Positions 1-59,770 of a stretch of DNA of 59,770 nt are shown here, one piece after another. Below the pieces are notes generated by a model, which saw only the letters and a program-made list of their open reading frames with translations, was not told the origin of the DNA and ran no database searches. A program made the position numbers and the translations under genes. Source of the stretch: Candidatus Ornithospirochaeta avicola (GTDB taxonomy: Bacteria > Spirochaetota > Spirochaetia > Sphaerochaetales > Sphaerochaetaceae); the NCBI GenBank assembly GCA_019113245.1, contig DXHU01000017.1:1-59770 (forward strand), in the 5' to 3' direction. Each line of letters starts with the position of its first letter. The stretch's first letter is position 1.

Positions 1-2
1 AT

Positions 3-551
3 ATTACAATTACAGGACCTTGCCTATGCTTATTAAAAGGAGAGAACGGTTCTGGAAAAACTACACTTCTTGAAATTCTTTTAGGTATTCATAACACGGA
101 TGGAGCAATTACATTTTATGGAATATCGCCAAATACGATATATTATTTCTTCCAAACTGCTACCTTGTTTAAAGGCACAATTCGTGACAACTTATTACTT
201 GGTTCATATAAAAGGGATAATGAAATTTATGATGTTTTAAAATCTGTTGGTATTTATGAGAAAATATTTCATTTGCCCAGCTCATTAGACACTGTAGTTA
301 GTGATGATTCTTTTTCTCGTGGAGAAGTTAAGAGATTGTTATTAGCTCGTGCTTTATTGCAAAACTTTGATGTATTGTTAATTGATGAAATTGAAAATTC
401 AATTGACTTGAATTCGAAAAAAAAGATTTTGTCTCTGCTTAAAGAAGTGTCAAAGAAAAAAATAGTTATTTTGGTCTCTCATGATATAGAGGCTGATGCA
501 TACGCAGATAGAGTTTTTCAAATCAGAAGTCAGAATATAGTTGAAATTTGA
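3..551 (+). CDS. ABC exporter ATP-binding domain, 3' part only
   Basis: The reading frame is open from the first bases, so the gene begins outside the window. What remains is the nucleotide-binding domain of an ABC transporter. Walker A reads GENGSGKTTLLEIL, and the Q-loop reads FFQTATLFKGTIRDNLLLG, a form typical of ABCB/peptide-export half-transporters, where an export-type membrane domain normally precedes it. The signature motif is FSRGEVKRLLLARALL instead of LSGGQ, and Walker B ends LLIDEIENS instead of LLDEPTS. The catalytic Glu of Walker B and the H-loop His (VILVSHD) are kept, so it may still hydrolyse ATP. It is in a very AT-rich stretch unlike the rest of the window. The exporter assignment is good; the substrate is unknown. 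Confidence 0.8.
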   Translation: MTITGPCLCLLKGENGSGKTTLLEILLGIHNTDGAITFYGISPNTIYYFFQTATLFKGTIRDNLLLGSYKRDNEIYDVLKSVGIYEKIFHLPSSLDTVVSDDSFSRGEVKRLLLARALLQNFDVLLIDEIENSIDLNSKKKILSLLKEVSKKKIVILVSHDIEADAYADRVFQIRSQNIVEI

Positions 552-962
552 ATAGAAGATTTCCGTATATCTTAGCCATACGTTCAGTTCTATCTTTTAT
601 TCTTACAATTTGCTGCAGAGTAATGTGCCGAGTCTGATATGGTGGCAAGTTTTAGATTAGATAATATTCATTTTGCTGTCTTAGTACAATTTGTTGCATG
701 AATCTGTTTATCTTTTATATTTTTATGCATAAGTGGGAAAGAAATATAACAGGTTTATTTGTTATTCTGAATAATATCAAAATGAATTAATGACTAATTA
801 AACTATAGTTTATTATTTGCACCTAAGTTTGATAGTGCTTTTATTTGATTTGAGCACTATTTATAGAAAATATTATATAATTGCTTAAATATTGTAATGG
901 GTTTCAGTTTGACTATCAAAAATATATTTATCCAGCTGTTTATGATTTATTAAAAGGGAAAA
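552..962. other. AT-rich gene-free gap
   Basis: About 410 bases without a convincing coding frame on either strand and without a clear hairpin terminator. It separates the ABC ATPase gene from the next gene of the same strand, so it probably holds the promoter of the two-gene unit that follows; no single -35/-10 pair stands out in such AT-rich sequence. Confidence 0.5.
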
Positions 963-1481
963 ATGGTTTCTGAAAAAAATTTTGAAAATTATTTAATGTT
1001 ATTGACTAGAATCTATGATAAAAGAAAGGTTCTGCAACAAAGAGAAAACTCTGTATTAAAAATATTATTTTATACCCCTTTCTATGCAAAAGCAAAAAAT
1101 CCAGAAAGGGTTGCACTAGTAAACATGTGTAATTATTTTTTGTATTCCTCAAAAATAACGAAAGATATTTTTCATCATAATGAATACGATGATGACGAGC
1201 TGTTCATTAGAATATCTTTACTTTATAATATTCCTGACGGAGATGAGCTTATAATTGAAAAAGGAAAACTTGTTTTAGAGTTAATTATGCTTCAGGATCA
1301 TTTTGCAGATATGGAGGCAGATTTACAGAATGCGAAATATAATCCTATCTTATCAGGAAAATGGGATTATTACGAATTACGAAAGAGAATAATTAGTAGA
1401 ATTGATTCTATTAAGTCGGCTGAATATGATGCTGCAATATCAATAAGAGATGCTTTTGAGCAAAATTTTTGGATGGTATAA
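963..1481 (+). CDS. Hypothetical protein, 172 aa
   Basis: Not recognised. The start is an ATG preceded by a purine-rich AAGGGA about 4 bases upstream. The product is soluble, with no signal peptide or membrane segment, and predicted mostly helical, with charged stretches such as HNEYDDDELF and a Trp/Tyr-containing segment GKWDYYELRKR. The stop codon is immediately followed by the ATG of the membrane-bound LuxR-type regulator, so the two are almost certainly co-transcribed and probably work together; a partner or sensor role for the regulator is inference only. Codon use is as AT-rich as its neighbours. Confidence 0.65.
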   Translation: MVSEKNFENYLMLLTRIYDKRKVLQQRENSVLKILFYTPFYAKAKNPERVALVNMCNYFLYSSKITKDIFHHNEYDDDELFIRISLLYNIPDGDELIIEKGKLVLELIMLQDHFADMEADLQNAKYNPILSGKWDYYELRKRIISRIDSIKSAEYDAAISIRDAFEQNFWMV

Positions 1482-2459
1482 ATGTCGGAAAGAAGGCTAA
1501 CTCAAATTACAATAGGTATTTTATTTTCTTTTTTTTTATTGATATCTATATTTTTTAATTTTGTTATAATGTTTTCTTCTTACAGAAGACAATCTTCATA
1601 TGATATTACAATTATTATTCTTTTCGTGTTTTTTATAAGTTTTCTATTGTCAATGATAAAAGAAAAAACAGGTATGATTATGCAAGTCATCCTAATATTA
1701 TCGATTTCGTATGTTTGTTTTATTTTTAATGGTGAATATGATTTCTTCAGCTGGGGGTTTCTATTATTATTCATCATTTTGTCATATCATTACGGATTCT
1801 TAGAAAACTATATTTATACAAAATTTTTAATTTTTCTTTTATCGTTTATTGTTGTAATTTCTATTACAGCCTATGTGCATAAAAACCCATTTATAGTGGT
1901 AATTTGTTTGATTTATTTTTGTTGTGTTTTCTTTTTTTGCTGTTTCATATTCCGAAAAATTGTGTATGAGCTATTTCATTCTGAAAAGCAAATTGCGGAT
2001 TTACAGCAGATGCTATGTATAAAAGAACAAGAATTGGAACAGGCTAGAATAAATTCAAAAGTTGAGGAGCTTTCATTTAACAACTATTTAGAGCTGGTAA
2101 AGAGAATACAGTGCTTAGAAGAAGAAAATAATAAATTAAAGTTAAACATTACAACTGCTATGGGGAATTATTTGAATAAAAAGGAACAACTCTTTGAAGA
2201 TAAAGATAATTTATCAAAAATAATTGAAAAACTTTTTCCTGTATTTAATTCTAAAGAAAAAAGAGTATTAATTGATTTCTATTTATCAAATGGCAGTAAA
2301 ACAAATAATGAAATTGCCTATGATTTAGGAACAACGGAACAGACCGTTAAAAATGCTTTTAGAAAGATTTTTAATGAACTACAAATAAAATCTAGAGCTG
2401 AAGTGCTTGTAAAATTAGACACAGTTTTATCCAGTATTACAAACGAATATGAGATATGA
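1482..2459 (+). CDS. Membrane-anchored LuxR-type transcriptional regulator
   Basis: A 325-residue protein in three parts. Residues about 8-157 contain roughly six hydrophobic segments, including one very Phe/Cys-rich helix near 140-155. Residues about 165-225 are charged and heptad-like (LEEENNKLK), a probable coiled coil for dimerisation. Residues about 240-310 match a LuxR/GerE helix-turn-helix: SKEKRVLIDFYL, then NNEIAYDLGTTEQTVKNAF, then LQIKSRAEVLVKL. The protein would read a membrane or extracellular signal and bind DNA at the cytoplasmic face. There is no receiver or kinase domain. It starts directly after the stop of the upstream hypothetical gene. Targets may include the adjacent exporter (inference). 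Confidence 0.75.
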   Translation: MSERRLTQITIGILFSFFLLISIFFNFVIMFSSYRRQSSYDITIIILFVFFISFLLSMIKEKTGMIMQVILILSISYVCFIFNGEYDFFSWGFLLLFIILSYHYGFLENYIYTKFLIFLLSFIVVISITAYVHKNPFIVVICLIYFCCVFFFCCFIFRKIVYELFHSEKQIADLQQMLCIKEQELEQARINSKVEELSFNNYLELVKRIQCLEEENNKLKLNITTAMGNYLNKKEQLFEDKDNLSKIIEKLFPVFNSKEKRVLIDFYLSNGSKTNNEIAYDLGTTEQTVKNAFRKIFNELQIKSRAEVLVKLDTVLSSITNEYEI

Positions 2460-2730
2460 TTTTCTGAAAGCAGAAAAAGTGGGGATATGTACGTTTTCTT
2501 AAATTTAAGTGATAGATGTTTTATTTTCGTTGTCACATCATAGGACATGAGTGCTTATCTTCAGCTTTTTTATTTCATGGGTTCAAACTAGAGCTTGTTA
2601 TCATTAGGTATAAAACCAGTCAAATAACAAGGATGTTTTAAAACCGGTCTGTAATTAATAAAGGTATAGCGATTTTTAGTTTTTTCTGGTGAATCCAGAT
2701 GGAATGCTGTCTCTGCGGTTAATAATGGGT
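2460..2730. other. AT-rich gene-free stretch
   Basis: No coding frame is convincing here. Two imperfect direct copies of TAAAACCRGTC lie at 2611-2621 and 2639-2649. A short hairpin (TTTTCTG/CAGAAAA) just after the regulator gene has no T-tract. This marks the right edge of the AT-rich block before the tRNA operon. Confidence 0.4.
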
Positions 2731-2778
2731 AAAAAAACAAAAACCTGACTAATTCCTTTTATCAGAATCAGTCAGGTT
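2731..2778 (-). terminator. Rho-independent terminator of the tRNA operon
   Basis: Two 13-base arms (2742-2754 and 2766-2778) form a stem with one G-U pair. On the minus strand the hairpin is followed by TTTGTTTTTTT. It lies right after the last tRNA of the minus-strand operon. Confidence 0.9.
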
Positions 2779-2781
2779 AAG

Positions 2782-2853
2782 AGCGAAAGACGGGACTTGA
2801 ACCCGCGACATCCACCTTGGCAAGGTGGAGCTCTACCACTGAGCTACTTTCGC
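2782..2853 (-). tRNA. tRNA-Gly (GCC)
   Basis: Complete cloverleaf on the minus strand. The acceptor is GCGAAAG/CTTTCGC with discriminator U. The anticodon loop TTGCCAA sits in a CCACC/GGTGG stem, and the T-loop is GGTTCAAGTCC. The 3' CCA is not encoded. Last gene of the five-tRNA operon, three bases upstream of its terminator. Confidence 0.97.
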
Positions 2854-2866
2854 ATTGCCGTAGTGT

Positions 2867-2946
2867 TGCGAGAGGAGGGACTCGAACCCTCACGCGGAGG
2901 CACTAGTTCCTAAGACTAGCGTGTATACCAATTTCACCACTCTCGC
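2867..2946 (-). tRNA. tRNA-Leu (TAG)
   Basis: The acceptor GCGAGAG pairs with CTCTCGC and the discriminator is A. The anticodon loop CTTAGGA in a CTAGT/ACTAG stem gives UAG. At 80 bases it has a short class II variable arm. CCA is not encoded. Fourth in the operon. Confidence 0.96.
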
Positions 2947-2948
2947 GA

Positions 2949-3021
2949 TGAGCCGCAAAGGGATCGAACCTTTGACCCACAGATTAAGAGTCTGTTGCTC
3001 TACCAGCTGAGCTAGCGGCCC
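2949..3021 (-). tRNA. tRNA-Lys (CTT)
   Basis: The acceptor GGGCCGC pairs with GCGGCTC (one G-U) and the discriminator is A. The anticodon loop CTCTTAA in an ACAGA/TCTGT stem gives CUU. CCA is not encoded. Only two bases separate it from the tRNA-Leu gene. Confidence 0.96.
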
Positions 3022-3038
3022 TGTTTAAATGTTGTTAT

Positions 3039-3112
3039 CGCGCCCTGTAGGATTCGAACCTACGACCTGCGGATTCGAAGTCCGTCACTCTATCCAGCTG
3101 AGCTAAGAGCGC
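3039..3112 (-). tRNA. tRNA-Arg (TCG)
   Basis: The acceptor GCGCTCT pairs with AGGGCGC (one U-G pair) and the discriminator is G. The anticodon loop CTTCGAA gives UCG. The outermost anticodon-stem pair (27-43) is an A-C mismatch. CCA is not encoded. Confidence 0.95.
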
Positions 3113-3119
3113 AATATAG

Positions 3120-3192
3120 GGTGGAAGAAGGGATTCGAACCCTCGACAACCAGATCCACAATCTGGCGCTCTACCACTGAACTACTTCCACC
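3120..3192 (-). tRNA. tRNA-His (GTG)
   Basis: The acceptor GTGGAAG/CTTCCAC is extended by an encoded G-1 paired with discriminator C73, the identity element of bacterial tRNA-His. The anticodon loop TTGTGGA gives GUG. CCA is not encoded. First gene of the operon. Confidence 0.97.
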
Positions 3193-3240
3193 ATTTTGTG
3201 GAAACTCCATGGCGTTGCCGGTGCAATTTCAACGTACGAT

Positions 3241-3270
3241 ACTATGCCAAAAATCATGGCAGCTTGTCAA
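3241..3270 (-). promoter_or_regulatory. Probable promoter of the tRNA operon
   Basis: On the minus strand a perfect TTGACA (3265-3270) is followed 18 bases later by CATAGT (3241-3246). It lies about 50 bases upstream of tRNA-His, the right place for a stable-RNA promoter. Confidence 0.65.
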
Positions 3271-3413
3271 TAGCTTTTGAAAAAATATTTTCAATTATCA
3301 TGGATACAGGGTTTAAAATGTTTTTGCATAAGTAGATAGATTATGAATTAATTCTGTTATTTTTTTTCTTGTTCTGATTAACATTTATGCTTATATTTAT
3401 CCTGGAGCAGATG

Positions 3414-4250
3414 ATGAGAGTAATAAAAGATTGTTCTTTTGATGAAGAGAGAGCTCTCTATGGAGAGCATGATATAAAACTTATTAATGTCAGTTTTTCA
3501 GGAAAGGCAGACGGGGAGAGCGCTTTGAAAGAGGCCTCAGATATTGAATGCGAGAATGTGCTCTTCAATCTGCGTTATCCTCTCTGGCATGACAGCAATG
3601 TTGTCATAAAGAACTCCACGATGACCGAAAACTGCCGTGCTGCCCTCTGGTATACAGATAATGTAGAGATAACAAAGAGTCATCTGAATGGCATAAAGGC
3701 TCTGAGAGAATGCAGTAATGTGAGAATCAAGGATACTTCCATAGTATCACCTGAATTCGGCTGGAGATCTTCTTCTATTTCTGCAGAAAATGTTAAAGCA
3801 GAAGGCGAGTACTTCATGTTCGAGAGCAGAAAGCTTGACTTTAGGAACATTGAGTTCAAAGGCAAATACTCATTCCAGTACATTGAGGATGCCCGCTTTG
3901 AAAACTGCCGTTTTGATACAAAGGATGCCTTCTGGCACAGCAAGAACACGACTGTGATAAATTCTGTGATAAAAGGTGAATATCTGGCATGGTATTCGGA
4001 GAATCTTACTCTTATTGATTGCAAGATTATAGGCACGCAGCCGCTCTGCTACGCAAGGAATCTGAAGATGGTCAACTGCACTATGACAGACACAGATCTC
4101 TCTTTTGAGAAATCAGATGTGGATGCAAGCATTACAGGAGATATCCTGAGCATCAAGAATCCTAAGAGCGGCAAAATCACAGTAAAAGGAAAGATTGGTT
4201 CCATAATCCTGGATGATGACAACAGCAAGGGAGAAATTATAGAAATCTGA
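3414..4250 (+). CDS. DUF3737 family beta-helix protein
   Basis: A cytoplasmic protein of about 278 residues resembling DUF3737. Many short rungs repeat the pattern of an N/D/E-rich turn plus an aromatic (for example LWHDSNVVIKNS, LWYTDNVEITKS, FWHSKNTTVINS, AWYSENLTLIDC), as expected for a right-handed parallel beta-helix. There is no signal peptide and no catalytic motif that I can name, and the family's function is unknown. Two adjacent ATGs (3411, 3414) follow a GGAG at 3403-3406; 3414 gives the better spacing. An in-frame ATG at 3387 lacks a ribosome site. It lies 60 bases upstream of nrdA, on the same strand. Confidence 0.82.
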   Translation: MRVIKDCSFDEERALYGEHDIKLINVSFSGKADGESALKEASDIECENVLFNLRYPLWHDSNVVIKNSTMTENCRAALWYTDNVEITKSHLNGIKALRECSNVRIKDTSIVSPEFGWRSSSISAENVKAEGEYFMFESRKLDFRNIEFKGKYSFQYIEDARFENCRFDTKDAFWHSKNTTVINSVIKGEYLAWYSENLTLIDCKIIGTQPLCYARNLKMVNCTMTDTDLSFEKSDVDASITGDILSIKNPKSGKITVKGKIGSIILDDDNSKGEIIEI

Positions 4251-4279
4251 TTGTTTTCTTTCTCTAAATCATGTAAATT
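4251..4279 (+). promoter_or_regulatory. Possible nrdAB promoter
   Basis: TTGTTT (4251-4256), 17 bases, then TAAATT (4274-4279), ending about 30 bases upstream of the nrdA start. The match is modest. No NrdR-box pair is visible in this short gap. Confidence 0.35.
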
Positions 4280-4310
4280 CTTACTGATAACAGTTATTAA
4301 GTAGGAATGT

Positions 4311-6827
4311 ATGGCGATAATCAAGAGAAATGGGACAAAAGAAGAATTTGACAGCAACAAGATCAAAAATGCTGTAGAAAAGGCTTTTCTTGCAACAGGG
4401 GAAAAAAGGGAAGGCAGTGTTTTAGATGACATTGTTTCATCAGCTCTTTCTTCTCTCAATCTTGAAAATGATATCTCAGTTGAGGATGTTCAGGACTCAG
4501 TTGAAGAGAGCCTAATGAAGTTCGGGTATTATCAGACGGCAAAGGCATACATAATATACAGGAACAACAGAAGCAGCATCAGAAATGTGAGAAATGAAAT
4601 CATTTCTCTTCTCGGAGATGATAAAATCGAGCCTGTTTTGAAAGAAATCCAGGAAGAGTTTCCTGATGCCGTTTATTCTCTTGAGATACTCAAAGAGAAA
4701 TTTGCATCCTTTTTTAAGCCTGAGATGAAAAAAGAAGAGAAGATGGAAAGTCTGATCAAGGCAGCAGTCGAGCTTATAAAGCCAGAGTGTGCCAAGTGGG
4801 ACATGATTGCATCTCGTCTTCTTTATTATTCCTTTTCTTCAAAGCTGAAAAAGGAGGAGGAAGAACGTCTTCTTTCATCATTCTATGAAAAGATAAAATA
4901 TCTTTCAGATGAGGGACTTTATGGAAGGTATATTCTTTCATCATATTCAAAAGCTGAGGTAGAAGAGGCATCTGCATTCATTGATGAGAATAGAAACAAG
5001 CTTTTCACTTACTCAGCTCTTGATCTTCTTTTAAAGCGCTATGTGATAAAGACTCATAATCACACAGCACTTGAATCTCCGCAGGAGATGTTCCTTTCTA
5101 TTTCTCTTCATCTTGCCATGAATGAGAAAAAAGACCGCATCGCCTGGGTGAGAAAATTCTATGACATGCTCTCATATCTGCGTGTGACGATGGCAACTCC
5201 TACGCTCAGCAATGCAAGAAAGCCGTTCCATCAGCTTTCAAGCTGTTTTATCGACACAGTGCCTGACAGTCTCAATGGAATATATAGAAGCCTTGACAAC
5301 TTTGCAAAGGTAAGCAAGTTTGGCGGAGGCATGGGGCTTTATTTTGGCAAAGTGAGGGCAAACGGAAGTGCTATCAGAGGATTTGAAGGTGCAGCCGGAG
5401 GCGTAATCAGATGGATCCGTCTTGTGAATGATACAGCTGTTGCAGTTGACCAGCTTGGAGTAAGAAGCGGTGCTGTTGCGGTCTATCTTGATGTCTGGCA
5501 TAAGGATTTGCCTGAGTTTTTGAATCTGAGGACAAACAATGGTGATGACAGGATGAAGGCTCACGATGTTTTTCCTGCAATATGCTACCCAGATTTATTC
5601 TGGCGCCTTGCAGAGGAGAATATAGACAGCCCATGGTACATGATGTGTCCACATGAAATATATTCTGTAAAGGGTTATCATCTGGAGGATTATTTTGGTC
5701 CGGAATGGGAGAAAAGATATCTTGATTGTGTAAGCGATGTCCGCATTTCGAAGCGGGAGATGAGCATCAAGAACATAATAAGGCTCATACTCAAGTCTGC
5801 AGTCGAGACCGGAACCCCGTTTGCATTCAACCGTGATACTGTAAACAGGATGAATCCCAATTCTCATAAGGGCATAATATATTGTTCAAATCTATGTACT
5901 GAGATTGCTCAGAACATGAGTGAAATAGAAGAAGTGAGCATAGAGACAAAGACAGAAGACGGAGATACTGTTGTCGTCACAACCACAAAGCCTGGAGATT
6001 TTGTGGTATGCAATCTTGCATCGCTTTCTCTTGGAAACTTTGATGTGGAAGATGAGAAGCTTCTTAAAGAGACAATCGAGAGCGCTGTACGCGCCCTTGA
6101 CAATGTAATTGATTTGAACTTCTATCCACTTGAGTATGCGCGGCATACGAACAGAAAATACAGGGCAATAGGGCTAGGGGTATCAGGCTACCATCATATG
6201 CTTGCCAAAAAAGGCATAAGATGGGAGAGCGAGGCTCATCTTTCCTTTGTCGACAGAGTTTTCGAGAACATTGCATACTATGCAATATCATCGTCTGCAA
6301 GAAATGCAGAGGAGAAGGGAAGCTATGAGTATTTTTCAGGATCCGACTGGGAGAATGGAGAATATTTTAGAAAAAGGAATTACACTTCAGAGCGCTGGCT
6401 TGAGCTTGAAAGATATATCAGATCCCATGGCATCAGAAACAGCTACATCATGGCAGTTGCCCCTACAAGCAGCACAAGCATAATCGCAGGAACAAGTGCG
6501 GGCGTTGACCCTGTCATGAAGAGATTCTTCTATGAAGAGAAGAAGGGCTCTATGCTTGCCCGCATTGCCCCCGAGCTGTCTGCTGATACATGGTGGTATT
6601 ACAAGAACGCGCATGAGATTGATCAGAGCTGGTCAGTGAGAGCTGCCGCAGTCAGACAGCGCCATATTGATCAGGCCCAGTCTGTCAATCTCTACATCAC
6701 AAATGATTATACACTTCGGCAGGTGCTCTCGCTTTATATCCTTGCTCATAAAACAGGGGTCAAGACCCTTTATTATGTCAGAAGCAAGTCGCTTGAAGTT
6801 GAAGAGTGCGAAAGCTGCTCATCGTAA
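4311..6827 (+). CDS. nrdA: Class I ribonucleotide reductase, large (alpha) subunit
   Basis: Reduces ribonucleoside diphosphates to deoxyribonucleotides together with NrdB. An ATP-cone allosteric domain occupies residues about 1-95 (IIKRNGTKEEFDSNKI), so overall activity is probably dATP-regulated. The catalytic set is complete. C312 (LSSCF) and C567 (VVCNLASL) form the reducing pair; N527, C529 and E531 (SNLCTE) form the radical site; a YY pair near 821-822 (LYYVRSKS) serves radical transfer; the C-terminal CESC shuttles electrons from thioredoxin. The 838-residue length is normal once the cone and an insert near 535-560 are counted. The start follows an AGGA four bases upstream. nrdB begins nine bases after the stop with a strong AAGGAGG, so this is an nrdAB operon. 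Confidence 0.97.
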   Translation: MAIIKRNGTKEEFDSNKIKNAVEKAFLATGEKREGSVLDDIVSSALSSLNLENDISVEDVQDSVEESLMKFGYYQTAKAYIIYRNNRSSIRNVRNEIISLLGDDKIEPVLKEIQEEFPDAVYSLEILKEKFASFFKPEMKKEEKMESLIKAAVELIKPECAKWDMIASRLLYYSFSSKLKKEEEERLLSSFYEKIKYLSDEGLYGRYILSSYSKAEVEEASAFIDENRNKLFTYSALDLLLKRYVIKTHNHTALESPQEMFLSISLHLAMNEKKDRIAWVRKFYDMLSYLRVTMATPTLSNARKPFHQLSSCFIDTVPDSLNGIYRSLDNFAKVSKFGGGMGLYFGKVRANGSAIRGFEGAAGGVIRWIRLVNDTAVAVDQLGVRSGAVAVYLDVWHKDLPEFLNLRTNNGDDRMKAHDVFPAICYPDLFWRLAEENIDSPWYMMCPHEIYSVKGYHLEDYFGPEWEKRYLDCVSDVRISKREMSIKNIIRLILKSAVETGTPFAFNRDTVNRMNPNSHKGIIYCSNLCTEIAQNMSEIEEVSIETKTEDGDTVVVTTTKPGDFVVCNLASLSLGNFDVEDEKLLKETIESAVRALDNVIDLNFYPLEYARHTNRKYRAIGLGVSGYHHMLAKKGIRWESEAHLSFVDRVFENIAYYAISSSARNAEEKGSYEYFSGSDWENGEYFRKRNYTSERWLELERYIRSHGIRNSYIMAVAPTSSTSIIAGTSAGVDPVMKRFFYEEKKGSMLARIAPELSADTWWYYKNAHEIDQSWSVRAAAVRQRHIDQAQSVNLYITNDYTLRQVLSLYILAHKTGVKTLYYVRSKSLEVEECESCSS

Positions 6828-6836
6828 GGAGGAAAA

Positions 6837-7880
6837 ATGGAAGAGCTTAAGACAAAACCCCTTTTCAATCCGAATGGGGACACTGATGTGAAGAAAAGAA
6901 GGATGATTGGCGGCAACACCACGAATCTGAATGACTTCAACAATCTCAAATACCAATGGACAAGTTCTTGGTACCGTCAGGCAATGAATAATTTCTGGAT
7001 TCCGGAGGAGATAAACCTCAATCAGGATCTCAAGGATTATCATAATCTGCTTCCTTCTGAAAGAAAGGCCTATGACAAGATCTTGTCCTTCCTTGTCTTT
7101 CTTGATTCTCTGCAGACAGCGAACCTTCCGAATGTCGGGGAATATATTACAGCAAATGAAGTGAATCTCTGCCTTCATATCCAGACATTCCAGGAATGCA
7201 TACACTCTCAGAGCTATTCGTACATGCTTGATACAATCTGTTCTCCTGAAGAAAGGGATGATATCCTCTTTCAGTGGAAGACTGATGAGCATCTTTTGAG
7301 AAGAAATACATTCATAGGAGAATGCTATAACGATTTTCTGAAAAACAGGGATCTCTTCCATTTTGCAAAGGTGCTTTTTGCAAACTACATTCTTGAAGGT
7401 GTGTATTTCTATTCAGGCTTCATGTTCTTCTATAATCTTTCCAGAAACGGCAAGATGCCGGGATCTGCTCAGGAGATCAGATACATCAACAGGGATGAGA
7501 ACACACATCTATGGCTTTTCAGGAACATAATACTTGAGCTTAAGAAGGAAGTGCCTGAGCTTTTCGAGAGTGAAAAAGTTGAAGTCTACCGTCAGATGAT
7601 TAAAGAGGGAGTAAGGCAGGAAATCGCATGGGGAGAGTACGTCATCGGCGATGATATTCCTGGCCTGAATTCATCTATGGTAAGGGACTACATAACATAT
7701 CTTGGAAATGCAAGATGGACAAGCCTCGGCTTTGAAACTCTTTATCCTGGATATGAGAAGGAGCCGGACAACATGATGTGGGTAAGCCAGTATTCTAATG
7801 CCAACATGGTCAAGACAGATTTCTTTGAAGCAAGAAGCACTGCATATGCAAAGAGCACAGCGCTTGTTGACGATCTTTGA
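6837..7880 (+). CDS. nrdB: Class I ribonucleotide reductase, small (beta) subunit
   Basis: Houses the dinuclear metal centre and radical that starts NrdA catalysis. Ligands are in place: D90 (FLVFLDSLQ), E120 and H123 (QECIHSQSY), E187 (YILEGVY), E221 and H224 (DENTHLW). The tyrosine equivalent to E. coli Y122 is present (Y127), so a tyrosyl radical enzyme of the Ia type is likely rather than a radical-free class Ic. The length (347 aa) is typical. It is translated from ATG 4 bases after AAGGAGG. Because such centres normally need oxygen for assembly, its presence beside the oxygen-independent nrdDG elsewhere in the window suggests the organism meets low oxygen at times. Confidence 0.97.
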   Translation: MEELKTKPLFNPNGDTDVKKRRMIGGNTTNLNDFNNLKYQWTSSWYRQAMNNFWIPEEINLNQDLKDYHNLLPSERKAYDKILSFLVFLDSLQTANLPNVGEYITANEVNLCLHIQTFQECIHSQSYSYMLDTICSPEERDDILFQWKTDEHLLRRNTFIGECYNDFLKNRDLFHFAKVLFANYILEGVYFYSGFMFFYNLSRNGKMPGSAQEIRYINRDENTHLWLFRNIILELKKEVPELFESEKVEVYRQMIKEGVRQEIAWGEYVIGDDIPGLNSSMVRDYITYLGNARWTSLGFETLYPGYEKEPDNMMWVSQYSNANMVKTDFFEARSTAYAKSTALVDDL

Positions 7881-7882
7881 AA

Positions 7883-9439
7883 TCACATGCTGTCCAGTTT
7901 TTTCAGATACTGACTCGGAGTTTCTCCAGTCACCTTTTTGAAGACTTTGGAAAAATAATATATGTTCTCGTAGCCGAGGCTTTCGGCTATTGAGAATATC
8001 TTTCTTTCACCTTCATTCATCATCGCCTTTGCTCTTTTGACCTTCATTATGTTTATGTAATCAACAAGGCTCACTTTCGTGACCTTTTTGAACAGGCTTG
8101 AAAGGTAGGAGGGAGAAATAAAAGCGTTCTTTGCAATCTCATCCAGGCTTATCGGTCTGCTGATGTTGTCGATGATGTACTGCTGGGCACGTACTATTGT
8201 CTCGTTTCTGTTCTCTTCTGGAAGCAGGATATTCTCTATTTTCTTTTCAACGCTCTCAAGAAGTGCAACCACATCATCTCTGAAAGCAAGATAGCGGTCT
8301 GTTTTCAGCATTTCCATGACGCAGGAGTAGTCATATTTTGTCTTGGAAAATCCTGCTTCTATTGCATTTTCAAGGGCAGAGAGCATCATTACAGCACTCG
8401 ATTTTTTGTGGTCAAGGGAGGAAACACGTGCTTTCATCACAGAGAAAATCATTTTGACAGATTCAGTGTCCGAATGTGAGATGTCGATTTCAAGGCGCGA
8501 AAACAGATGTGCAACCTGCAAATCTGAAAATTCAGCGCTGTCTTTTTTCAGATAAAACAGGTCTGCACTTCTTTCCATCTCATCGCGTGCATCAAGCATC
8601 TCTTTTCTTGTGTGGTGCACAGCAGTTGATTTTACTGTGATATCCAGGTTTGTGACTATTTTTGATGCGCTTTTTATCTTGTCGGCAAAGCGTGAGAGCA
8701 CTGCAGAGTAAGTTGCCTCATCATTTATGCTCAAAAGGTATGTAAATGAGTTCTTGCGAGCATCAGGGTTTATAATCTGGAAATATCTGTCAAAGTAGGA
8801 TGGTAGCACTTTCTGGGCAATGTCAGCCTGCCATTCATGAAAGAGATCATAGTCCTCAAGAGTGTATGTTTTCTCTTCAGTGCTTTCGGGGAAAGAGAAG
8901 AGCAGTGAGATTATTGTATATCTGTCAAGAAAGCCATCATTTTCAAGAGTGCACAGCAGATTATCATCTGCGCTGCGGTTGATCATGAAAAGGAGCATGC
9001 CTTCTTTTATCTGCTGCATCTTGCTCTTTAATGGGGAGTAGATATAATGGCTTCTTCTTTTTTCAATTTCTTTTTTTGCTCTTTCAAGCTCCTTTTTCAG
9101 GTTCTCTTCGTCAATTTCTGTCTTTAAAAGGTAATCAAGAGCATTGAACTTGATGGCTTCTTTTGCGAGCTTGAACTCTTCAAAGCTTGAAAGGATTATG
9201 AACACGATCTCCGGATGCTTTTCCCTTGTGATCTCTAGAAGCTCAAGTCCGTCCATGAGAGGCATCTTGATATCTGAGATAATCAGATCCGGATGTTCGC
9301 TGTCTATTATTTTCATAGCCTCTGAGCCGTTTTTTGCTGTAAATGGTTCAGAAAAATCATACTCTCTCCACTTTATCATATTCTTTATTCCCGAAAGGAT
9401 TATCGGCTCATCATCGACAAGAAGCACACTGTAGCTCAT
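7883..9439 (-). CDS. YesN-type response regulator (receiver plus AraC HTH)
   Basis: A 518-residue two-component regulator. The N-terminal receiver domain has the acidic pair in LLVDDEP and phospho-acceptor D56 (IISDIKMP). A long, poorly conserved middle region (about 130-400) precedes a C-terminal AraC-family double helix-turn-helix from about 415 (ISLDEIAKNAFISPSYLSS, then GYENIYYFSKVFKKVTGETP). It starts 4 bases inside the end of the sensor kinase gene, so the two are co-translated. YesM/YesN systems typically control a neighbouring carbohydrate ABC transporter, and one lies directly upstream on the opposite strand. Its end converges on nrdB with two bases between. Confidence 0.92.
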   Translation of the reverse strand: MSYSVLLVDDEPIILSGIKNMIKWREYDFSEPFTAKNGSEAMKIIDSEHPDLIISDIKMPLMDGLELLEITREKHPEIVFIILSSFEEFKLAKEAIKFNALDYLLKTEIDEENLKKELERAKKEIEKRRSHYIYSPLKSKMQQIKEGMLLFMINRSADDNLLCTLENDGFLDRYTIISLLFSFPESTEEKTYTLEDYDLFHEWQADIAQKVLPSYFDRYFQIINPDARKNSFTYLLSINDEATYSAVLSRFADKIKSASKIVTNLDITVKSTAVHHTRKEMLDARDEMERSADLFYLKKDSAEFSDLQVAHLFSRLEIDISHSDTESVKMIFSVMKARVSSLDHKKSSAVMMLSALENAIEAGFSKTKYDYSCVMEMLKTDRYLAFRDDVVALLESVEKKIENILLPEENRNETIVRAQQYIIDNISRPISLDEIAKNAFISPSYLSSLFKKVTKVSLVDYINIMKVKRAKAMMNEGERKIFSIAESLGYENIYYFSKVFKKVTGETPSQYLKKLDSM

Positions 9440-11085
9440 TTTTTCCTCACTTTTACCCTTATTCTTGTATACAGGTTTTCCTCAGAGTATATCTCAAGTC
9501 CGCATCCGCTTCCGTAAAACAGCCTTAAGCGCTCATCAACATTCCTTATCCCGACGCCTGTGAGAGTGCCTTTTCCTCTCTCTTTCTGGAGTTTCTCCAT
9601 GCTCTGCTGGCTCATTCCAATTCCATTGTCGATTATGTCTATGAAAAGATATGAGCTATTCTCGCTTGCCTTTACTATTATCTTCCCGTCATGGCCTGAG
9701 GGCTCTATGCCATGAAAGATTGCATTCTCAATTAGGGGCTGAAGCGTGAACTTGAGGATGCTGTATGAGCGAAAATGGGAAGGTATTGAATATATGATCT
9801 CATACATTCCCATATATCTTACCTGCTGTATATCATCATAGTTCTTTACAATCTCCAGTTCTTCTGAAAGAGAGATTTCTCTGTCGTTTCCCTTTGCTAT
9901 GCTTCTGAGCAGACTGGTAAGCCCTCGTGCCATATGGCTTATTCCGGGAGCCTTCTGGATTGTTGCAAGATAGTTTATTGATTCAAGGGTGTTATACAGA
10001 AAATGCGGATTGACCTGCATCTGAAGCATCTCTAGCTCTGCCTTCTTCTGCATCTCATAAAGATTTTTATTGTTCTCAAGGAGATTTCTGATTGAGAGAC
10101 TCATCTCATTCACGCTTTTCCCGATTTCAGATATCTCATCATCTCCTATCTCAATCTGGCTGGATGTCATGCCATACTCGTCACTACCGCTGAGCTGCCT
10201 GATAAACGAAATCAGGCGGTTTACAGGTCTTGTTATCGTCCTTGTAAGGACAAGAGCAAGGATGTAGCATAGAATTACTGCAATAAATATAAGTATTATG
10301 AAAAGCGTGAAGCCATAGAAAGAGAAGATCGAGAACGGGGTTTTATCCATGTAAAGTCGGTAATATATTTCAATGGGGGAGGATGAGGGGATTTCTGTCT
10401 CATAATAGTCCTTGCCATCAATGAATGAAGAACTCTTTATCGACCATCCTTTTTTGTCGGTTATCTCAACAGCGCTTTCAGATTGCAAGATGTCAGAGAA
10501 CATGTTCTCGTTTATCTCTGCATATATATAGCCATAGTTCATGTCTATTATTGAAAAAGCACTTATGGAATTCTCTTTCGGCTCATTAAGAGTTGTCGAT
10601 GCTGTCAGGCGTACCTTTACCCCGTTTTCAAATGAGAGATTCTGAAATTCTTCTTTGAGCATTATGAGCTCAGCATCATTTAAATTTCCGCTTCTTATTG
10701 CAGGCATCTCAAACATTGTCCCGCTGTCATTGAAGAATACAAGCTTGTTCAGATATTTTGTTACAGGCGATGCGCTCATATATGTCGAGACGACTTTCTG
10801 AGCGTTAATCAAATCTGCCCAGTCACTGTTTGTCATCTCATCTTTTTCATGGCTCATTGCCCTCATCACGCTTTCATTCTGGCTCATCCAGGCCGCATCG
10901 CTGATAAGGGAAGTAAAGAGCGAGTCGATGCTGCTTATCTGGCGCTCGATGTTTTTCTGCTCAATCTCATAGTTTCTTTTAACAATCTCGTTGTTGAGAG
11001 TATAGAAGCAGATAAAAAGGGCAGGAATGCCTGCCAGGACAAAGCATATTATCGTGATGAGTATGAGACGTACCTTTATGCGCAT
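9436..11085 (-). CDS. YesM-type sensor histidine kinase
   Basis: A membrane sensor of 549 residues. TM1 (about 6-30), an extracytoplasmic sensing region to about 250, TM2 (about 255-282), a HAMP segment to about 340, then the His_kinase domain with H361 (MQVNPHFLYNTLESI) and an HATPase domain with N-box LQPLIENAIFHG and G-box DNGIGM. It would phosphorylate the YesN-type regulator encoded just downstream with a 4-base overlap. The gene is divergent from the sugar transporter operon, whose substrate or binding protein it may sense. No strong ribosome site precedes the ATG. Confidence 0.93.
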   Translation of the reverse strand: MRIKVRLILITIICFVLAGIPALFICFYTLNNEIVKRNYEIEQKNIERQISSIDSLFTSLISDAAWMSQNESVMRAMSHEKDEMTNSDWADLINAQKVVSTYMSASPVTKYLNKLVFFNDSGTMFEMPAIRSGNLNDAELIMLKEEFQNLSFENGVKVRLTASTTLNEPKENSISAFSIIDMNYGYIYAEINENMFSDILQSESAVEITDKKGWSIKSSSFIDGKDYYETEIPSSSPIEIYYRLYMDKTPFSIFSFYGFTLFIILIFIAVILCYILALVLTRTITRPVNRLISFIRQLSGSDEYGMTSSQIEIGDDEISEIGKSVNEMSLSIRNLLENNKNLYEMQKKAELEMLQMQVNPHFLYNTLESINYLATIQKAPGISHMARGLTSLLRSIAKGNDREISLSEELEIVKNYDDIQQVRYMGMYEIIYSIPSHFRSYSILKFTLQPLIENAIFHGIEPSGHDGKIIVKASENSSYLFIDIIDNGIGMSQQSMEKLQKERGKGTLTGVGIRNVDERLRLFYGSGCGLEIYSEENLYTRIRVKVRKK

Positions 11086-11227
11086 AGCAAGAATTATATC
11101 AAAAAAAGAATGAAATGTTAAAAATTCTGCTGAATTTATTGAAGATTTCGTAATTTTTTCAAAGATATTGCTAATTTTTTGTTAAAAATTTCATGTTGCT
11201 CTGAAAAAAAGCACTGAACAATTTAAT

Positions 11228-11242
11228 TGTCCGGTATGGACA
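11228..11242. promoter_or_regulatory. Inverted repeat upstream of the sugar-transporter operon
   Basis: TGTCC-GGTAT-GGACA, a perfect 5-base inverted repeat ending one base before the AAGGAG ribosome site of the binding-protein gene. It could be an operator or a small 5' UTR hairpin; the arms are short, so chance is possible. Confidence 0.3.
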
Positions 11243-11255
11243 AAAGGAGTACGCA

Positions 11256-12518
11256 ATGAAAAAACTATTAGTAGTATTGCTCGTTCTCGTAATGTCTTTC
11301 TCTGTTTTTGCTGGCGGAGCAGATGAAAAGACTGAGGATGGAGTTACAACACTTACATTCGCAACATGGGATTATGCATCCAATGTTTATATCTCAAAGG
11401 CAATTGAGGCATTTGAGGCTGCTAACCCGGATATCAAGATTGAAGTTCAGGATACACCTGCTGCTGACTATGTTACAAAGCTCACAACACAGCTTAACGG
11501 TGGATCTGATGTAGATATCTTCATGGTCAAGGAAGCTGACAAGATCAAGCCTTTCTATGATCGCGGACAGCTTGCAAATCTTTCTGATTACATTGAAAGA
11601 GACGGAATCGACATGTCAAGATACAACGGTGCAGATGCAAACTTCATCTTTGATGGGGACACATACGGCATGCCGCTGAGAACAGACCAGTATGTACTCT
11701 TCTACAACAAGGACATCTTTGATGCAGCTGGCGTTGACTATCCTACAAACGACATGACATGGGCAGAGTTCGAAGAGCTTGCTGCTAAAGTCACAATGGG
11801 AAGCGGAGCTACAAAGCAGTACGGTGCTTATTTCCACTCATGGAACGCATGTGTCCAGAACTGGGCCGTGCAGGATGGAAAGCGCACAATCATGAACGGC
11901 GAGTACTCATTCTTCAAGCCATACTATGAGATGGTTCTCAGAATGCAGGAAGCTGGAACATGCATGGCATTCTCTCAGATTCAGGCTTCAGGACTTTCAT
12001 ACACAGATGTATTCGAGCAGGGACTTGCTGCTATGGTTCCAATGGGTTCATGGCTCATCAACACTCTCGTAAATGATGTCAAGAGCGGAAAGACAGATGT
12101 AAACTGGGGCGTTGTAGTAGTTCCACATGCAGAGGATGTGCCTGCTGGTTACACAGTTGGAGCAACAACTCCTGTATGTATCAACAATGCAAGTGACAAC
12201 AAGGACGCTGCATGGAGATTCGTATCTTTCTTCTGCGGTGAAGAAGGCGCTCAGATCATGGCTGAGAACGGACAGATTCCAGCCCTTTCAGGCGATGAGT
12301 ATCTTGAGACATTCGCATCAATTGACGGAATGCCAGAAGGAGTCAGGGAAGGACTTTATGTTGCACACCTTTCTCCGGACCGCCCGGCAATGGACAACGT
12401 AACACAGATTGACCAGATGCTTCTTGCAGAACATCAGCTCATTCTCCTTGGAGAGCAGACAGTTGATGAAGGTATTGCAAACATGAATGCAAGATATGCA
12501 GAGATCATGGGCAACTGA
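11256..12518 (+). CDS. Sugar ABC transporter substrate-binding protein
   Basis: Extracytoplasmic binding protein of the carbohydrate (SBP_bac_1, MalE/UgpB-like) type. The signal peptide MKKLLVVLLVLVMSFSVFA is followed by GGADEK with no lipobox Cys, so cleavage by signal peptidase I is likely. Family landmarks are the NDMTWAEFEELAAKV segment and the QGLAAMVPMGSWLI strand. Length (420 aa) is normal. It has a good AAGGAG ribosome site. It is first in an operon with two permeases; no ATPase gene is present, so a shared MsmK/MalK-type ATPase elsewhere is expected. A hairpin terminator follows, which should give more binding protein than permease. Confidence 0.92.
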   Translation: MKKLLVVLLVLVMSFSVFAGGADEKTEDGVTTLTFATWDYASNVYISKAIEAFEAANPDIKIEVQDTPAADYVTKLTTQLNGGSDVDIFMVKEADKIKPFYDRGQLANLSDYIERDGIDMSRYNGADANFIFDGDTYGMPLRTDQYVLFYNKDIFDAAGVDYPTNDMTWAEFEELAAKVTMGSGATKQYGAYFHSWNACVQNWAVQDGKRTIMNGEYSFFKPYYEMVLRMQEAGTCMAFSQIQASGLSYTDVFEQGLAAMVPMGSWLINTLVNDVKSGKTDVNWGVVVVPHAEDVPAGYTVGATTPVCINNASDNKDAAWRFVSFFCGEEGAQIMAENGQIPALSGDEYLETFASIDGMPEGVREGLYVAHLSPDRPAMDNVTQIDQMLLAEHQLILLGEQTVDEGIANMNARYAEIMGN

Positions 12519-12532
12519 TAAATACCAAACAG

Positions 12533-12560
12533 AAAGGGGCTGCTCAGGCAGCCTCTTTTT
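12533..12560 (+). terminator. Attenuating terminator after the binding-protein gene
   Basis: GGGGCTGC (12536-12543) pairs with GCAGCCTC (12548-12555, one G-U pair) and TTTTT follows; the AAA before the stem can pair with the T-run. It lies between the binding protein and its permeases and probably stops part of the transcripts. Confidence 0.8.
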
Positions 12561-12584
12561 CATCTTAAAACAAGGAGGGACTCT

Positions 12585-13496
12585 ATGGCAGAAAAGACAG
12601 TATCTGAAAGAAAGAAAGGCTCATTGAAAGCAAAGAGAGCCCTTATCGGATACTCTTTCATCGCACCGAATTTCCTAGGTTTTGCCATCTTCATTCTTGT
12701 TCCTGTTCTTTTCACCCTGATTCTGGGTGTTATGGACTGGGATGGATTTAATGCAATGACATTTGCAGGGCTGGACAACTTCAGAGCGATTTTCAAGGAC
12801 AGAGTGTTCAAGAGTGCATTCTGGCTTACTCTTTTGTATGTAGTATGCGCTGTTCTCTTTACTCTTGTCGCATCTCTCGGCCTTGCATGTGCGCTTAACA
12901 AGAAGATAAAGGGCAGGGATGCTTTCAGAAGTGCTATCTTCTTTCCGTATGTTGCTTCAATGATTGCAATCGGAGCTGTTTGGAAGCAGCTTTTTGAGGC
13001 AAACTACGGACCGATCAATCATCTGTTGAGATCAATCGGGATTTCCAATCCCCCAGGATGGTTTGCTTCAACAGATGCTGCAATCTGGGGCGTGATAATC
13101 GTATCTGTTTGGAAATTCATGGGATACTACATGCTTATTTATCTGGCAGGTCTTCAGGATATTCCTAACCAGCTTTACGAGGCAGCCACGCTTGACGGTG
13201 CATCCGGATGGCAGAGATTCACAAAGATCACATTCCCGATGCTCACACCAAGCACGTTCTTTGTCTTCATGATGCTTACAATCAACAGCTTCAAGAGCTT
13301 TGACCTGATATACGCTCTCACTCAGGGCGGTCCAGGAACAAGCACGACGCTTTTAGCCAACTACATCTATAACCAGACATTCATTTACTGGGATTATGGA
13401 AAGAGCGCCGCAGCATCCATCATTCTGTTCCTGATGGTTCTCATGGTGACAATCATACAGTTCCGCGGTGAGAAGAAATTCACCGATTATCTATGA
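12585..13496 (+). CDS. Sugar ABC transporter permease (MalF/UgpA type)
   Basis: A six-helix inner-membrane permease, 303 aa. The first helix is near residues 22-45, and the EAA loop that contacts the ATPase reads YEAATLDGASGWQRFTKITFP. It follows the binding-protein gene after a hairpin and has a strong AAGGAGG ribosome site. Its stop is just upstream of the second permease, whose ribosome site overlaps its end. Confidence 0.93.
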   Translation: MAEKTVSERKKGSLKAKRALIGYSFIAPNFLGFAIFILVPVLFTLILGVMDWDGFNAMTFAGLDNFRAIFKDRVFKSAFWLTLLYVVCAVLFTLVASLGLACALNKKIKGRDAFRSAIFFPYVASMIAIGAVWKQLFEANYGPINHLLRSIGISNPPGWFASTDAAIWGVIIVSVWKFMGYYMLIYLAGLQDIPNQLYEAATLDGASGWQRFTKITFPMLTPSTFFVFMMLTINSFKSFDLIYALTQGGPGTSTTLLANYIYNQTFIYWDYGKSAAASIILFLMVLMVTIIQFRGEKKFTDYL

Positions 13497-13512
13497 TGAG
13501 GAGGCAGATATC

Positions 13513-14346
13513 ATGATGGTAGAAAAAAGAAGTTTATGGAAAACCATACTCATTTATATTATGCTTGCTGTCCTCACAATCGTGACTCTTCTTCCGCTTG
13601 TATGGATGCTCTCATCTTCATTCAAGCTTTCCAGTGAGGTATTCTCGTTCCCGATTAAGTGGATTCCGGAGAAGTTCCACTGGGAGAACTATGTTCTTAT
13701 CTGGGAGAAAATAGATCTTGCAAGGTATACATTCAACTCCTTCAAGCTCTCTATCATAATCACAGCAATCCAGCTGCTTACATCAAGCTTTGCGGCATAT
13801 GGATTCAGCAAGTGCCATTTCCCGGGACGTGACAAGCTCTTTTTGGCATATATTGCGACAATCGCAATTCCATGGCAGGTATACATGCTTCCGCAGTACA
13901 TAATGATGCAGAAGTTCTCTTTAATTGACACGCATTTATCAATCATACTCCTGCAGAGCTTCACAGCATTCGGAGTATTCCTTTTAAGACAGTTCTATAT
14001 TACAATTCCAGATGAACTGCTTGAGGCGGCCCGAATCGACGGACTTACAGAGTATGGAACCTTTGCAAGAATAGTCCTTCCTCTTACAAAGCCTGCTATG
14101 GCTACACTGACCATAATGAGCTTTGTTACAGTATGGAATGACTACATGGGACCGATGATTTACTTCAACAGCAACAAGAACAAGACAATCCAGCTTGGTA
14201 TCCAGCTGTTTGTCGGTCAGTATTCTGCTGAATATGGTCTTATCATGGCAACCAGTGTTCTTGCAGTTGTTCCTGTATTCATAGTCTTCCTCGCTTTCCA
14301 GCGTTTCTTCGTAGAGGGAATCGCATCAAGCGGACTGAAAGGCTGA
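13513..14346 (+). CDS. Sugar ABC transporter permease (MalG/UgpE type)
   Basis: Second permease of the importer, 277 aa, with six predicted helices and the EAA loop LLEAARIDGLTEYGTFARIV. The start is placed at the ATG at 13513 (or 13516) because GAGGAGG at 13497-13503 sits at the right distance; an ATG at 13468 in the same frame would overlap the upstream gene and has no ribosome site. Its TGA shares a base with the ATG of the next gene (TGATG). Confidence 0.93.
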   Translation: MMVEKRSLWKTILIYIMLAVLTIVTLLPLVWMLSSSFKLSSEVFSFPIKWIPEKFHWENYVLIWEKIDLARYTFNSFKLSIIITAIQLLTSSFAAYGFSKCHFPGRDKLFLAYIATIAIPWQVYMLPQYIMMQKFSLIDTHLSIILLQSFTAFGVFLLRQFYITIPDELLEAARIDGLTEYGTFARIVLPLTKPAMATLTIMSFVTVWNDYMGPMIYFNSNKNKTIQLGIQLFVGQYSAEYGLIMATSVLAVVPVFIVFLAFQRFFVEGIASSGLKG

Positions 14347-14981
14347 TGAAGGAAATAAAGGAACTATACAAAATATTTACAGATGATGCTCTCCATTCTC
14401 CGCTTTTCAAGGAGGATGGAGATTCTTTTGTCCTTGAAAGGAATCTTTCCTCTTCCTTTACTCTGCGTCTTTTTGTCAGAAAAGACAAAAGAGTTTTTTC
14501 TGAAGTCTATGATGAGGATGGAGAGACCTTCCTTCCTTATTCGATTGCAGGCTACTCTGGAGCACTTTTATCTGAAATGCAAGAGGAAATAGAGCAGATA
14601 GTCTCGTCTTTGAGAAACATACATAGCAATTCATCTTTAGAAAAAGAAATACTTACATATGCGGCAGAAAAACACTCAACAAATGCAGAAGCACTCTTCG
14701 GCGATGATTGTCTTGTCTTGCGCAGAAACGATACCAGGAAATGGTATGGCATAATAATGAGCGTGAGAAAGAGCAAGATAACAGGGGACAGCCAGAGCAT
14801 TGTACGCATTATCAACATGAGAATAAAAAGAGAGGATGTAAAGGATCTTGTTGATATGAGCAGAGTATTTCCCGCATGGCATATGTGCAAAAGAACATGG
14901 TGCACGGTAATCCTTGATGGCTCTGTTTCTCAAAAAGAAATTCTCTCCATGCTTGATGCCAGCTATTCTCTTGCCCTTTAG
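14346..14981 (+). CDS. MmcQ/YjbR family protein
   Basis: 211 residues. The C-terminal half (about 100-211) matches the MmcQ/YjbR (DUF419, CyaY-like fold) family: LVLRRNDTRKWYGIIMSV, then FPAWHMCKRTWCTVILDGS. The N-terminal ~95 residues are an extension seen in longer members. The biochemical role of the family is not settled. It starts by a one-base overlap with the permease stop, so it is translationally coupled to a sugar importer operon, which may be fortuitous. It converges on the flavoprotein gene with a 4-base overlap. Confidence 0.8.
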   Translation: MKEIKELYKIFTDDALHSPLFKEDGDSFVLERNLSSSFTLRLFVRKDKRVFSEVYDEDGETFLPYSIAGYSGALLSEMQEEIEQIVSSLRNIHSNSSLEKEILTYAAEKHSTNAEALFGDDCLVLRRNDTRKWYGIIMSVRKSKITGDSQSIVRIINMRIKREDVKDLVDMSRVFPAWHMCKRTWCTVILDGSVSQKEILSMLDASYSLAL

Positions 14982-15484
14982 CTTAATGCAAAGCGCTTGA
15001 TCTCCTCGCTCTTTTTCAAATATGAATTGTCTTCAGGGCATGAAATGTGCATGAAGGAATAGTCCATCTTGATGTATGCACTCATTTCCCTGAACTGAGA
15101 GTCAAGAAGAGAGTACTCGACATCGCTTTCATCCGCCATGGCATTTAAAATCACTTTCAGCTTCTTTCCCTCAAGCTTGTCGCTGAATGCATATACCCTG
15201 TCTATTATGAGCTTGAGCTGGGCCGTGATGCTCCACCAGTAGATTGGAGATGAGATTATTATCTCATCAGCTTCTATCATCAGAGCCCTGATCTTCTCCA
15301 TGTCATCATTGATTGCACATTTCCCGTTCCCGTTTTTATGGCAGTACTCGCATGCAATGCATGGGCTTATCTTGTAATCCCTTGCAAAAATGACAGTGCT
15401 GTCCTTTTTGCAGGAAGAGATTATCCTTGCAATTCCGTCAGAATTCTTTCCCTTTCTCGGGCTGGATGCGATTATTAGTGTCAC
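14978..15484 (-). CDS. Iron-sulfur flavoprotein-like NAD(P)H/FMN reductase
   Basis: A flavodoxin-fold protein of 168 aa. The FMN phosphate loop is SSPRKGKNSDG, and SSPIYWWSITAQLKLIIDR is the second flavin-contact segment. Between them lies CIACEYCHKNGNGKC, i.e. CX2CX2CX7C, matching the compact cysteine motif of archaeal-type iron-sulfur flavoproteins, so a [4Fe-4S] cluster plus FMN is likely; the family moves electrons between ferredoxin-like donors and small acceptors. It starts with GTG, chosen because AGGAGG lies 7 bases upstream. A simple FMN reductase without a cluster cannot be excluded. Confidence 0.83.
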   Translation of the reverse strand: MTLIIASSPRKGKNSDGIARIISSCKKDSTVIFARDYKISPCIACEYCHKNGNGKCAINDDMEKIRALMIEADEIIISSPIYWWSITAQLKLIIDRVYAFSDKLEGKKLKVILNAMADESDVEYSLLDSQFREMSAYIKMDYSFMHISCPEDNSYLKKSEEIKRFALS

Positions 15485-15554
15485 TGTTAATCCTCCTGAA
15501 TTAATAATAGCACTTATTGAAGGAAAAATATTAAGAATGTAGAATGAATCTGTT

Positions 15555-16841
15555 ATGCAAAAAAAGGCAAGACATCAATCACCGTCGCTGAAGCTGGCTC
15601 TCGGCTTCCTTGTTTTCATATTAATCGGGACATTTCTTCTTTTCCTTCCAATCTCGCATCAGGAGGGAAAGAGTCTCAGCTTCATTGACTCCCTTGTGCT
15701 TGCAACCAGCGCTGTATGTGTGACTGGACTGACCCCTGTGGATTTAAGTCAGACACTTTCTTATTTTGGTTCAACTGTCATGATGGTTCTCTTTCAGATT
15801 GGAGGACTCGGATACTCTGTCATCGCTGTTACTCTTATTGCCCTATCATCAAGGAAGGTTGACCTCCTTAACCGGGGCATACTCCGTGACAGCCTCATAA
15901 GCGACAACAGAATGGACATAATGTTCCTGCTTAAGTTCACGCTTGCAACCACATTTTTAATTGAGGCAATAGGAGCGCTTCTTCTTTTCATGGGCTTTTA
16001 CGGGGATATGAGCACTCCAAGAGCCGTATATGTGGCAATCTTCACATCCCTTGCCGCATTCAACAATGCAGGATTCGATCTCTTTTCGACAAGCCTTGTC
16101 TCGTATTATGACTCTCCGCTTGTCATCCTCACAGTTGCTGGCCTGATAATTTGCGGAGGACTTGGATTTGTAATCTATCTTGAGGCTATGAACCACAGAA
16201 AAGGCAAGAAGTTCTCACTTCATTTCAAGGTCGTGCTCATGATGACGGCAATACTTCTTCTTGCCGGGACACTTCTCTTCCGCCTCACGATGCCGGTCAA
16301 CCTGCTCAATGCGTTCTTCCAGTCTGTGACTACAAGGACAGCAGGCTTCTTCTCATATGACCAGAGCATGCTTTCCAATGCGGCAATCGTGCTGACAATA
16401 ATACTCATGTACATCGGAGCAAGCCCGGGCTCAACCGGCGGCGGAATAAAGACAACGACGTTCTTTGTCTCTTTCAAGGCAGGGTTTTCTATAATCACAG
16501 GAAGAAATCCTTCATCATTCAAAAGAAGCCTCGGCTATGATGTAATCATGAAGGCCCTTATTCTCATTGTGCTTTCGATAATGCTCTGCACTTTAGGATT
16601 TCTTATAATGACAATCACCGATCCGGATATTGCGCCGATAAAACTGCTTTATGAGACAGTATCCGCATTCGGAACAGTCGGGCTTTCAATGGCCGTCACT
16701 GCTGAGCTTTCTATTGGCGGAAAACTTATTATAATTATACTGATGTATGCCGGTCGAGTTGGAATACTCACGCTTATAAGCGTGTTCTCCAGAAAAGCAA
16801 GACAGGCAAAATATGTTGAAGAAAAGGTGGCTATAGGCTGA
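15555..16841 (+). CDS. ktrB: Potassium uptake channel subunit KtrB/TrkH
   Basis: Membrane K+ translocator, 428 aa. Four M1-P-M2 repeats are visible, each with the selectivity-filter glycine: CVTGLTP, NNAGFDL, TRTAGFFS and FGTVGLSM. The absence of the long N-terminal part of E. coli TrkH and the single-RCK partner next door favour the Ktr type, which is often Na+-dependent. The stop overlaps the ktrA start by one base (TGATG arrangement). Confidence 0.93.
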   Translation: MQKKARHQSPSLKLALGFLVFILIGTFLLFLPISHQEGKSLSFIDSLVLATSAVCVTGLTPVDLSQTLSYFGSTVMMVLFQIGGLGYSVIAVTLIALSSRKVDLLNRGILRDSLISDNRMDIMFLLKFTLATTFLIEAIGALLLFMGFYGDMSTPRAVYVAIFTSLAAFNNAGFDLFSTSLVSYYDSPLVILTVAGLIICGGLGFVIYLEAMNHRKGKKFSLHFKVVLMMTAILLLAGTLLFRLTMPVNLLNAFFQSVTTRTAGFFSYDQSMLSNAAIVLTIILMYIGASPGSTGGGIKTTTFFVSFKAGFSIITGRNPSSFKRSLGYDVIMKALILIVLSIMLCTLGFLIMTITDPDIAPIKLLYETVSAFGTVGLSMAVTAELSIGGKLIIIILMYAGRVGILTLISVFSRKARQAKYVEEKVAIG

Positions 16842-17512
16842 TGAAAAAGAATAATCAGATTTTCGGAATAATAGGAGTAGGCCGTTTCGGGCTTGCTGTT
16901 GCTGAGGAGCTTCTTCAGCGGGATAAAAGTGTTATTGCAATTGACAAGGACCCTGCAAGGCTCAAGCCCCTTCAGGATACTTCAGCAGAGCTCTTCATTG
17001 TAGAGCAGATGAGCAAGGAGGCGCTTGAAGAAACCGGAATACAGGATGCGGATGTCATCGTGATCGGAATAGGAAAGGATATAGAAAGCAGTATCCTTGC
17101 AGCTCTCAATGCCAAGGAATTCGGAATTGAGAGAGTAATATGCAAAGCCCTTTCTCGCGATCATGCGAAAATCCTCGAGAAAATAGGAGCTGAATACATA
17201 TTCCCTGAAACCGATATTGGAAAGAGGCTTGCAATAAGGCTTTCATCACGAGTCACTCTTGATGTGCTTCCTCTTTCAGATGAGTTCTCGATTGTGCAGA
17301 TCAAAGTCCCCGAATATTATGACGGGATGACAGTCCTTGAGACAAACTTCAGAAAGAAATTCAATGTCAACATCATTGCCGTAATCTCTGACGGGAGGGC
17401 AAGCGGGGTTGTAGGTCCTGACACTGTGCTCAAAAAGGATGATTTCATTGTGGTCTGCGGCTCAAATGAATCTCTTGAGAAGCTTCAGGAAGAGTTTGAA
17501 AGGAGAGTCTGA
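16841..17512 (+). CDS. ktrA: Potassium uptake regulatory subunit KtrA/TrkA
   Basis: A cytoplasmic RCK protein of 223 aa. The Rossmann motif IGVGRFGLAVAEEL lies in the N-terminal NAD/ATP-binding domain (to about 135), followed by a TrkA_C ligand-binding domain (FSIVQIKVPEYYDGMTV ... VVCGSNESLEKL). It forms the ring that gates KtrB. It is translationally coupled to ktrB on one side and to the aminopeptidase gene on the other, each with one-base overlaps. Confidence 0.93.
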   Translation: MKKNNQIFGIIGVGRFGLAVAEELLQRDKSVIAIDKDPARLKPLQDTSAELFIVEQMSKEALEETGIQDADVIVIGIGKDIESSILAALNAKEFGIERVICKALSRDHAKILEKIGAEYIFPETDIGKRLAIRLSSRVTLDVLPLSDEFSIVQIKVPEYYDGMTVLETNFRKKFNVNIIAVISDGRASGVVGPDTVLKKDDFIVVCGSNESLEKLQEEFERRV

Positions 17513-18771
17513 TGCTCAAGTCTGATCTTTATTCCTTTCTTGACAGTGCAATTAGCGTTTATCATACAAGCAGCAGAATAAGAGAATATCTTCTCTCAAA
17601 TGGATTTTGCGAGCTGAAAGAGGATGAGAAATTTTCCCTCAATCGCGGAGGAAAGTATTTCGTCGTAAGAAACTCATGTGCTGTCATTGCTTTTACAGTT
17701 CCAGAAAAATTTGACTCATTTTCCATTATTTCAAGCCATATAGACAGCCCTACATTCAAGGTCAAAGTGAATCCCATGATAAAGAAGGCAACAGGATGTA
17801 CTTTGAATGTGGAGCCATACGGCGGCATGCTTGTCTATTCTTTCTTTGACAGACCTTCAGACATAGCTGGAAGGGTTTTTGTGCTTGAAGATGGCAAGGT
17901 GCGTGAGCGCCTATTCTCTTTTTCCCGTCCTGTATGCTCACTTGTGTCTCTGGCAATCCATCAGAACAGGAAAGCAAACGAGAGTCTTTCATTCTCCATG
18001 CAGAACGAGGTTCAGCCCATTCTTTCCCTGCCTGGGGAAAAAGATGATCTTCTTGATGCAGTTGCAGATATCCTTAAAGTCAAGAAGGATCAGATTCTCT
18101 CATATGACCTTTTCCTTGCAAATACTGAAAAGGCAGAGGAGTGGGGACTCAACAGAGAATTCTTTTCTTCTGCCCGCATAGATGATCTCAGCTCTGCATA
18201 TCTTTCAGTCAGGGCTCTTTCTGAGTGTGAAAGCGGCAGAAGAATCAACATAGCGGCTCTCTTCAATAATGAGGAAGTCGGCTCTTCAAGCAACGAGGGT
18301 GCGCTTTCCACATTCCTTTCTGACACAATCTCAAGAATCTCTTCAGCACTTGATATAAGCGATGAGGAGCGCCTTGTGATGTATTCAAAATCCCTTGTCA
18401 TCTCATCTGACAACGCTCATGCAAAGCATCCGTGCTTTGAATCAAAGAGCGATGTGACTAACACTGTCAGACTGAACGGGGGAGTTGTTATAAAGTACTC
18501 TGCTAATTTGAAATACACAACGGACGCTTATTCAGCCGCATGCATCAAAGCTCTTATGATCGATAACAACATAAAATACCAGGAATTTGTGAACAACTCG
18601 GATGTTCCTGGCGGATCGACACTTGGAAATCTCTCTCTTCACAGGGCGGGCATAGCCACCTGTGATGTAGGAATGCCTCAGCTTGCCATGCATTCAAGCT
18701 ATGAGACAGCGGGAGTTGAGGATATTGAGAGCATGTACAGGCTGTTTTGTGCTTTCTACAAGAAAAGATGA
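17512..18771 (+). CDS. apeB: M18 family metallo-aminopeptidase
   Basis: A dinuclear zinc aminopeptidase acting on acidic or neutral N-terminal residues, cytosolic, 419 aa. The metal and catalytic residues are recognisable: His in SSHIDSPTFKVK, Asp in ARIDDLSSAYL, the Glu pair in NNEEVGSSSNEGA, Asp in SSDNAHAKHP, and His in MHSSYETAGVED. The length agrees with bacterial M18 enzymes. Start and end overlap ktrA and the methyltransferase gene, so four genes from ktrB on form one unit. Confidence 0.94.
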   Translation: MLKSDLYSFLDSAISVYHTSSRIREYLLSNGFCELKEDEKFSLNRGGKYFVVRNSCAVIAFTVPEKFDSFSIISSHIDSPTFKVKVNPMIKKATGCTLNVEPYGGMLVYSFFDRPSDIAGRVFVLEDGKVRERLFSFSRPVCSLVSLAIHQNRKANESLSFSMQNEVQPILSLPGEKDDLLDAVADILKVKKDQILSYDLFLANTEKAEEWGLNREFFSSARIDDLSSAYLSVRALSECESGRRINIAALFNNEEVGSSSNEGALSTFLSDTISRISSALDISDEERLVMYSKSLVISSDNAHAKHPCFESKSDVTNTVRLNGGVVIKYSANLKYTTDAYSAACIKALMIDNNIKYQEFVNNSDVPGGSTLGNLSLHRAGIATCDVGMPQLAMHSSYETAGVEDIESMYRLFCAFYKKR

Positions 18772-19484
18772 GTCAGAATATTTTCGATAACCCAACATTC
18801 TTTTCCGGCTACATGGAGCTCCGGGCAGGGCTCAATTACAATGACCTGCTGGAGCTTCCTGAAATGAAGAAGCTTCTGCCATCCCTCTTAGGAAAGAGAA
18901 TTCTGGATCTTGGATGCGGATTTGGAAAGATGGAAGAATTTTTTGTGAAAAACGGTGCATCCGAAGTCACAGCAGTCGATATTTCCGAGAAGATGATAGG
19001 AGAGGCAATCAAAAAGCACAGCTTCAGCAATGTGAGGTACATCAGGATGGATATATCCAATCTGAATCTGGATGAAGAGTATGACATAGTCTATTCATCC
19101 CTTGTCTTTCACTATATCAAGGATTTCGAGAAGCTTATGAGACAGATAAACTCGCTGTTGAAAAAAGACGGTGTTCTTCTTTTTTCTCAGGAGCATCCAC
19201 TTACCACTGCAACAGTTGACTACCGTGGGCATTTCGATGACTACAATCACTTTGTATTCGGAGATTACCAGAGGGAAGGAAAGAGAAAGGGCACTTGGTT
19301 TGTGGAGAATGTCGAGAATTATCACAGAACCATCAGTCACATTATCAATACAGTCTCGTCGTTTTTCCGCATTGAGAAGGTTGTTGAGCCTGTTCCCTCC
19401 GAGGATGCTTTACGCCTGATGCCGAGAATGGAGAGGGACTTCATCCGTCCTACTTTTTTAATAGTTAAAGCATCGAAACAATAA
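18768..19484 (+). CDS. Class I SAM-dependent methyltransferase
   Basis: About 238 residues with SAM-binding motif I ILDLGCGFGKMEEF, the acidic end of strand 2 (VTAVDISEKM) and the post-motif region YDIVYSSLVFHYI. It belongs to the broad Methyltransf_11/25 group; the substrate cannot be told. The ATG at 18768 overlaps the TGA of the aminopeptidase (ATGA); upstream ATGs in this frame lie inside that gene without a ribosome site. Confidence 0.88.
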   Translation: MSQNIFDNPTFFSGYMELRAGLNYNDLLELPEMKKLLPSLLGKRILDLGCGFGKMEEFFVKNGASEVTAVDISEKMIGEAIKKHSFSNVRYIRMDISNLNLDEEYDIVYSSLVFHYIKDFEKLMRQINSLLKKDGVLLFSQEHPLTTATVDYRGHFDDYNHFVFGDYQREGKRKGTWFVENVENYHRTISHIINTVSSFFRIEKVVEPVPSEDALRLMPRMERDFIRPTFLIVKASKQ

Positions 19485-19533
19485 TACTATTATATAGTAA
19501 TTATAATAAAATTATTTGAGAATTATATAATTC
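19485..19533. promoter_or_regulatory. Two AT palindromes upstream of the liv operon
   Basis: TACTAT-TAT-ATAGTA at 19485-19499 and the perfect GAATTATATAATTC at 19520-19533, both in the 243-base gap between the methyltransferase and livK. They could be operator half-sites, but AT-rich DNA makes chance palindromes common. Confidence 0.25.
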
Positions 19534-19666
19534 CAACTATTAATACTTTTCTTCAATCATATTGAATAATCCTCATATTTGTCTCTATTTTTTCTTTTAA
19601 CACAAAGATTTACAGAGACAATGTGAAAAAATATGGAAAATTTTTGAGTTTTGGCGCGAATATCTA

Positions 19667-19697
19667 TTGCATAAATATTCTGGTTTGTGAATATAAT
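19667..19697 (+). promoter_or_regulatory. Possible livK promoter
   Basis: TATAAT at 19692-19697 with TTGCAT 19 bases upstream, a spacing slightly longer than ideal. It ends 30 bases before the livK start. Confidence 0.4.
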
Positions 19698-19727
19698 CAA
19701 TTCATAATAAGAAGGGAGGAATTATAT

Positions 19728-20900
19728 ATGAAAAAGACACTTGTTGCACTTTTTGTAATTCTTTTGGCAGTATCAACTCTTTTTGTAAGCTGCTCAAAGA
19801 GTGAAGGCTCTGAAGAGGCAGATACATATAAAATAGGTTTTATTGGGCCTCTTACAGGTGATAACGCCAACTACGGTATCAGATGTCGAAACGCATCAAT
19901 TCTCGCAATCAATGAAATCAATGCAAATGGCGGAGTCGGAGGAAAGACTCTTGAACTCATCAGTGAAGACAGTGAAGGAAGTGTAGAGAAGGCACTTGCC
20001 AGCTATGAAAAGCTTGCATATACAGACAATGTATGCGCAATCATCGGCCCAGTATTCACAAGCCCTGCTCTTGCTGTAGCTCAGAGAGCACAGGAGGACG
20101 GAATCCTCATGATTACACCGAGTGCTACACACAAGGATATCACAAATGTCGGAGACTATATCTTCCGCACAGTCCCGTCTGATTCACTTCAGGCAGAGGT
20201 GGCAGCTCATTATTTCTATGAGGTTCTTGGCTATAGAAATATTGCAATTCTCTATGCAGTAAATGATTATTCACAGGGCCTTGCTGATGGAGTCGAGGAG
20301 ATCTTCACTTCTCTTGGCGGTACAATCAGCGCAAAGGAAACATGCATGGTAGGAGATAAGGACTTCAGAACACAGCTTACTGAAATCAGAGATGTGAACC
20401 CTGAAGCAATCTATATTCCTAACTATACAGTTGAGGATGCACAGATTCTTGAGCAGGCTGCACAGCTTGGAATAACAGCTCCGTTCCTCTCAAGCGACGG
20501 ATTCTCAGATCCTGAGATTTACAATCTTGCAGGAGATTATACAGACGGTGTTGTATATATCGGACCTGCACAGGCCGAAGCATCAACTGCTCTTCTTGAT
20601 TTCCAGCAGGCATACCGCGATGCATACAACGGAGATGAGGCTGACAGCTTTGCTACCAACAGCTATGATGCAGTGAATATTCTTGCTGAAGCTATAGAGA
20701 GAGCAGGAAGCGCAGACCGCACAGCAATCCGTGATGAGTTTGCCGCTACAAAGGATTATCAGGGTGCCAACGGTACAATGAACTTTGCAGAAAACGGTGA
20801 CCTCGTTGCAAGCCAGGGTGTCTATGATGTTGATGGAACAACTCCGGTTTATGTTGGTGCTTTCCAGGTACAGAACGGCTCAATCGTACAGGTCGACTGA
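19728..20900 (+). CDS. livK: Branched-chain amino-acid ABC transporter binding lipoprotein
   Basis: 390-residue Peripla_BP_6 family protein. A lipoprotein signal with lipobox LFVSC at residues 18-22 is followed by SKSEGSEEAD, and the mature domain begins YKIGFIGPLTGDNANYG. The start at 19728 follows GGGAGGA at the right spacing; longer in-frame starts upstream lack a ribosome site. It captures Leu/Ile/Val or a related amino acid outside the membrane and delivers it to LivHM. A hairpin separates it from livHMGF, as in other liv operons where the binding protein is made in excess. Confidence 0.93.
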   Translation: MKKTLVALFVILLAVSTLFVSCSKSEGSEEADTYKIGFIGPLTGDNANYGIRCRNASILAINEINANGGVGGKTLELISEDSEGSVEKALASYEKLAYTDNVCAIIGPVFTSPALAVAQRAQEDGILMITPSATHKDITNVGDYIFRTVPSDSLQAEVAAHYFYEVLGYRNIAILYAVNDYSQGLADGVEEIFTSLGGTISAKETCMVGDKDFRTQLTEIRDVNPEAIYIPNYTVEDAQILEQAAQLGITAPFLSSDGFSDPEIYNLAGDYTDGVVYIGPAQAEASTALLDFQQAYRDAYNGDEADSFATNSYDAVNILAEAIERAGSADRTAIRDEFAATKDYQGANGTMNFAENGDLVASQGVYDVDGTTPVYVGAFQVQNGSIVQVD

Positions 20901-20922
20901 GATAATAAAAAGTTTTAATCTG

Positions 20923-20952
20923 TCTGCCAGGAGACATCTCCCGGCAGATTTT
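20923..20952 (+). terminator. Attenuator-like hairpin between livK and livH
   Basis: TCTGCCAGGAG (20923-20933) pairs with CTCCCGGCAGA (20938-20948) with one mismatch and a four-base loop; TTTT follows. It probably terminates part of the transcripts after livK. Confidence 0.65.
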
Positions 20953-20973
20953 AGTTTATGATGGAGGCTGGTT

Positions 20974-21894
20974 TTGAATACAGTAATCTTATATGCCCAG
21001 TATATAGTCAATGGTCTTACTCTTGGAGCCATATACTCGCTTATCGCCCTGGGCTACACAATGGTTTATGGAATTCTGAAGTTCATCAACTTCGCTCATG
21101 GCGATATCCTGATGGTAGGTGCTTTCATAGGACTTTTCGTATATCAGGCTCTGATGAGCATTTCAAGTAATCCTGCATTCATCATGCTTTCGTTCTTCAT
21201 TGCAATGATTATATCGATGGCTTTCTGCGCTCTTTTGGGCATGTTTATCGAGCGAGTTGCATATAAGCCTCTGAGAAATGCAAGCAGGCTTGCTCCGCTC
21301 CTTTCTGCCATCGGTGTGTCATTCATACTTTCAAATCTTGCGGCATGGATCTGGGGAACAACATCCAGAAGATTCCCTTATCCTTTTGACAACACTCCGC
21401 TTGTGCTCGGGGGTGTAAGCATCACTCCGCATCAGATTCTTGTGCTCATTGTTTCAGTTGTGATGATGATTCTCCTTGCATTCTTTGTTAACAAGACAAG
21501 AATGGGCAAGGCAATGAGAGCAACCAGCCTTGACCAGAGCACAAGTGAGCTTATGGGAATCAATGTAAACAGAGTGATCTCAATTACATTTGCAGTGGGA
21601 TCAGCACTTGCAGCTGTTGGAGGAATCCTTGCTTCATTTGACTTCCGTGTTTATCCGTCAATGGGTACGATGACTGGCCTCAAGGCATTTGTTGCAGCAG
21701 TAATCGGCGGAATCGGAAACATACAGGGGGCAATGATTGGAGGAGTGCTTCTAGGACTTCTTGAATCTGTTGGAGCACCTCTATTACATATTCCGACAGG
21801 ACTCAAGGACACAATTGCATTTGCTGTCCTCATCATAATCCTGCTTGTAAAGCCGGATGGAATACTTGGCAAGAACGAGAGGGAGAAGGTCTGA
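20974..21894 (+). CDS. livH: Branched-chain amino-acid permease LivH
   Basis: 306 aa, about eight hydrophobic helices. Family signatures are GAIYSLIALGYTMVYGILKF near the N-terminus and IGGIGNIQGAMIGG near 250. It starts with TTG at 20974, supported by GGAGG six bases upstream and the usual family N-terminus. Followed by livM with one base between stop and start. Confidence 0.95.
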   Translation: MNTVILYAQYIVNGLTLGAIYSLIALGYTMVYGILKFINFAHGDILMVGAFIGLFVYQALMSISSNPAFIMLSFFIAMIISMAFCALLGMFIERVAYKPLRNASRLAPLLSAIGVSFILSNLAAWIWGTTSRRFPYPFDNTPLVLGGVSITPHQILVLIVSVVMMILLAFFVNKTRMGKAMRATSLDQSTSELMGINVNRVISITFAVGSALAAVGGILASFDFRVYPSMGTMTGLKAFVAAVIGGIGNIQGAMIGGVLLGLLESVGAPLLHIPTGLKDTIAFAVLIIILLVKPDGILGKNEREKV

Positions 21895-21895
21895 T

Positions 21896-22843
21896 ATGTG
21901 GAATTTCTTTTTACTCATTTTAATATACTCAGGAATCTATGCCATGATGGCAATCGGACAGAATACGATTACAGGAAGCACAGGCATGCTTTCTCTCTGC
22001 CATGCGGGATTCTTCTGTCTTGGTTCTTACACTACAGCAATCATGTGCAAGACATTCGGTCTTTCTTTCTGGCTTTCCCTTCCAGTTGCTGCTCTTGTTG
22101 CCGGCATAGTAGGATTTTTAATCGGTGTCCCAACACTTAGGCTTAAAGGAGACTACCTTTGTATCGCAACTCTTGGACTTGGTGAGATAATAAGGAACAT
22201 TGCTACAAACCTTAACCCGGTAGGTTATCAGGGCATCCCAAGGGCAAGCATTTTCTCTTATGAATTCGCATCCCGCAACAAATGGGCTTTCATAGTCCTT
22301 ATCTGGGCATTCGTTCTTGTCTTTTACATCCTTTTCCAGCAGCTTTCCCATTCAAGACTTGGTAGGGCGATGGCTGCAATAAGGGAAGATGAGGTTGCTG
22401 CCCAGTCAAACGGAATAAACGTAACAAAATACAAAATTGGAGCATTCATCCTCGGAGCTGCAATAGGAGGAGTTGCAGGATGCTTCATGACAGCATATAC
22501 TCTCACAGTCAATCCATCCAGCTTCACTTTCATGGTGTCTGTAATGGTGCTTTGTATGGTGGTTCTGGGTGGTATGGGAAATTACAAGGCTGTAATACTC
22601 GGTGCGATAATCATCCAGTTCATCTCATATTTCCCGCAGCTTTTCTCTCTTACAAACATCATTCCAGCCCAGGCTAAACAGATAATCTTCGGCCTTATCC
22701 TTGTAATAATGATGATTGCCCGCCCTCAGGGACTTCTTGGACGCGATAAATACCGTTATGGAGATCCCAGGAGCATGAAGGAGAAGCTGATAAGCTATGT
22801 CAAGAAGATAAAGCTTCCATCCAGAAAAGGAGAGAAAGCATGA
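21896..22843 (+). CDS. livM: Branched-chain amino-acid permease LivM
   Basis: 315 aa, polytopic. Signatures include AIGQNTITGSTGMLSLCHAG and the C-terminal LGGMGNYKAVILGA. The ATG at 21896 follows GGGAGAAGG, while an in-frame start 39 bases earlier would lie inside livH. The end overlaps the livG start by four bases. Confidence 0.95.
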   Translation: MWNFFLLILIYSGIYAMMAIGQNTITGSTGMLSLCHAGFFCLGSYTTAIMCKTFGLSFWLSLPVAALVAGIVGFLIGVPTLRLKGDYLCIATLGLGEIIRNIATNLNPVGYQGIPRASIFSYEFASRNKWAFIVLIWAFVLVFYILFQQLSHSRLGRAMAAIREDEVAAQSNGINVTKYKIGAFILGAAIGGVAGCFMTAYTLTVNPSSFTFMVSVMVLCMVVLGGMGNYKAVILGAIIIQFISYFPQLFSLTNIIPAQAKQIIFGLILVIMMIARPQGLLGRDKYRYGDPRSMKEKLISYVKKIKLPSRKGEKA

Positions 22844-23625
22844 GAATACTCGAAACTGAACATCTAACAAGAGAATTCGGAGGAGTTGTTGCTGTCTTTG
22901 ATGTCAACTTCAAAGTTGAAGAGGGCATGGTTAATGGACTTATCGGTCCTAACGGTGCTGGAAAGACAACGCTTTTCAATCAGATAACTGGTGTTGACAA
23001 GCCGACAAAGGGGAAAATCATCTTTGACGGAAAAGATATTACAGGCCTTCCCGCATGGAAGATAAGCCGTCTCGGCATTGCCAGAACATTCCAGAACATA
23101 AGACTGTATAAGGAGCTGACTGTTGTTGAGAATGTCATGATGGGACTTCATTTCAAAGTTGGAAAGGATCCTTTCAAAGGCAGGTTTGCACAGGCTGTGA
23201 AAAGCTATTTCACAGCACGAAAGGAAAACAGGGAAGTCTATCAGATGGCAATGGAAGAACTGCGTTTCTTTGATCTTGAGGACGTTGCCAACGAGTTTGC
23301 CGGATCTCTTCCATACGGAAGGCAGAGAGAGCTGGAGATTGCACGTGCAATAGCTTCTCGCCCGAGGATTCTCTTTTTAGATGAGCCTGCTGCCGGGATG
23401 AACCCAAGCGAGACAGCTCATCTTATGAGCATCATCAACAGAATAAGGGAAAGCGGAATTACGGTTGTTCTGATTGAGCATGACATGAAGCTTGTCATGA
23501 ATGTATGCGACCAGATTACCGTGCTTTCATTTGGACAGAAGATTGCAGAGGGAACTCCGGAGGAAATCAGGAACAACCAGCAGGTTATTGAGGCATACCT
23601 TGGAAGGGAGGAAGACTATGAGTGA
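22840..23625 (+). CDS. livG: Branched-chain amino-acid ABC transporter ATPase LivG
   Basis: 261 aa. Walker A GPNGAGKTTLFNQ, the family-specific signature LPYGRQRELEIARAIA, Walker B ILFLDEPAAGMNP and H-loop LIEHDM. Couples ATP hydrolysis to transport through LivHM. It overlaps livM by four bases and livF by eight. Confidence 0.96.
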   Translation: MRILETEHLTREFGGVVAVFDVNFKVEEGMVNGLIGPNGAGKTTLFNQITGVDKPTKGKIIFDGKDITGLPAWKISRLGIARTFQNIRLYKELTVVENVMMGLHFKVGKDPFKGRFAQAVKSYFTARKENREVYQMAMEELRFFDLEDVANEFAGSLPYGRQRELEIARAIASRPRILFLDEPAAGMNPSETAHLMSIINRIRESGITVVLIEHDMKLVMNVCDQITVLSFGQKIAEGTPEEIRNNQQVIEAYLGREEDYE

Positions 23626-24376
23626 GATTCTCAGAATTGACAACATAAGTGTGAGCTACGGCAGCATTGAAGCCCTCCATAATGTCTCTATTTCTGTAAA
23701 TGAGGGTGATATTGTTTCCCTCATCGGTGCAAACGGAGCAGGAAAGAGCACTCTTTTAAAGGCAATTCTTGCCCAGGTTCCTCTTACTAGCGGATTTATA
23801 AGCTATAACGGTGAAGAGATAGCCAGTGCAAGAAACCATAGCAGGAAAGACAAGAAAGAGCATAAAAATCTTTCTACTCATCAGATTTCCGCACTTGGTG
23901 TTGCCCTTGTTCCAGAAGGCCGCCATGTGTTTGCAGACATGACTGTTGAAGAAAATCTCGATATGGGAGCATTCCTGGTAAAGGATGCAAAGCTCATTGA
24001 GAGAAAGAAAGAGGAGATGTATGAATTCTTCCCGATTCTCCGTGACAGGAGAAAGCAGAAGACAAGAAGCCTCTCTGGGGGAGAGCAGCAGATGCTCGCG
24101 ATATCCAGAGCTCTGATGAGCAGTCCAAGAATCCTTCTTCTTGATGAGCCGGGGCTCGGACTTGCTCCTCTTATTGTACAGGAGATCTTCCAGAAAATCA
24201 GGAAGATAAATGCTGAGGACAAGGTTACGGTTTTCCTTGTCGAGCAGAATGCCAATCTTGCACTGAAGAATTCCACGGCAGGATATGTCATGGAAAACGG
24301 TGTGATTGTGCTTTCTGGCTCTTCAAGAGACCTGCTAGAGAATGAGGATGTGAAGAAAGCATATCTTGGCGCATGA
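23618..24376 (+). CDS. livF: Branched-chain amino-acid ABC transporter ATPase LivF
   Basis: 252 aa. Walker A GANGAGKSTLLKA, signature LSGGEQQMLAISRALM, Walker B ILLLDEPGLGLAPL, H-loop LVEQNA. A lysine-rich insert of about 18 residues near residue 70 (SRKDKKEHK) is longer than in most LivF proteins. The ATG at 23618 lies inside the end of livG. Last gene of the operon. Confidence 0.96.
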   Translation: MSEILRIDNISVSYGSIEALHNVSISVNEGDIVSLIGANGAGKSTLLKAILAQVPLTSGFISYNGEEIASARNHSRKDKKEHKNLSTHQISALGVALVPEGRHVFADMTVEENLDMGAFLVKDAKLIERKKEEMYEFFPILRDRRKQKTRSLSGGEQQMLAISRALMSSPRILLLDEPGLGLAPLIVQEIFQKIRKINAEDKVTVFLVEQNANLALKNSTAGYVMENGVIVLSGSSRDLLENEDVKKAYLGA

Positions 24377-24428
24377 TTTTTCTTCATTTTTCGCTATTTT
24401 GATTTATAATTGATGTTAGGAGTTAAGA

Positions 24429-25073
24429 ATGACCGTTGAATCAAGAATGACAAGAAACCCTGTCACAATCGGACCGGACCAGAATGTTACGGAAGCTTCC
24501 GAGCTGATGAAGAAAGAGAAAGTTCATCGCCTTCCTGTTCTCGACAAGGACAGAAACCTTATTGGCATCATAACCGAGAAGGATATTCTACATGCAACTC
24601 CTTCTCCTGCATCCAGCCTTTCAATTCATGAGATGGCATACCTTTTAAGCAAGCTCACTGTAAGAAAGCTCATGAGCAAGAACCCGGTAACAATCTCAAA
24701 AGATGTGCCTGTTGAGGAAGCAGCACGATTCATGGTTGACCAGGATTTATCATGCCTTCCTGTAATTGAAGATGGAAAGCTGATCGGAATCGTGTCAAAA
24801 AGCGATCTTTTCAAGATTCTGATAGAGCTCTTTGGTGCAAGAAACAGGGGAGTGAGGGTCACTTTCCTTGTGGACGATAGGCCTGGACTTATATCGAATG
24901 TATCAAAGGCATTAAGCGATCATGGCCTTGATATCATAGCATTCGGAACGTTCATGGGAACAGATGTAACTAATCGTGTATGCACGCTTAAAGTTGCAAC
25001 GGAAAATACTGCAGAGGTCCTCAATCTCCTTAAGCCATACGTCAAGGAGATACAGGATATTAGAGTAATTTAA
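24429..25073 (+). CDS. Tandem CBS domain plus ACT domain protein (AcuB-like)
   Basis: 214 aa, cytosolic. Two CBS domains (about 1-60, VESRMTRNPVTIGPD; about 75-135, VRKLMSKNPVTISKD) are followed by an ACT domain from about 142 (VRVTFLVDDRPGLISNVSKA). CBS pairs bind adenine nucleotides and ACT domains bind amino acids, so this looks like a sensor. Its position right after livHMGF on the same strand suggests a link to branched-chain amino-acid status (inference). The start follows TAGGAG. A TATAAT lies about 18 bases upstream, so it may have its own promoter. Confidence 0.88.
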   Translation: MTVESRMTRNPVTIGPDQNVTEASELMKKEKVHRLPVLDKDRNLIGIITEKDILHATPSPASSLSIHEMAYLLSKLTVRKLMSKNPVTISKDVPVEEAARFMVDQDLSCLPVIEDGKLIGIVSKSDLFKILIELFGARNRGVRVTFLVDDRPGLISNVSKALSDHGLDIIAFGTFMGTDVTNRVCTLKVATENTAEVLNLLKPYVKEIQDIRVI

Positions 25074-25083
25074 GACAAGATGC

Positions 25084-25108
25084 GGCGCTCTGGACAGGGC
25101 GCCTTTTT
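25084..25108 (+). terminator. Rho-independent terminator after the CBS-ACT gene
   Basis: GGCGCTCTG pairs with CAGGGCGCC (one G-U pair) across a two-base loop and is followed by TTTTT. Confidence 0.9.
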
Positions 25109-25124
25109 AATTCTTACAGAAGAA

Positions 25125-25447
25125 TCATTTGTAAAGGTCTTCAAGAGAAAACACTTTGTTGTCATCTGACGCAGATGCGGAAAAAGACGGAGAGAATCCA
25201 TCTTTTAGGAAAAACCAGAAATGCCTTTTCTTTATCTGGTTCATTGCATCGCTATATTCTCTCATCAGATCAAGTTCACTTATATCAAGCTTTCTGTTTC
25301 TGTATTTGCATGATGCTAAAATACCTTCTTCTTTTTCAAAGCAGCCTTGCCGATCCTTTGTCTTCCGTAGAGGACTATGCATCCATATTCATTCCTGTTT
25401 TATTGGTCATTGAGCTGCTTTAGTTCATGCTCTCTTCCAATAAACAT
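25125..25447 (-). pseudogene. Remnant of an AAA ATPase with C-terminal DUF234 domain
   Basis: On the minus strand the region begins with an ATG at 25447. It reads MFIGREHELKQLND, a stop, then YGCIVLYGRQRIGKAA, matching the N-terminus and a decayed P-loop (LYGRRRIGKT) of the archaeal-type ATPase/DUF234 family. After a shift of frame it continues ILASCKYRNRKLDISELD and HFWFFLKDGF and ends SLEDLYK, matching the nuclease-like C-terminal domain of the same family. The ~350 residues in between are gone. It therefore has one in-frame stop, one frameshift and a large internal deletion. A short 85-residue frame covering the C-terminal piece remains open but is unlikely to be functional. Family assignment is from motif memory. 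Confidence 0.75.
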
Positions 25448-25527
25448 CCTTTTCCCTGTGCTTTTTAGCCTTAAGTTTGGCATAAAGTGTTCTAGTTTAA
25501 TTTATGATAGTAATTCAAAAACAAAAA

Positions 25528-27729
25528 TTACTTCGTTTTTGCAAGAACTTTCAGCCAGGCATCATCTGTCTCTTTGCTCTGTTTATTTAAATTGGATCTT
25601 ACAAGCAATGTGATGGTTTTGTAATCAACAAGCTTTTCTGAGAGACTCCTTATATAGCTTTCCCTTATATCTTCGCTAAGATATCTTGAATATGATTTAT
25701 CCCACCAGGAGGATAGCATAGCTTCTGTGAGCTTTCTTTTTTCAGTATTTTCCTTTTTCATGTATTCAGATGACGGGAAATATGCTGAAACAAGATTTTC
25801 AAGATCTTTTTCATCCCAGCATGTAAGTTCTGATGATGAATAGATCTTCTCCTCTGCTTTCAGAATTTCTTTTTTTAATTGAGGCTCATCTATAAAATCG
25901 GAAAGGCGGGAAGATTGGGAGGGCAGGGCCTGCATGAGAAGAAAAATTCCATCAGTTTCCAGTCTTTTCTTTATTTCCTTCAGTATGTTTTCTCCATCTT
26001 TGAGGCGTGAGAGGATGTTTCTTGAAGCAATGAGGGAGAACTTAAGACCTTCTTCAAGCATAGAAAACACATTCTCTGTCTTTGGGGATACCAAGATTTC
26101 AGGCCTTGTAAGCTCTTCAAGCTCTGAGCAGAAATGGGAAATAACATCCCTCTCGTCGTTTTTCCTCACATGGCAGACTGTCAGTCCTTCAGGGTTCATC
26201 TTCATCACAGGGTAGAGCATCAGGCCGCTTGATGCATTTAAAATTAGGGCATTGTCATGACGCTTTATCTTCACGGCAGAAAAAAGTGTTTCTGTGCTGC
26301 TCTTCAGTTCGGCGCTTCTTCCGGCCATTGCCCGCTCGAGAAAGAGATTTCTTTTCTTGTCTCCGGGGCTCCATGTGAGAACTTCCTCGCTTTCATCTGC
26401 ACTGATGCTCTCAAGCTGTGCCTGACGGCGGAATACAACAGAATCCCTTATTTCTCCCTCATAGCCTATACCTGTGGGCTTATAATATATTTTCCCCAGC
26501 AGGGAGGACGGAAGATACTGCTGGGCAACCCAGTGGTCCTTGTATGAGTGGGGATAGAGATACCCCTCTCCATGATTGAATCCTTCCTTGTCCCTGGAGG
26601 GATCTTTCAAATGGTTTGGAACATCATCATCCCTTTCGTTCTCGACATCTGAGAGCGCATCGAAAAATCCCAGCGTTGTATTGCTTTTCTTTGTGGTTGC
26701 AAGATAGATTGCGGCATGTGCAAGATGAAATCTTCCTTCCGGCAGTCCGATTCTGTCAAAAGCTTCTGCACATGATGTTACGAAGGTAAGTGCAAAAGGA
26801 TCTGCCATGCCTACATCCTCGCTTGCAAGAATCATCATGCGACGGAATATAAAGCGTGAATCCTCTCCTGCGTTGACCATTTTTGCAAGCCAGTATAATG
26901 CTGCATCGACATCGCTTCCCCTGAGGGATTTGATGAATGCGCTTATGACATCAAAATGATAATCGCCTTCTTTATCATATAACACTGCTTTTTTCTGGAT
27001 AGATTCTTCAGCAGTCTCTTTTGTTATGAATATCTTTGCTCCCTCTTTTGGGGGAAAGTTGCCTGTTGTCTCTATTGCCAGCTCCATGGCATTAAGGAGA
27101 CTTCTTGCATCTCCGTTGCTCACCTTCACAAGGTGCTCAAGTGCTCCTTCTTCAAAGCAGACATCATATTTTCCGTACCCGCGGCTCTCATCTTTTATAG
27201 TTGCCTCTGCTATGTCAAAAAGATCCTTGTCAGTAAGCTTTTTCAGCTGGAATATCCTGCTTCTTGAAACCAGTGCCGCATTTACTTCAAAGTATGGATT
27301 TTCCGTTGTTGCTCCAATTAAAATCACTGTGCCGTTTTCAACCCATGGAAGAAGCGCATCCTGTTGCCTTTTGTTCCAGCGGTGTACCTCGTCAACAAAG
27401 AGTATTGTCCTTATTCCATAAAGGTCTTTTCTTTCTTTTGCCTGATTTATCTCTGCCTCGAGCTCTTTTACGCCTGCCAGGACTGCATTGAGGGTTGCAA
27501 AATAGCTTTTCGTTGTATTTGCAATGACCCGTGCAAGAGTTGTCTTTCCCGTTCCCGGAGGACCATAGAAAATTACAGAGGAAAGCTGGTCTTTCTGTAT
27601 TGCACGGCGAAGAAGACGGCCTTTTCCCAGAATGTGCTCCTGACCAACATATTCATCAAGAGTCCTCGGTCTCATACGGGAGGCAAGAGGTTCGCTTTTT
27701 ACGCTTTCAGAATTAGAAAATAGGTCCAT
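25528..27729 (-). CDS. rarA: RarA (MgsA) ATPase fused to a methyltransferase-like domain
   Basis: 733 aa. Residues 1-430 are the replication-fork clamp-loader-like ATPase Rar[19 protein letters not shown], Walker [15 protein letters not shown], Walker [13 protein letters not shown], sensor 1 GATTENP, then the helical region with [13 protein letters not shown] and the conserved [12 protein letters not shown] end. Residues about 460-733 form an extra domain, with [15 protein letters not shown] and then [14 protein letters not shown] resembling a Rossmann/SAM-methyltransferase motif without a clear GxGxG. Such RarA fusions are known from other phyla. RarA acts at stalled forks; the role of the extra domain is unknown. 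The start overlaps the stop of the upstream lipoprotein gene by one base. Confidence 0.92.
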
Positions 27730-28430
27730 CAGTAGCTCCAGAAAACACGGTAAAGAGGATCAGTATCCTCATCAAGAGGCCTGTTTTTGAGAATTATCTC
27801 ATTTTCCTCAAGTCTGTCAAACAGGATGTTGAAAATTATGTCTGCAAAGGAGGAGTAGCTTATGAATTCAAAGCGGGGGAGATATAAATCGGCGCCGACT
27901 TTTCTGAGATTTTCCATATTTACATTTATTATATCGCATTCAGTCTTTACAGCATCATAAATTGCTCTTGCATCGCTACTGTTGCTCCTCAAATAGGATA
28001 CAATGTGCATTCTCACATTCTCCTTAATCGATGATCTTAGAAATGATGAGAGTGTCCTGTCGTTTATGAAGCTCCTGCTGTTGGATGAAATCACGATATT
28101 AAGGCTCTCCAGATAGTCAATTGCATCCCGGGCAGCATTTTCTGCAAGATTAGAAAGAGATGAGAGATAGCTTTCTTTCAGCTCATCGAAGCGAGGAAGA
28201 TAGTTTTCATACTGATCCAGATTTCCAGATGCATCAGCAATCTCTTCATTTGTTATGCTTATGTTTTCTTTTGTCAGTGAAAATGTGTCAGATAAAAGAA
28301 GCGTGAGGGCGGAGACAATCTCATCTTCTGATGAAGATGATGTATTTGCGTCATTATCAAGATTCATGCTCATTGATGAGCATGAGAATAAAAACACAAG
28401 AAATACAAGCAGAATAGAAAGACGTTTCAC
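27729..28430 (-). CDS. Predicted lipoprotein of unknown function
   Basis: About 233 aa. A GTG start at 28430 gives a lipoprotein signal MKRLSILLVFLVFLFSC with lipobox LFSC; an ATG 81 bases upstream is in frame but would overlap the divergent gene and add a non-signal extension. The mature part is helical and Ser/Asn/Asp-rich, with no recognised domain. It is co-transcribed with rarA through a one-base overlap, an unexpected pairing of an envelope protein with a DNA-repair ATPase. There is no good ribosome site before the GTG, so the exact start is uncertain. Confidence 0.7.
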   Translation of the reverse strand: MKRLSILLVFLVFLFSCSSMSMNLDNDANTSSSSEDEIVSALTLLLSDTFSLTKENISITNEEIADASGNLDQYENYLPRFDELKESYLSSLSNLAENAARDAIDYLESLNIVISSNSRSFINDRTLSSFLRSSIKENVRMHIVSYLRSNSSDARAIYDAVKTECDIINVNMENLRKVGADLYLPRFEFISYSSFADIIFNILFDRLEENEIILKNRPLDEDTDPLYRVFWSY

Positions 28431-28513
28431 GTTTTTTAGTTTATATTTATTCTTGAAGCAGGGCAAGTTTTGCTTTCCTTGCAGACTGTGATAAAATATA
28501 AATGGAGTCAAAT

Positions 28514-29212
28514 ATGAACGATGTGAAAATTTATCAGGATATAAAGGCCAGGGAGAACGGCATCCTCAAAGGTGTCTATCTCTATCTGATTCTTGGTCTT
28601 GTTGTGACAGCAGCTGTGTCTGTTCTGGTCTCGATGACAAAAATCGCGCTGGTTGTTGCGACAAACATGTTCGCACTAATTCTTGTTGCGGTTGTACAGA
28701 TAGCACTTGTAATCTATCTTTCTTCTAGGATTGAGAGTATGAGCAGGAATTCTGCAATCCTTGCATTTTTAGGATATTCAGCATTAACAGGTCTTACATT
28801 CAGCTCAATTCTTATTTTCTTCAGCGAAACAGCTCTTTTAAAGGCGCTTGTTTCTGCTGTCGCAACCTTTGCAGCAGCATCTGTTTACGGTGCATTTTCA
28901 AAGAAGGATGTAAGGGGTTGGGGAAGATATCTTACAATGGCACTTTTCGGGCTTCTTGTTGCTTCTCTTATCAACATGTTCTTCTTCTCAAGCACTCTTG
29001 ATCTTCTGATTTCCTGTGCAGGTGTCATCCTATTTACAGGCATCACTGTCTGGGATACAAACAAGATTTGCGCGATGAATCAGGCATTCGGCACTTCAGT
29101 AAGTGCTGATGACATGCATAAGCTCTCGATTCTCGGAGCACTGGATCTTTATCTTGATTTCATCAATATATTCCTCTATCTTCTGAGGCTTTTTGCACGC
29201 AGTGACAATTGA
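28514..29212 (+). CDS. Bax inhibitor-1/YccA family membrane protein
   Basis: About 232 aa with seven predicted helices. Family features include ILAFLGYSALTGLTFSSIL in the middle and the C-terminal GVILFTGITVWDTNKI with conserved Asp, then DLYLDFINIFLYLLRLF. Bacterial members (YccA, YbhL, YetJ) act on membrane protein quality control or as pH-sensitive Ca2+ leak channels. The ATG at 28514 is favoured because GGAG lies six bases upstream; an ATG at 28502 lacks a site. It is divergent from the lipoprotein-rarA unit. Confidence 0.9.
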   Translation: MNDVKIYQDIKARENGILKGVYLYLILGLVVTAAVSVLVSMTKIALVVATNMFALILVAVVQIALVIYLSSRIESMSRNSAILAFLGYSALTGLTFSSILIFFSETALLKALVSAVATFAAASVYGAFSKKDVRGWGRYLTMALFGLLVASLINMFFFSSTLDLLISCAGVILFTGITVWDTNKICAMNQAFGTSVSADDMHKLSILGALDLYLDFINIFLYLLRLFARSDN

Positions 29213-29858
29213 TGTCATAAAAGAGAATAAGGATTATCTGGCTGTATATAAGAGCGGGAATGTCAAGACTGTCCCGCTTAAAAGCCAGAGGGATGAAGAA
29301 GAATCCCTGCTTTTTCTTCTTTCTCAGCACTATCCGGAAATTCTGTCAGTAAATGGAAAAAACCCATGGGAGGGCGGAGTAATACACCGCCTTGACACTC
29401 TGACAAGCGGTCTTGTGCTTGTTGCACGCAATGACTCATTTTACAAAAAGATAATAGAAGAGCAGAAGAAAGGGTGCTTTATAAAGCGCTATGTGGCCAA
29501 GCTGTCAGAAAGCTCTGAAACAGAGGGCTTTGAGAGTTTTCCGTACACACTCAAAAAAGGCGAGACAATATCATCATATTTCCGCGCATACGGCAGAGGA
29601 AGAAAGGCAGTAAGACCTGTTTTGATAAAGAAAAACAGGGACACGGATGTTCTTTATGAGACAGAGATTCTTTCGCTGACTGGTGATGAAATAATAGTTG
29701 AAATAAAAAGAGGCTTCCGTCATCAGATCAGAAGCCATCTTGCATGGAGCGGCAGAGCAATAGTCGGGGATGCTCTTTATGGAGGAGATGAGTGCGATCA
29801 TCTTCAGCTCTGCTGCTACGAGATTTCTTTTTTAGGAGAGACTATTTCTCTTCCGTAG
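29193..29858 (+). CDS. RluA-family pseudouridine synthase
   Basis: 221 aa. The catalytic motif is HRLDTLTSGLVLVAR with nucleophile D68, followed by KRYVAKLSES and the C-terminal RGFRHQIRSHLAWSG. There is no N-terminal S4 domain. It isomerises uridine in rRNA or tRNA; the target site is not evident. The frame opens with TTG at 29193, overlapping the previous gene by 20 bases with GAGG just ahead; GTG at 29202 is the alternative. The gene ends tail-to-tail within xseB (17-base overlap). Confidence 0.88.
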   Translation: MHAVTIDVIKENKDYLAVYKSGNVKTVPLKSQRDEEESLLFLLSQHYPEILSVNGKNPWEGGVIHRLDTLTSGLVLVARNDSFYKKIIEEQKKGCFIKRYVAKLSESSETEGFESFPYTLKKGETISSYFRAYGRGRKAVRPVLIKKNRDTDVLYETEILSLTGDEIIVEIKRGFRHQIRSHLAWSGRAIVGDALYGGDECDHLQLCCYEISFLGETISLP

Positions 29859-30066
29859 GTGCGTAGCTTTCGCTTTCAAGCTCATCCTCGCTTTCGCTTG
29901 TTATTATCTCTATCTTCCTTTCAATTGATGAAAGCTTTTTATTCAGGCTCTTTGTGAGCTTTCCTGCCTCCTCATAAAGGCTTACAGCTTCCTCAAGCGG
30001 AGTCTGATCATCCTTCAGCTTTTCAGTAATCTCTTCAAGTCTTTTCAGTTCTTCTTCAAAACTCAT
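29842..30066 (-). CDS. xseB: Exodeoxyribonuclease VII small subunit
   Basis: 74 aa, two-helix coiled-coil family: MSFEEELKRLEEITEKL, then PLEEAVSLYEEAGKLTK. It binds the XseA large subunit to form the nuclease that degrades single-stranded DNA into oligonucleotides. It starts 4 bases inside the end of xseA (ATGA overlap), so the two are coupled. Confidence 0.94.
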   Translation of the reverse strand: MSFEEELKRLEEITEKLKDDQTPLEEAVSLYEEAGKLTKSLNKKLSSIERKIEIITSESEDELESESYAPTEEK

Positions 30067-31382
30067 GTCTTTTTCCTCACTTCAATATTTCCATCAGCAA
30101 ACTGGATTATCATATCATCAAGTGCATTCTTACTGCTTCTTATGATTTTCCCGTCCCTGTCTCTTGTAATTGTATAGCCGCGCTTAAGAATCTCATATGG
30201 AGAAAGAGCATCAGAAAGCTCACAGAGCTTTTCAAGCTTTCTTTTCTTTGCCGTCAGCAGATTTTCAATCATCAGAGAAATCGCGCCAGAGAGTCTTTCT
30301 TTTTCTCTCTTCCTTTCATCTAATATCATCAGCATGGATTTTACAAGGTTATCAGATGAAAAATTAAGGCTCATCCTTGCACTGTAGATTCTTGCTTCCA
30401 GAGATCTTTCCGCTGTCTTGAATGATAAAAGCGCAAGCTTTGCCCTCTCTGCTTTTTTCTTTATTCTCAGGCTGTCGTATTTTAGCTCGTTTACTCTGCG
30501 CTCTGCATCTCTGAGCCTCTTGTTCATTAAAAGAGCAATCTGAGAAAGGATGCTTTTATGTCTTTCTCTGGCGTTGAAAACGCTTTCAGTGACAAGCTCT
30601 GCCGCAACAGACGGAGTTGATGCCCTGATGTCGGAGACAAAGTCAGAAAGAGGAAAGTCTGAGTCATGACCGACTGCGCTTACAACAGGGATTGCAGATT
30701 CATGGATTGCTTCAATGACAGCGCTTTCTGAGTATGGCGCAAGGTCCTCCTTGGATCCTCCTCCTCTTGCTACGATAATCACATCTGCAAGCATGAAGTT
30801 GTTTGCCTGCCTGATACGTAAGGAGATGACTTCAGCTGCGTTTTCTCCCTGGACAGGCGAGGGTAGAATCACAATATCCACTCCCGGTGCCCGGCGAAGC
30901 GTCACACGGAGTATGTCGTTTATCACAGCGCCTGCAGGGCTTGTTATTACAGCAATCCTTTTTATCAGTGCAGGCAGACTTTTTTTGTTTTCCTGATCAA
31001 AGTATCCAAGTTCCTGATAATACTGCCTTCTTTTCTCTATCTCAGCCTGAAGATCTCCTTCTCCCTTTTTCTTCATGCTCCTGATAATAAAGGTGAGGCT
31101 TCCTCCTTTATCCCAGAAGTTGAAGGAGCCCTGTACTGTGACATAATCACCGTTTTCTGGCTTTCTCATCCTGTAGTTCATGCTTTTGAAGACAGCACAG
31201 TTTATCATGCTGCCGTCCTTGTCCTTGAGACTCAGATACCAGTGGCCTGATGAGTTTGTCTTGAAGTTTGAGATTTCTCCTTCTATCCTGATATCCGAAA
31301 GTGCCTCTCTTATGAAAGAGGAGAGAATGGTGCAGACTTCACTGACTGAAAATATCTTGTCTCCAAAAAAAGAAGGATTCAT
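30063..31382 (-). CDS. xseA: Exodeoxyribonuclease VII large subunit
   Basis: 439 aa. N-terminal OB-fold nucleic-acid domain (FSVSEVCTILSSFIRE, EGEISNFKTNSSGHWYLSLKD), catalytic region (AVITSPAGAVINDIL, VIIVARGGGSKEDLAPY, VSAVGHDSDFPLSDFVSD), a coiled-coil segment about 270-390 and the ILKRGYTITRD C-terminal. The start at 31382 is chosen because it places the OB fold at the usual distance; an upstream in-frame ATG at 31421 falls inside the ferredoxin terminator hairpin. No clear ribosome site. Confidence 0.93.
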   Translation of the reverse strand: MNPSFFGDKIFSVSEVCTILSSFIREALSDIRIEGEISNFKTNSSGHWYLSLKDKDGSMINCAVFKSMNYRMRKPENGDYVTVQGSFNFWDKGGSLTFIIRSMKKKGEGDLQAEIEKRRQYYQELGYFDQENKKSLPALIKRIAVITSPAGAVINDILRVTLRRAPGVDIVILPSPVQGENAAEVISLRIRQANNFMLADVIIVARGGGSKEDLAPYSESAVIEAIHESAIPVVSAVGHDSDFPLSDFVSDIRASTPSVAAELVTESVFNARERHKSILSQIALLMNKRLRDAERRVNELKYDSLRIKKKAERAKLALLSFKTAERSLEARIYSARMSLNFSSDNLVKSMLMILDERKREKERLSGAISLMIENLLTAKKRKLEKLCELSDALSPYEILKRGYTITRDRDGKIIRSSKNALDDMIIQFADGNIEVRKKT

Positions 31383-31406
31383 ATGAAAATAATAACAGAA
31401 AGACAG

Positions 31407-31432
31407 AAAAAAAGCTCTCATTTCTGAGAGCT
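31407..31432 (-). terminator. Rho-independent terminator of the ferredoxin gene
   Basis: On the minus strand AGCTCTCA-GAAA-TGAGAGCT forms a perfect 8-bp stem with a GAAA tetraloop, followed by six or more T. It stands between the ferredoxin gene and xseA. Confidence 0.95.
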
Positions 31433-31451
31433 CATGAAAGCTGAGTAAATC

Positions 31452-31619
31452 TTACTCCTCTTCAATAGCGCCTGTCGGGCATACGCTTGCGCATGTTCCG
31501 CAGGAAATACAAGTATCCGGATCAATCTTGTAGATGTCACCTTCGCTGATTGCTCCAACCGGGCACTCACCCTGGCATGTTCCACATGCTACGCATGTAT
31601 CTGTAATCCTGTAAGCCAT
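31452..31619 (-). CDS. Small 2x[4Fe-4S] ferredoxin
   Basis: A 55-residue protein. Two clusters are encoded by CVACGTCQGECP and CISCGTCASVCP, the full CX2CX2CX3CP pattern twice, as in clostridial ferredoxins. The ATG at 31619 follows AGGAG. The gene has its own promoter and terminator, so it is monocistronic and probably strongly expressed. It would serve as a low-potential electron carrier in anaerobic metabolism, and is a plausible donor for radical-SAM activation of the class III reductase encoded nearby (inference). Confidence 0.97.
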   Translation of the reverse strand: MAYRITDTCVACGTCQGECPVGAISEGDIYKIDPDTCISCGTCASVCPTGAIEEE

Positions 31620-31651
31620 AGTATAACTCCTGTTTTTTAGTTTACTCCCTT

Positions 31652-31680
31652 ATGATAAGCCATGAAAAATCTAGCGTCAA
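31652..31680 (-). promoter_or_regulatory. Ferredoxin gene promoter
   Basis: On the minus strand TTGACG (31675-31680), a 17-base spacer and TATCAT (31652-31657), about 33 bases upstream of the ferredoxin ATG. Confidence 0.75.
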
Positions 31681-31702
31681 TTGCATTTGCCGCCCTTTTT
31701 AT

Positions 31703-32128
31703 TCATAAAAGCTTCTCTCCGCGTGCATTTGGAATGCATGAGCAGAAAATAAGGATTGCCTCAATAAATGACCAGATCCAGATTCCAAACTGGGCAATAG
31801 CAGAAAGCGCAAGCATAAAAAACCAGCGCACAATATGCATGTCATAGTGATAGTGATAAGAAAACAGGAAAGAAGTGAAAGAAAAGAAGAATGCTATCCA
31901 GATTATTATGCTCACCACTGTCACTGCAAGCTGGATTGCTGCTTTCTTCTTGTATCCCAGATAAAAATTATGAGCACCGAAAACGCCAAGGAACAGTCCC
32001 AAGAGACCTGCTGCAACAAGGCTTCTTCCTTTTGTATTTGCATTTATCTCAGCTTTCAGTCTTCTGCCGCATTCTGGACAGAAAATAGCAGTCTCCTCAA
32101 TCATCTTTCCGCAGTTTGGACAATACAT
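31703..32128 (-). CDS. Zinc-ribbon plus TM2 domain protein
   Basis: 141 aa. N-terminal zinc ribbon CPNCGKMIEETAIFCPECGR (CX2C-X11-CX2C), then a TM2-type pair of helices with the family hallmark GLFLGVFGAHNFYLGYKKK, then two further hydrophobic segments with a His/Tyr-rich loop (SYHYHYDMHI). Membrane protein of unknown function. It is divergent from topB with about 60 bases between them. Confidence 0.88.
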   Translation of the reverse strand: MYCPNCGKMIEETAIFCPECGRRLKAEINANTKGRSLVAAGLLGLFLGVFGAHNFYLGYKKKAAIQLAVTVVSIIIWIAFFFSFTSFLFSYHYHYDMHIVRWFFMLALSAIAQFGIWIWSFIEAILIFCSCIPNARGEKLL

Positions 32129-32191
32129 ATTACACCTCTTTTCCCATTATAGTTCAAAAACTGTGTTTTTTCAGCTATACTCGCACATGTT

Positions 32192-34408
32192 ATGAAAAAA
32201 CTGGTTATAGCTGAAAAACCTTCAGTAGGAAAGGAAATTGCAAAGACACTCGGATCTCGTATCCGGGAAGAAGGATATATGGAAGGACCTCTTTATGTGG
32301 TCACATGGGCACTTGGCCATCTTGTTGAGCTTGCAGAGCCGGCAAAATATTCAGAGCGTTATAAAAGGTGGAGTCTGAAGGACCTTCCGATGCTTCCTGA
32401 AGTGCTTGAAGAGGAAGTCATCGAGGAGACAAAGCCGCAGTTTGAGATAATTAAGAGACTTCTTGAGCGCCCTGATATCTCCTCAGTCGTCATTGCAACA
32501 GATGCAGGACGTGAAGGGGAGCTTGTTGCCCGCTGGATTTTAAAGCTTGCTTCTTCATCAAAGCCATGCGAGAGGCTCTGGATTTCAAGCCAGACTGAAA
32601 AAGCAATCCTTGAAGGCTTTTCTTCTTTGCGCCCATCTTCTGATTATGACAATCTTTACCGCGCGGCAGAGTGCCGTGCTGCCGCTGACTGGTATGTCGG
32701 CATGAATGTCACTAGAGCTCTCACATGCTTTTATGACGCAAAGCTTTCTGCTGGAAGAGTGCAGACTCCGACGCTGGCTCTCATGACAAAGAGAGAGGAT
32801 GAGATAGACGAATTTCTCGGCTCATTTTATTACACAGCACGCGGAGACTTTGGTCTTTTTGCAGCAAGCTATTATCCGGAAGAGAACACGATAAGATTCA
32901 CAAGGGAAGAGAAAAAAGCCGAGCTTGAGAATTTAACAGATGTCAAGGGAAGGGTAATAAGTCTTGTCACAGAGGAAAAAGAGGATCCTGTTCCTCAAGC
33001 TTATGATCTTACTGAGCTCCAGAGAGATGCCAACATAGCACTTGGATTTTCAGCAAAGGAGACACTCGATACCCTTCAGAGGCTCTATGAAGTTCATAAG
33101 ATTGTCACCTATCCGAGAACAGACAGCCGCTATATAACAACAGATATAGTTCCGACATTGCGTGAGAGAATCGAAGCAATAAGAGAAAGCGTGTTCTCAT
33201 ATCAGGCGGATGAATATCTTAACAGCGGCTTTGTCTCAGACAATCCACGTTTTGTAAATGACGCGCTTGTCTCTGACCATCATGCAATAATCCCCACAGA
33301 GACAAAGGTGGATCTTTCCAGACTCTCTTTAGATGAGGAGAAGCTTTGGCGTTTAATTGCCCTCCGCTTTCTGGAAGTCCTTGGAGAAAGTTATAAATAT
33401 AAAAGTACGAATGCAAAGATTGAGGTCAATGGCAATATATTCAAAACAAGGCTTACTGTTCCTGTCAGAAAAGGCTACAGAAGCGTAAGCGAATCAGCAG
33501 GTCTCAAATCAAGTGCACCGGCTCTGGATGAAGGAGAGAGCGCATTTGCTCTCAGAATGCTCAAGGAAGGCGATGAGGTTGAGCTTAAGAGCGTGAAGAT
33601 AAGAAAGAGCAGCACAATACCGCCAGAACGCTATACAGATGCAACACTCCTTTCTGCCATGGAGAACGCTGGTCGTTTTGTAGATGACAAGGAAATAAAA
33701 GGAAATCTGCAGAACGGACTTGGAACTCCTGCAACAAGAGCTGACATGATAGAAAAGCTTGTTCAGAACCATTATGTTGAAAGAGACGGCAAATACCTTG
33801 TTCCTACAGCAAAGGGAAGGGAAGTTGTGCGTCTTTCCCCACTTGTCCTTCAGTCTGCAGAACTTACAGGCATCTGGGAAGGGCGGCTTGAGCAGATAAG
33901 CAAGGGCAAGGAGGATCCAGAGATCTTCATCAGAGATATAAAGAAGATGGCAGGGGAGCTTGTCAGTGAAGTTGAAAAGAGCACTCTCACATTCTCACCA
34001 TCTTTCAAGGATACAAAGAAATGCCCGTACTGCGGCAAAGATATGATGAAGAGCACAGAAAGCGACGGAACAGTGCACTATATATGTCAGAGCCTGTCCT
34101 GTCAGTATGAGGAAAAAATAGTTAGAATCAAGGTAGATACTGCTCCTTATGTTAAGCGCGTGACAAGCACGGACGGCAAGGCTAAGATAGTCATAAAGAA
34201 AACTGCAGGAATCCCTAAGGCTGTATACGAGACAAAGACTGTTGTAGTAAACCAATCAAAGAGAAACTACAGGAGGGATACAAACGGCAGTGAACCGATG
34301 AGAAAGACAAGCTACAATACATTCTCCTCAAGCGGCGGTACAATGGCAGACTTCTTTTTAAAAAGCCAGAAGAAAGCAGAGGAGAGAAAAAACAGGAAAA
34401 AGAAATGA
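32192..34408 (+). CDS. topB: DNA topoisomerase III
   Basis: 738 aa type IA topoisomerase for decatenation and recombination intermediates. The Toprim domain begins KLVIAEKPSVGKEIAKTLG, with acidic residues in IATDAGREGELVARWI. The active-site tyrosine is Y307 in IVTYPRTDSRYI. The core ends near 600, after which a zinc ribbon CPYCGKDMMKS...YICQSLSCQYE and a basic Ser/Lys-rich tail follow. RNA- and DNA-binding C-terminal tails of this kind are common in TopB. A terminator follows 6 bases after the stop. Confidence 0.96.
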   Translation: MKKLVIAEKPSVGKEIAKTLGSRIREEGYMEGPLYVVTWALGHLVELAEPAKYSERYKRWSLKDLPMLPEVLEEEVIEETKPQFEIIKRLLERPDISSVVIATDAGREGELVARWILKLASSSKPCERLWISSQTEKAILEGFSSLRPSSDYDNLYRAAECRAAADWYVGMNVTRALTCFYDAKLSAGRVQTPTLALMTKREDEIDEFLGSFYYTARGDFGLFAASYYPEENTIRFTREEKKAELENLTDVKGRVISLVTEEKEDPVPQAYDLTELQRDANIALGFSAKETLDTLQRLYEVHKIVTYPRTDSRYITTDIVPTLRERIEAIRESVFSYQADEYLNSGFVSDNPRFVNDALVSDHHAIIPTETKVDLSRLSLDEEKLWRLIALRFLEVLGESYKYKSTNAKIEVNGNIFKTRLTVPVRKGYRSVSESAGLKSSAPALDEGESAFALRMLKEGDEVELKSVKIRKSSTIPPERYTDATLLSAMENAGRFVDDKEIKGNLQNGLGTPATRADMIEKLVQNHYVERDGKYLVPTAKGREVVRLSPLVLQSAELTGIWEGRLEQISKGKEDPEIFIRDIKKMAGELVSEVEKSTLTFSPSFKDTKKCPYCGKDMMKSTESDGTVHYICQSLSCQYEEKIVRIKVDTAPYVKRVTSTDGKAKIVIKKTAGIPKAVYETKTVVVNQSKRNYRRDTNGSEPMRKTSYNTFSSSGGTMADFFLKSQKKAEERKNRKKK

Positions 34409-34414
34409 GAGACA

Positions 34415-34436
34415 CCTGCACAGATGTGCAGGTTTT
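34415..34436 (+). terminator. Rho-independent terminator of topB
   Basis: CCTGCACA-GA-TGTGCAGG, a perfect 8-bp stem, followed by TTTTCT. Confidence 0.9.
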
Positions 34437-34437
34437 C

Positions 34438-34812
34438 TCATACAGCGTTTTTAATTATTTCTCCTTCTTCTTGCTTTGTGACTTCAAGAAAATGTGCATA
34501 GAACCTTATGATTCTCTCAAATGATGATGACAGTGAGAATGCAGATTCTTTCTTATTGTTCCTTTCTGCAATTGCATGTCCCGTGTATTTCTGGTACAGC
34601 GCAAGAAGATTTTTCATTTCTTTTTCGATTTTCTCTGTTGCAAGAACAAAATCATTTTTCTCAAAAAACATGGTATCTTCTTTGAAGAATTTCTTCAGAT
34701 AAAGCTCGTACTTCAGCTCATCAACTGAAAACACATCTCCCCTTGTTCCAAGTCGCCTTATTTCTCCATCTTCATCTCTTCTTGTCATTATTCTTATCAT
34801 GTCCATATCCAT
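34438..34812 (-). CDS. Hypothetical protein, about 124 aa
   Basis: Not recognised. Soluble and charged, predicted helical in its second half (KIEKEMKNLLALYQKY, then FERIIRFYAHFLEVTKQ). No helix-turn-helix is evident. ATGs at 34812 and 34806 are both near an AGAGG; the latter has the better spacing, and an in-frame ATG at 34863 is possible. It is divergent from a heterodimeric ABC exporter, with a palindrome between the two, so it may be linked to the exporter's control, but nothing in the sequence proves it. Confidence 0.6.
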   Translation of the reverse strand: MDMDMIRIMTRRDEDGEIRRLGTRGDVFSVDELKYELYLKKFFKEDTMFFEKNDFVLATEKIEKEMKNLLALYQKYTGHAIAERNNKKESAFSLSSSFERIIRFYAHFLEVTKQEEGEIIKNAV

Positions 34813-34880
34813 TACCTCTGTTCTTAGGATATGCAAGAGTATTGGACGTATGATGTCCAACATAAAAAGATTCAGATAAT

Positions 34881-34895
34881 TTGCAATTATTGCAA
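34881..34895. promoter_or_regulatory. Perfect palindrome TTGCAAT-T-ATTGCAA (operator candidate)
   Basis: Seven-base arms around a single base, in the divergent gap between the hypothetical gene and the ABC exporter. The right half supplies the -35 hexamer of the exporter promoter, the usual place for a repressor site of MarR/TetR size. Confidence 0.5.
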
Positions 34896-34917
34896 TTTAT
34901 AAAGTTTTTGCTATGAT
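34890..34917 (+). promoter_or_regulatory. Promoter of the ABC exporter operon
   Basis: TTGCAA (34890-34895), 16 bases, TATGAT (34912-34917). It overlaps the palindrome at 34881-34895 and lies about 90 bases upstream of the first exporter gene. Confidence 0.5.
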
Positions 34918-35007
34918 AAGGAAAAGATATTTAAAAATAGAGAAAAGAAGAGCTGGAAACATATAGTTTTTCATTTCGCTCTTCTGTTATATTTGTGGGG
35001 AGGAATG

Positions 35008-36573
35008 ATGTTCAGAATTCTTAAAATCAACAGCAAAAGCCTTTCTCGCTTTATATCATTCTGCATTCTTTCCTTACTGCTTTCTCTTGTACAGATAACA
35101 ATATCATATTCTCTGTCATCTTTGACTGCATCCATAGTCGAGAACAGAAGCTATGTACTCTCTCTTGCTTTTATGACACTGGCTGTGTATATGGTCAGTT
35201 CGCTTACTAAGTTTGTGTACAACCAGTACTCATCATATCTTGCAGCTTCCTGGAGGAAGGATGCCGTTGTAAAAATTGAGGATGCTCTGATGAACATAAG
35301 CATGGAAGATCCTCTTTTTTCTGATTCAGGGCGTCTTTTAACCATTCTTTCAAGTGACAGCGAGGAATGCTATGAGTTTCTCAGAGGATCTGGAGCTGAT
35401 CTTGTATATCAGTTGATATGTACATCCATGTTCCTTGTTTATATCATCTGGCTTTCTCCGCTTCTTTCGGCAATCTATATTGCTGTTTCATTGCTGACAA
35501 TTATCATCCAGACGCTTATAAGCCGTCTGTCAAAGGGCCTGAATTCAGCTGTCAAAGATAACCTTTCAGCGCTCTCTTCCTCCCTGAAGAGTCTTGTGGA
35601 GAACAGGGATATGATCAGCTCCTATCCGGATGGAGGAATCGCATATGACTATCTTGCAGAAAGCCAGGAGGCATATGCAAGGCTTGAGAAGAAGACAGCC
35701 ATTTATTCCGCGCTTTTAAGGTCCATCGGTCTTTTCATGGGTTTTCTCCCGATAATAGCACTTTCTGCCCTGGGGCTGTATATGGTTCCAAAGTCCCTCG
35801 TCAGTCTCTCATCTTTTCTTGCCATTTACTATATTTCTGAGGATTTAACCACAACACAGCTGCATTATGCAGATTTGTTTTATGATAGAGTCAGAACTCT
35901 TGTCTGCTTTTCAAGGATTGAGAATCTTGTAAAAAGGGAAAAATGGAAGAGAAAGAATGAGAGCTGTGATTCTCTTTATGTGGATAATCTCTGTTATGGT
36001 TATGGCGAGAAAAACATATTGAACGGTCTGTCCCTAGAGGCAAAAAAAGGCGAAAAGATTGCAATAATAGGAGAAAGTGGATGCGGCAAGTCGACACTTG
36101 CCCGTATAATTGCCGGGCTTTACACTGCACAAAAAGGAATAGTGGAAAATCCTCCGGCAGTGCTTGCAAGTCAGGACTCGTTCATTTTCTCCCTTTCTGT
36201 GAAGGAGAATATCATATTAGCTGAAAAATTTGATGAAGAGCGTTTTTCATTCGCATGCCAGTCAGCATCTGTGGATAAATTCATAAAGAACTATGATGAA
36301 ATAATTGAGGACAATGGATCAAAGCTCTCCGGAGGGCAGAGACAGCGCATTGCGCTTGCTAGGGCTCTTTATTCTTCTTGTCCTCTGATTATTTTAGATG
36401 AGCCGTTTTCTGCGCTGGATGGAGAAACTGTTGACTTCATACTTTCTGCTCTCAAGAGTCCATGCTATATGAGCAGAACATTCATATTCATACTTCACCA
36501 GGAGGAGCTTACATCATATTTTGACAGAGTATATCGCATGAAGGATGGAAGGCTTGAGGAGGTAAAAAGATGA
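35008..36573 (+). CDS. ABC exporter half-transporter, first subunit
   Basis: About 521 aa: a six-helix export-type membrane domain (to about 300) and an ATPase domain with Walker A IGESGCGKST (about 355-364), signature LSGGQRQRIALARALY, Walker B LIILDEPFSALDGE and H-loop His in FILHQEE. The start at 35008 is set by GGGGAGG four bases upstream. It overlaps the second half-transporter by four bases, so a heterodimer is expected. Both sites keep the Walker B glutamate, so neither is obviously degenerate. The substrate is unknown; peptides, lipids and drugs are all possible. Confidence 0.9.
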   Translation: MFRILKINSKSLSRFISFCILSLLLSLVQITISYSLSSLTASIVENRSYVLSLAFMTLAVYMVSSLTKFVYNQYSSYLAASWRKDAVVKIEDALMNISMEDPLFSDSGRLLTILSSDSEECYEFLRGSGADLVYQLICTSMFLVYIIWLSPLLSAIYIAVSLLTIIIQTLISRLSKGLNSAVKDNLSALSSSLKSLVENRDMISSYPDGGIAYDYLAESQEAYARLEKKTAIYSALLRSIGLFMGFLPIIALSALGLYMVPKSLVSLSSFLAIYYISEDLTTTQLHYADLFYDRVRTLVCFSRIENLVKREKWKRKNESCDSLYVDNLCYGYGEKNILNGLSLEAKKGEKIAIIGESGCGKSTLARIIAGLYTAQKGIVENPPAVLASQDSFIFSLSVKENIILAEKFDEERFSFACQSASVDKFIKNYDEIIEDNGSKLSGGQRQRIALARALYSSCPLIILDEPFSALDGETVDFILSALKSPCYMSRTFIFILHQEELTSYFDRVYRMKDGRLEEVKR

Positions 36574-38243
36574 CAAGAGCTGAGATAAAGTCATTCAATT
36601 CTGTATTTTCCCTCCTGGGCAGAAAGCGTATTCTCTATGTGCTGTTTTCTCTAATTAGCGGAATCTCTGTCTTTGTTCTGTTCTCATCTGTTGGAATACT
36701 CATGAGAGAGCTTCTTGATATGATTGACTCTCAGTCTTCTGTAAGTCTTCTTAACATACTGCTTTACATAGCCATTATTTTCCTGATGTCGCTTCTTGGA
36801 GGCCTGACTGAGTCCGGGTTCTGCTCTCTTGAGATGGATGTGCAGGCAAAAGTAAGGAGAAAAATGCTGGAAAGCATATATAATGCGGATCTGAACAAAA
36901 ATATAAAGATGGATTTGGGAGAACTTTTTGCCCGCATCACCGATGATGCATCCCGTTGTGCAAAGGCTGTATCTGTCAGACTCTCCGACTATGTGTTCAT
37001 TCCAATGGTCTCCGGGCTTGTTTCCTTTATATTCTTATTTTTCGTGAACATATTCCTTGCATTTTTCTGTCTTGCTGTCGCACTTTTGAATCTTGCTCTG
37101 CTTTCAGTTTTCAGAAAGCGGATAGATTCTATCAACTCATCTATTGCAGCGCTTCGCGGAAATGTGAATTCCTCTGCTAGAGAGATATTGAACGGAAGTG
37201 CTGAAATTAGGATATTCGGCCTCAATAATCTCTTTTTGAAAAGAGTGGAGGAGAAAGCAGATGAGATATATTCTCTTACTGTAAAAAAAGAGAAATACGC
37301 TAATTTAAGATATTCTATATACAACATATCGGCAGACGGTCTTACCAGTGTGGCTGCTGTCATTCTTGCATATTTCCTTTCCAAAGCCGGCTACATGGAT
37401 TTTGCAGATGTGTTCCTTGCCCGTCCTCTTGCGGACCAGATTTCCCAGATGTTAGTTGCTTTTTCCAATTTCTCTGTTTTGATGTCTCAGATTACTCCCA
37501 GCATCCGCCGAACTGAAGAGGTCATGAACATGAGAAAAGAAAGAAAAGGAGGCATTGTGCTGAAAGGTGCGAATAGAATATCTTTTGAAAATGTATCATT
37601 TTCTTATCCTGATGGAAATAGCGTTCTTCACAGCATCTCGTTTACTCTTGAGAAAGGGAAAAAATATGCCTTTGTAGGAGAAAGCGGAAGCGGCAAGTCA
37701 ACAATACTGAAACTTCTTATGGGCTTTTATATGCCAACTGAGGGAAAAGTCACCTTGAACGGAGTCAGCAGTGAGGAAGCTGACCTTTTATCGTGGCGCG
37801 GCAATTTCTCTTATCTCAACCAGTCTTACAGCATTCTTAATACATCAATTGCTCAGAACATATCTTTCTCTTCTTCTCCTGATGATGAAAAGGTTCTAAA
37901 AACTCTTGAGAGCGTCAATGCTCTTTCTTTTATCAGGAAAAGGAATCTGGATATTCATGAGAAAAGGAATGTAAGCACTCTGCAACTTTCAGGCGGAGAG
38001 AGACAGAGGATTTCCGTTGCAAGGGTGCTTTATCAGGATAATCCTGTACTTGTTCTTGATGAGGCGACAAGTGCTCTTGATAAAGAAAACAGGGATAATC
38101 TTTCATCCATTTTATCATCCATTGACGACAAGATTATAGTATCTGTCACTCACCAGATGGATTTTCTGTCTGGTTTTGATCAGGTTTTTGCCGTATCTGA
38201 AGGAAAGTTAGAAAGACTTGAGCATTTAGAAAACATGAAGTAG
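36570..38243 (+). CDS. ABC exporter half-transporter, second subunit
   Basis: 557 aa, same architecture as its partner. The ATPase domain has Walker A VGESGSGKSTI, signature LSGGERQRISVARVLY, Walker B VLVLDEATSALDKE and H-loop VTHQMD. The Q-loop region reads FSYLNQSYSILNTSIAQNI. It starts four bases before the end of the first subunit gene. No terminator follows directly; the thioesterase-nrdG pair begins about 90 bases later on the same strand. Confidence 0.9.
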   Translation: MTRAEIKSFNSVFSLLGRKRILYVLFSLISGISVFVLFSSVGILMRELLDMIDSQSSVSLLNILLYIAIIFLMSLLGGLTESGFCSLEMDVQAKVRRKMLESIYNADLNKNIKMDLGELFARITDDASRCAKAVSVRLSDYVFIPMVSGLVSFIFLFFVNIFLAFFCLAVALLNLALLSVFRKRIDSINSSIAALRGNVNSSAREILNGSAEIRIFGLNNLFLKRVEEKADEIYSLTVKKEKYANLRYSIYNISADGLTSVAAVILAYFLSKAGYMDFADVFLARPLADQISQMLVAFSNFSVLMSQITPSIRRTEEVMNMRKERKGGIVLKGANRISFENVSFSYPDGNSVLHSISFTLEKGKKYAFVGESGSGKSTILKLLMGFYMPTEGKVTLNGVSSEEADLLSWRGNFSYLNQSYSILNTSIAQNISFSSSPDDEKVLKTLESVNALSFIRKRNLDIHEKRNVSTLQLSGGERQRISVARVLYQDNPVLVLDEATSALDKENRDNLSSILSSIDDKIIVSVTHQMDFLSGFDQVFAVSEGKLERLEHLENMK

Positions 38244-38335
38244 CCTTCTGTTAAGTTTTCTTTTCGGATTCAGCTTCTCATCTCTTCCAAAATCAAGAGA
38301 AAAGACATTAATATAGCTTTTACAAGGAGAGTGGA

Positions 38336-38728
38336 ATGAGAGAATTCAGCTATGAATTGAGAGTATATTTTTCCGATACTGATGCAGAAGGAATCGTTTA
38401 TCATGCAAGATACCTGGACTTTGCAGAGCATGCGAGAACAGAAATGCTCAGAGCAATAGGGTACAACCAGAGCCAGATGAAAGAAAATGGTGTCATTTTC
38501 GTTGTAAAGAGCATGGAAATTGAATACAAAAAGCCAGCCTTCCTAGACGATGTTTTGACTGTTGTTACAACGGCAGAGGAGATCAAGAAGTTTTCTGCTG
38601 TTTTCTCCCAGACAATTAGAAGAGGGGAGGATGAAATCTGTCTTATAAGACTGAAGGTTGCCTCTCTTTCATCAGATGCAAAGCGAATTGTTCCTGTTCC
38701 TGAGCACATTGCGGAGGTTTTAAAGTGA
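38336..38728 (+). CDS. YbgC-type acyl-CoA thioesterase (hotdog fold)
   Basis: 130 aa. The 4HBT/YbgC signature is YFSDTDAEGIVYHARYLDF with catalytic Asp17. It hydrolyses short-chain acyl-CoA or acyl-ACP thioesters. Ribosome site AAGGAG. It overlaps nrdG by four bases, so the two are translated together although no metabolic link is known. Confidence 0.9.
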   Translation: MREFSYELRVYFSDTDAEGIVYHARYLDFAEHARTEMLRAIGYNQSQMKENGVIFVVKSMEIEYKKPAFLDDVLTVVTTAEEIKKFSAVFSQTIRRGEDEICLIRLKVASLSSDAKRIVPVPEHIAEVLK

Positions 38729-39417
38729 AAATCCATGGATTTAACAAACTTACTGCAGTTGACTTTCCCTCCCTCCTTGCCTGCCTTGTATTTACAGGAG
38801 GATGCAATTTTCGCTGTCCTTTCTGCCATAATGGAACTCTTGTACTAAATCCTGATGACTATCCGCTTATAGATAATGAAGAGATATTCACATATCTTGA
38901 GAAGAGAAAGGGAATCTTGGATGGAATAGTCATCTCCGGCGGTGAGCCGACAATAAACAATGATCTTATTCCATTTTTAGAAAGAGTCAGAAAAACAGGT
39001 ATGCTGATCAAGCTTGATACAAATGGCTACAGGTTTGACGTGCTGAAAGAATGCGTTGAGAACAGGCTTGTTGACTATGTTGCAATGGATATAAAAAACA
39101 GCTTGGAATTATATGGAAAAACTATAGGAATAGATAATATAGATACAGAAACAATAGAGAAATCAATTGAGTATCTGTTATCTGGTCAGGTTAATTACGA
39201 ATTCCGCACAACTGTCACAAAAGAGCTTCACAGCAGAGAAAGTTTTGAGAAAATAGCGCAGCTGTGCAGAAATGCTGAAAATTATTATCTGCAAAACTTT
39301 ACAGCAAATGAAAATACAATTGAAAAAGGATTTTCACCAGCATCCAGATCAGAGCTGGAAAGTTATATTGAAATACTTAGTAAAACAATAAAAAATGTAC
39401 GAATACGAAATTATTAA
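38725..39417 (+). CDS. nrdG: Anaerobic ribonucleotide reductase activating enzyme
   Basis: A radical-SAM protein of 230 aa. The cluster motif is CNFRCPFC (C27, C31, C34), followed by ISGGEPTIN for SAM binding. It installs the glycyl radical on NrdD, encoded 120 bases downstream. The start is GTG at 38725, inside the end of the thioesterase gene. At 230 residues it is longer than E. coli NrdG and resembles the PflA-like NrdG forms that go with NrdD proteins of this size. Confidence 0.92.
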   Translation: MKIHGFNKLTAVDFPSLLACLVFTGGCNFRCPFCHNGTLVLNPDDYPLIDNEEIFTYLEKRKGILDGIVISGGEPTINNDLIPFLERVRKTGMLIKLDTNGYRFDVLKECVENRLVDYVAMDIKNSLELYGKTIGIDNIDTETIEKSIEYLLSGQVNYEFRTTVTKELHSRESFEKIAQLCRNAENYYLQNFTANENTIEKGFSPASRSELESYIEILSKTIKNVRIRNY

Positions 39418-39430
39418 GGTTTCTTACTAA

Positions 39431-39446
39431 ACACTACATATAGCGC
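39431..39446 (+). promoter_or_regulatory. Possible NrdR box upstream of nrdD
   Basis: ACACTACATATAGCGC matches the NrdR consensus (acaCwAtATaTwGtgt) at 13 of 16 positions. NrdR boxes usually come in pairs; a second good copy at the normal spacing is not seen, and an AGCGCA/TGCGCT inverted repeat (39442-39447, 39461-39466) overlaps its end, so a terminator or other hairpin is an alternative. Confidence 0.35.
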
Positions 39447-39483
39447 ATTGAAAAATATGGTGCGCTTTATGTTGAGTTTTTAC

Positions 39484-39512
39484 TTGCGTCTCTTCTTCTG
39501 CTGTGCTATAGT
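39484..39512 (+). promoter_or_regulatory. nrdD promoter
   Basis: TTGCGT (39484-39489), 17 bases, TATAGT (39507-39512) with a TG one base before the -10. It ends 26 bases upstream of the nrdD ATG, which has AAGGAGAG as ribosome site. Confidence 0.7.
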
Positions 39513-39538
39513 AGCAGGTACGACTAAGGAGAGTAATT

Positions 39539-41893
39539 ATGTATCAGGTTCTAAAAAGAGATGGACAGATTGTTGATTTCAACATCGCAAAAATCAGCAC
39601 AGCCATAAAGAAAGCCTTTGAGGCAACAGGAACTAATTATAATGATGATGTAATTGATTTCATCGCACTTAAGGTCACAAGTGCCTTTGAGAAGAAGATC
39701 AAGGACAACAAGATTGCTGTTGAAGATATCCAGGATTCTGTTGAAGAGGTGCTCGGACTTGCCGGTTACGGTGATGTTGCCAAGACATATATCCTTTATA
39801 GAAAGCAGAGAGAGAAGATGCGCAACATGCGCTCAACAATTCTTGACTACAAGAATGTTGTTAACAACTATCTCAAGCTCAACGACTGGAGAGTAAAGGA
39901 AAACAGCACAGTCACATACTCTGTTGGGGGCCTGATTCTTTCCAACAGCGGTGCAATTACAGCAAATTACTGGCTCAGCGAGATTTATGATGAGGAGATT
40001 GCTAACGCACATAGAAACTGCGATATCCATATCCACGACCTTTCAATGCTCACAGGATACTGTGCTGGATGGTCAATCAAGCAGCTTATCCAGGAAGGAC
40101 TTGGTGGAATTCCAGGCAAGATCACAAGCGCTCCTGCAAGCCATCTCTCAACACTTTGCAACCAGATGGTCAATTTCCTTGGAATTTTGCAGAACGAGTG
40201 GGCCGGTGCTCAGGCATTCAGTAGCTTTGATACATATCTTGCTCCTTTTGTTAAGAAGGACAATCTTGATTACAAGGAAGTCAAGCAGTGCATCCAGAGC
40301 TTTGTCTACGGTGTTAACACACCAAGCCGATGGGGAACACAGGCACCATTTTCCAACATAACACTTGACTGGGTATGCCCGGAGGATCTTAAAAATGTTC
40401 CTGCAATCGTTGGCGGTAAGGATCAGGATTTCACATATGGCGACTGCCAGAGGGAAATGGACATGGTCAACAAGGCTTTCATCGAGATCATGATTGAAGG
40501 AGATGCAAACGGAAGAGGATTCCAGTATCCGATTCCTACATATTCAATCACAAAGAACTTTGACTGGTCAGAGACAGAGAACAACAAGCTTCTGTTCACA
40601 ATGACTGCAAAATACGGCACTCCGTATTTCTCAAACTATGTCAACTCTGACATGCAGCCAAGTGATGTAAGAAGCATGTGCTGCCGTCTGCGCCTTGATC
40701 TCAGAGAGCTCAGAAAGAAGACCGGCGGATATTTTGGATCAGGAGAGTCAACAGGAAGCATCGGTGTTGTAACAATCAACATGCCGCGCCTTGCTTATCT
40801 TGCAAAGGACAAGGAAGATTTCTTCAACCGCCTTAACAAGATAATGGATCTCTCTGCAAGAAGCCTTAAAGTCAAGAGAACAGTTATTACAAAGCTTCTT
40901 GAGGAAGGACTCTATCCGTATACAAAGAGATATCTCGGAACATTCAACAACCATTTCTCGACAATAGGGCTTGTCGGGATGAATGAGTGCTGCCTCAATG
41001 CCAACTGGATCAGAAAGGATCTTACGGACAAGGAAGCCCAGGACTTCACTGCAGATGTCCTCAATTACATGAGAGAGCGTCTTTCTGATTATCAGGAGCA
41101 GTACGGGGATCTTTACAACCTTGAGGCAACTCCTGCAGAAAGCACATCATACCGTTTTGCAAAGCATGATGTGGAGCAGTATCCAAATATCATAACAGCA
41201 AGCATGAATGATGATGCACCGTATTATACTAACTCATCTCATCTTCCTGTAGGATACACTGAGGATATCTTCACTGCCCTCGATATCCAGGACCGCTTCC
41301 AGACTCTCTATACATCAGGAACAGTCTTCCATGCATTCCTTGGAGAGCGCCTTCCTGACTGGCAGAGTGCTGCACGCCTGGTGAAGAAGATTGCAGATAA
41401 CTATGAGCTTCCTTACTACACGCTTTCTCCTACATACTCTGTCTGTGCAGATCATGGATATATCTCAGGAGAGGAGTATAAGTGCCCTGTATGCGGAAAG
41501 ACAACTGAGGTCTATTCAAGAATCACAGGCTATTACCGCCCGGTTCAGAACTGGAACGTCGGCAAGACTGAGGAATTCAAGGAGAGAAAGACTTATAATA
41601 TCGGTACAAGCGTGCTGACACATGAAGGAGTGCAGAAGAAGGCAGAAGTGAAAGCATCTATTCATCCAGAATGCTCAGAGGTCCTTCTCTTTACAACAAA
41701 GACATGCCCTAACTGCAAGGCTGCAAAGGCTGCCCTTGATAAAGCAGGAGTAGTGTATAAAGTAATCGATGCTGAGGAGAATCCTGAGATGGCTAGAAAG
41801 TATTCTGTAATGCAGGCTCCGACCCTTGTTGCAGGAAATGAAGTCTGCACAGGACTTGGTAGTATCAGAAGCTATATCACAAAAGCTGTCTGA
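39539..41893 (+). CDS. nrdD: Class III ribonucleotide reductase with fused C-terminal glutaredoxin-like domain
   Basis: 784 aa, oxygen-sensitive glycyl-radical reductase. An N-terminal ATP cone (VLKRDGQIVDFNIAKIS) to about 90 is followed by the catalytic barrel, a zinc ribbon CADHG...YKCPVCG, and the glycyl-radical loop RITGYYRPV with G664. Beyond the normal end comes a ~73-residue thioredoxin-fold domain: EVLLFTTKTCPNCKAA with a CPNC active site (C723, C726), a VIDAEENPE strand and the MQAPTLV cis-Pro motif. A covalently attached redoxin suggests that electrons come through a dithiol rather than from formate, as in the thioredoxin-dependent NrdD subgroups. Terminator 24 bases downstream. Confidence 0.95.
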   Translation: MYQVLKRDGQIVDFNIAKISTAIKKAFEATGTNYNDDVIDFIALKVTSAFEKKIKDNKIAVEDIQDSVEEVLGLAGYGDVAKTYILYRKQREKMRNMRSTILDYKNVVNNYLKLNDWRVKENSTVTYSVGGLILSNSGAITANYWLSEIYDEEIANAHRNCDIHIHDLSMLTGYCAGWSIKQLIQEGLGGIPGKITSAPASHLSTLCNQMVNFLGILQNEWAGAQAFSSFDTYLAPFVKKDNLDYKEVKQCIQSFVYGVNTPSRWGTQAPFSNITLDWVCPEDLKNVPAIVGGKDQDFTYGDCQREMDMVNKAFIEIMIEGDANGRGFQYPIPTYSITKNFDWSETENNKLLFTMTAKYGTPYFSNYVNSDMQPSDVRSMCCRLRLDLRELRKKTGGYFGSGESTGSIGVVTINMPRLAYLAKDKEDFFNRLNKIMDLSARSLKVKRTVITKLLEEGLYPYTKRYLGTFNNHFSTIGLVGMNECCLNANWIRKDLTDKEAQDFTADVLNYMRERLSDYQEQYGDLYNLEATPAESTSYRFAKHDVEQYPNIITASMNDDAPYYTNSSHLPVGYTEDIFTALDIQDRFQTLYTSGTVFHAFLGERLPDWQSAARLVKKIADNYELPYYTLSPTYSVCADHGYISGEEYKCPVCGKTTEVYSRITGYYRPVQNWNVGKTEEFKERKTYNIGTSVLTHEGVQKKAEVKASIHPECSEVLLFTTKTCPNCKAAKAALDKAGVVYKVIDAEENPEMARKYSVMQAPTLVAGNEVCTGLGSIRSYITKAV

Positions 41894-41917
41894 TTAATAT
41901 AGAGTATGCCAATTTCA

Positions 41918-41948
41918 CCCTCAGGGCTTTTTGTCCTGAGGGCTTTTT
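41918..41948 (+). terminator. Rho-independent terminator of nrdD
   Basis: CCCTCAGG pairs with CCTGAGGG (8 bp, 9-base loop), followed by CTTTTT. It ends just before the stop of the convergent gene. Confidence 0.92.
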
Positions 41949-41950
41949 CA

Positions 41951-42682
41951 TCAGTAAGAGTAGGCAATTCCGATTCTTCCGGACAGCGCAAAGCCCAGGG
42001 ACGCTGTCTCGATATTCTGCATCTGCTTTAAGCCTTCTTCAACACTATTTTTTTCATCATCCGGTATAATATTGGTTCCAATGTCAAGGCCGACATAGTT
42101 CTTGAGCAAAAGAGATGCGTCAAAGGTGAGTCTCAAGCTCCAGCTCTTGTCCAGCTTTATTGATGAAGAAATACTTGCAGCAAGTGCTATGGATGAAATA
42201 TCCATAAATATGTATAAATATTCTCCATTATCAAGCTTGAGTAAATCTCCTAAAATATCAGTATTGAACCTGTTCCAGAAATAAGATGCTGAAAGCGAGA
42301 AATCCAGTGAGAATAAATTGTTTATTCTTGCCCTGTAAGATAATCCTGCTCCGGCTCTCAGCGATATGCTTGGAAACCTGTAGTGGGGATAAACCGGGCC
42401 GTCTGCATCACTTAGATTCTGTGGAACTCCAAGCTGGAGAGTGTAGGCAAGGCCAAAGCTGTCGTCAAAGAGAAAATAGTTTGATCCCTCCAGAGCAATG
42501 TCCACACCATGGGATGAAAGCTTTTTTAAGTCGATTGCACTGTTTTCATTTCCATTTTTATCTTCTGTCGGATAGATATAGAATCCGCCATAGCCAAGAG
42601 TCAGAGCCGCAGTATTATCTGACGAGAAAGCAGAAGTGATGGCCAAGATAAAAGCTGAGATTAAAACAAATACTTTCTTCAT
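41951..42682 (-). CDS. Predicted outer-membrane beta-barrel protein
   Basis: 243 aa. Signal peptide MKKVFVLISAFILAITSAFS, then alternating strands rich in aromatics and Ser (LRAGAGLSYRARI, LDFSLSASYFW) and a terminal strand GRIGIAYSY ending in an aromatic, as outer-membrane barrels do. No named family is recognised. The ATG at 42682 follows GGAGG; an in-frame ATG 18 bases earlier lies upstream of that site. Single gene, convergent with nrdD. A periplasmic beta-sandwich is the alternative. Confidence 0.75.
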   Translation of the reverse strand: MKKVFVLISAFILAITSAFSSDNTAALTLGYGGFYIYPTEDKNGNENSAIDLKKLSSHGVDIALEGSNYFLFDDSFGLAYTLQLGVPQNLSDADGPVYPHYRFPSISLRAGAGLSYRARINNLFSLDFSLSASYFWNRFNTDILGDLLKLDNGEYLYIFMDISSIALAASISSSIKLDKSWSLRLTFDASLLLKNYVGLDIGTNIIPDDEKNSVEEGLKQMQNIETASLGFALSGRIGIAYSY

Positions 42683-42721
42683 ATAAGCCTCCATACTCAT
42701 TTTAGCATGAATTAATAGAAA

Positions 42722-42751
42722 TAAAGAAAAATCCCTTCACGCGGAAGGGAT
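42722..42751 (-). terminator. Rho-independent terminator of the opp operon
   Basis: On the minus strand ATCCCTTC-CGCGT-GAAGGGAT, a perfect 8-bp stem, followed by TTTTCTTTAT; it lies 8 bases after the oppF stop. Confidence 0.93.
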
Positions 42752-42759
42752 CTGATGAT

Positions 42760-43731
42760 TTATCTGAGGTGACAAGCGCAGATATGACCCGGGCTTATCT
42801 CCTTGTACTCGGGAACCTGCTCCTTGCAGATATCCTTTGCATATGGACATCTTGTATGGAACTTGCATCCCATAGGAGGATTTGCAGGACTTGGCAAATC
42901 TCCTTTCAGGATTATCCTGTTGCTCTTCTTCTCCGGATCTGGCTCAGGAACAGCAGAAAGCAGTGCTTCTGTATACGGATGGGCCGGATTGGAAAAGAGC
43001 GTCTTCTTGTCTGCAAGCTCAACAAGAGTTCCAAGATACATGACTCCGACAATGTCTGAAATGTATTCGACAACGGAAAGGTCATGGCTGATGAAGAGAT
43101 AGCTGAGACCTCTTGTCTCCTGAAGTTCCTTCATCAGGTTTATAATCTGAGCCTGAATGGAAACATCGAGTGCGGAAACCGGCTCGTCAGCAATAATCAG
43201 ATCCGGCTGGAGAGCAAGGGATCTTGCAATGCAGATTCTCTGTCTCTGTCCGCCAGAGAACTCATGTGCGTAGCGGTCAATCTGGTATGGCCTGAGTCCG
43301 CATTCCTTCATGATCTCAATTATATAGTCGTTATACTCTTCCTTTGAGACAATGCCATGCTCTTTTACAGCTTCTCCAATAATCTCTCCGACCGGCATCT
43401 TCGGGTCTAGAGAAGAGTAGGGATCCTGGAATATCATCTGCAGTTTTGGCCTGATTGATCTCATCTGCTTCTTTGAGTAAGCAAAGATATCCTCTCCCTC
43501 GTAAATCACTTTGCCGCCTGAAGGTTCAGTAAGGCGGATTATGGTTCTTCCAATTGTACTTTTACCACATCCTGATTCACCGACAAGGCCGAATGTCTGA
43601 CCTTTCTTTATCTGGAATGAGACACCGTCAACAGCCCTTACATGCCCGACTGTCTTCTGGAGGAGTCCCTGTCTGATAGGATAATATTTCTTGAGATCCT
43701 GTACATCAAGGATGATTTCGTTTTCTTTCAT
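42760..43731 (-). CDS. oppF: Oligopeptide ABC transporter ATPase OppF
   Basis: 323 aa. Walker A GESGCGKSTIGRT, signature FSGGQRQRICIARSLA, Walker B LIIADEPVSALDVS, H-loop FISHDLS, and the C-terminal peptide-transporter extension with Cys pairs (GCKFHTRCPYAKDIC). The ATG at 43731 shares one base with the oppD stop and fits the family start; an in-frame ATG 93 bases earlier lies inside oppD. Last gene of the operon. Confidence 0.95.
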   Translation of the reverse strand: MKENEIILDVQDLKKYYPIRQGLLQKTVGHVRAVDGVSFQIKKGQTFGLVGESGCGKSTIGRTIIRLTEPSGGKVIYEGEDIFAYSKKQMRSIRPKLQMIFQDPYSSLDPKMPVGEIIGEAVKEHGIVSKEEYNDYIIEIMKECGLRPYQIDRYAHEFSGGQRQRICIARSLALQPDLIIADEPVSALDVSIQAQIINLMKELQETRGLSYLFISHDLSVVEYISDIVGVMYLGTLVELADKKTLFSNPAHPYTEALLSAVPEPDPEKKSNRIILKGDLPSPANPPMGCKFHTRCPYAKDICKEQVPEYKEISPGHICACHLR

Positions 43732-44855
43732 TATTTCTCCTCCTTGTATAGGTAGCATGAGACACTGTGGGTATCGCTTACTTTTATAAGCTCTGGATAG
43801 ACATCGGAGCATTTTGCCACGCACTTTTCACAGCGGTTCTTGAAGTAGCAGTGGTTCGGAAGATTGATAGGAGAAGGAACATTGCCCGGAATGGAGTAAA
43901 GCTTCTCATCCTTGTCAATCATGTTCGGTCTGCTCTTCATCAGTCCGATTGTGTAGGGATGAAGAGGATTCTTGAAGATGTCGACAGTTGTGCCCATCTC
44001 TACAATTCGTCCTGAATACATTACGACTACAAGGTCTGCCATCTCTGCAACAACACCAAGGTCATGTGTGATGAGCATGATTGATGCATTTATCTTGCTC
44101 TTGAGATTTCTCATCAAATCAAGAATCTGAGCCTGAATTGTAACATCGAGTGCTGTTGTAGGCTCATCTGCGATAATCAGCTGGGGGTCGCATGCAAGAG
44201 CCATTGCAATTACAACACGCTGCCTCATTCCGCCTGAAAGCTCATGAGGATACATCTTGTAGACTCTCTCGCTGTTTGCTATTCCTACAAGCTTTAAAAG
44301 CTCTATGGACTTTGCTCTAATCTCGCTCTTCTTCTTGTACTCAACATGAAGCAGGAGAACCTCGTCAAGCTGCTTTCCGATAGTGAAAACAGGATTTAAC
44401 GTGGTCATAGGCTCCTGGAAAATCATGGAAATCTCGTTTCCTCTTATGTGCTGCATAAGCTTTATCGGGGCCTTTGCGAGATTAACAGTCTTTCCGTCTC
44501 TCATACTGAACCTGATTTCGCCGCTTGTAATCTGGCCCTGAGGCTCCTGAAGAAGTCTCATTACAGAAAGGCTTGTAACGCTCTTTCCGCATCCTGATTC
44601 ACCAACAACACCGATTGTCTTTCCCTTGGGAATTGAGAAAGATACTCCATCAACAGCTCTCGCTGTTCCAATATCTGTGTAAAAGAATGTATGAAGATCA
44701 TCAATCTCAAGAAGGTTGTTGCTGTCTTTCATCTGAGAAAGATATTCGCTTTCAGCAATTTTCTTCTTCTTGTTTTTGTTAAACTCTTTATAAATCCTGT
44801 TGTTGGATTTCTTTATTTCCTTCAGCTGCTTGTTTCTTTCTTTTTCAGTTAACAT
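43731..44855 (-). CDS. oppD: Oligopeptide ABC transporter ATPase OppD
   Basis: 374 aa. Walker A GESGCGKSVTSLSV, signature LSGGMRQRVVIAMALA, Walker B LIIADEPTTALDVT, H-loop LITHDLG, and the oligo_HPY tail with NHCYFKNRCEKCVAKC. The first ~48 residues are a highly basic helix (KKSNNRIYKEFNKNKKKK) not present in most OppD proteins, which could be a real extension, since the downstream ATG at residue 42 has no stronger ribosome site. Confidence 0.95.
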   Translation of the reverse strand: MLTEKERNKQLKEIKKSNNRIYKEFNKNKKKKIAESEYLSQMKDSNNLLEIDDLHTFFYTDIGTARAVDGVSFSIPKGKTIGVVGESGCGKSVTSLSVMRLLQEPQGQITSGEIRFSMRDGKTVNLAKAPIKLMQHIRGNEISMIFQEPMTTLNPVFTIGKQLDEVLLLHVEYKKKSEIRAKSIELLKLVGIANSERVYKMYPHELSGGMRQRVVIAMALACDPQLIIADEPTTALDVTIQAQILDLMRNLKSKINASIMLITHDLGVVAEMADLVVVMYSGRIVEMGTTVDIFKNPLHPYTIGLMKSRPNMIDKDEKLYSIPGNVPSPINLPNHCYFKNRCEKCVAKCSDVYPELIKVSDTHSVSCYLYKEEK

Positions 44856-44857
44856 GC

Positions 44858-45991
44858 CTACCTCTTCATCTTTGGATCAAATGCATCGCGTAGGCCATCA
44901 CCTACAAAATTGAATGCTACAACAGTTATGAGGATACATACCCCTGGCGGAATCCAGAGATAAGGACAGCTTCTCATGACGATGGTTGAGTTGACTGCAC
45001 TTACCATGTTTCCCCAGGAGGCATATGGTGCTCCGACACCTATGCCGAGGAAGCTCATCGTGCTTTCCATTAGGATGATTGCTCCCAGGTCCATTGTGGA
45101 CATGACTATGATAATCGGCATGACGTTGGGAATCATATGCTTGAGGATCTTTCTCATAGGACGGATTCCTGTTGCTTCAGCTGCCTGCATGTATTCCATT
45201 TCCCTTATCTGCAAGAGGGATCCTCTGATCATTCTTGCAAATCCAGCCCAGAAGATAAGTCCCATGATGAGCATCGTATAGTAAATCTTGCTTGATGGGC
45301 TTACACGCATCGAGACAAGGAAGCTTGATACAATGAGCATGAGCGGAATGAACGGAATTGACTGGAAGATTTCAACAATACGCATAATGAGCATGTCTAT
45401 CTTTCCGCCATAGTATCCGGCAAGACCTCCCATGAGGGTTCCTATGACTATCTCGACAATTACGACGATAAAGCCGACCATGAGCGAGATTCTTCCTCCG
45501 TACATGAGTCTGGCAAACATATCCTGTCCCATCTCGTTGGTTCCAAGAATGTGGGAAGAGGATGGCACTGCCCTGACATCAACGATAATGCTCTTTGAAA
45601 GCTCTTCTGAGATATATTCACCTGTATTGAGGTTGATATATCTGTTCAACGTTATTCCGTTTTCATTCACTGTCTGTACACGGCGGAAATAATCATAGTC
45701 CCCAGTTTTTTCATTTACTGCCTCAGATTTATAGAAAATCTCAGTCTCAGAGTAGGGGTAGAAGAGAGGACCTGCAAAGCAGAATAAAGCCATTAAGAGA
45801 AGTGCGGCAATTCCGACTACTGCAAGCTTGTTTCTGAAGAATCTTCTCATGACCATCTGTCCGGGAGTCATGAAGACCTGGTTTTCTTCATAATCCTCAT
45901 CCAGATTGGACTTCATTGTAACTTTTTCTTCGATTCTCACATCTTCTTCTCTCATTTCAGCTGAGAGTTTTTCTTTGTTCATTTCATCCAT
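44858..45991 (-). CDS. oppC: Oligopeptide ABC transporter permease OppC
   Basis: 377 aa. A long cytoplasmic N-terminus (about 65 aa), TM1, then a large extracytoplasmic loop of about 90 residues, and the membrane domain with LGTNEMGQDMFARLMYGGR and the EAA loop EYMQAAEATGIRPMRKILKHM. N-terminal extension and loop make it longer than typical OppC (about 300 aa). Strong AGGAGG ribosome site. 12 bases downstream of oppB. Confidence 0.94.
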   Translation of the reverse strand: MDEMNKEKLSAEMREEDVRIEEKVTMKSNLDEDYEENQVFMTPGQMVMRRFFRNKLAVVGIAALLLMALFCFAGPLFYPYSETEIFYKSEAVNEKTGDYDYFRRVQTVNENGITLNRYINLNTGEYISEELSKSIIVDVRAVPSSSHILGTNEMGQDMFARLMYGGRISLMVGFIVVIVEIVIGTLMGGLAGYYGGKIDMLIMRIVEIFQSIPFIPLMLIVSSFLVSMRVSPSSKIYYTMLIMGLIFWAGFARMIRGSLLQIREMEYMQAAEATGIRPMRKILKHMIPNVMPIIIVMSTMDLGAIILMESTMSFLGIGVGAPYASWGNMVSAVNSTIVMRSCPYLWIPPGVCILITVVAFNFVGDGLRDAFDPKMKR

Positions 45992-46003
45992 TTTAAATTC
46001 CTC

Positions 46004-46984
46004 CTAGCTGAGTCTTACTCTCGGGTCAACGACCGCATAAAGAATATCTGTGAGAAGATATCCGATGATTGTCAAAAGAGCAAGGAATATATTGAATCCC
46101 ATCAGATAAGGAACATCTGCAAAATGGGATGCGCTTAATGCGATATTGCCAAGACCTTCAATTGCGAAGATTCCTTCTGTTACCGCAGCTCCTGAAAAGA
46201 GGGAAGGAAGGGATCCTCCAAGAAGGGTCACGATAGGAATGAGTGTGTTTCTGAATGCATGTGAATAAACGACGCGGTGTTCAGAGACACCCTTTGCTCG
46301 GGCTGTCCTGACATAGTCAGAAGAAAGAGCCTCAAGCATGTTGCTTCTGACATATCTTACATAGCTTCCGACTCCTGTCACGACAAAGCATGTGATTGGC
46401 AGGACAAGATGCTTAGCATAGTCAATGAACTTTGCAAGAGTCATGTGGTCCGGGTAGATTACTCGGGCTGTGAGCATTCCGCTTGTAGGAAGAATATTCA
46501 GGCCATAGAAGCCGAATACACGCTTGAATATTGCCGCAATGAAGAATATCGGGAGAGATATTCCGATGAATACCAGGGTTGTTACAAGATAGTCAACCTT
46601 GCTGTATGGTTTCCTTGCGGCAAGAATACCTACAGGAATGGCTATTAGAAGTTCGAAAATAAGAGCAATGAATGAGATGCTGAATGTGATAGGTGCATAT
46701 TCACCGATTATTTCAGATACTGGTCTGTTTCTTGTAAGGGAAACTCCCAGATCTCCCTGGAGGGCCGATGTGACCCAGTCTATATATCCTTCAACGATGC
46801 CTTTATCAAGGCCGTATATACTTCTTAAGTGATCTCTCTGCTCATCTGTGATTCTGCTTGATGTGCTTGTTGAGAGTGAAACATAGTCCGCCGGCATGAG
46901 TCGGACTAGAGTGTAGAGGAGTATCGATACTCCGATAAGAACAATAAAACTGATTATGATTCTTCGTAAAATATATTGCTTCAT
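46004..46984 (-). CDS. oppB: Oligopeptide ABC transporter permease OppB
   Basis: 326 aa, six helices. The N-terminus YILRRIIISFIVLIGVSIL and the EAA loop YVRTARAKGVSEHRVVYSHAF are standard for OppB/DppB. The ribosome site is GGAAGGA. It follows oppA after a 200-base gap containing two hairpins. Confidence 0.95.
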   Translation of the reverse strand: MKQYILRRIIISFIVLIGVSILLYTLVRLMPADYVSLSTSTSSRITDEQRDHLRSIYGLDKGIVEGYIDWVTSALQGDLGVSLTRNRPVSEIIGEYAPITFSISFIALIFELLIAIPVGILAARKPYSKVDYLVTTLVFIGISLPIFFIAAIFKRVFGFYGLNILPTSGMLTARVIYPDHMTLAKFIDYAKHLVLPITCFVVTGVGSYVRYVRSNMLEALSSDYVRTARAKGVSEHRVVYSHAFRNTLIPIVTLLGGSLPSLFSGAAVTEGIFAIEGLGNIALSASHFADVPYLMGFNIFLALLTIIGYLLTDILYAVVDPRVRLS

Positions 46985-47012
46985 CAGTCCTTCCTATTTA
47001 TTTCGGATAAAG

Positions 47013-47036
47013 TAAGGGGGCACACTCTCCCCCTTA
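47013..47036 (-). other. Hairpin upstream of oppB
   Basis: TAAGGGGG pairs with CCCCCTTA (8 bp, 8-base loop). No T-tract follows on the minus strand, so it is not a simple terminator. It lies about 30 bases upstream of the oppB start. Confidence 0.6.
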
Positions 47037-47131
47037 TAATAATGTTTTATACAGAAAATTGCCGTTTCTGTCTACTTAAAGAATAAGTATGAAGATTATT
47101 TAAAGCTTGGAAATATCTGTATTATACACAA

Positions 47132-47162
47132 GTAACTGCCACCCAGTGGGAGTGGCAGTTAC
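47132..47162 (-). other. Strong hairpin downstream of oppA
   Basis: GTAACTGCCAC pairs perfectly with GTGGCAGTTAC (11 bp, 9-base loop), 24 bases after the oppA stop. No T-tract follows on the minus strand, which suggests an mRNA 3'-end stabiliser or processing site that raises oppA over oppBCDF. Confidence 0.7.
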
Positions 47163-47186
47163 GGTAAGTTAGAACTCTTTGGAAAA

Positions 47187-49199
47187 TCAGAGCATTTTTA
47201 CTTTCCAGAGTTCCTGAGTGTAATCCCAGAAGCCTGTGCTGTTCTCTGGAATACTTGTCATATCGACTGTCATTGGGTTGTATGCAATGATGTCGTTTCT
47301 CTGGTAGATAGGAAGTTCGATTGCAAGATCCATAGCCATGTCAAGCATCTCACTTACAAGCTCACGGCGCTCGTCAAGGTCAAGAGTCTGCATGATCTCG
47401 TCCATGATTGCATCAAGTTCAGGATCAGCAATGCCATACCTGTTCTGTCCGCCTGTTGAAGCAAACTGGTCTCTCTTGTCCGGTGTTGTTACGTTACCCC
47501 AAGCCATTACCCAGATGTCTGCAGAACCATCATTCATTGCAGCCTGGAGGACAGCAAACGGAACGTCGTTGATCTGGAGCTCACCGCCGATGCTTGCGAG
47601 GTCTTCAGCAGCACCTGTGAGCATTGCGTATGCAGGGTGGTCTCCCATTCCCTCACCGCCGATGTATGCATTGACAACAAGCTGCTTGCCTTCTTCATTG
47701 ACAAGAACTCCGTTCTTCTGTGTGTATCCTGCTGCTGCAAAGTAAGCAAGAGCATTCTCAACTGAGTACGGATAGTAGACTGTTGCATCGTGTGGATACT
47801 CTGCAAGTGTCGGGAGCATTGGGCGCTCGATGACATTTGCGATATCTCCGTAATATCCCTTTACTGAGCTTTCTCTGTTCATGAGGCTGAAGATACCCTT
47901 TCTGACATTGTTGTCGAGAGTCTTACAGTTGAATCCTGCATAACCATAGCCTGCGAAAGGAATAAGGTCATATTCAATTCCAAGAGCTTTCATCTCGTCG
48001 ATGTTCTGCTGTGTTCCTGTCGGGTTGGAGATATCAACCTCACCATTAGCCATAGCCTGGAGAACATCTGTATCAGGTACGTACTGGATTCTTACATAAC
48101 CGATGTTTGGAACGCCTTCGAAGTAGTTCGGGTTAGCCTTGAGTGTTGCGATGTTGTCTGCAAAGCCTTCGAATGTGTAAGGTCCGCTTCCAACTGGCTT
48201 CATGTTGGAGAGAATTCCCTGAACATTACCCTTCTCATAGTCACCATAGTAGTGCTCTGGAACGATGTATACGCCGCCAACAGTTCTTTCAGCTGTGATA
48301 TCAACAGAGTTGTATGTAATCTGACATGTATAGTCATCAACTCTTACGATACCTGAAATTGTCTCAACATGCTGGCTTCCTGCAAGGTTAGCACTGATGT
48401 AATCCTGCTCGACCTTATTAAGATAGTATGTGTAAGGATCATAGCTGTCTGCATAGTTTGTGTACTCGATTTCAGCAATGAGAGCGAGCATCTGGTCAGC
48501 ATCATTCTGATCGATTGCTGCAAGCTGGTCTGCAAAGCCTTCGCCTGCTGCATAGTCTGCCCAGTAAGCAGGGTCAGCGTTTCCATCCCACCAGCCTTCA
48601 AGATCTGTTGCAATAAGGTATGCAATGTAGTCTTCCTTGGAGATGACATCAGCAGCATACTTTTCTGCAACTTCAGCTTCCATTCCTGCTACAGCCTCAG
48701 AATAGTCAGCTGTGTCATAGTAGTAAGCCTCAACACCCTTGATGTCGTAGTTTACGAGATTAATTGGGCTTGTGTTGCTTGGGTCTGCAAGAACATAGAG
48801 AGTGTAGATGTAGTCATCGATTGTGACTGGCTCTCCATCTGAGAAGTACATGCCTTCATTCAGTGATACTGTGTATGTGACTGTTCCATCCGGGTTCAGT
48901 ACATATGTCACATTTCCTGCATAAGGAACGAGCTCGTTGTTTCTGTCCGGGCGTGTTACAGTTACGAACACCTGCTCAAGAACCTGCTGGTCATAAGCAC
49001 TTTCAGCTGTGAACGGGTTCCACTTCTCTTCAAATGTGGCAGGAACTGCTATAACAAGTGTTTTTTCTGCCTGAGCAGGGACCTTTCCGTCAGAAGCTGT
49101 TGTAGTTGTAGATGCGGTTTCTTTTGCAGCACCAGCGAAAAGGCTGAATGAAACAAAAAGAACGAGCATTACAGCGAAAACTTTCTTCAAGTTCTTCAT
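47187..49199 (-). CDS. oppA: Oligopeptide ABC transporter substrate-binding protein OppA
   Basis: About 670 aa, SBP_bac_5 family. A signal peptide MKNLKKVFAVMLVLFVSFSLFA is followed by GAAKET, with no lipobox Cys. Family landmarks are EEKWNPFTAESAYDQQVLEQ at the mature N-terminus and NEGMYFSDGEPVTIDDYIYTL. Between about residues 175 and 295 lies an acidic Ala/Asp/Tyr-rich stretch (SEAVAGMEAEVAEKYAAD ... QLAAIDQNDADQML) that makes the protein longer than the usual 520-600. The ATG at 49199 follows AGGAGG; an in-frame ATG 21 bases earlier precedes that site. First gene of oppABCDF, with its own strong promoter. Confidence 0.93.
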   Translation of the reverse strand: MKNLKKVFAVMLVLFVSFSLFAGAAKETASTTTTASDGKVPAQAEKTLVIAVPATFEEKWNPFTAESAYDQQVLEQVFVTVTRPDRNNELVPYAGNVTYVLNPDGTVTYTVSLNEGMYFSDGEPVTIDDYIYTLYVLADPSNTSPINLVNYDIKGVEAYYYDTADYSEAVAGMEAEVAEKYAADVISKEDYIAYLIATDLEGWWDGNADPAYWADYAAGEGFADQLAAIDQNDADQMLALIAEIEYTNYADSYDPYTYYLNKVEQDYISANLAGSQHVETISGIVRVDDYTCQITYNSVDITAERTVGGVYIVPEHYYGDYEKGNVQGILSNMKPVGSGPYTFEGFADNIATLKANPNYFEGVPNIGYVRIQYVPDTDVLQAMANGEVDISNPTGTQQNIDEMKALGIEYDLIPFAGYGYAGFNCKTLDNNVRKGIFSLMNRESSVKGYYGDIANVIERPMLPTLAEYPHDATVYYPYSVENALAYFAAAGYTQKNGVLVNEEGKQLVVNAYIGGEGMGDHPAYAMLTGAAEDLASIGGELQINDVPFAVLQAAMNDGSADIWVMAWGNVTTPDKRDQFASTGGQNRYGIADPELDAIMDEIMQTLDLDERRELVSEMLDMAMDLAIELPIYQRNDIIAYNPMTVDMTSIPENSTGFWDYTQELWKVKML

Positions 49200-49234
49200 T
49201 TTTACCTCCTGAGTATTCATGAATTAATGCCGAT

Positions 49235-49263
49235 ATTTTACATGTATGCTTTTTTATAATCAA
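49235..49263 (-). promoter_or_regulatory. oppA promoter
   Basis: On the minus strand TTGATT (49258-49263), exactly 17 bases, TAAAAT (49235-49240), with TG directly before the -10. It lies 35 bases upstream of the oppA start. Confidence 0.75.
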
Positions 49264-49338
49264 GAAGATTTGCATTCTATATGCATATTTTTTGATATTT
49301 ATGCATTTGTGATGAAAAAATTATTGTGAAAATTGGAT

Positions 49339-49367
49339 TTGACAAAAACAATGAGCTTTCATATCAT
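49339..49367 (+). promoter_or_regulatory. tRNA-Pro promoter
   Basis: Perfect TTGACA (49339-49344), 17 bases, TATCAT (49362-49367), placing transcription start at or just before the 5' end of the tRNA. It may also read through into the V-ATPase operon, since no terminator is seen after the tRNA. Confidence 0.8.
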
Positions 49368-49375
49368 CATCATGA

Positions 49376-49449
49376 CGGGCATTAGCGCAGGGGTTTAGCG
49401 TGCAAGTCTGGGGGACTTGAGGTCGCGGGTTCAATTCCCGCATGCCCGA
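49376..49449 (+). tRNA. tRNA-Pro (GGG)
   Basis: The acceptor CGGGCAT pairs with ATGCCCG and the discriminator is A. The anticodon loop CTGGGGG in a CAAGT/ACTTG stem gives GGG. The T-loop is GGGTTCAATTCCC. CCA is not encoded. Confidence 0.97.
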
Positions 49450-49530
49450 TATAATTTATATTATGGTTCTTATATTATAGTTAATATATGGATTCATATA
49501 TCACATTATCATCATAATTTTGGGGCATTT

Positions 49531-49857
49531 ATGCAGAGCAGGATAATAAACGAGATTCTTGAGACAGAGGACAAGGCTCAGAGCATTCTTAAGGATGCAG
49601 AGGAGAAAGCAAGAACTATGGTCCTGGATGCCCAGAATGAGAGAAAGAGCTACATCAAGAGTGAGATAGACAAAAGAAAAGAAAAGCTCAGAAGCGAAGA
49701 GGAAGAGGCTGAAAGGCTATTATCTGAGCGCCTTGATGAGTATGAGAAAACGAAAGAGAGCCTTTTCTCTTCAGCCCTCTCAGCCATGAGCGACAGCCAG
49801 GTGGATGATGCTGCAGACAGAATTCTTGATCTGCTTCTTATGAGGACAAATGTATGA
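49531..49857 (+). CDS. V-type ATPase peripheral-stalk subunit (G/H-like)
   Basis: 108 aa, almost wholly coiled coil, beginning MQSRIINEILETEDKAQSI and continuing EEKARTMVLDAQNERKSYIK, the look of archaeal-type AhaH/NtpF stalk subunits that pair with subunit E. The ATG at 49531 is the family-like start, with only a weak GGGG ahead; the longer frame upstream runs through the tRNA. Its end overlaps the C subunit gene by four bases. It opens the V-ATPase operon. Confidence 0.82.
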   Translation: MQSRIINEILETEDKAQSILKDAEEKARTMVLDAQNERKSYIKSEIDKRKEKLRSEEEEAERLLSERLDEYEKTKESLFSSALSAMSDSQVDDAADRILDLLLMRTNV

Positions 49858-50945
49858 GCCGTGTCAGCGAGTATGCGTTCATTAATGCCAGGCTCAGAGC
49901 AAAGATAGGGGAGATCAACTCCTCTTCTTTGATTGAGCGCATGATAAAGGCCCCGAACCTTGTCGAGGCAGTAAGCCAGCTTAAAGACACAAAATACTCT
50001 GCTCTGGTTCCCCTATATTCGAAGAACGGTGATATAGAAGCCCTTGAGCTTGCACTTTTATCCCTTGAAATCGAAGAGCACAGGAGCATAGCAGCCTCTC
50101 TTGGAGAAAAGGAATCTGCGTTTGTATATGTTCTGCTTGAGAAAGTCGAGGCTGATAACCTCAAGAGTGCAATCAGGCTCTGGTATTCCAACGTTGTCAG
50201 ACATCATCAGATTAATTCAAGAGCAAGCTATCTTTATCAGAAGAAGATAGTGCATGATATAGACTATCAGAGAATAATCAATACAACTGGATATGATAAT
50301 GTGCTTGAGGCTTTAAAAGACACTCCATATTATTCAGTCTTTTCCTCTTACGATATAAACAGGATTGCAGATGAGGGGCTTTTCCGCCTTGAAATCGATT
50401 TGGATCATCTTTATTTTTCCCGTCTTTTTTCTGCAATTGACACGCTTTCAGGCGAGGACAGGAAGATAAGCTACAGCTTATATTCAGTTGATGTCGATTT
50501 GAAGAACATTCTTCTTTTCATCCGCTACTCATCCTATCATCATCTTGTCTCCTCATCTCTTGAGGCTGTGATGATTCCATACGGCTATGTGTATGAAGAG
50601 ATAGAGAAGAAGAGGCTTTTTGACAAAGAAAACTTCACAGAGGACATGAGAAACATCGTCAGAAGGAAATATCCCCTTTTGATGGATGACATAATGTCTG
50701 TCAGGAAAAACGATGATGACATGACGAACCGCGATGAGAATGCGCGTCATATTCTCATGATGGAGAATTTTCTCGGCAATACAAGGAAAAAGGAATTTTC
50801 ACGAATTCTCCTTGGTAAGCCTTTTTCCATAGGTATCACCCTCGCTTATCTCTTTTTGTATAAGGATGAGGACAGGATGATCCGTAGCATCCTGAGCTCC
50901 AAGTTTTACAATGTCGAGCAGAGCAGGATAAGGGAGGCACTGTAG
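49854..50945 (+). CDS. ntpC: V-type ATPase subunit C (AC39 / d-type socket)
   Basis: 363 aa, vATP-synt_AC39 family: YAFINARLRAKIGEINSS at the start, then LEKVEADNLKSAIRLWYS and the matching repeats further on. It is the funnel-shaped socket joining the central shaft (D, F) to the membrane c-ring. It overlaps the stalk subunit by four bases and ends directly against ntpI. Confidence 0.9.
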   Translation: MSRVSEYAFINARLRAKIGEINSSSLIERMIKAPNLVEAVSQLKDTKYSALVPLYSKNGDIEALELALLSLEIEEHRSIAASLGEKESAFVYVLLEKVEADNLKSAIRLWYSNVVRHHQINSRASYLYQKKIVHDIDYQRIINTTGYDNVLEALKDTPYYSVFSSYDINRIADEGLFRLEIDLDHLYFSRLFSAIDTLSGEDRKISYSLYSVDVDLKNILLFIRYSSYHHLVSSSLEAVMIPYGYVYEEIEKKRLFDKENFTEDMRNIVRRKYPLLMDDIMSVRKNDDDMTNRDENARHILMMENFLGNTRKKEFSRILLGKPFSIGITLAYLFLYKDEDRMIRSILSSKFYNVEQSRIREAL

Positions 50946-52928
50946 ATGAATCTGTTTACCAGAAAGATGAAGATGCTTCTGGCAATCGTGCTTGAAGAGG
51001 ATAAGGACAAGGTTGTAAAGAACCTGTTGAAGACAGGGGCTATGGATTTTGTCCGACTTTCTGATTTTGACAAGGATACCGTTGGCCGTCTTTCTCAGAA
51101 CTCAGATCTTTCAGATAGAGCTGAGATTGTTGATCTGAGAATGAGAACAGAGGCTCTGATGAGAGAGGCTGAGATCAAGAAGCCCGATATGAATGAAAGC
51201 GAGCTTGACAGCTCTGCTGACATCGATATGGCGAAAATCAGAAGGTTCCTTGATCAGATGAGCATTGCTCTTCAGAAAACCAGGGACCGCCAGAAGACAC
51301 TTAACCAGAACATACTCACATTCTCAGAGATGGAGAAATATCTTGAGGATGAGAAAAGCGATTATGTCTCTGTACGCTTTGGAAAAGTTAGCGCAAGCTT
51401 TTCAGCCGACTTTTCCAAAAGGGTAAGGTCGTATTCTTCAGCTGCATTTCAGGATGGTGATTCTTTCATTCTTGTGTCATTTAAAAGAGACCAGGCCAGA
51501 GTTGATGAGCTGCTTGGAAAGTTTGGCTGGATTGAAAGTGAGGACGGCTCCAGACAGGCCAGAGCCAGAAAGAAGGCTGTCAATCTTATAAAAGAGGAGA
51601 ATGGAAGGTTAAAGGAAGACATGCTTGCCCTCCAGAAAGAAGCAAGGGAGAAGATATGTGAAAAGAAGGATACTCTTGAGAAAATATGGAAGAGGCTTCG
51701 TCTTGCTGAACTTTCTCTTTCTGTCCAGTCATTCTTCTCCCACACAAGGAACACCACGCTTTTCTCCGGATGGGTCCCCTCTGATGAGTATGATAAGACT
51801 GTTGAGGCAATAATGCTCGCAACAGGAGGAAAGTGCATAATAGAGGAAAAGAGTGATGAGGAGATAGATAGGTCTGAGATTCCTGTATCAATTTCAAGTC
51901 CAAAATTCCTCAGGCCTTTTGAGAGGATGGTCAACAACTATGGGACTCCTGAATACGGTTCTATAAACCCGACTCCGTTCACAGCTGTCTCATATTTTCT
52001 GATGTTCACTTTAATGTTTGCAGATCTTGGCCAGGGTTTTGTACTCCTTCTTGCAGCGCTTGCCGGGCTATACATCTACAAGAAGAATCCAGATAAGAAG
52101 GATGGACTTATTTCACGCAATTTGTGCCAGCTTCTTTTATATCTTGCCCCGGCAAGCATGATAGGAGGCCTTCTCTTCGGATCCTGCTTCGGCTATTCAC
52201 TCCTTCCTCCAATCTGGTTCAATTATCATGCAGTTGTAAACGGGCATGCAGAAGGCGGTCTTGTCTCAAGCGTGTATGACATACTCGGAATAACGATAAA
52301 ATTCGGTATATGCATCATATTCACAGGGCTTGTGCTTAACTGGATAAATCTTTTCAGAAAAAAGAGATATTTTGAGCTTATCTTTGATAAGTACGGCCTT
52401 GTCGGCGGTGCGCTCTATGCTCTTGGAATCTATTATGCATTCGGCTTTGTCGCAAATGGATACAGAATGTATGAAACTCCATCTTTCTTCATGCCGCTGC
52501 TGTTGTTCCTTTTACTGGTGGTTGTTATAAAAGAGCCTGTACACTATGTTATAAAAAGAAGAGCTGGGGTGAAGGAATCAATTTCATCGCTTATTATGAA
52601 CACTGTGATGGAAAGCCTGATACAGTGTCTTGAAATATTCTCGGGCTTCCTTGCAAACACGCTTTCCTTCATGCGTGTGGCAGGACTTGGAATTGCCCAT
52701 GTCTCGCTCATGACAGCATTTGAGGATATAGCTTCCATGACGGGAAACACTTTCTTCTATATCCTCATCATGATACTGGGCAATGCTCTTGTCATTGTCC
52801 TGGAAGGGCTTTCAGCGGGAATAAATTCGCTCAGGCTCAATTATTATGAGTTCTTTACAAAGTATTTCACTGGCCGAGGCTTTGCCTATAACCCCATAGG
52901 GCTTGACGGCAGAAAAGAGGCCAATTAA
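50946..52928 (+). CDS. ntpI: V-type ATPase subunit I (a-type stator)
   Basis: 660 aa. A cytoplasmic N-terminal half with coiled-coil arms (to about 340) and a C-terminal half of about eight helices. The ion half-channel region has the conserved arginine in ANTLSFMRVAGLGIAH, and PTPFTAVSYFLMFTLMFADLG marks the start of the membrane part. The ATG immediately follows the ntpC stop. Confidence 0.95.
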   Translation: MNLFTRKMKMLLAIVLEEDKDKVVKNLLKTGAMDFVRLSDFDKDTVGRLSQNSDLSDRAEIVDLRMRTEALMREAEIKKPDMNESELDSSADIDMAKIRRFLDQMSIALQKTRDRQKTLNQNILTFSEMEKYLEDEKSDYVSVRFGKVSASFSADFSKRVRSYSSAAFQDGDSFILVSFKRDQARVDELLGKFGWIESEDGSRQARARKKAVNLIKEENGRLKEDMLALQKEAREKICEKKDTLEKIWKRLRLAELSLSVQSFFSHTRNTTLFSGWVPSDEYDKTVEAIMLATGGKCIIEEKSDEEIDRSEIPVSISSPKFLRPFERMVNNYGTPEYGSINPTPFTAVSYFLMFTLMFADLGQGFVLLLAALAGLYIYKKNPDKKDGLISRNLCQLLLYLAPASMIGGLLFGSCFGYSLLPPIWFNYHAVVNGHAEGGLVSSVYDILGITIKFGICIIFTGLVLNWINLFRKKRYFELIFDKYGLVGGALYALGIYYAFGFVANGYRMYETPSFFMPLLLFLLLVVVIKEPVHYVIKRRAGVKESISSLIMNTVMESLIQCLEIFSGFLANTLSFMRVAGLGIAHVSLMTAFEDIASMTGNTFFYILIMILGNALVIVLEGLSAGINSLRLNYYEFFTKYFTGRGFAYNPIGLDGRKEAN

Positions 52929-52942
52929 ATAGGAGGGTCAAA

Positions 52943-53290
52943 GTGACCACATACAGTTTCCAGAGAAAAATCGGATTATCGCTCTTTCTTACATTCGTGC
53001 TTCTTCTTGGCACTGCACTGATTTTCAGCCCGACACTCTATGCCGCAGCTGAAGCTGTCACAAGTGAAAGTGATTCATCTGTTGCATGGGTATGTATTGC
53101 AGCTGCAATCGCATTCGGACTTGGAGCAATAAGTGCCGGAATCGCAATCAGCAATGTCGGTTCTGCTGCCATGGGTGCAATTGCTGAAAAGCCGGAAATC
53201 GGAAGCAACGCGCTTATTTTCATCGGACTTGCAGAAGGTCTTGTCGTATTTGGATTTATCACAGCATTGATGATACTTGGAAAGGTCTGA
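52943..53290 (+). CDS. ntpK: V-type ATPase subunit K (proteolipid c subunit)
   Basis: 115 aa. An N-terminal hydrophobic segment (about 10-36) ending LYAAAEA looks like a cleavable signal, followed by one two-helix hairpin: VCIAAAIAFGLGAISAGIAI and LIFIGLAEGLVVFGFITALM, with ion-binding E98. It is a single-hairpin c subunit, unlike the four-helix NtpK of Enterococcus. The first helix has no Gln and E98 is not followed by Ser/Thr, which argues against the best-known Na+ sites. GTG start behind AGGAGGG. Confidence 0.93.
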   Translation: MTTYSFQRKIGLSLFLTFVLLLGTALIFSPTLYAAAEAVTSESDSSVAWVCIAAAIAFGLGAISAGIAISNVGSAAMGAIAEKPEIGSNALIFIGLAEGLVVFGFITALMILGKV

Positions 53291-53589
53291 TGGAATATTA
53301 TGTTCTTGGTGATGATGATACTGTCCTCGGCTTTTCCATTGTAGGAGTAAGCGGAGCTGCAGTTCATGATGCTGATGAGGCTCTCTTTGAATGGAAGAGA
53401 GTCATTGCCAATAAAAACTATGGCATAATCATCATCACCGAAGATGTTGCAGATCTTATAAGGGAAACAGTGGACAAATACCTCTTTTCTGAGGATTTTC
53501 CGCTTGTTGTCGAGATTCCTCAGAAAGGAAAGGGGTTCTCGCGTGACCTTAAGGAGCTTGTAAATCAGGCAATAGGAGTTGTGATGTGA
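53290..53589 (+). CDS. V-type ATPase subunit F
   Basis: 99 aa, ATP-synt_F family: YYVLGDDDTVLGFSIVGVSG at the start and IIITEDVADLIRETVDKYL in the middle. It is part of the rotating central shaft with subunit D. It starts on the last base of the ntpK stop (TGATG). Confidence 0.93.
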   Translation: MEYYVLGDDDTVLGFSIVGVSGAAVHDADEALFEWKRVIANKNYGIIIITEDVADLIRETVDKYLFSEDFPLVVEIPQKGKGFSRDLKELVNQAIGVVM

Positions 53590-54191
53590 GTAACGCGCTA
53601 ATTGACGGGATAATCCTTGAAGCTGAAGAAAAAGCAAAGAAAATGATCCTTGAGGCTGAAGAAGAATGCAGTAGCATCAAGGAAGGCATGGAAGATGAGA
53701 TTGAAAAGAGCATCTCTGCCGAAGAAAGGATTACAGCTCTCAGGCTCAAGCAGATTGAGCTGAAAGAAGAGAGCGCAAAGAAGAGCATAGACAGGATAAG
53801 TGAGCTTAAGAAGCTCGATTGCTCTTATAATCTTGTCATGAAAAAAGTTGATGAGCGCATCAGGAGCATGGTCAGCGACGGCTCGATTTCCAAATATCTT
53901 GTTCTTCTGATTGCAGAAGCCGCAATCGGACTTGAGAAAAAAAGCGCAACGGTCTCTTTTTCAAAGACGGCGCCTGTAAATGATATTATGCTCAGACAGG
54001 CAGAAAGCATGGTGAAAGAGATAAGCGGAAGGGAGATAAATCTGACGCTAGACGAGAATTATATTTCTGAAATCGGAGTTGTTCTAACAAGCAGTATGAA
54101 GAAGGTCTCATATAACAACACGCTTGACACGAGAATCAGAAGATATTCCCGTGAGATAAATAAGATAATACAGGACGAAAATGCGAGATAG
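53586..54191 (+). CDS. ntpE: V-type ATPase subunit E (peripheral stalk)
   Basis: 201 aa. An N-terminal coiled coil (IDGIILEAEEKAKKMILEAE) is followed by a globular C-terminal domain that binds the AB head (ISEIGVVLTSSMKKVSYNNT). GTG start overlapping the F stop by four bases, and an 11-base overlap with ntpA. Confidence 0.93.
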   Translation: MSNALIDGIILEAEEKAKKMILEAEEECSSIKEGMEDEIEKSISAEERITALRLKQIELKEESAKKSIDRISELKKLDCSYNLVMKKVDERIRSMVSDGSISKYLVLLIAEAAIGLEKKSATVSFSKTAPVNDIMLRQAESMVKEISGREINLTLDENYISEIGVVLTSSMKKVSYNNTLDTRIRRYSREINKIIQDENAR

Positions 54192-55962
54192 AATCATAGG
54201 TAGTGTAAAGAGGGTCAATGGCCCTGTTCTTACAGCCTCAGGAATCACAGATGCAAAGATGATGGAGCTTGTGCATGTAAGTGAGATGAGGATTGTAGGC
54301 GAGATAGTGAAGCTCAATTCGGGAGAAGCGACAATACAGGTCTATGAGGATGCAACGGGAATCAAGCCGGGAGATAATGTATACTCATCCGGAGAGAGCC
54401 TTTCTGTTGAGCTGGCTCCAGGCCTGATAGGTACAATTTATGACGGAATACAGCGCCCGCTTGAGGAGATAAGAACTCTCAGCGGGGATTATATATCAAG
54501 AGGACTGAACACAAACCCGGTAAGCCATGAAAAGAAATGGCACTTTGTTCCCTCTGTAAAAGCAGGAGACAGTGTTAAGGCAGGATCAGTTCTTGCAACA
54601 GTACAAGAGACAGAGAGAGTGCTTCATCACATAATGCTTTCTCCGCTCTATGAAGGAGAGTACACAGTTCTTTCCATTGCAGAAGAGGGAGATTATACAG
54701 TTGTCGATGATATTGCTACTCTCAAGGCTGAAAACAGCTCTTCTTTCTCTGTTCAGATGGCACAGCACTGGCCTATAAGAAAACCGCGTCCTGTTTCAGA
54801 GCGCCTTGCTCTCAATAAGCCGCTTATCACCGGCTTGAGAGTAATAGATTCTCTCTTTCCTCTTGCTCTTGGAGGAACTGTTGCAATTCCCGGAGGATTC
54901 GGCACAGGAAAGACAATGACCCAGCATTCCATTGCTCAGTGGTGTGACGCGGACATAATTGTGTATATCGGATGCGGAGAGCGCGGAAATGAGATGACGG
55001 ATGTTCTCCGTGAGTTTCCTAATCTTGTAGATCCTAGAACCGGACAGAGCCTGATGGGCAGGACGATACTGATAGCCAATACATCCAACATGCCTGTATC
55101 TGCCCGTGAGGCAAGCATTTATACAGGAATAACGATGGCAGAATACTACCGTGATATGGGCTATAATGTTGCAATCATGGCAGACAGCACATCACGATGG
55201 GCTGAAGCGCTCAGGGAGCTTTCAGGAAGAATGGAGGAAATGCCTGCTGAAGAAGGATTTCCGGCATATCTTCCAACCAGAATTGCACAGTTCTATGAGA
55301 GAGCTGGTTTTATGAAGACTCTGAATGACAGAGAAGGAAGTGTTTCAGTAATCGGTGCGGTAAGTCCTCCCGGAGGCGATTTCAGCGAACCAGTTACTGA
55401 GAATACAAAACGCTTTGTCCGCTGTTTCTGGGGACTTGACAGGAGCCTTGCAAGTGCACGCCATTATCCTGCAATCAGCTGGCTTGAAAGCTATTCTGAA
55501 TACACAGATGAGGTGCTCTCCTGGTGGAACAAGGAAAGCTCAGGCGCATGGGGCGAAAACAGGGCAAGGATTATGGAGCTTCTTGAGAAGGAAGTCCGTC
55601 TTAATCAGATTGTGAAGCTGGTGGGTCCCGATGCGCTTCCAGACAGCCAGAATTTCATAATTGAGGTCTGCTCGCTCTTTAAAACAGCATTCCTGCAGCA
55701 GAATGCTTTTGATGAGATTGACAGGTACTGTTCTGTCAAAAAGCAGGTAAAGATGCTTGAGATAATACTGCATTACTACGACCTTGGTCTTGAGGCAATA
55801 AACAAGGGAATTCCTATGGTCAAGATCAAGAGGCTATCTGTTGTTCAGGAGATAGCGAAAATGCGTTTTACAGTTGAGAATGAGAAAGCGGATGAGATTG
55901 ACAAGCTTTCTCTCAAGCTTGACAGGGCAATGCTGCAGCTGGGAAAGATATATGAAGAATGA
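54181..55962 (+). CDS. ntpA: V-type ATPase catalytic subunit A
   Basis: 593 aa. Walker [14 protein letters not shown] (238-250), the subunit-specific non-homologous region about 110-195 absent from F-type beta, and the catalytic Glu in [27 protein letters not shown] is the Walker B region. It binds and hydrolyses or makes ATP. The ATG lies inside the end of ntpE. Confidence 0.97.
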
Positions 55963-57367
55963 TGATGTTTTGAAAAAAGAAAGCTCTGATCTTTTAAAGG
56001 GAAGGGAGTATATCGGGGCATCGCGCATAGACGGCTCTCTTGTTTACATGAGGAAAACCCATCCTGTCGGATACAATGAGCTTGTTGAGATAAAGGACAG
56101 CCAGGGAAGAATCAGGACCGGACAGGTTCTTGACACATCATCTGATGCTGTTTGTGTCCAGGTCTTTGAGGGAACTGACGGACTTGACCTTCCTGAGACA
56201 AGAATGCATTTTCTCGGAGAGCCGCTCACACTTGGCGTATCTGAAGGGATGCTTGGACGTGTCATGGACGGACTTGGAAGAAGCAGGGACAAGGCAACCC
56301 TTCCCTCCGCATTTGATGAGAGGGATGTAAACGGCAGCCCCATAAACCCGACAGCGCGTGAATATCCCCGCGATTTCATACAGACAGGAATAAGCGCAAT
56401 TGACGGCATGACAACACTGATTCAGGGTCAGAAACTTCCGATATTCTCTGGAAACGGACTTGAGCATAACCAGCTTGCAAGCCAGATTGTAAGACAGGCT
56501 AAGGTAAGGGGAGGAGAAAGCGATTTTGCAATCGTATTTGCCGCAATGGGCGTAAAATACGATGTTGCAAATTACTTCATCCGCTCTTTTGAAGAAACTG
56601 GGGTCCTTGATAATGTTGCCATGTTCCTCTCCCTTGCAGATGATCCTTCTCTTGAGAGAACCATTACTCCAAAGACTGCGCTTACGCTTGCAGAGCATCT
56701 TGCATTCGATCTTGACAAGCAGGTCCTTGTTATCATGACTGACATGACAAACTACTGCGAGGCATTGAGGGAAATAAGCACGATGAGAGGTGAAATTCCA
56801 TCGCGCAAGGGCTATCCCGGATACCTTTATTCTAATCTTGCTGAAATCTATGAGCGAAGCGGAAAGATTGCAGGAAAGAAGGGCAGCATAACACAGCTTC
56901 CGATTCTTACAATGCCGAATGACGACATCTCGCACCCGATTCCAGACCTTACGGGGTATATCACAGAGGGGCAGATTGTATTTGACAGGGATATGCACAC
57001 AAGGGGGATATATCCGCCGATCAATGTTCTTCCAAGTCTTTCTCGCTTAATGAAGGATGGAATTGGAAAGGGAATGACAAGAGAAGATCATCCCCATCTT
57101 TCAAATCAGCTTTTTGCATCATATTCGCATGTAAAAGATGTCAGAAACCTCGCATCTGTAATCGGAGAGGAGGAGCTTACAGAGACTGACCATCGCTATA
57201 TGGAATTCGGGACATTCTTTGAGAAGAATTTCGTAGGTCAGAAATACAGCGAGGAAAGAAGCATAGAAGAGACTCTTGAGCTTGGATGGAAAGCTATTTC
57301 CATCCTTCCTCCAGAAGAGCTTCAGAGAGTCACCGAAGAAGAGCTAGAGGAGCACTATAAGGGCTAG
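55952..57367 (+). CDS. ntpB: V-type ATPase regulatory subunit B
   Basis: 471 aa. It begins [19 protein letters not shown]; the P-loop position reads [15 protein letters not shown], lacking the lysine-threonine of a true Walker A, as expected for the non-catalytic subunit. [13 protein letters not shown] and [11 protein letters not shown] are family signatures. The start at 55952 overlaps the ntpA end by 11 bases; an in-frame ATG 78 bases earlier would add a basic, non-family leader. Confidence 0.96.
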
Positions 57368-57370
57368 GCT

Positions 57371-58036
57371 ATGGACAGGACTCTCGCGGCAACAAGAAGC
57401 AATCTGATGAGACTTAAGGATGAGCTTGCATTCTCGCGCCTCGGCTATGATCTTCTGGACCAGAAGAGGAGCATTCTCGTAAGCGAGCTTCTTACTCTTG
57501 TGGACCAGGCTGTAAATTATCAGATGAGAGTTGAGAAAGCGCTTCTTGATGCTCACAGTGCGCTTGAGGATGCGATAATAGAGATGGGAAGGCTCAAGGT
57601 TGCTAACCTTGCAGGAGCAGTCAACATTACAAGCTCGATAACTCTCAAAGAAAGGAAGGTCATGGGAGTAAGGCTTCCGAATGTGGAGACTGAATTTGAA
57701 GGAAAGGGTCCGTTCTTTTCTCCTGAGGGAACAAGCATGTACAGTGAGATAGCGCTTAACAAATACAGAGAAGCACTGTTTTTGATGGGAGAAATGGCAG
57801 AGCTGAAGGTCTCTATAATGAGACTGAGCAGGGAAGTGAAGAAGACAATCAGGAAGGTCAACGCCCTTGAGAAGCTTGTGATTCCAGACAAGATGGAGAC
57901 TTTAAAGTATCTTTCTGGAAGGATAGAGGAGCAGGAAAGGGAAACTTTCACTCTGCTTAAAGCTGTTAAGGAACAGATTAAGGACAAGGATGAGCCGGTC
58001 TGTGATAAAATACAAGAGGAGGAAGAAGATGAGTAA
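57371..58036 (+). CDS. ntpD: V-type ATPase subunit D (central shaft)
   Basis: 221 aa. It begins with the family sequence ATRSNLMRLKDELAFSR and then GYDLLDQKRSILVSELL; long N- and C-terminal helices form the rotating coiled coil. The acidic tail (IQEEEEDE) overlaps the next gene by 8 bases. Confidence 0.95.
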   Translation: MDRTLAATRSNLMRLKDELAFSRLGYDLLDQKRSILVSELLTLVDQAVNYQMRVEKALLDAHSALEDAIIEMGRLKVANLAGAVNITSSITLKERKVMGVRLPNVETEFEGKGPFFSPEGTSMYSEIALNKYREALFLMGEMAELKVSIMRLSREVKKTIRKVNALEKLVIPDKMETLKYLSGRIEEQERETFTLLKAVKEQIKDKDEPVCDKIQEEEEDE

Positions 58037-58520
58037 TGCCCCCTTTACAAACATACTTGTCTATCTTGACGGGTCAGAAGGATCTCTTTCTGCCCTGATG
58101 TATGCAATAATGCTGAGTCGGAGCACGGGAGCAAGGCTTCATGCCCTTTATGTAATCAATACGAAGGCTCTTGGAGATCTTGTCAAAAGAAGGATATTCA
58201 TAGACCAGGAGATGAATGAATACCTTGAGGACCTCAAAAAAGATGCTGAGCGTCACTTGAGACATGCAGAGCGCACTGCGATGCAGAAGGATGTCAACAT
58301 CACATGCGTCAAGGCTGAGGGCTCTCCACACTCTGAAGTCATGAAATATATTAAGGAAAACCATATTGACCTTCTGGCCCTTGCATCTATAAATACTATA
58401 AGAAGCCGAAGAGAAGAGCTTGTCAGCGAGAGCGACAGAATGCTCAGAACAAGCCCTTGTCCCGTCATCGTCGTCAAGGACACAGATGACATCTGGCAGA
58501 TATTCGAGGAGGATTTCTGA
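58029..58520 (+). CDS. Universal stress protein (UspA family)
   Basis: 163 aa, one Usp domain: NILVYLDGSEGSLSALMYAI at the start with the conserved Asp, GSPHSEVMKYIKENHIDLLA in the middle, and TSPCPVIVVK at the end. The usual G-2x-G-9x-G(S/T) ATP motif is altered (LASINTIRSRREELVSES), so it may not bind ATP. The ATG at 58029 lies inside the end of ntpD behind GAGGAGG, so it is translated as part of the V-ATPase operon. Confidence 0.9.
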   Translation: MSNAPFTNILVYLDGSEGSLSALMYAIMLSRSTGARLHALYVINTKALGDLVKRRIFIDQEMNEYLEDLKKDAERHLRHAERTAMQKDVNITCVKAEGSPHSEVMKYIKENHIDLLALASINTIRSRREELVSESDRMLRTSPCPVIVVKDTDDIWQIFEEDF

Positions 58521-58969
58521 TGAGTCTTGCTGAATCAATGAAAAGAGAAAACTGTTATTATCCTCTTGAAGGAAATACAAAAGAAGAAGTCTTGAAGAAT
58601 CTTGTTGCGCTCTTCTGCAAATCTGAGCATCTTGGAGCTGCAGATGAAGAAGAGATATTGAAAAGCATACTAGAGAGAGAAAAGCTTTCTTCGACCGGCC
58701 TTGAGAACGGAGTCGCCATTCCTCATGCAAAACTTGGCAGGTTCAAAAAGCCTGTTGTGATAATTGCTGTCTCAGAGCATCCTGTCGATTTTGATGCACA
58801 GGATAAAAAACCTGTTTCTGTTTTCTTCATGGTCCTTGGATCCGCAGAAAATCCTTCAGACCATGTCCAGGTGCTTTCGCAGATAGCACGCCTTACGAAG
58901 AATGATATGCTCATAAAGCTCATCAAAGCAGTCAAAAGCCGTGATGAGCTTATATCTCTCCTGTTTTAG
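58520..58969 (+). CDS. PTS EIIA-like protein (fructose/PtsN type)
   Basis: 149 aa, PTS_EIIA_2 domain with the phosphorylatable H69 in GVAIPHAKL, then VFFMVLGSAENPSDHVQVLSQI. No EIIB or EIIC follows, so it is a stand-alone, regulatory (PtsN-like) EIIA rather than part of a sugar permease. It shares one base with the Usp stop. Its end overlaps the convergent LUD gene by four bases. Confidence 0.92.
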   Translation: MSLAESMKRENCYYPLEGNTKEEVLKNLVALFCKSEHLGAADEEEILKSILEREKLSSTGLENGVAIPHAKLGRFKKPVVIIAVSEHPVDFDAQDKKPVSVFFMVLGSAENPSDHVQVLSQIARLTKNDMLIKLIKAVKSRDELISLLF

Positions 58970-59613
58970 TACCCAAGCTCCTCTTCTACGAGGATGATTA
59001 CAATCCTGTCCTTTATCTTCTGCCTTGAAAGAGCAACAGATGAGCAGCAGATTGTATTCTGGCAGGTGAACGAGCACATCAGATGCTCCTCATCTGCCAT
59101 ATTTTTTGCACACATCCCACTCTCGCGGCAGTAAGTTCCATAATTAAGGCGCTTTGCATTCAGGGGAGCTGCAACAGTTTTGACTCTCTCAACAGCTTCC
59201 TTGAGATTCTTTACTATCTTGTTCACTCCACATACAAGATATACCTTATCAGGTCCGTAAATTGTGGCACTGACCCTGTTTCCTGTTCCATCCACAAGAT
59301 ATACCTCTCCATGCTCAGTGAGAGCATTGGCAGATGAGATGTAATAGTCTGCAGAAAAAGTTGCCCTGAATATCTTCTTTAAATCCGCACCCTGCTCGTA
59401 TCTATCAAGAAATTCATAGTCCCCGCACCTGAGAAGATCCAGTACACGGCACTGATCCAGTGTCACTGATCCTCCGACAGAGCAGACAGATCCTTTTTCC
59501 ATGTGTTCTTTTAAATAAGGAACAACATCTTCCTTCTTCTCAAGAAGTACAAAACCGAAATTGTTGTTTTCAAAAACCTTTCTTAATTTCTCATGTTTTT
59601 CCATATATGTCAT
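58966..59613 (-). CDS. LUD-domain protein (LutC/YkgG-like)
   Basis: 215 aa. LUD (DUF162) domain: CSVGGSVTLDQCRVLDLLR, then YLVCGVNKIVKNLKEAVERV, then PLNAKRLNYGTYCRESGMCAKN. The C-terminal half is Cys-rich (CRESGMC, CSFTCQNTICC), which could bind a metal or cluster, as in clostridial members. Related LutC takes part in lactate oxidation, but stand-alone forms have no proven role. The ATG at 59613 or 59604 could be the start; neither has a clear ribosome site. Confidence 0.87.
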   Translation of the reverse strand: MTYMEKHEKLRKVFENNNFGFVLLEKKEDVVPYLKEHMEKGSVCSVGGSVTLDQCRVLDLLRCGDYEFLDRYEQGADLKKIFRATFSADYYISSANALTEHGEVYLVDGTGNRVSATIYGPDKVYLVCGVNKIVKNLKEAVERVKTVAAPLNAKRLNYGTYCRESGMCAKNMADEEHLMCSFTCQNTICCSSVALSRQKIKDRIVIILVEEELGY

Positions 59614-59662
59614 TGTAGCATAAGAAATAGAAAATTTGTCCGAAAATTTTTTGAAAAACTTG

Positions 59663-59692
59663 TTGACAACAGCAAGGGAAGTGGAGTAGATT
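59663..59692 (+). promoter_or_regulatory. Strong promoter reading out of the window
   Basis: Perfect TTGACA (59663-59668), 18 bases, TAGATT (59687-59692), followed by a GC-containing start region. It faces the right edge and lies upstream of, and divergent to, the LUD gene. Confidence 0.6.
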
Positions 59693-59770
59693 AATGGGGC
59701 ACGCGGAAAGAGCGTAGCAAGATTTTTTAAATTGAGAGCGTAAGGAAAAGAGAGAACAAGAGCTTGTGGA
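59693..59770 (+). other. Untranslated leader at the window edge
   Basis: Purine-rich, no reading frame, with repeated AGAGCGTA-type motifs (GAAAGAGCGTAGCAAG and TTGAGAGCGTAAGG). Together with the preceding promoter it resembles an rRNA-operon leader; the 16S gene itself would lie just beyond the window, so this is inference. Confidence 0.4.

Follow-up and report, generated by a model that had tools for sequence, protein, structure and literature searches.

An AT-rich segment beside tRNA-Gly in Candidatus Ornithospirochaeta avicola carries a recurrent spirochaetal gene pair and may be the right-hand end of an acquired peptide locus

Results

Genes and base composition of the AT-rich segment

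The DNA analysed here (the window) comprises 59,770 bases and is the complete contig C16 of the 23-contig, 1.5-Mb genome of Candidatus Ornithospirochaeta avicola (G000). Base 1 is therefore an end of the assembly, and since the window begins at a contig end, the left side of the putative island to which the segment belongs is absent from the assembly. The AT-rich segment, which we regard as the right-hand end of this island, extends from the contig end at base 1 to base 2778, similarity to the congener G020 starting only at base 2779. Up to base 2500 its GC content per 500 bases ranged from 0.24 to 0.31 (0.308, 0.256, 0.298, 0.236 and 0.274 for the first five blocks), compared to an average of 0.429 for the blocks from base 3001 onward (sd 0.032, minimum 0.328), so that each of the first five blocks lies below every one of the later blocks. 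The GC contents of the three genes in the segment are 0.308 (ABC part), 0.283 (U172) and 0.255 (LuxR), and their GC3 values (0.22, 0.22 and 0.23, respectively) are about half those of the next three genes (0.47, 0.43 and 0.49). The initial annotation of this DNA, made from the sequence alone, had described the first 2.7 kb or so as much richer in A/T than all that follows 3.4 kb, and both measures confirm this.

The exporter ATPase, the unrecognised protein and the membrane LuxR-type regulator that this annotation had listed were likewise recovered with Pfam and hydropathy analyses, all on the plus strand. Bases 3 to 551 encode the C-terminal 182 residues of an ABC transporter ATPase domain (PF00005, E 1.7e-17), the N-terminus of which is cut by the contig end; the transmembrane part of the transporter is likewise absent from the assembly. 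Other ABC proteins of G000, and those of two peptide loci described below, share 25-32% identity with this ATPase part, none of them being clearly orthologous. Its best in-genome matches are full-length ABC proteins with about 26-30% identity, and the best match is another G000 protein, not a peptide-locus transporter. Orthology of the stub with the transporter of either peptide locus is thus unproven and was not retained, because other ABC proteins in the genome match as well or better; that the stub is no nearer to these two transporters counts against the reading favoured below. A gap of 411 bases (552 to 962, plus strand) separates the stub from the next gene, which also counts against that reading. 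A leader, an attenuator and a peptide gene were considered for this gap and rejected, as its predicted RNA fold was not above that of shuffled sequences (z 0.36) and the ORF list showed, besides the flanking genes, only ORFs of 20-41 amino acids, without a convincing gene among them.

The gene at bases 963 to 1481 encodes a protein of 172 amino acids, here called U172, which has no TM segments and no family match in Pfam or PHROGs (best NCBIfam match E 0.061); it belongs to an undescribed, predicted all-helical family of the Spirochaetia. Its reading frame, ending at base 1481, abuts that of the LuxR gene (bases 1482 to 2459). The 325-residue product of the latter is a predicted membrane-anchored regulator with six hydrophobic segments, long helices and a C-terminal LuxR-type HTH that is barely above the Pfam cut-off (PF00196, 26.1 bits versus 23.5), so that hydropathy and PF00196 place TM segments and a DNA-binding domain in a single protein. 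The AlphaFold (AF2) model of this regulator was low in confidence (pTM 0.40), and weak partial matches to it were found in three congeners (E 4.9e-5 to 8.7e-4), another point against the favoured reading. The short-peptide and modifying-enzyme genes for which the initial annotation had proposed a search further left were not recognised within bases 1 to 2780; the ORFs of this stretch include no recognisable precursor, maturase, integrase or other mobility gene, which also counts against that reading.

The junction at tRNA-Gly

The AT-rich stretch adjoins the five tRNA genes that the initial annotation had noted, which ARAGORN located at bases 2781 to 3191, all on the minus strand: tRNA-Gly (gcc) at 2781 to 2853, with its 3' end at the island junction, and tRNA-Leu, -Lys, -Arg and -His at 2867 to 3191. 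In the nearest congener found, G020, which is 94% identical over 4.8 kb, the similarity begins at base 2779, and tRNA-Gly has its 3' end two bases further in, at base 2781. In other congeners it extends into the flank of the tRNA operon, to bases 2724-2734. As judged from alignment and blastn, this flank (bases 2724 to 2778, minus strand), which contains an inverted repeat seen by eye, resembles that of G001, G010, G034 and G036, unlike that of G020. Among eleven genomes aligned, the tRNA-Gly flank is of at least two types, the G000 type being common to G010, G034 and G036, and the G020 type to G017, G039 and G045. None of the ten congeners examined had a match to bases 1 to 2723 in the flanks of its tRNA genes, and U172 was found in none of the 47 congeners searched at E 0.001. 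The earlier proposal of an insertion beside the tRNA genes was thus supported when the locus was compared in relatives, where the same genes might have been present everywhere.

The 3' end of tRNA-Gly is partly duplicated in the congeners G010, G034 and G002, a second, partial copy being located 2.4-3.2 kb away on the same contig, which fits an integration hotspot. No further copy was found in the contig ends of G000, all of which were covered except the right end of C22. Over 6.3 kb at this site, G020 has iron-uptake-like genes (by eye), a tRNA-Ala gene (ARAGORN) and a HicAB-like pair (by eye), and the gene beyond this stretch corresponds to the start of contig C14 in G000. Because C14 carries the gene that lies 6.3 kb to the left of the tRNAs in G020, it is the likely left neighbour of the window, with an unassembled gap between the two. 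G000 has a different segment from G020 at this site; its right end is in the window, and perhaps 413 bases of its left part are in C14. The first 150 bases of the window gave nothing but short chance matches in the rest of the assembly, and neither end of the other 22 contigs held an exporter stub that could be joined to base 1 (4-6 kb per end and 20 kb at the C22 start, with 4 kb of the latter listed; ORFs of at least 80 residues near the ends).

The U172 family and its partners in the Spirochaetia

A search with a profile of eleven U172 members gave matches in 70 of 394 Spirochaetia genomes, G000 included. The first alignment comprised 11 of the 14 copies then known; L040, L041 and L045 were left out, the first because its frame contains a stop. 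A scan of named genomes with the window U172 alone found no relative, and the same scan with a five-sequence alignment found eight loci in Spirochaetia records; plasmid and phage records contained no U172 match. Altogether we read 55 copies in 54 loci, L045 and L259 being one place read twice (L259 is counted among the 55 copies and not among the 49 loci outside the host family discussed below).

A multi-TM partner adjoins U172 in 47 of the 55 copies, including two with gaps of 178 and 216 bases. In 45 copies an ORF of more than 150 residues follows within 150 bases; eight copies, one broken, are without such a partner. Classified by length and motif, not by profile, the 45 partners comprise 33 of HTH-type length, seven with a HisKA_2-like motif, four longer ones without this motif and one short one. 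In a Pfam analysis of eight partners, GerE was above the cut-off in five (the window, L261, L264, L267 and L268), HisKA_2 was found in two (L262 and L266), and L047, the second locus of G000 described below, had neither. The GC content of the U172-partner pair was below that of its flanks in 40 of the 45 cases, with a mean difference of 0.045.

For the tree and for hhalign, 52 of the 55 U172 sequences were kept, those with a matched part of less than 140 residues and identical sequences being left out. The tree largely follows the families of the genomes. The U172 of the window and that of G209, a member of another genus of the same family, are sisters (support 100/96; 40% identical), and the three host-family copies in the tree form one group (93/84), the second G000 copy having a long branch. 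Among the literature titles found on membrane-bound LuxR proteins, spirochaete RiPPs and spirochaete tRNA islands, none concerned the U172 module.

Predicted structure of U172

The AF2 model of U172, built from nine sequences, is all-helical (pLDDT 88, pTM 0.85). Foldseek found nothing for this model at E 0.001, its best rows being mostly terpene or prenyl synthases and bacterioferritins. When the model was compared to 566 Foldseek chains with VIA-align, all of the best 50 were isoprenoid or terpene synthases, the best being MoeN5 with a Z of 9.0 (162 residues, rmsd 4.1), a value in the range under about 13 that may reflect the common arrangement of helical proteins.

The sequences were compared in several ways. 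Neither the window U172 nor 11 family members matched PF00348, no PDB sequence matched the 11-member profile better than E 0.056, and none of the 48 genomes of the genus has a recognised PF00348 protein. Membership of U172 in PF00348 was rejected after a local hhalign run of 52 U172 sequences against 17 prenyl synthases (probability 0.06%, E 0.78); the prenyl synthases came from 17 of 30 loci for hhalign and from 15 of 30 for an ungapped profile scan. The best hhalign stretch follows the first Asp-rich motif, and the ungapped scan peaks in the same register. Of 500 column shuffles, 29 scored at least as high as its best match at length 25, 0 at length 33 and 1 at length 40. The reversed U172 profile scored higher than the forward one at length 25 (10.35 versus 9.59) and about equally at lengths 33 (12.24 versus 12.32) and 40 (12.67 versus 12.85). 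Because the reversed profile scores about equally or higher, the sequence evidence for kinship between U172 and prenyl synthases is not significant. DDxxD is the metal-binding motif of isoprenoid synthases; it is not present in U172, where the conserved motif is instead Hx3DDxDx3R. The resemblance of the U172 model to isoprenoid synthases is not significant, and we treat it as a lead.

Related loci and their neighbouring genes

A second U172-LuxR pair (L047) is present in G000 on contig C23, between thiI and CoA-activase genes (names by eye). Two ABC genes and a radical SAM gene lie there on the strand opposite to the pair, and a Cys-containing ORF of 49 amino acids starts between the pair and these opposing genes. 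The regulator of this pair had no HTH family match in Pfam, which counts against the favoured reading. Its radical SAM neighbour gave TIGR04136 (FibroRumin maturase) as best NCBIfam match, with 202 bits versus a cut-off of 400; neither this protein nor the radical SAM protein of G209 reached a cut-off in its best 25 NCBIfam matches. In the congeners G001, G014 and G023, thiI is separated from CoA-activase by only some 40 to 465 bases, G034 has other genes between them, and the G020 contigs break at this site.

The closest relative of the window pair, that of G209, is followed by a LolD-like ABC ATPase, a radical SAM/SPASM enzyme, three tandem Cys-rich ORFs (68, 63 and 87 amino acids) and an ABC exporter. 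This pair has an ordinary GC content (0.45 and 0.41) and is located about 11.7 kb upstream of nrdAB (named by eye) on the same strand, as compared to 1.85 kb in G000. Together with the grouping of the host-family U172 proteins, these features fit an ancestral locus that was lost in congeners, and they count against the favoured reading. In G227, beside CoA-activase genes (names by eye) as in the second G000 locus, a broken U172 adjoins an ABC fragment; by eye this remnant resembles the G209 pair and not the G000 pair at that position.

The host family has two intact loci with both flanks assembled, and both carry radical SAM and ABC genes. All 4 host-family loci have an ABC gene within 2 kb of U172, compared to 4 of 49 others, this cut-off having been set post hoc. 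Of the 49 loci outside the host family, each covering 4.9-16 kb, 46 had no flagged radical SAM gene; that most of these copies stand without one nearby is a further observation against the favoured reading. The three exceptions, L250, L256 and L258, all belong to one family of the class (f24). L249 and L250 have the same gene surroundings by eye and only L250 has the radical SAM/ABC set. Loci of this kind thus seem to be changeable neighbours of a pair that usually occurs without them. In L047, the second G000 locus, the pair is divergent from the short ORF about 160 bases away. The suggestion that an exporter plus a membrane-bound regulator marks the end of a peptide locus was thus upheld in part: two related U172-LuxR loci adjoin radical SAM, ABC and short Cys ORFs, and 46 of the 49 loci outside the host family speak against it as a general rule.

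Discussion

The reading that we favour, and to which we give about an even chance, is that bases 1 to 2778 are the right end of an AT-rich segment that was gained by horizontal transfer and adjoins tRNA-Gly at its 3' end, where the end of an ABC gene and a U172/LuxR signalling module belong to a peptide locus that lies beyond the contig end. We infer that AT-rich DNA was acquired horizontally and became joined to the 3' end of tRNA-Gly. The missing left part is expected to be a peptide locus because of the second G000 locus and the closest pair in the sister genus, and by analogy with these two it most likely holds a radical SAM maturase and at least one short precursor peptide. U172 and the multi-TM domain would form one sensor for a signal in or at the membrane, perhaps the very product that is exported, and the membrane-tethered HTH would then activate neighbouring genes for export and modification. 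Some relatives have a histidine kinase joined to the multi-TM part in place of the HTH.

A serious rival, which we nonetheless consider clearly less probable, is that the U172-LuxR pair is a general membrane-signal switch untied to peptide loci, with the ABC stub an unrelated neighbour and some other cargo in the island. The 46 of 49 outside loci without a flagged radical SAM gene argue for it, as does the presence of the radical SAM/ABC set in L250 alone of two loci with the same surroundings. It is harder to reconcile with the host family, whose two intact, fully flanked loci include both radical SAM and ABC genes and whose four loci each have an ABC gene no more than 2 kb from U172, and with the divergent arrangement of pair and short ORF in L047. 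It is unlikely that the window holds an ancestral locus of the family, with old positions near nrdAB and the CoA-activase genes, that was lost in the congeners without any recent insertion in G000. The position of the G209 sister pair upstream of nrdAB on the same strand, the location of both the broken G227 copy and the second G000 copy beside CoA-activase genes, and the grouping of the host-family U172 proteins would all follow from such an origin. It would, however, require loss in 47 of the 47 congeners searched, and it sits poorly with the GC content of the U172 gene (0.28 in the window versus 0.45 in G209), with a junction at a tRNA 3' end of which congeners have a second, partial copy, and with a G227 remnant that is more like the G209 pair than like the G000 pair at its own position.

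A chimeric origin of the AT-rich stretch, by an assembly or binning error that joined it to the tRNA operon, is very improbable. The stretch does run to the edge of the contig, and its composition is strikingly different, but one contig holds the stretch, the tRNA genes and the nrd genes, the window U172 groups with the host family, and a second such pair is present in G000 on a 290-kb contig. As to the function of U172, the structural lead would allow the protein to be related to class I isoprenoid synthases, though drastically shortened, and to be part or maker of a signal of prenyl or lipid nature, which the multi-TM partner with its LuxR-type or histidine-kinase output would read; we regard this as rather a long shot. 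If it were true, ComQ/ComP-like communication with exchangeable outputs would exist across the Spirochaetia, and some lineages would have adopted it for the control of radical SAM peptide loci.

The island itself is of an ordinary kind, and it is the U172-partner module that stands out as a recurrent unit of the Spirochaetia, its first protein being without a significant family match in Pfam, PHROGs or NCBIfam and its second swapping a DNA-binding for a kinase output. If the module senses an exported or membrane-borne product, it would offer a handle on the control of modified-peptide loci in uncultured spirochaetes.

Among known systems, radical SAM RiPP loci with FibroRumin or PapB-like maturases have the same combination of radical SAM, short Cys ORFs and ABC genes as the second G000 locus and G209, whereas the window itself holds only the ABC domain and the regulator pair. 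Our literature search found no paper on FibroRumin with radical SAM; one RiPP survey reports LAP clusters in Brachyspira, and the word Sphaerochaeta was not found in the portion of its text that was available. One-component transmembrane transcription regulators, for which Spirochaetota are among the enriched clades in the account given in PMC10269533, likewise combine a membrane-tethered DNA-binding domain and TM segments in one protein. Here, in contrast, the HTH is of the LuxR type, a word absent from the main text of that paper as available, and follows six hydrophobic segments, and the gene immediately preceding that of the regulator codes for a small partner, U172. The ComQXPA system, for which the census as presented in PMC4008528 gives none outside the Firmicutes, differs in that the ComX gene lies between ComQ and the receptor and ComA adjoins, whereas in the window the frames abut at bases 1481/1482 and tRNA genes come after LuxR. 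ComQ is described there as an isoprenyl transferase, and the U172 model resembles its fold; however, U172 has neither a PF00348 match nor DDxxD, and its 172 residues compare to at least 255 in the isoprenoid synthase chains among the VIA-align matches listed. In both systems, as far as PMC4008528 describes ComQXPA, a smaller protein is encoded before a multi-TM receptor, and the partner of U172 is a histidine kinase in some copies.

Genomic position and surroundings of the U172-LuxR pairs

The gene pair within window 1-2459, which encodes the 172-residue helical protein U172 and the adjoining LuxR-type regulator, is followed downstream by nrdAB on the same strand, and the same holds for the sister pair in G209, a genome from another genus of the family (L268/L269). 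This common placing upstream of nrdAB may reflect an old shared position or else be a coincidence. Between the tRNA genes and nrdA, the window also encodes a DUF3737 protein (3387-4250; 370 bits), which is present in the nearest congener found (G020) too. Two ABC exporter genes lie in tandem further along the window (35059-38201).

Segments bounded by a partial and an intact tRNA-Gly were located in two loci of congeners (L127, 4739-8045, and L128, 5321-7980). These segments span 2.5-3.2 kb, their cargo consists, as judged by eye, of large lipoprotein-like ORFs, and no integrase was visible in either of them between the partial and the intact tRNA-Gly.

Trans-prenyl synthases (PF00348), the family tested as a relative of U172, gave no matches in any of the 48 whole genomes searched from the genus (G000-G047), and the 41 genomes with this family among the 100 searched all lie outside it.

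Two loci from different genomes, L249 and L250, hold the same pair amid surroundings that match by eye, but a radical SAM/ABC/C39-like gene set, recognized by eye, was found next to the pair only in L250. At L256 (genome G311), a U172-LuxR pair adjoins a gene cluster in which multiple radical SAM genes occur together with a phosphopantetheinyl-transferase-like gene, an acyl-carrier-like gene and amino-acid genes, all named by eye.

Contig ends of the source genome

Several contig ends of the source genome G000 (C3, C8, C10, C12 and C13) have 131-base terminal overlaps in common, and C6 and C22 overlap by 108 bases at their ends; these overlaps mark repeats at which the assembly broke. Two contig ends, those of C3 (L166) and C15 (L178), carry ORFs that, by eye, look like the major capsid protein of a gokushovirus and the replication protein of a microvirus; they perhaps represent a microvirus, integrated or co-binned, that was split by the assembly.
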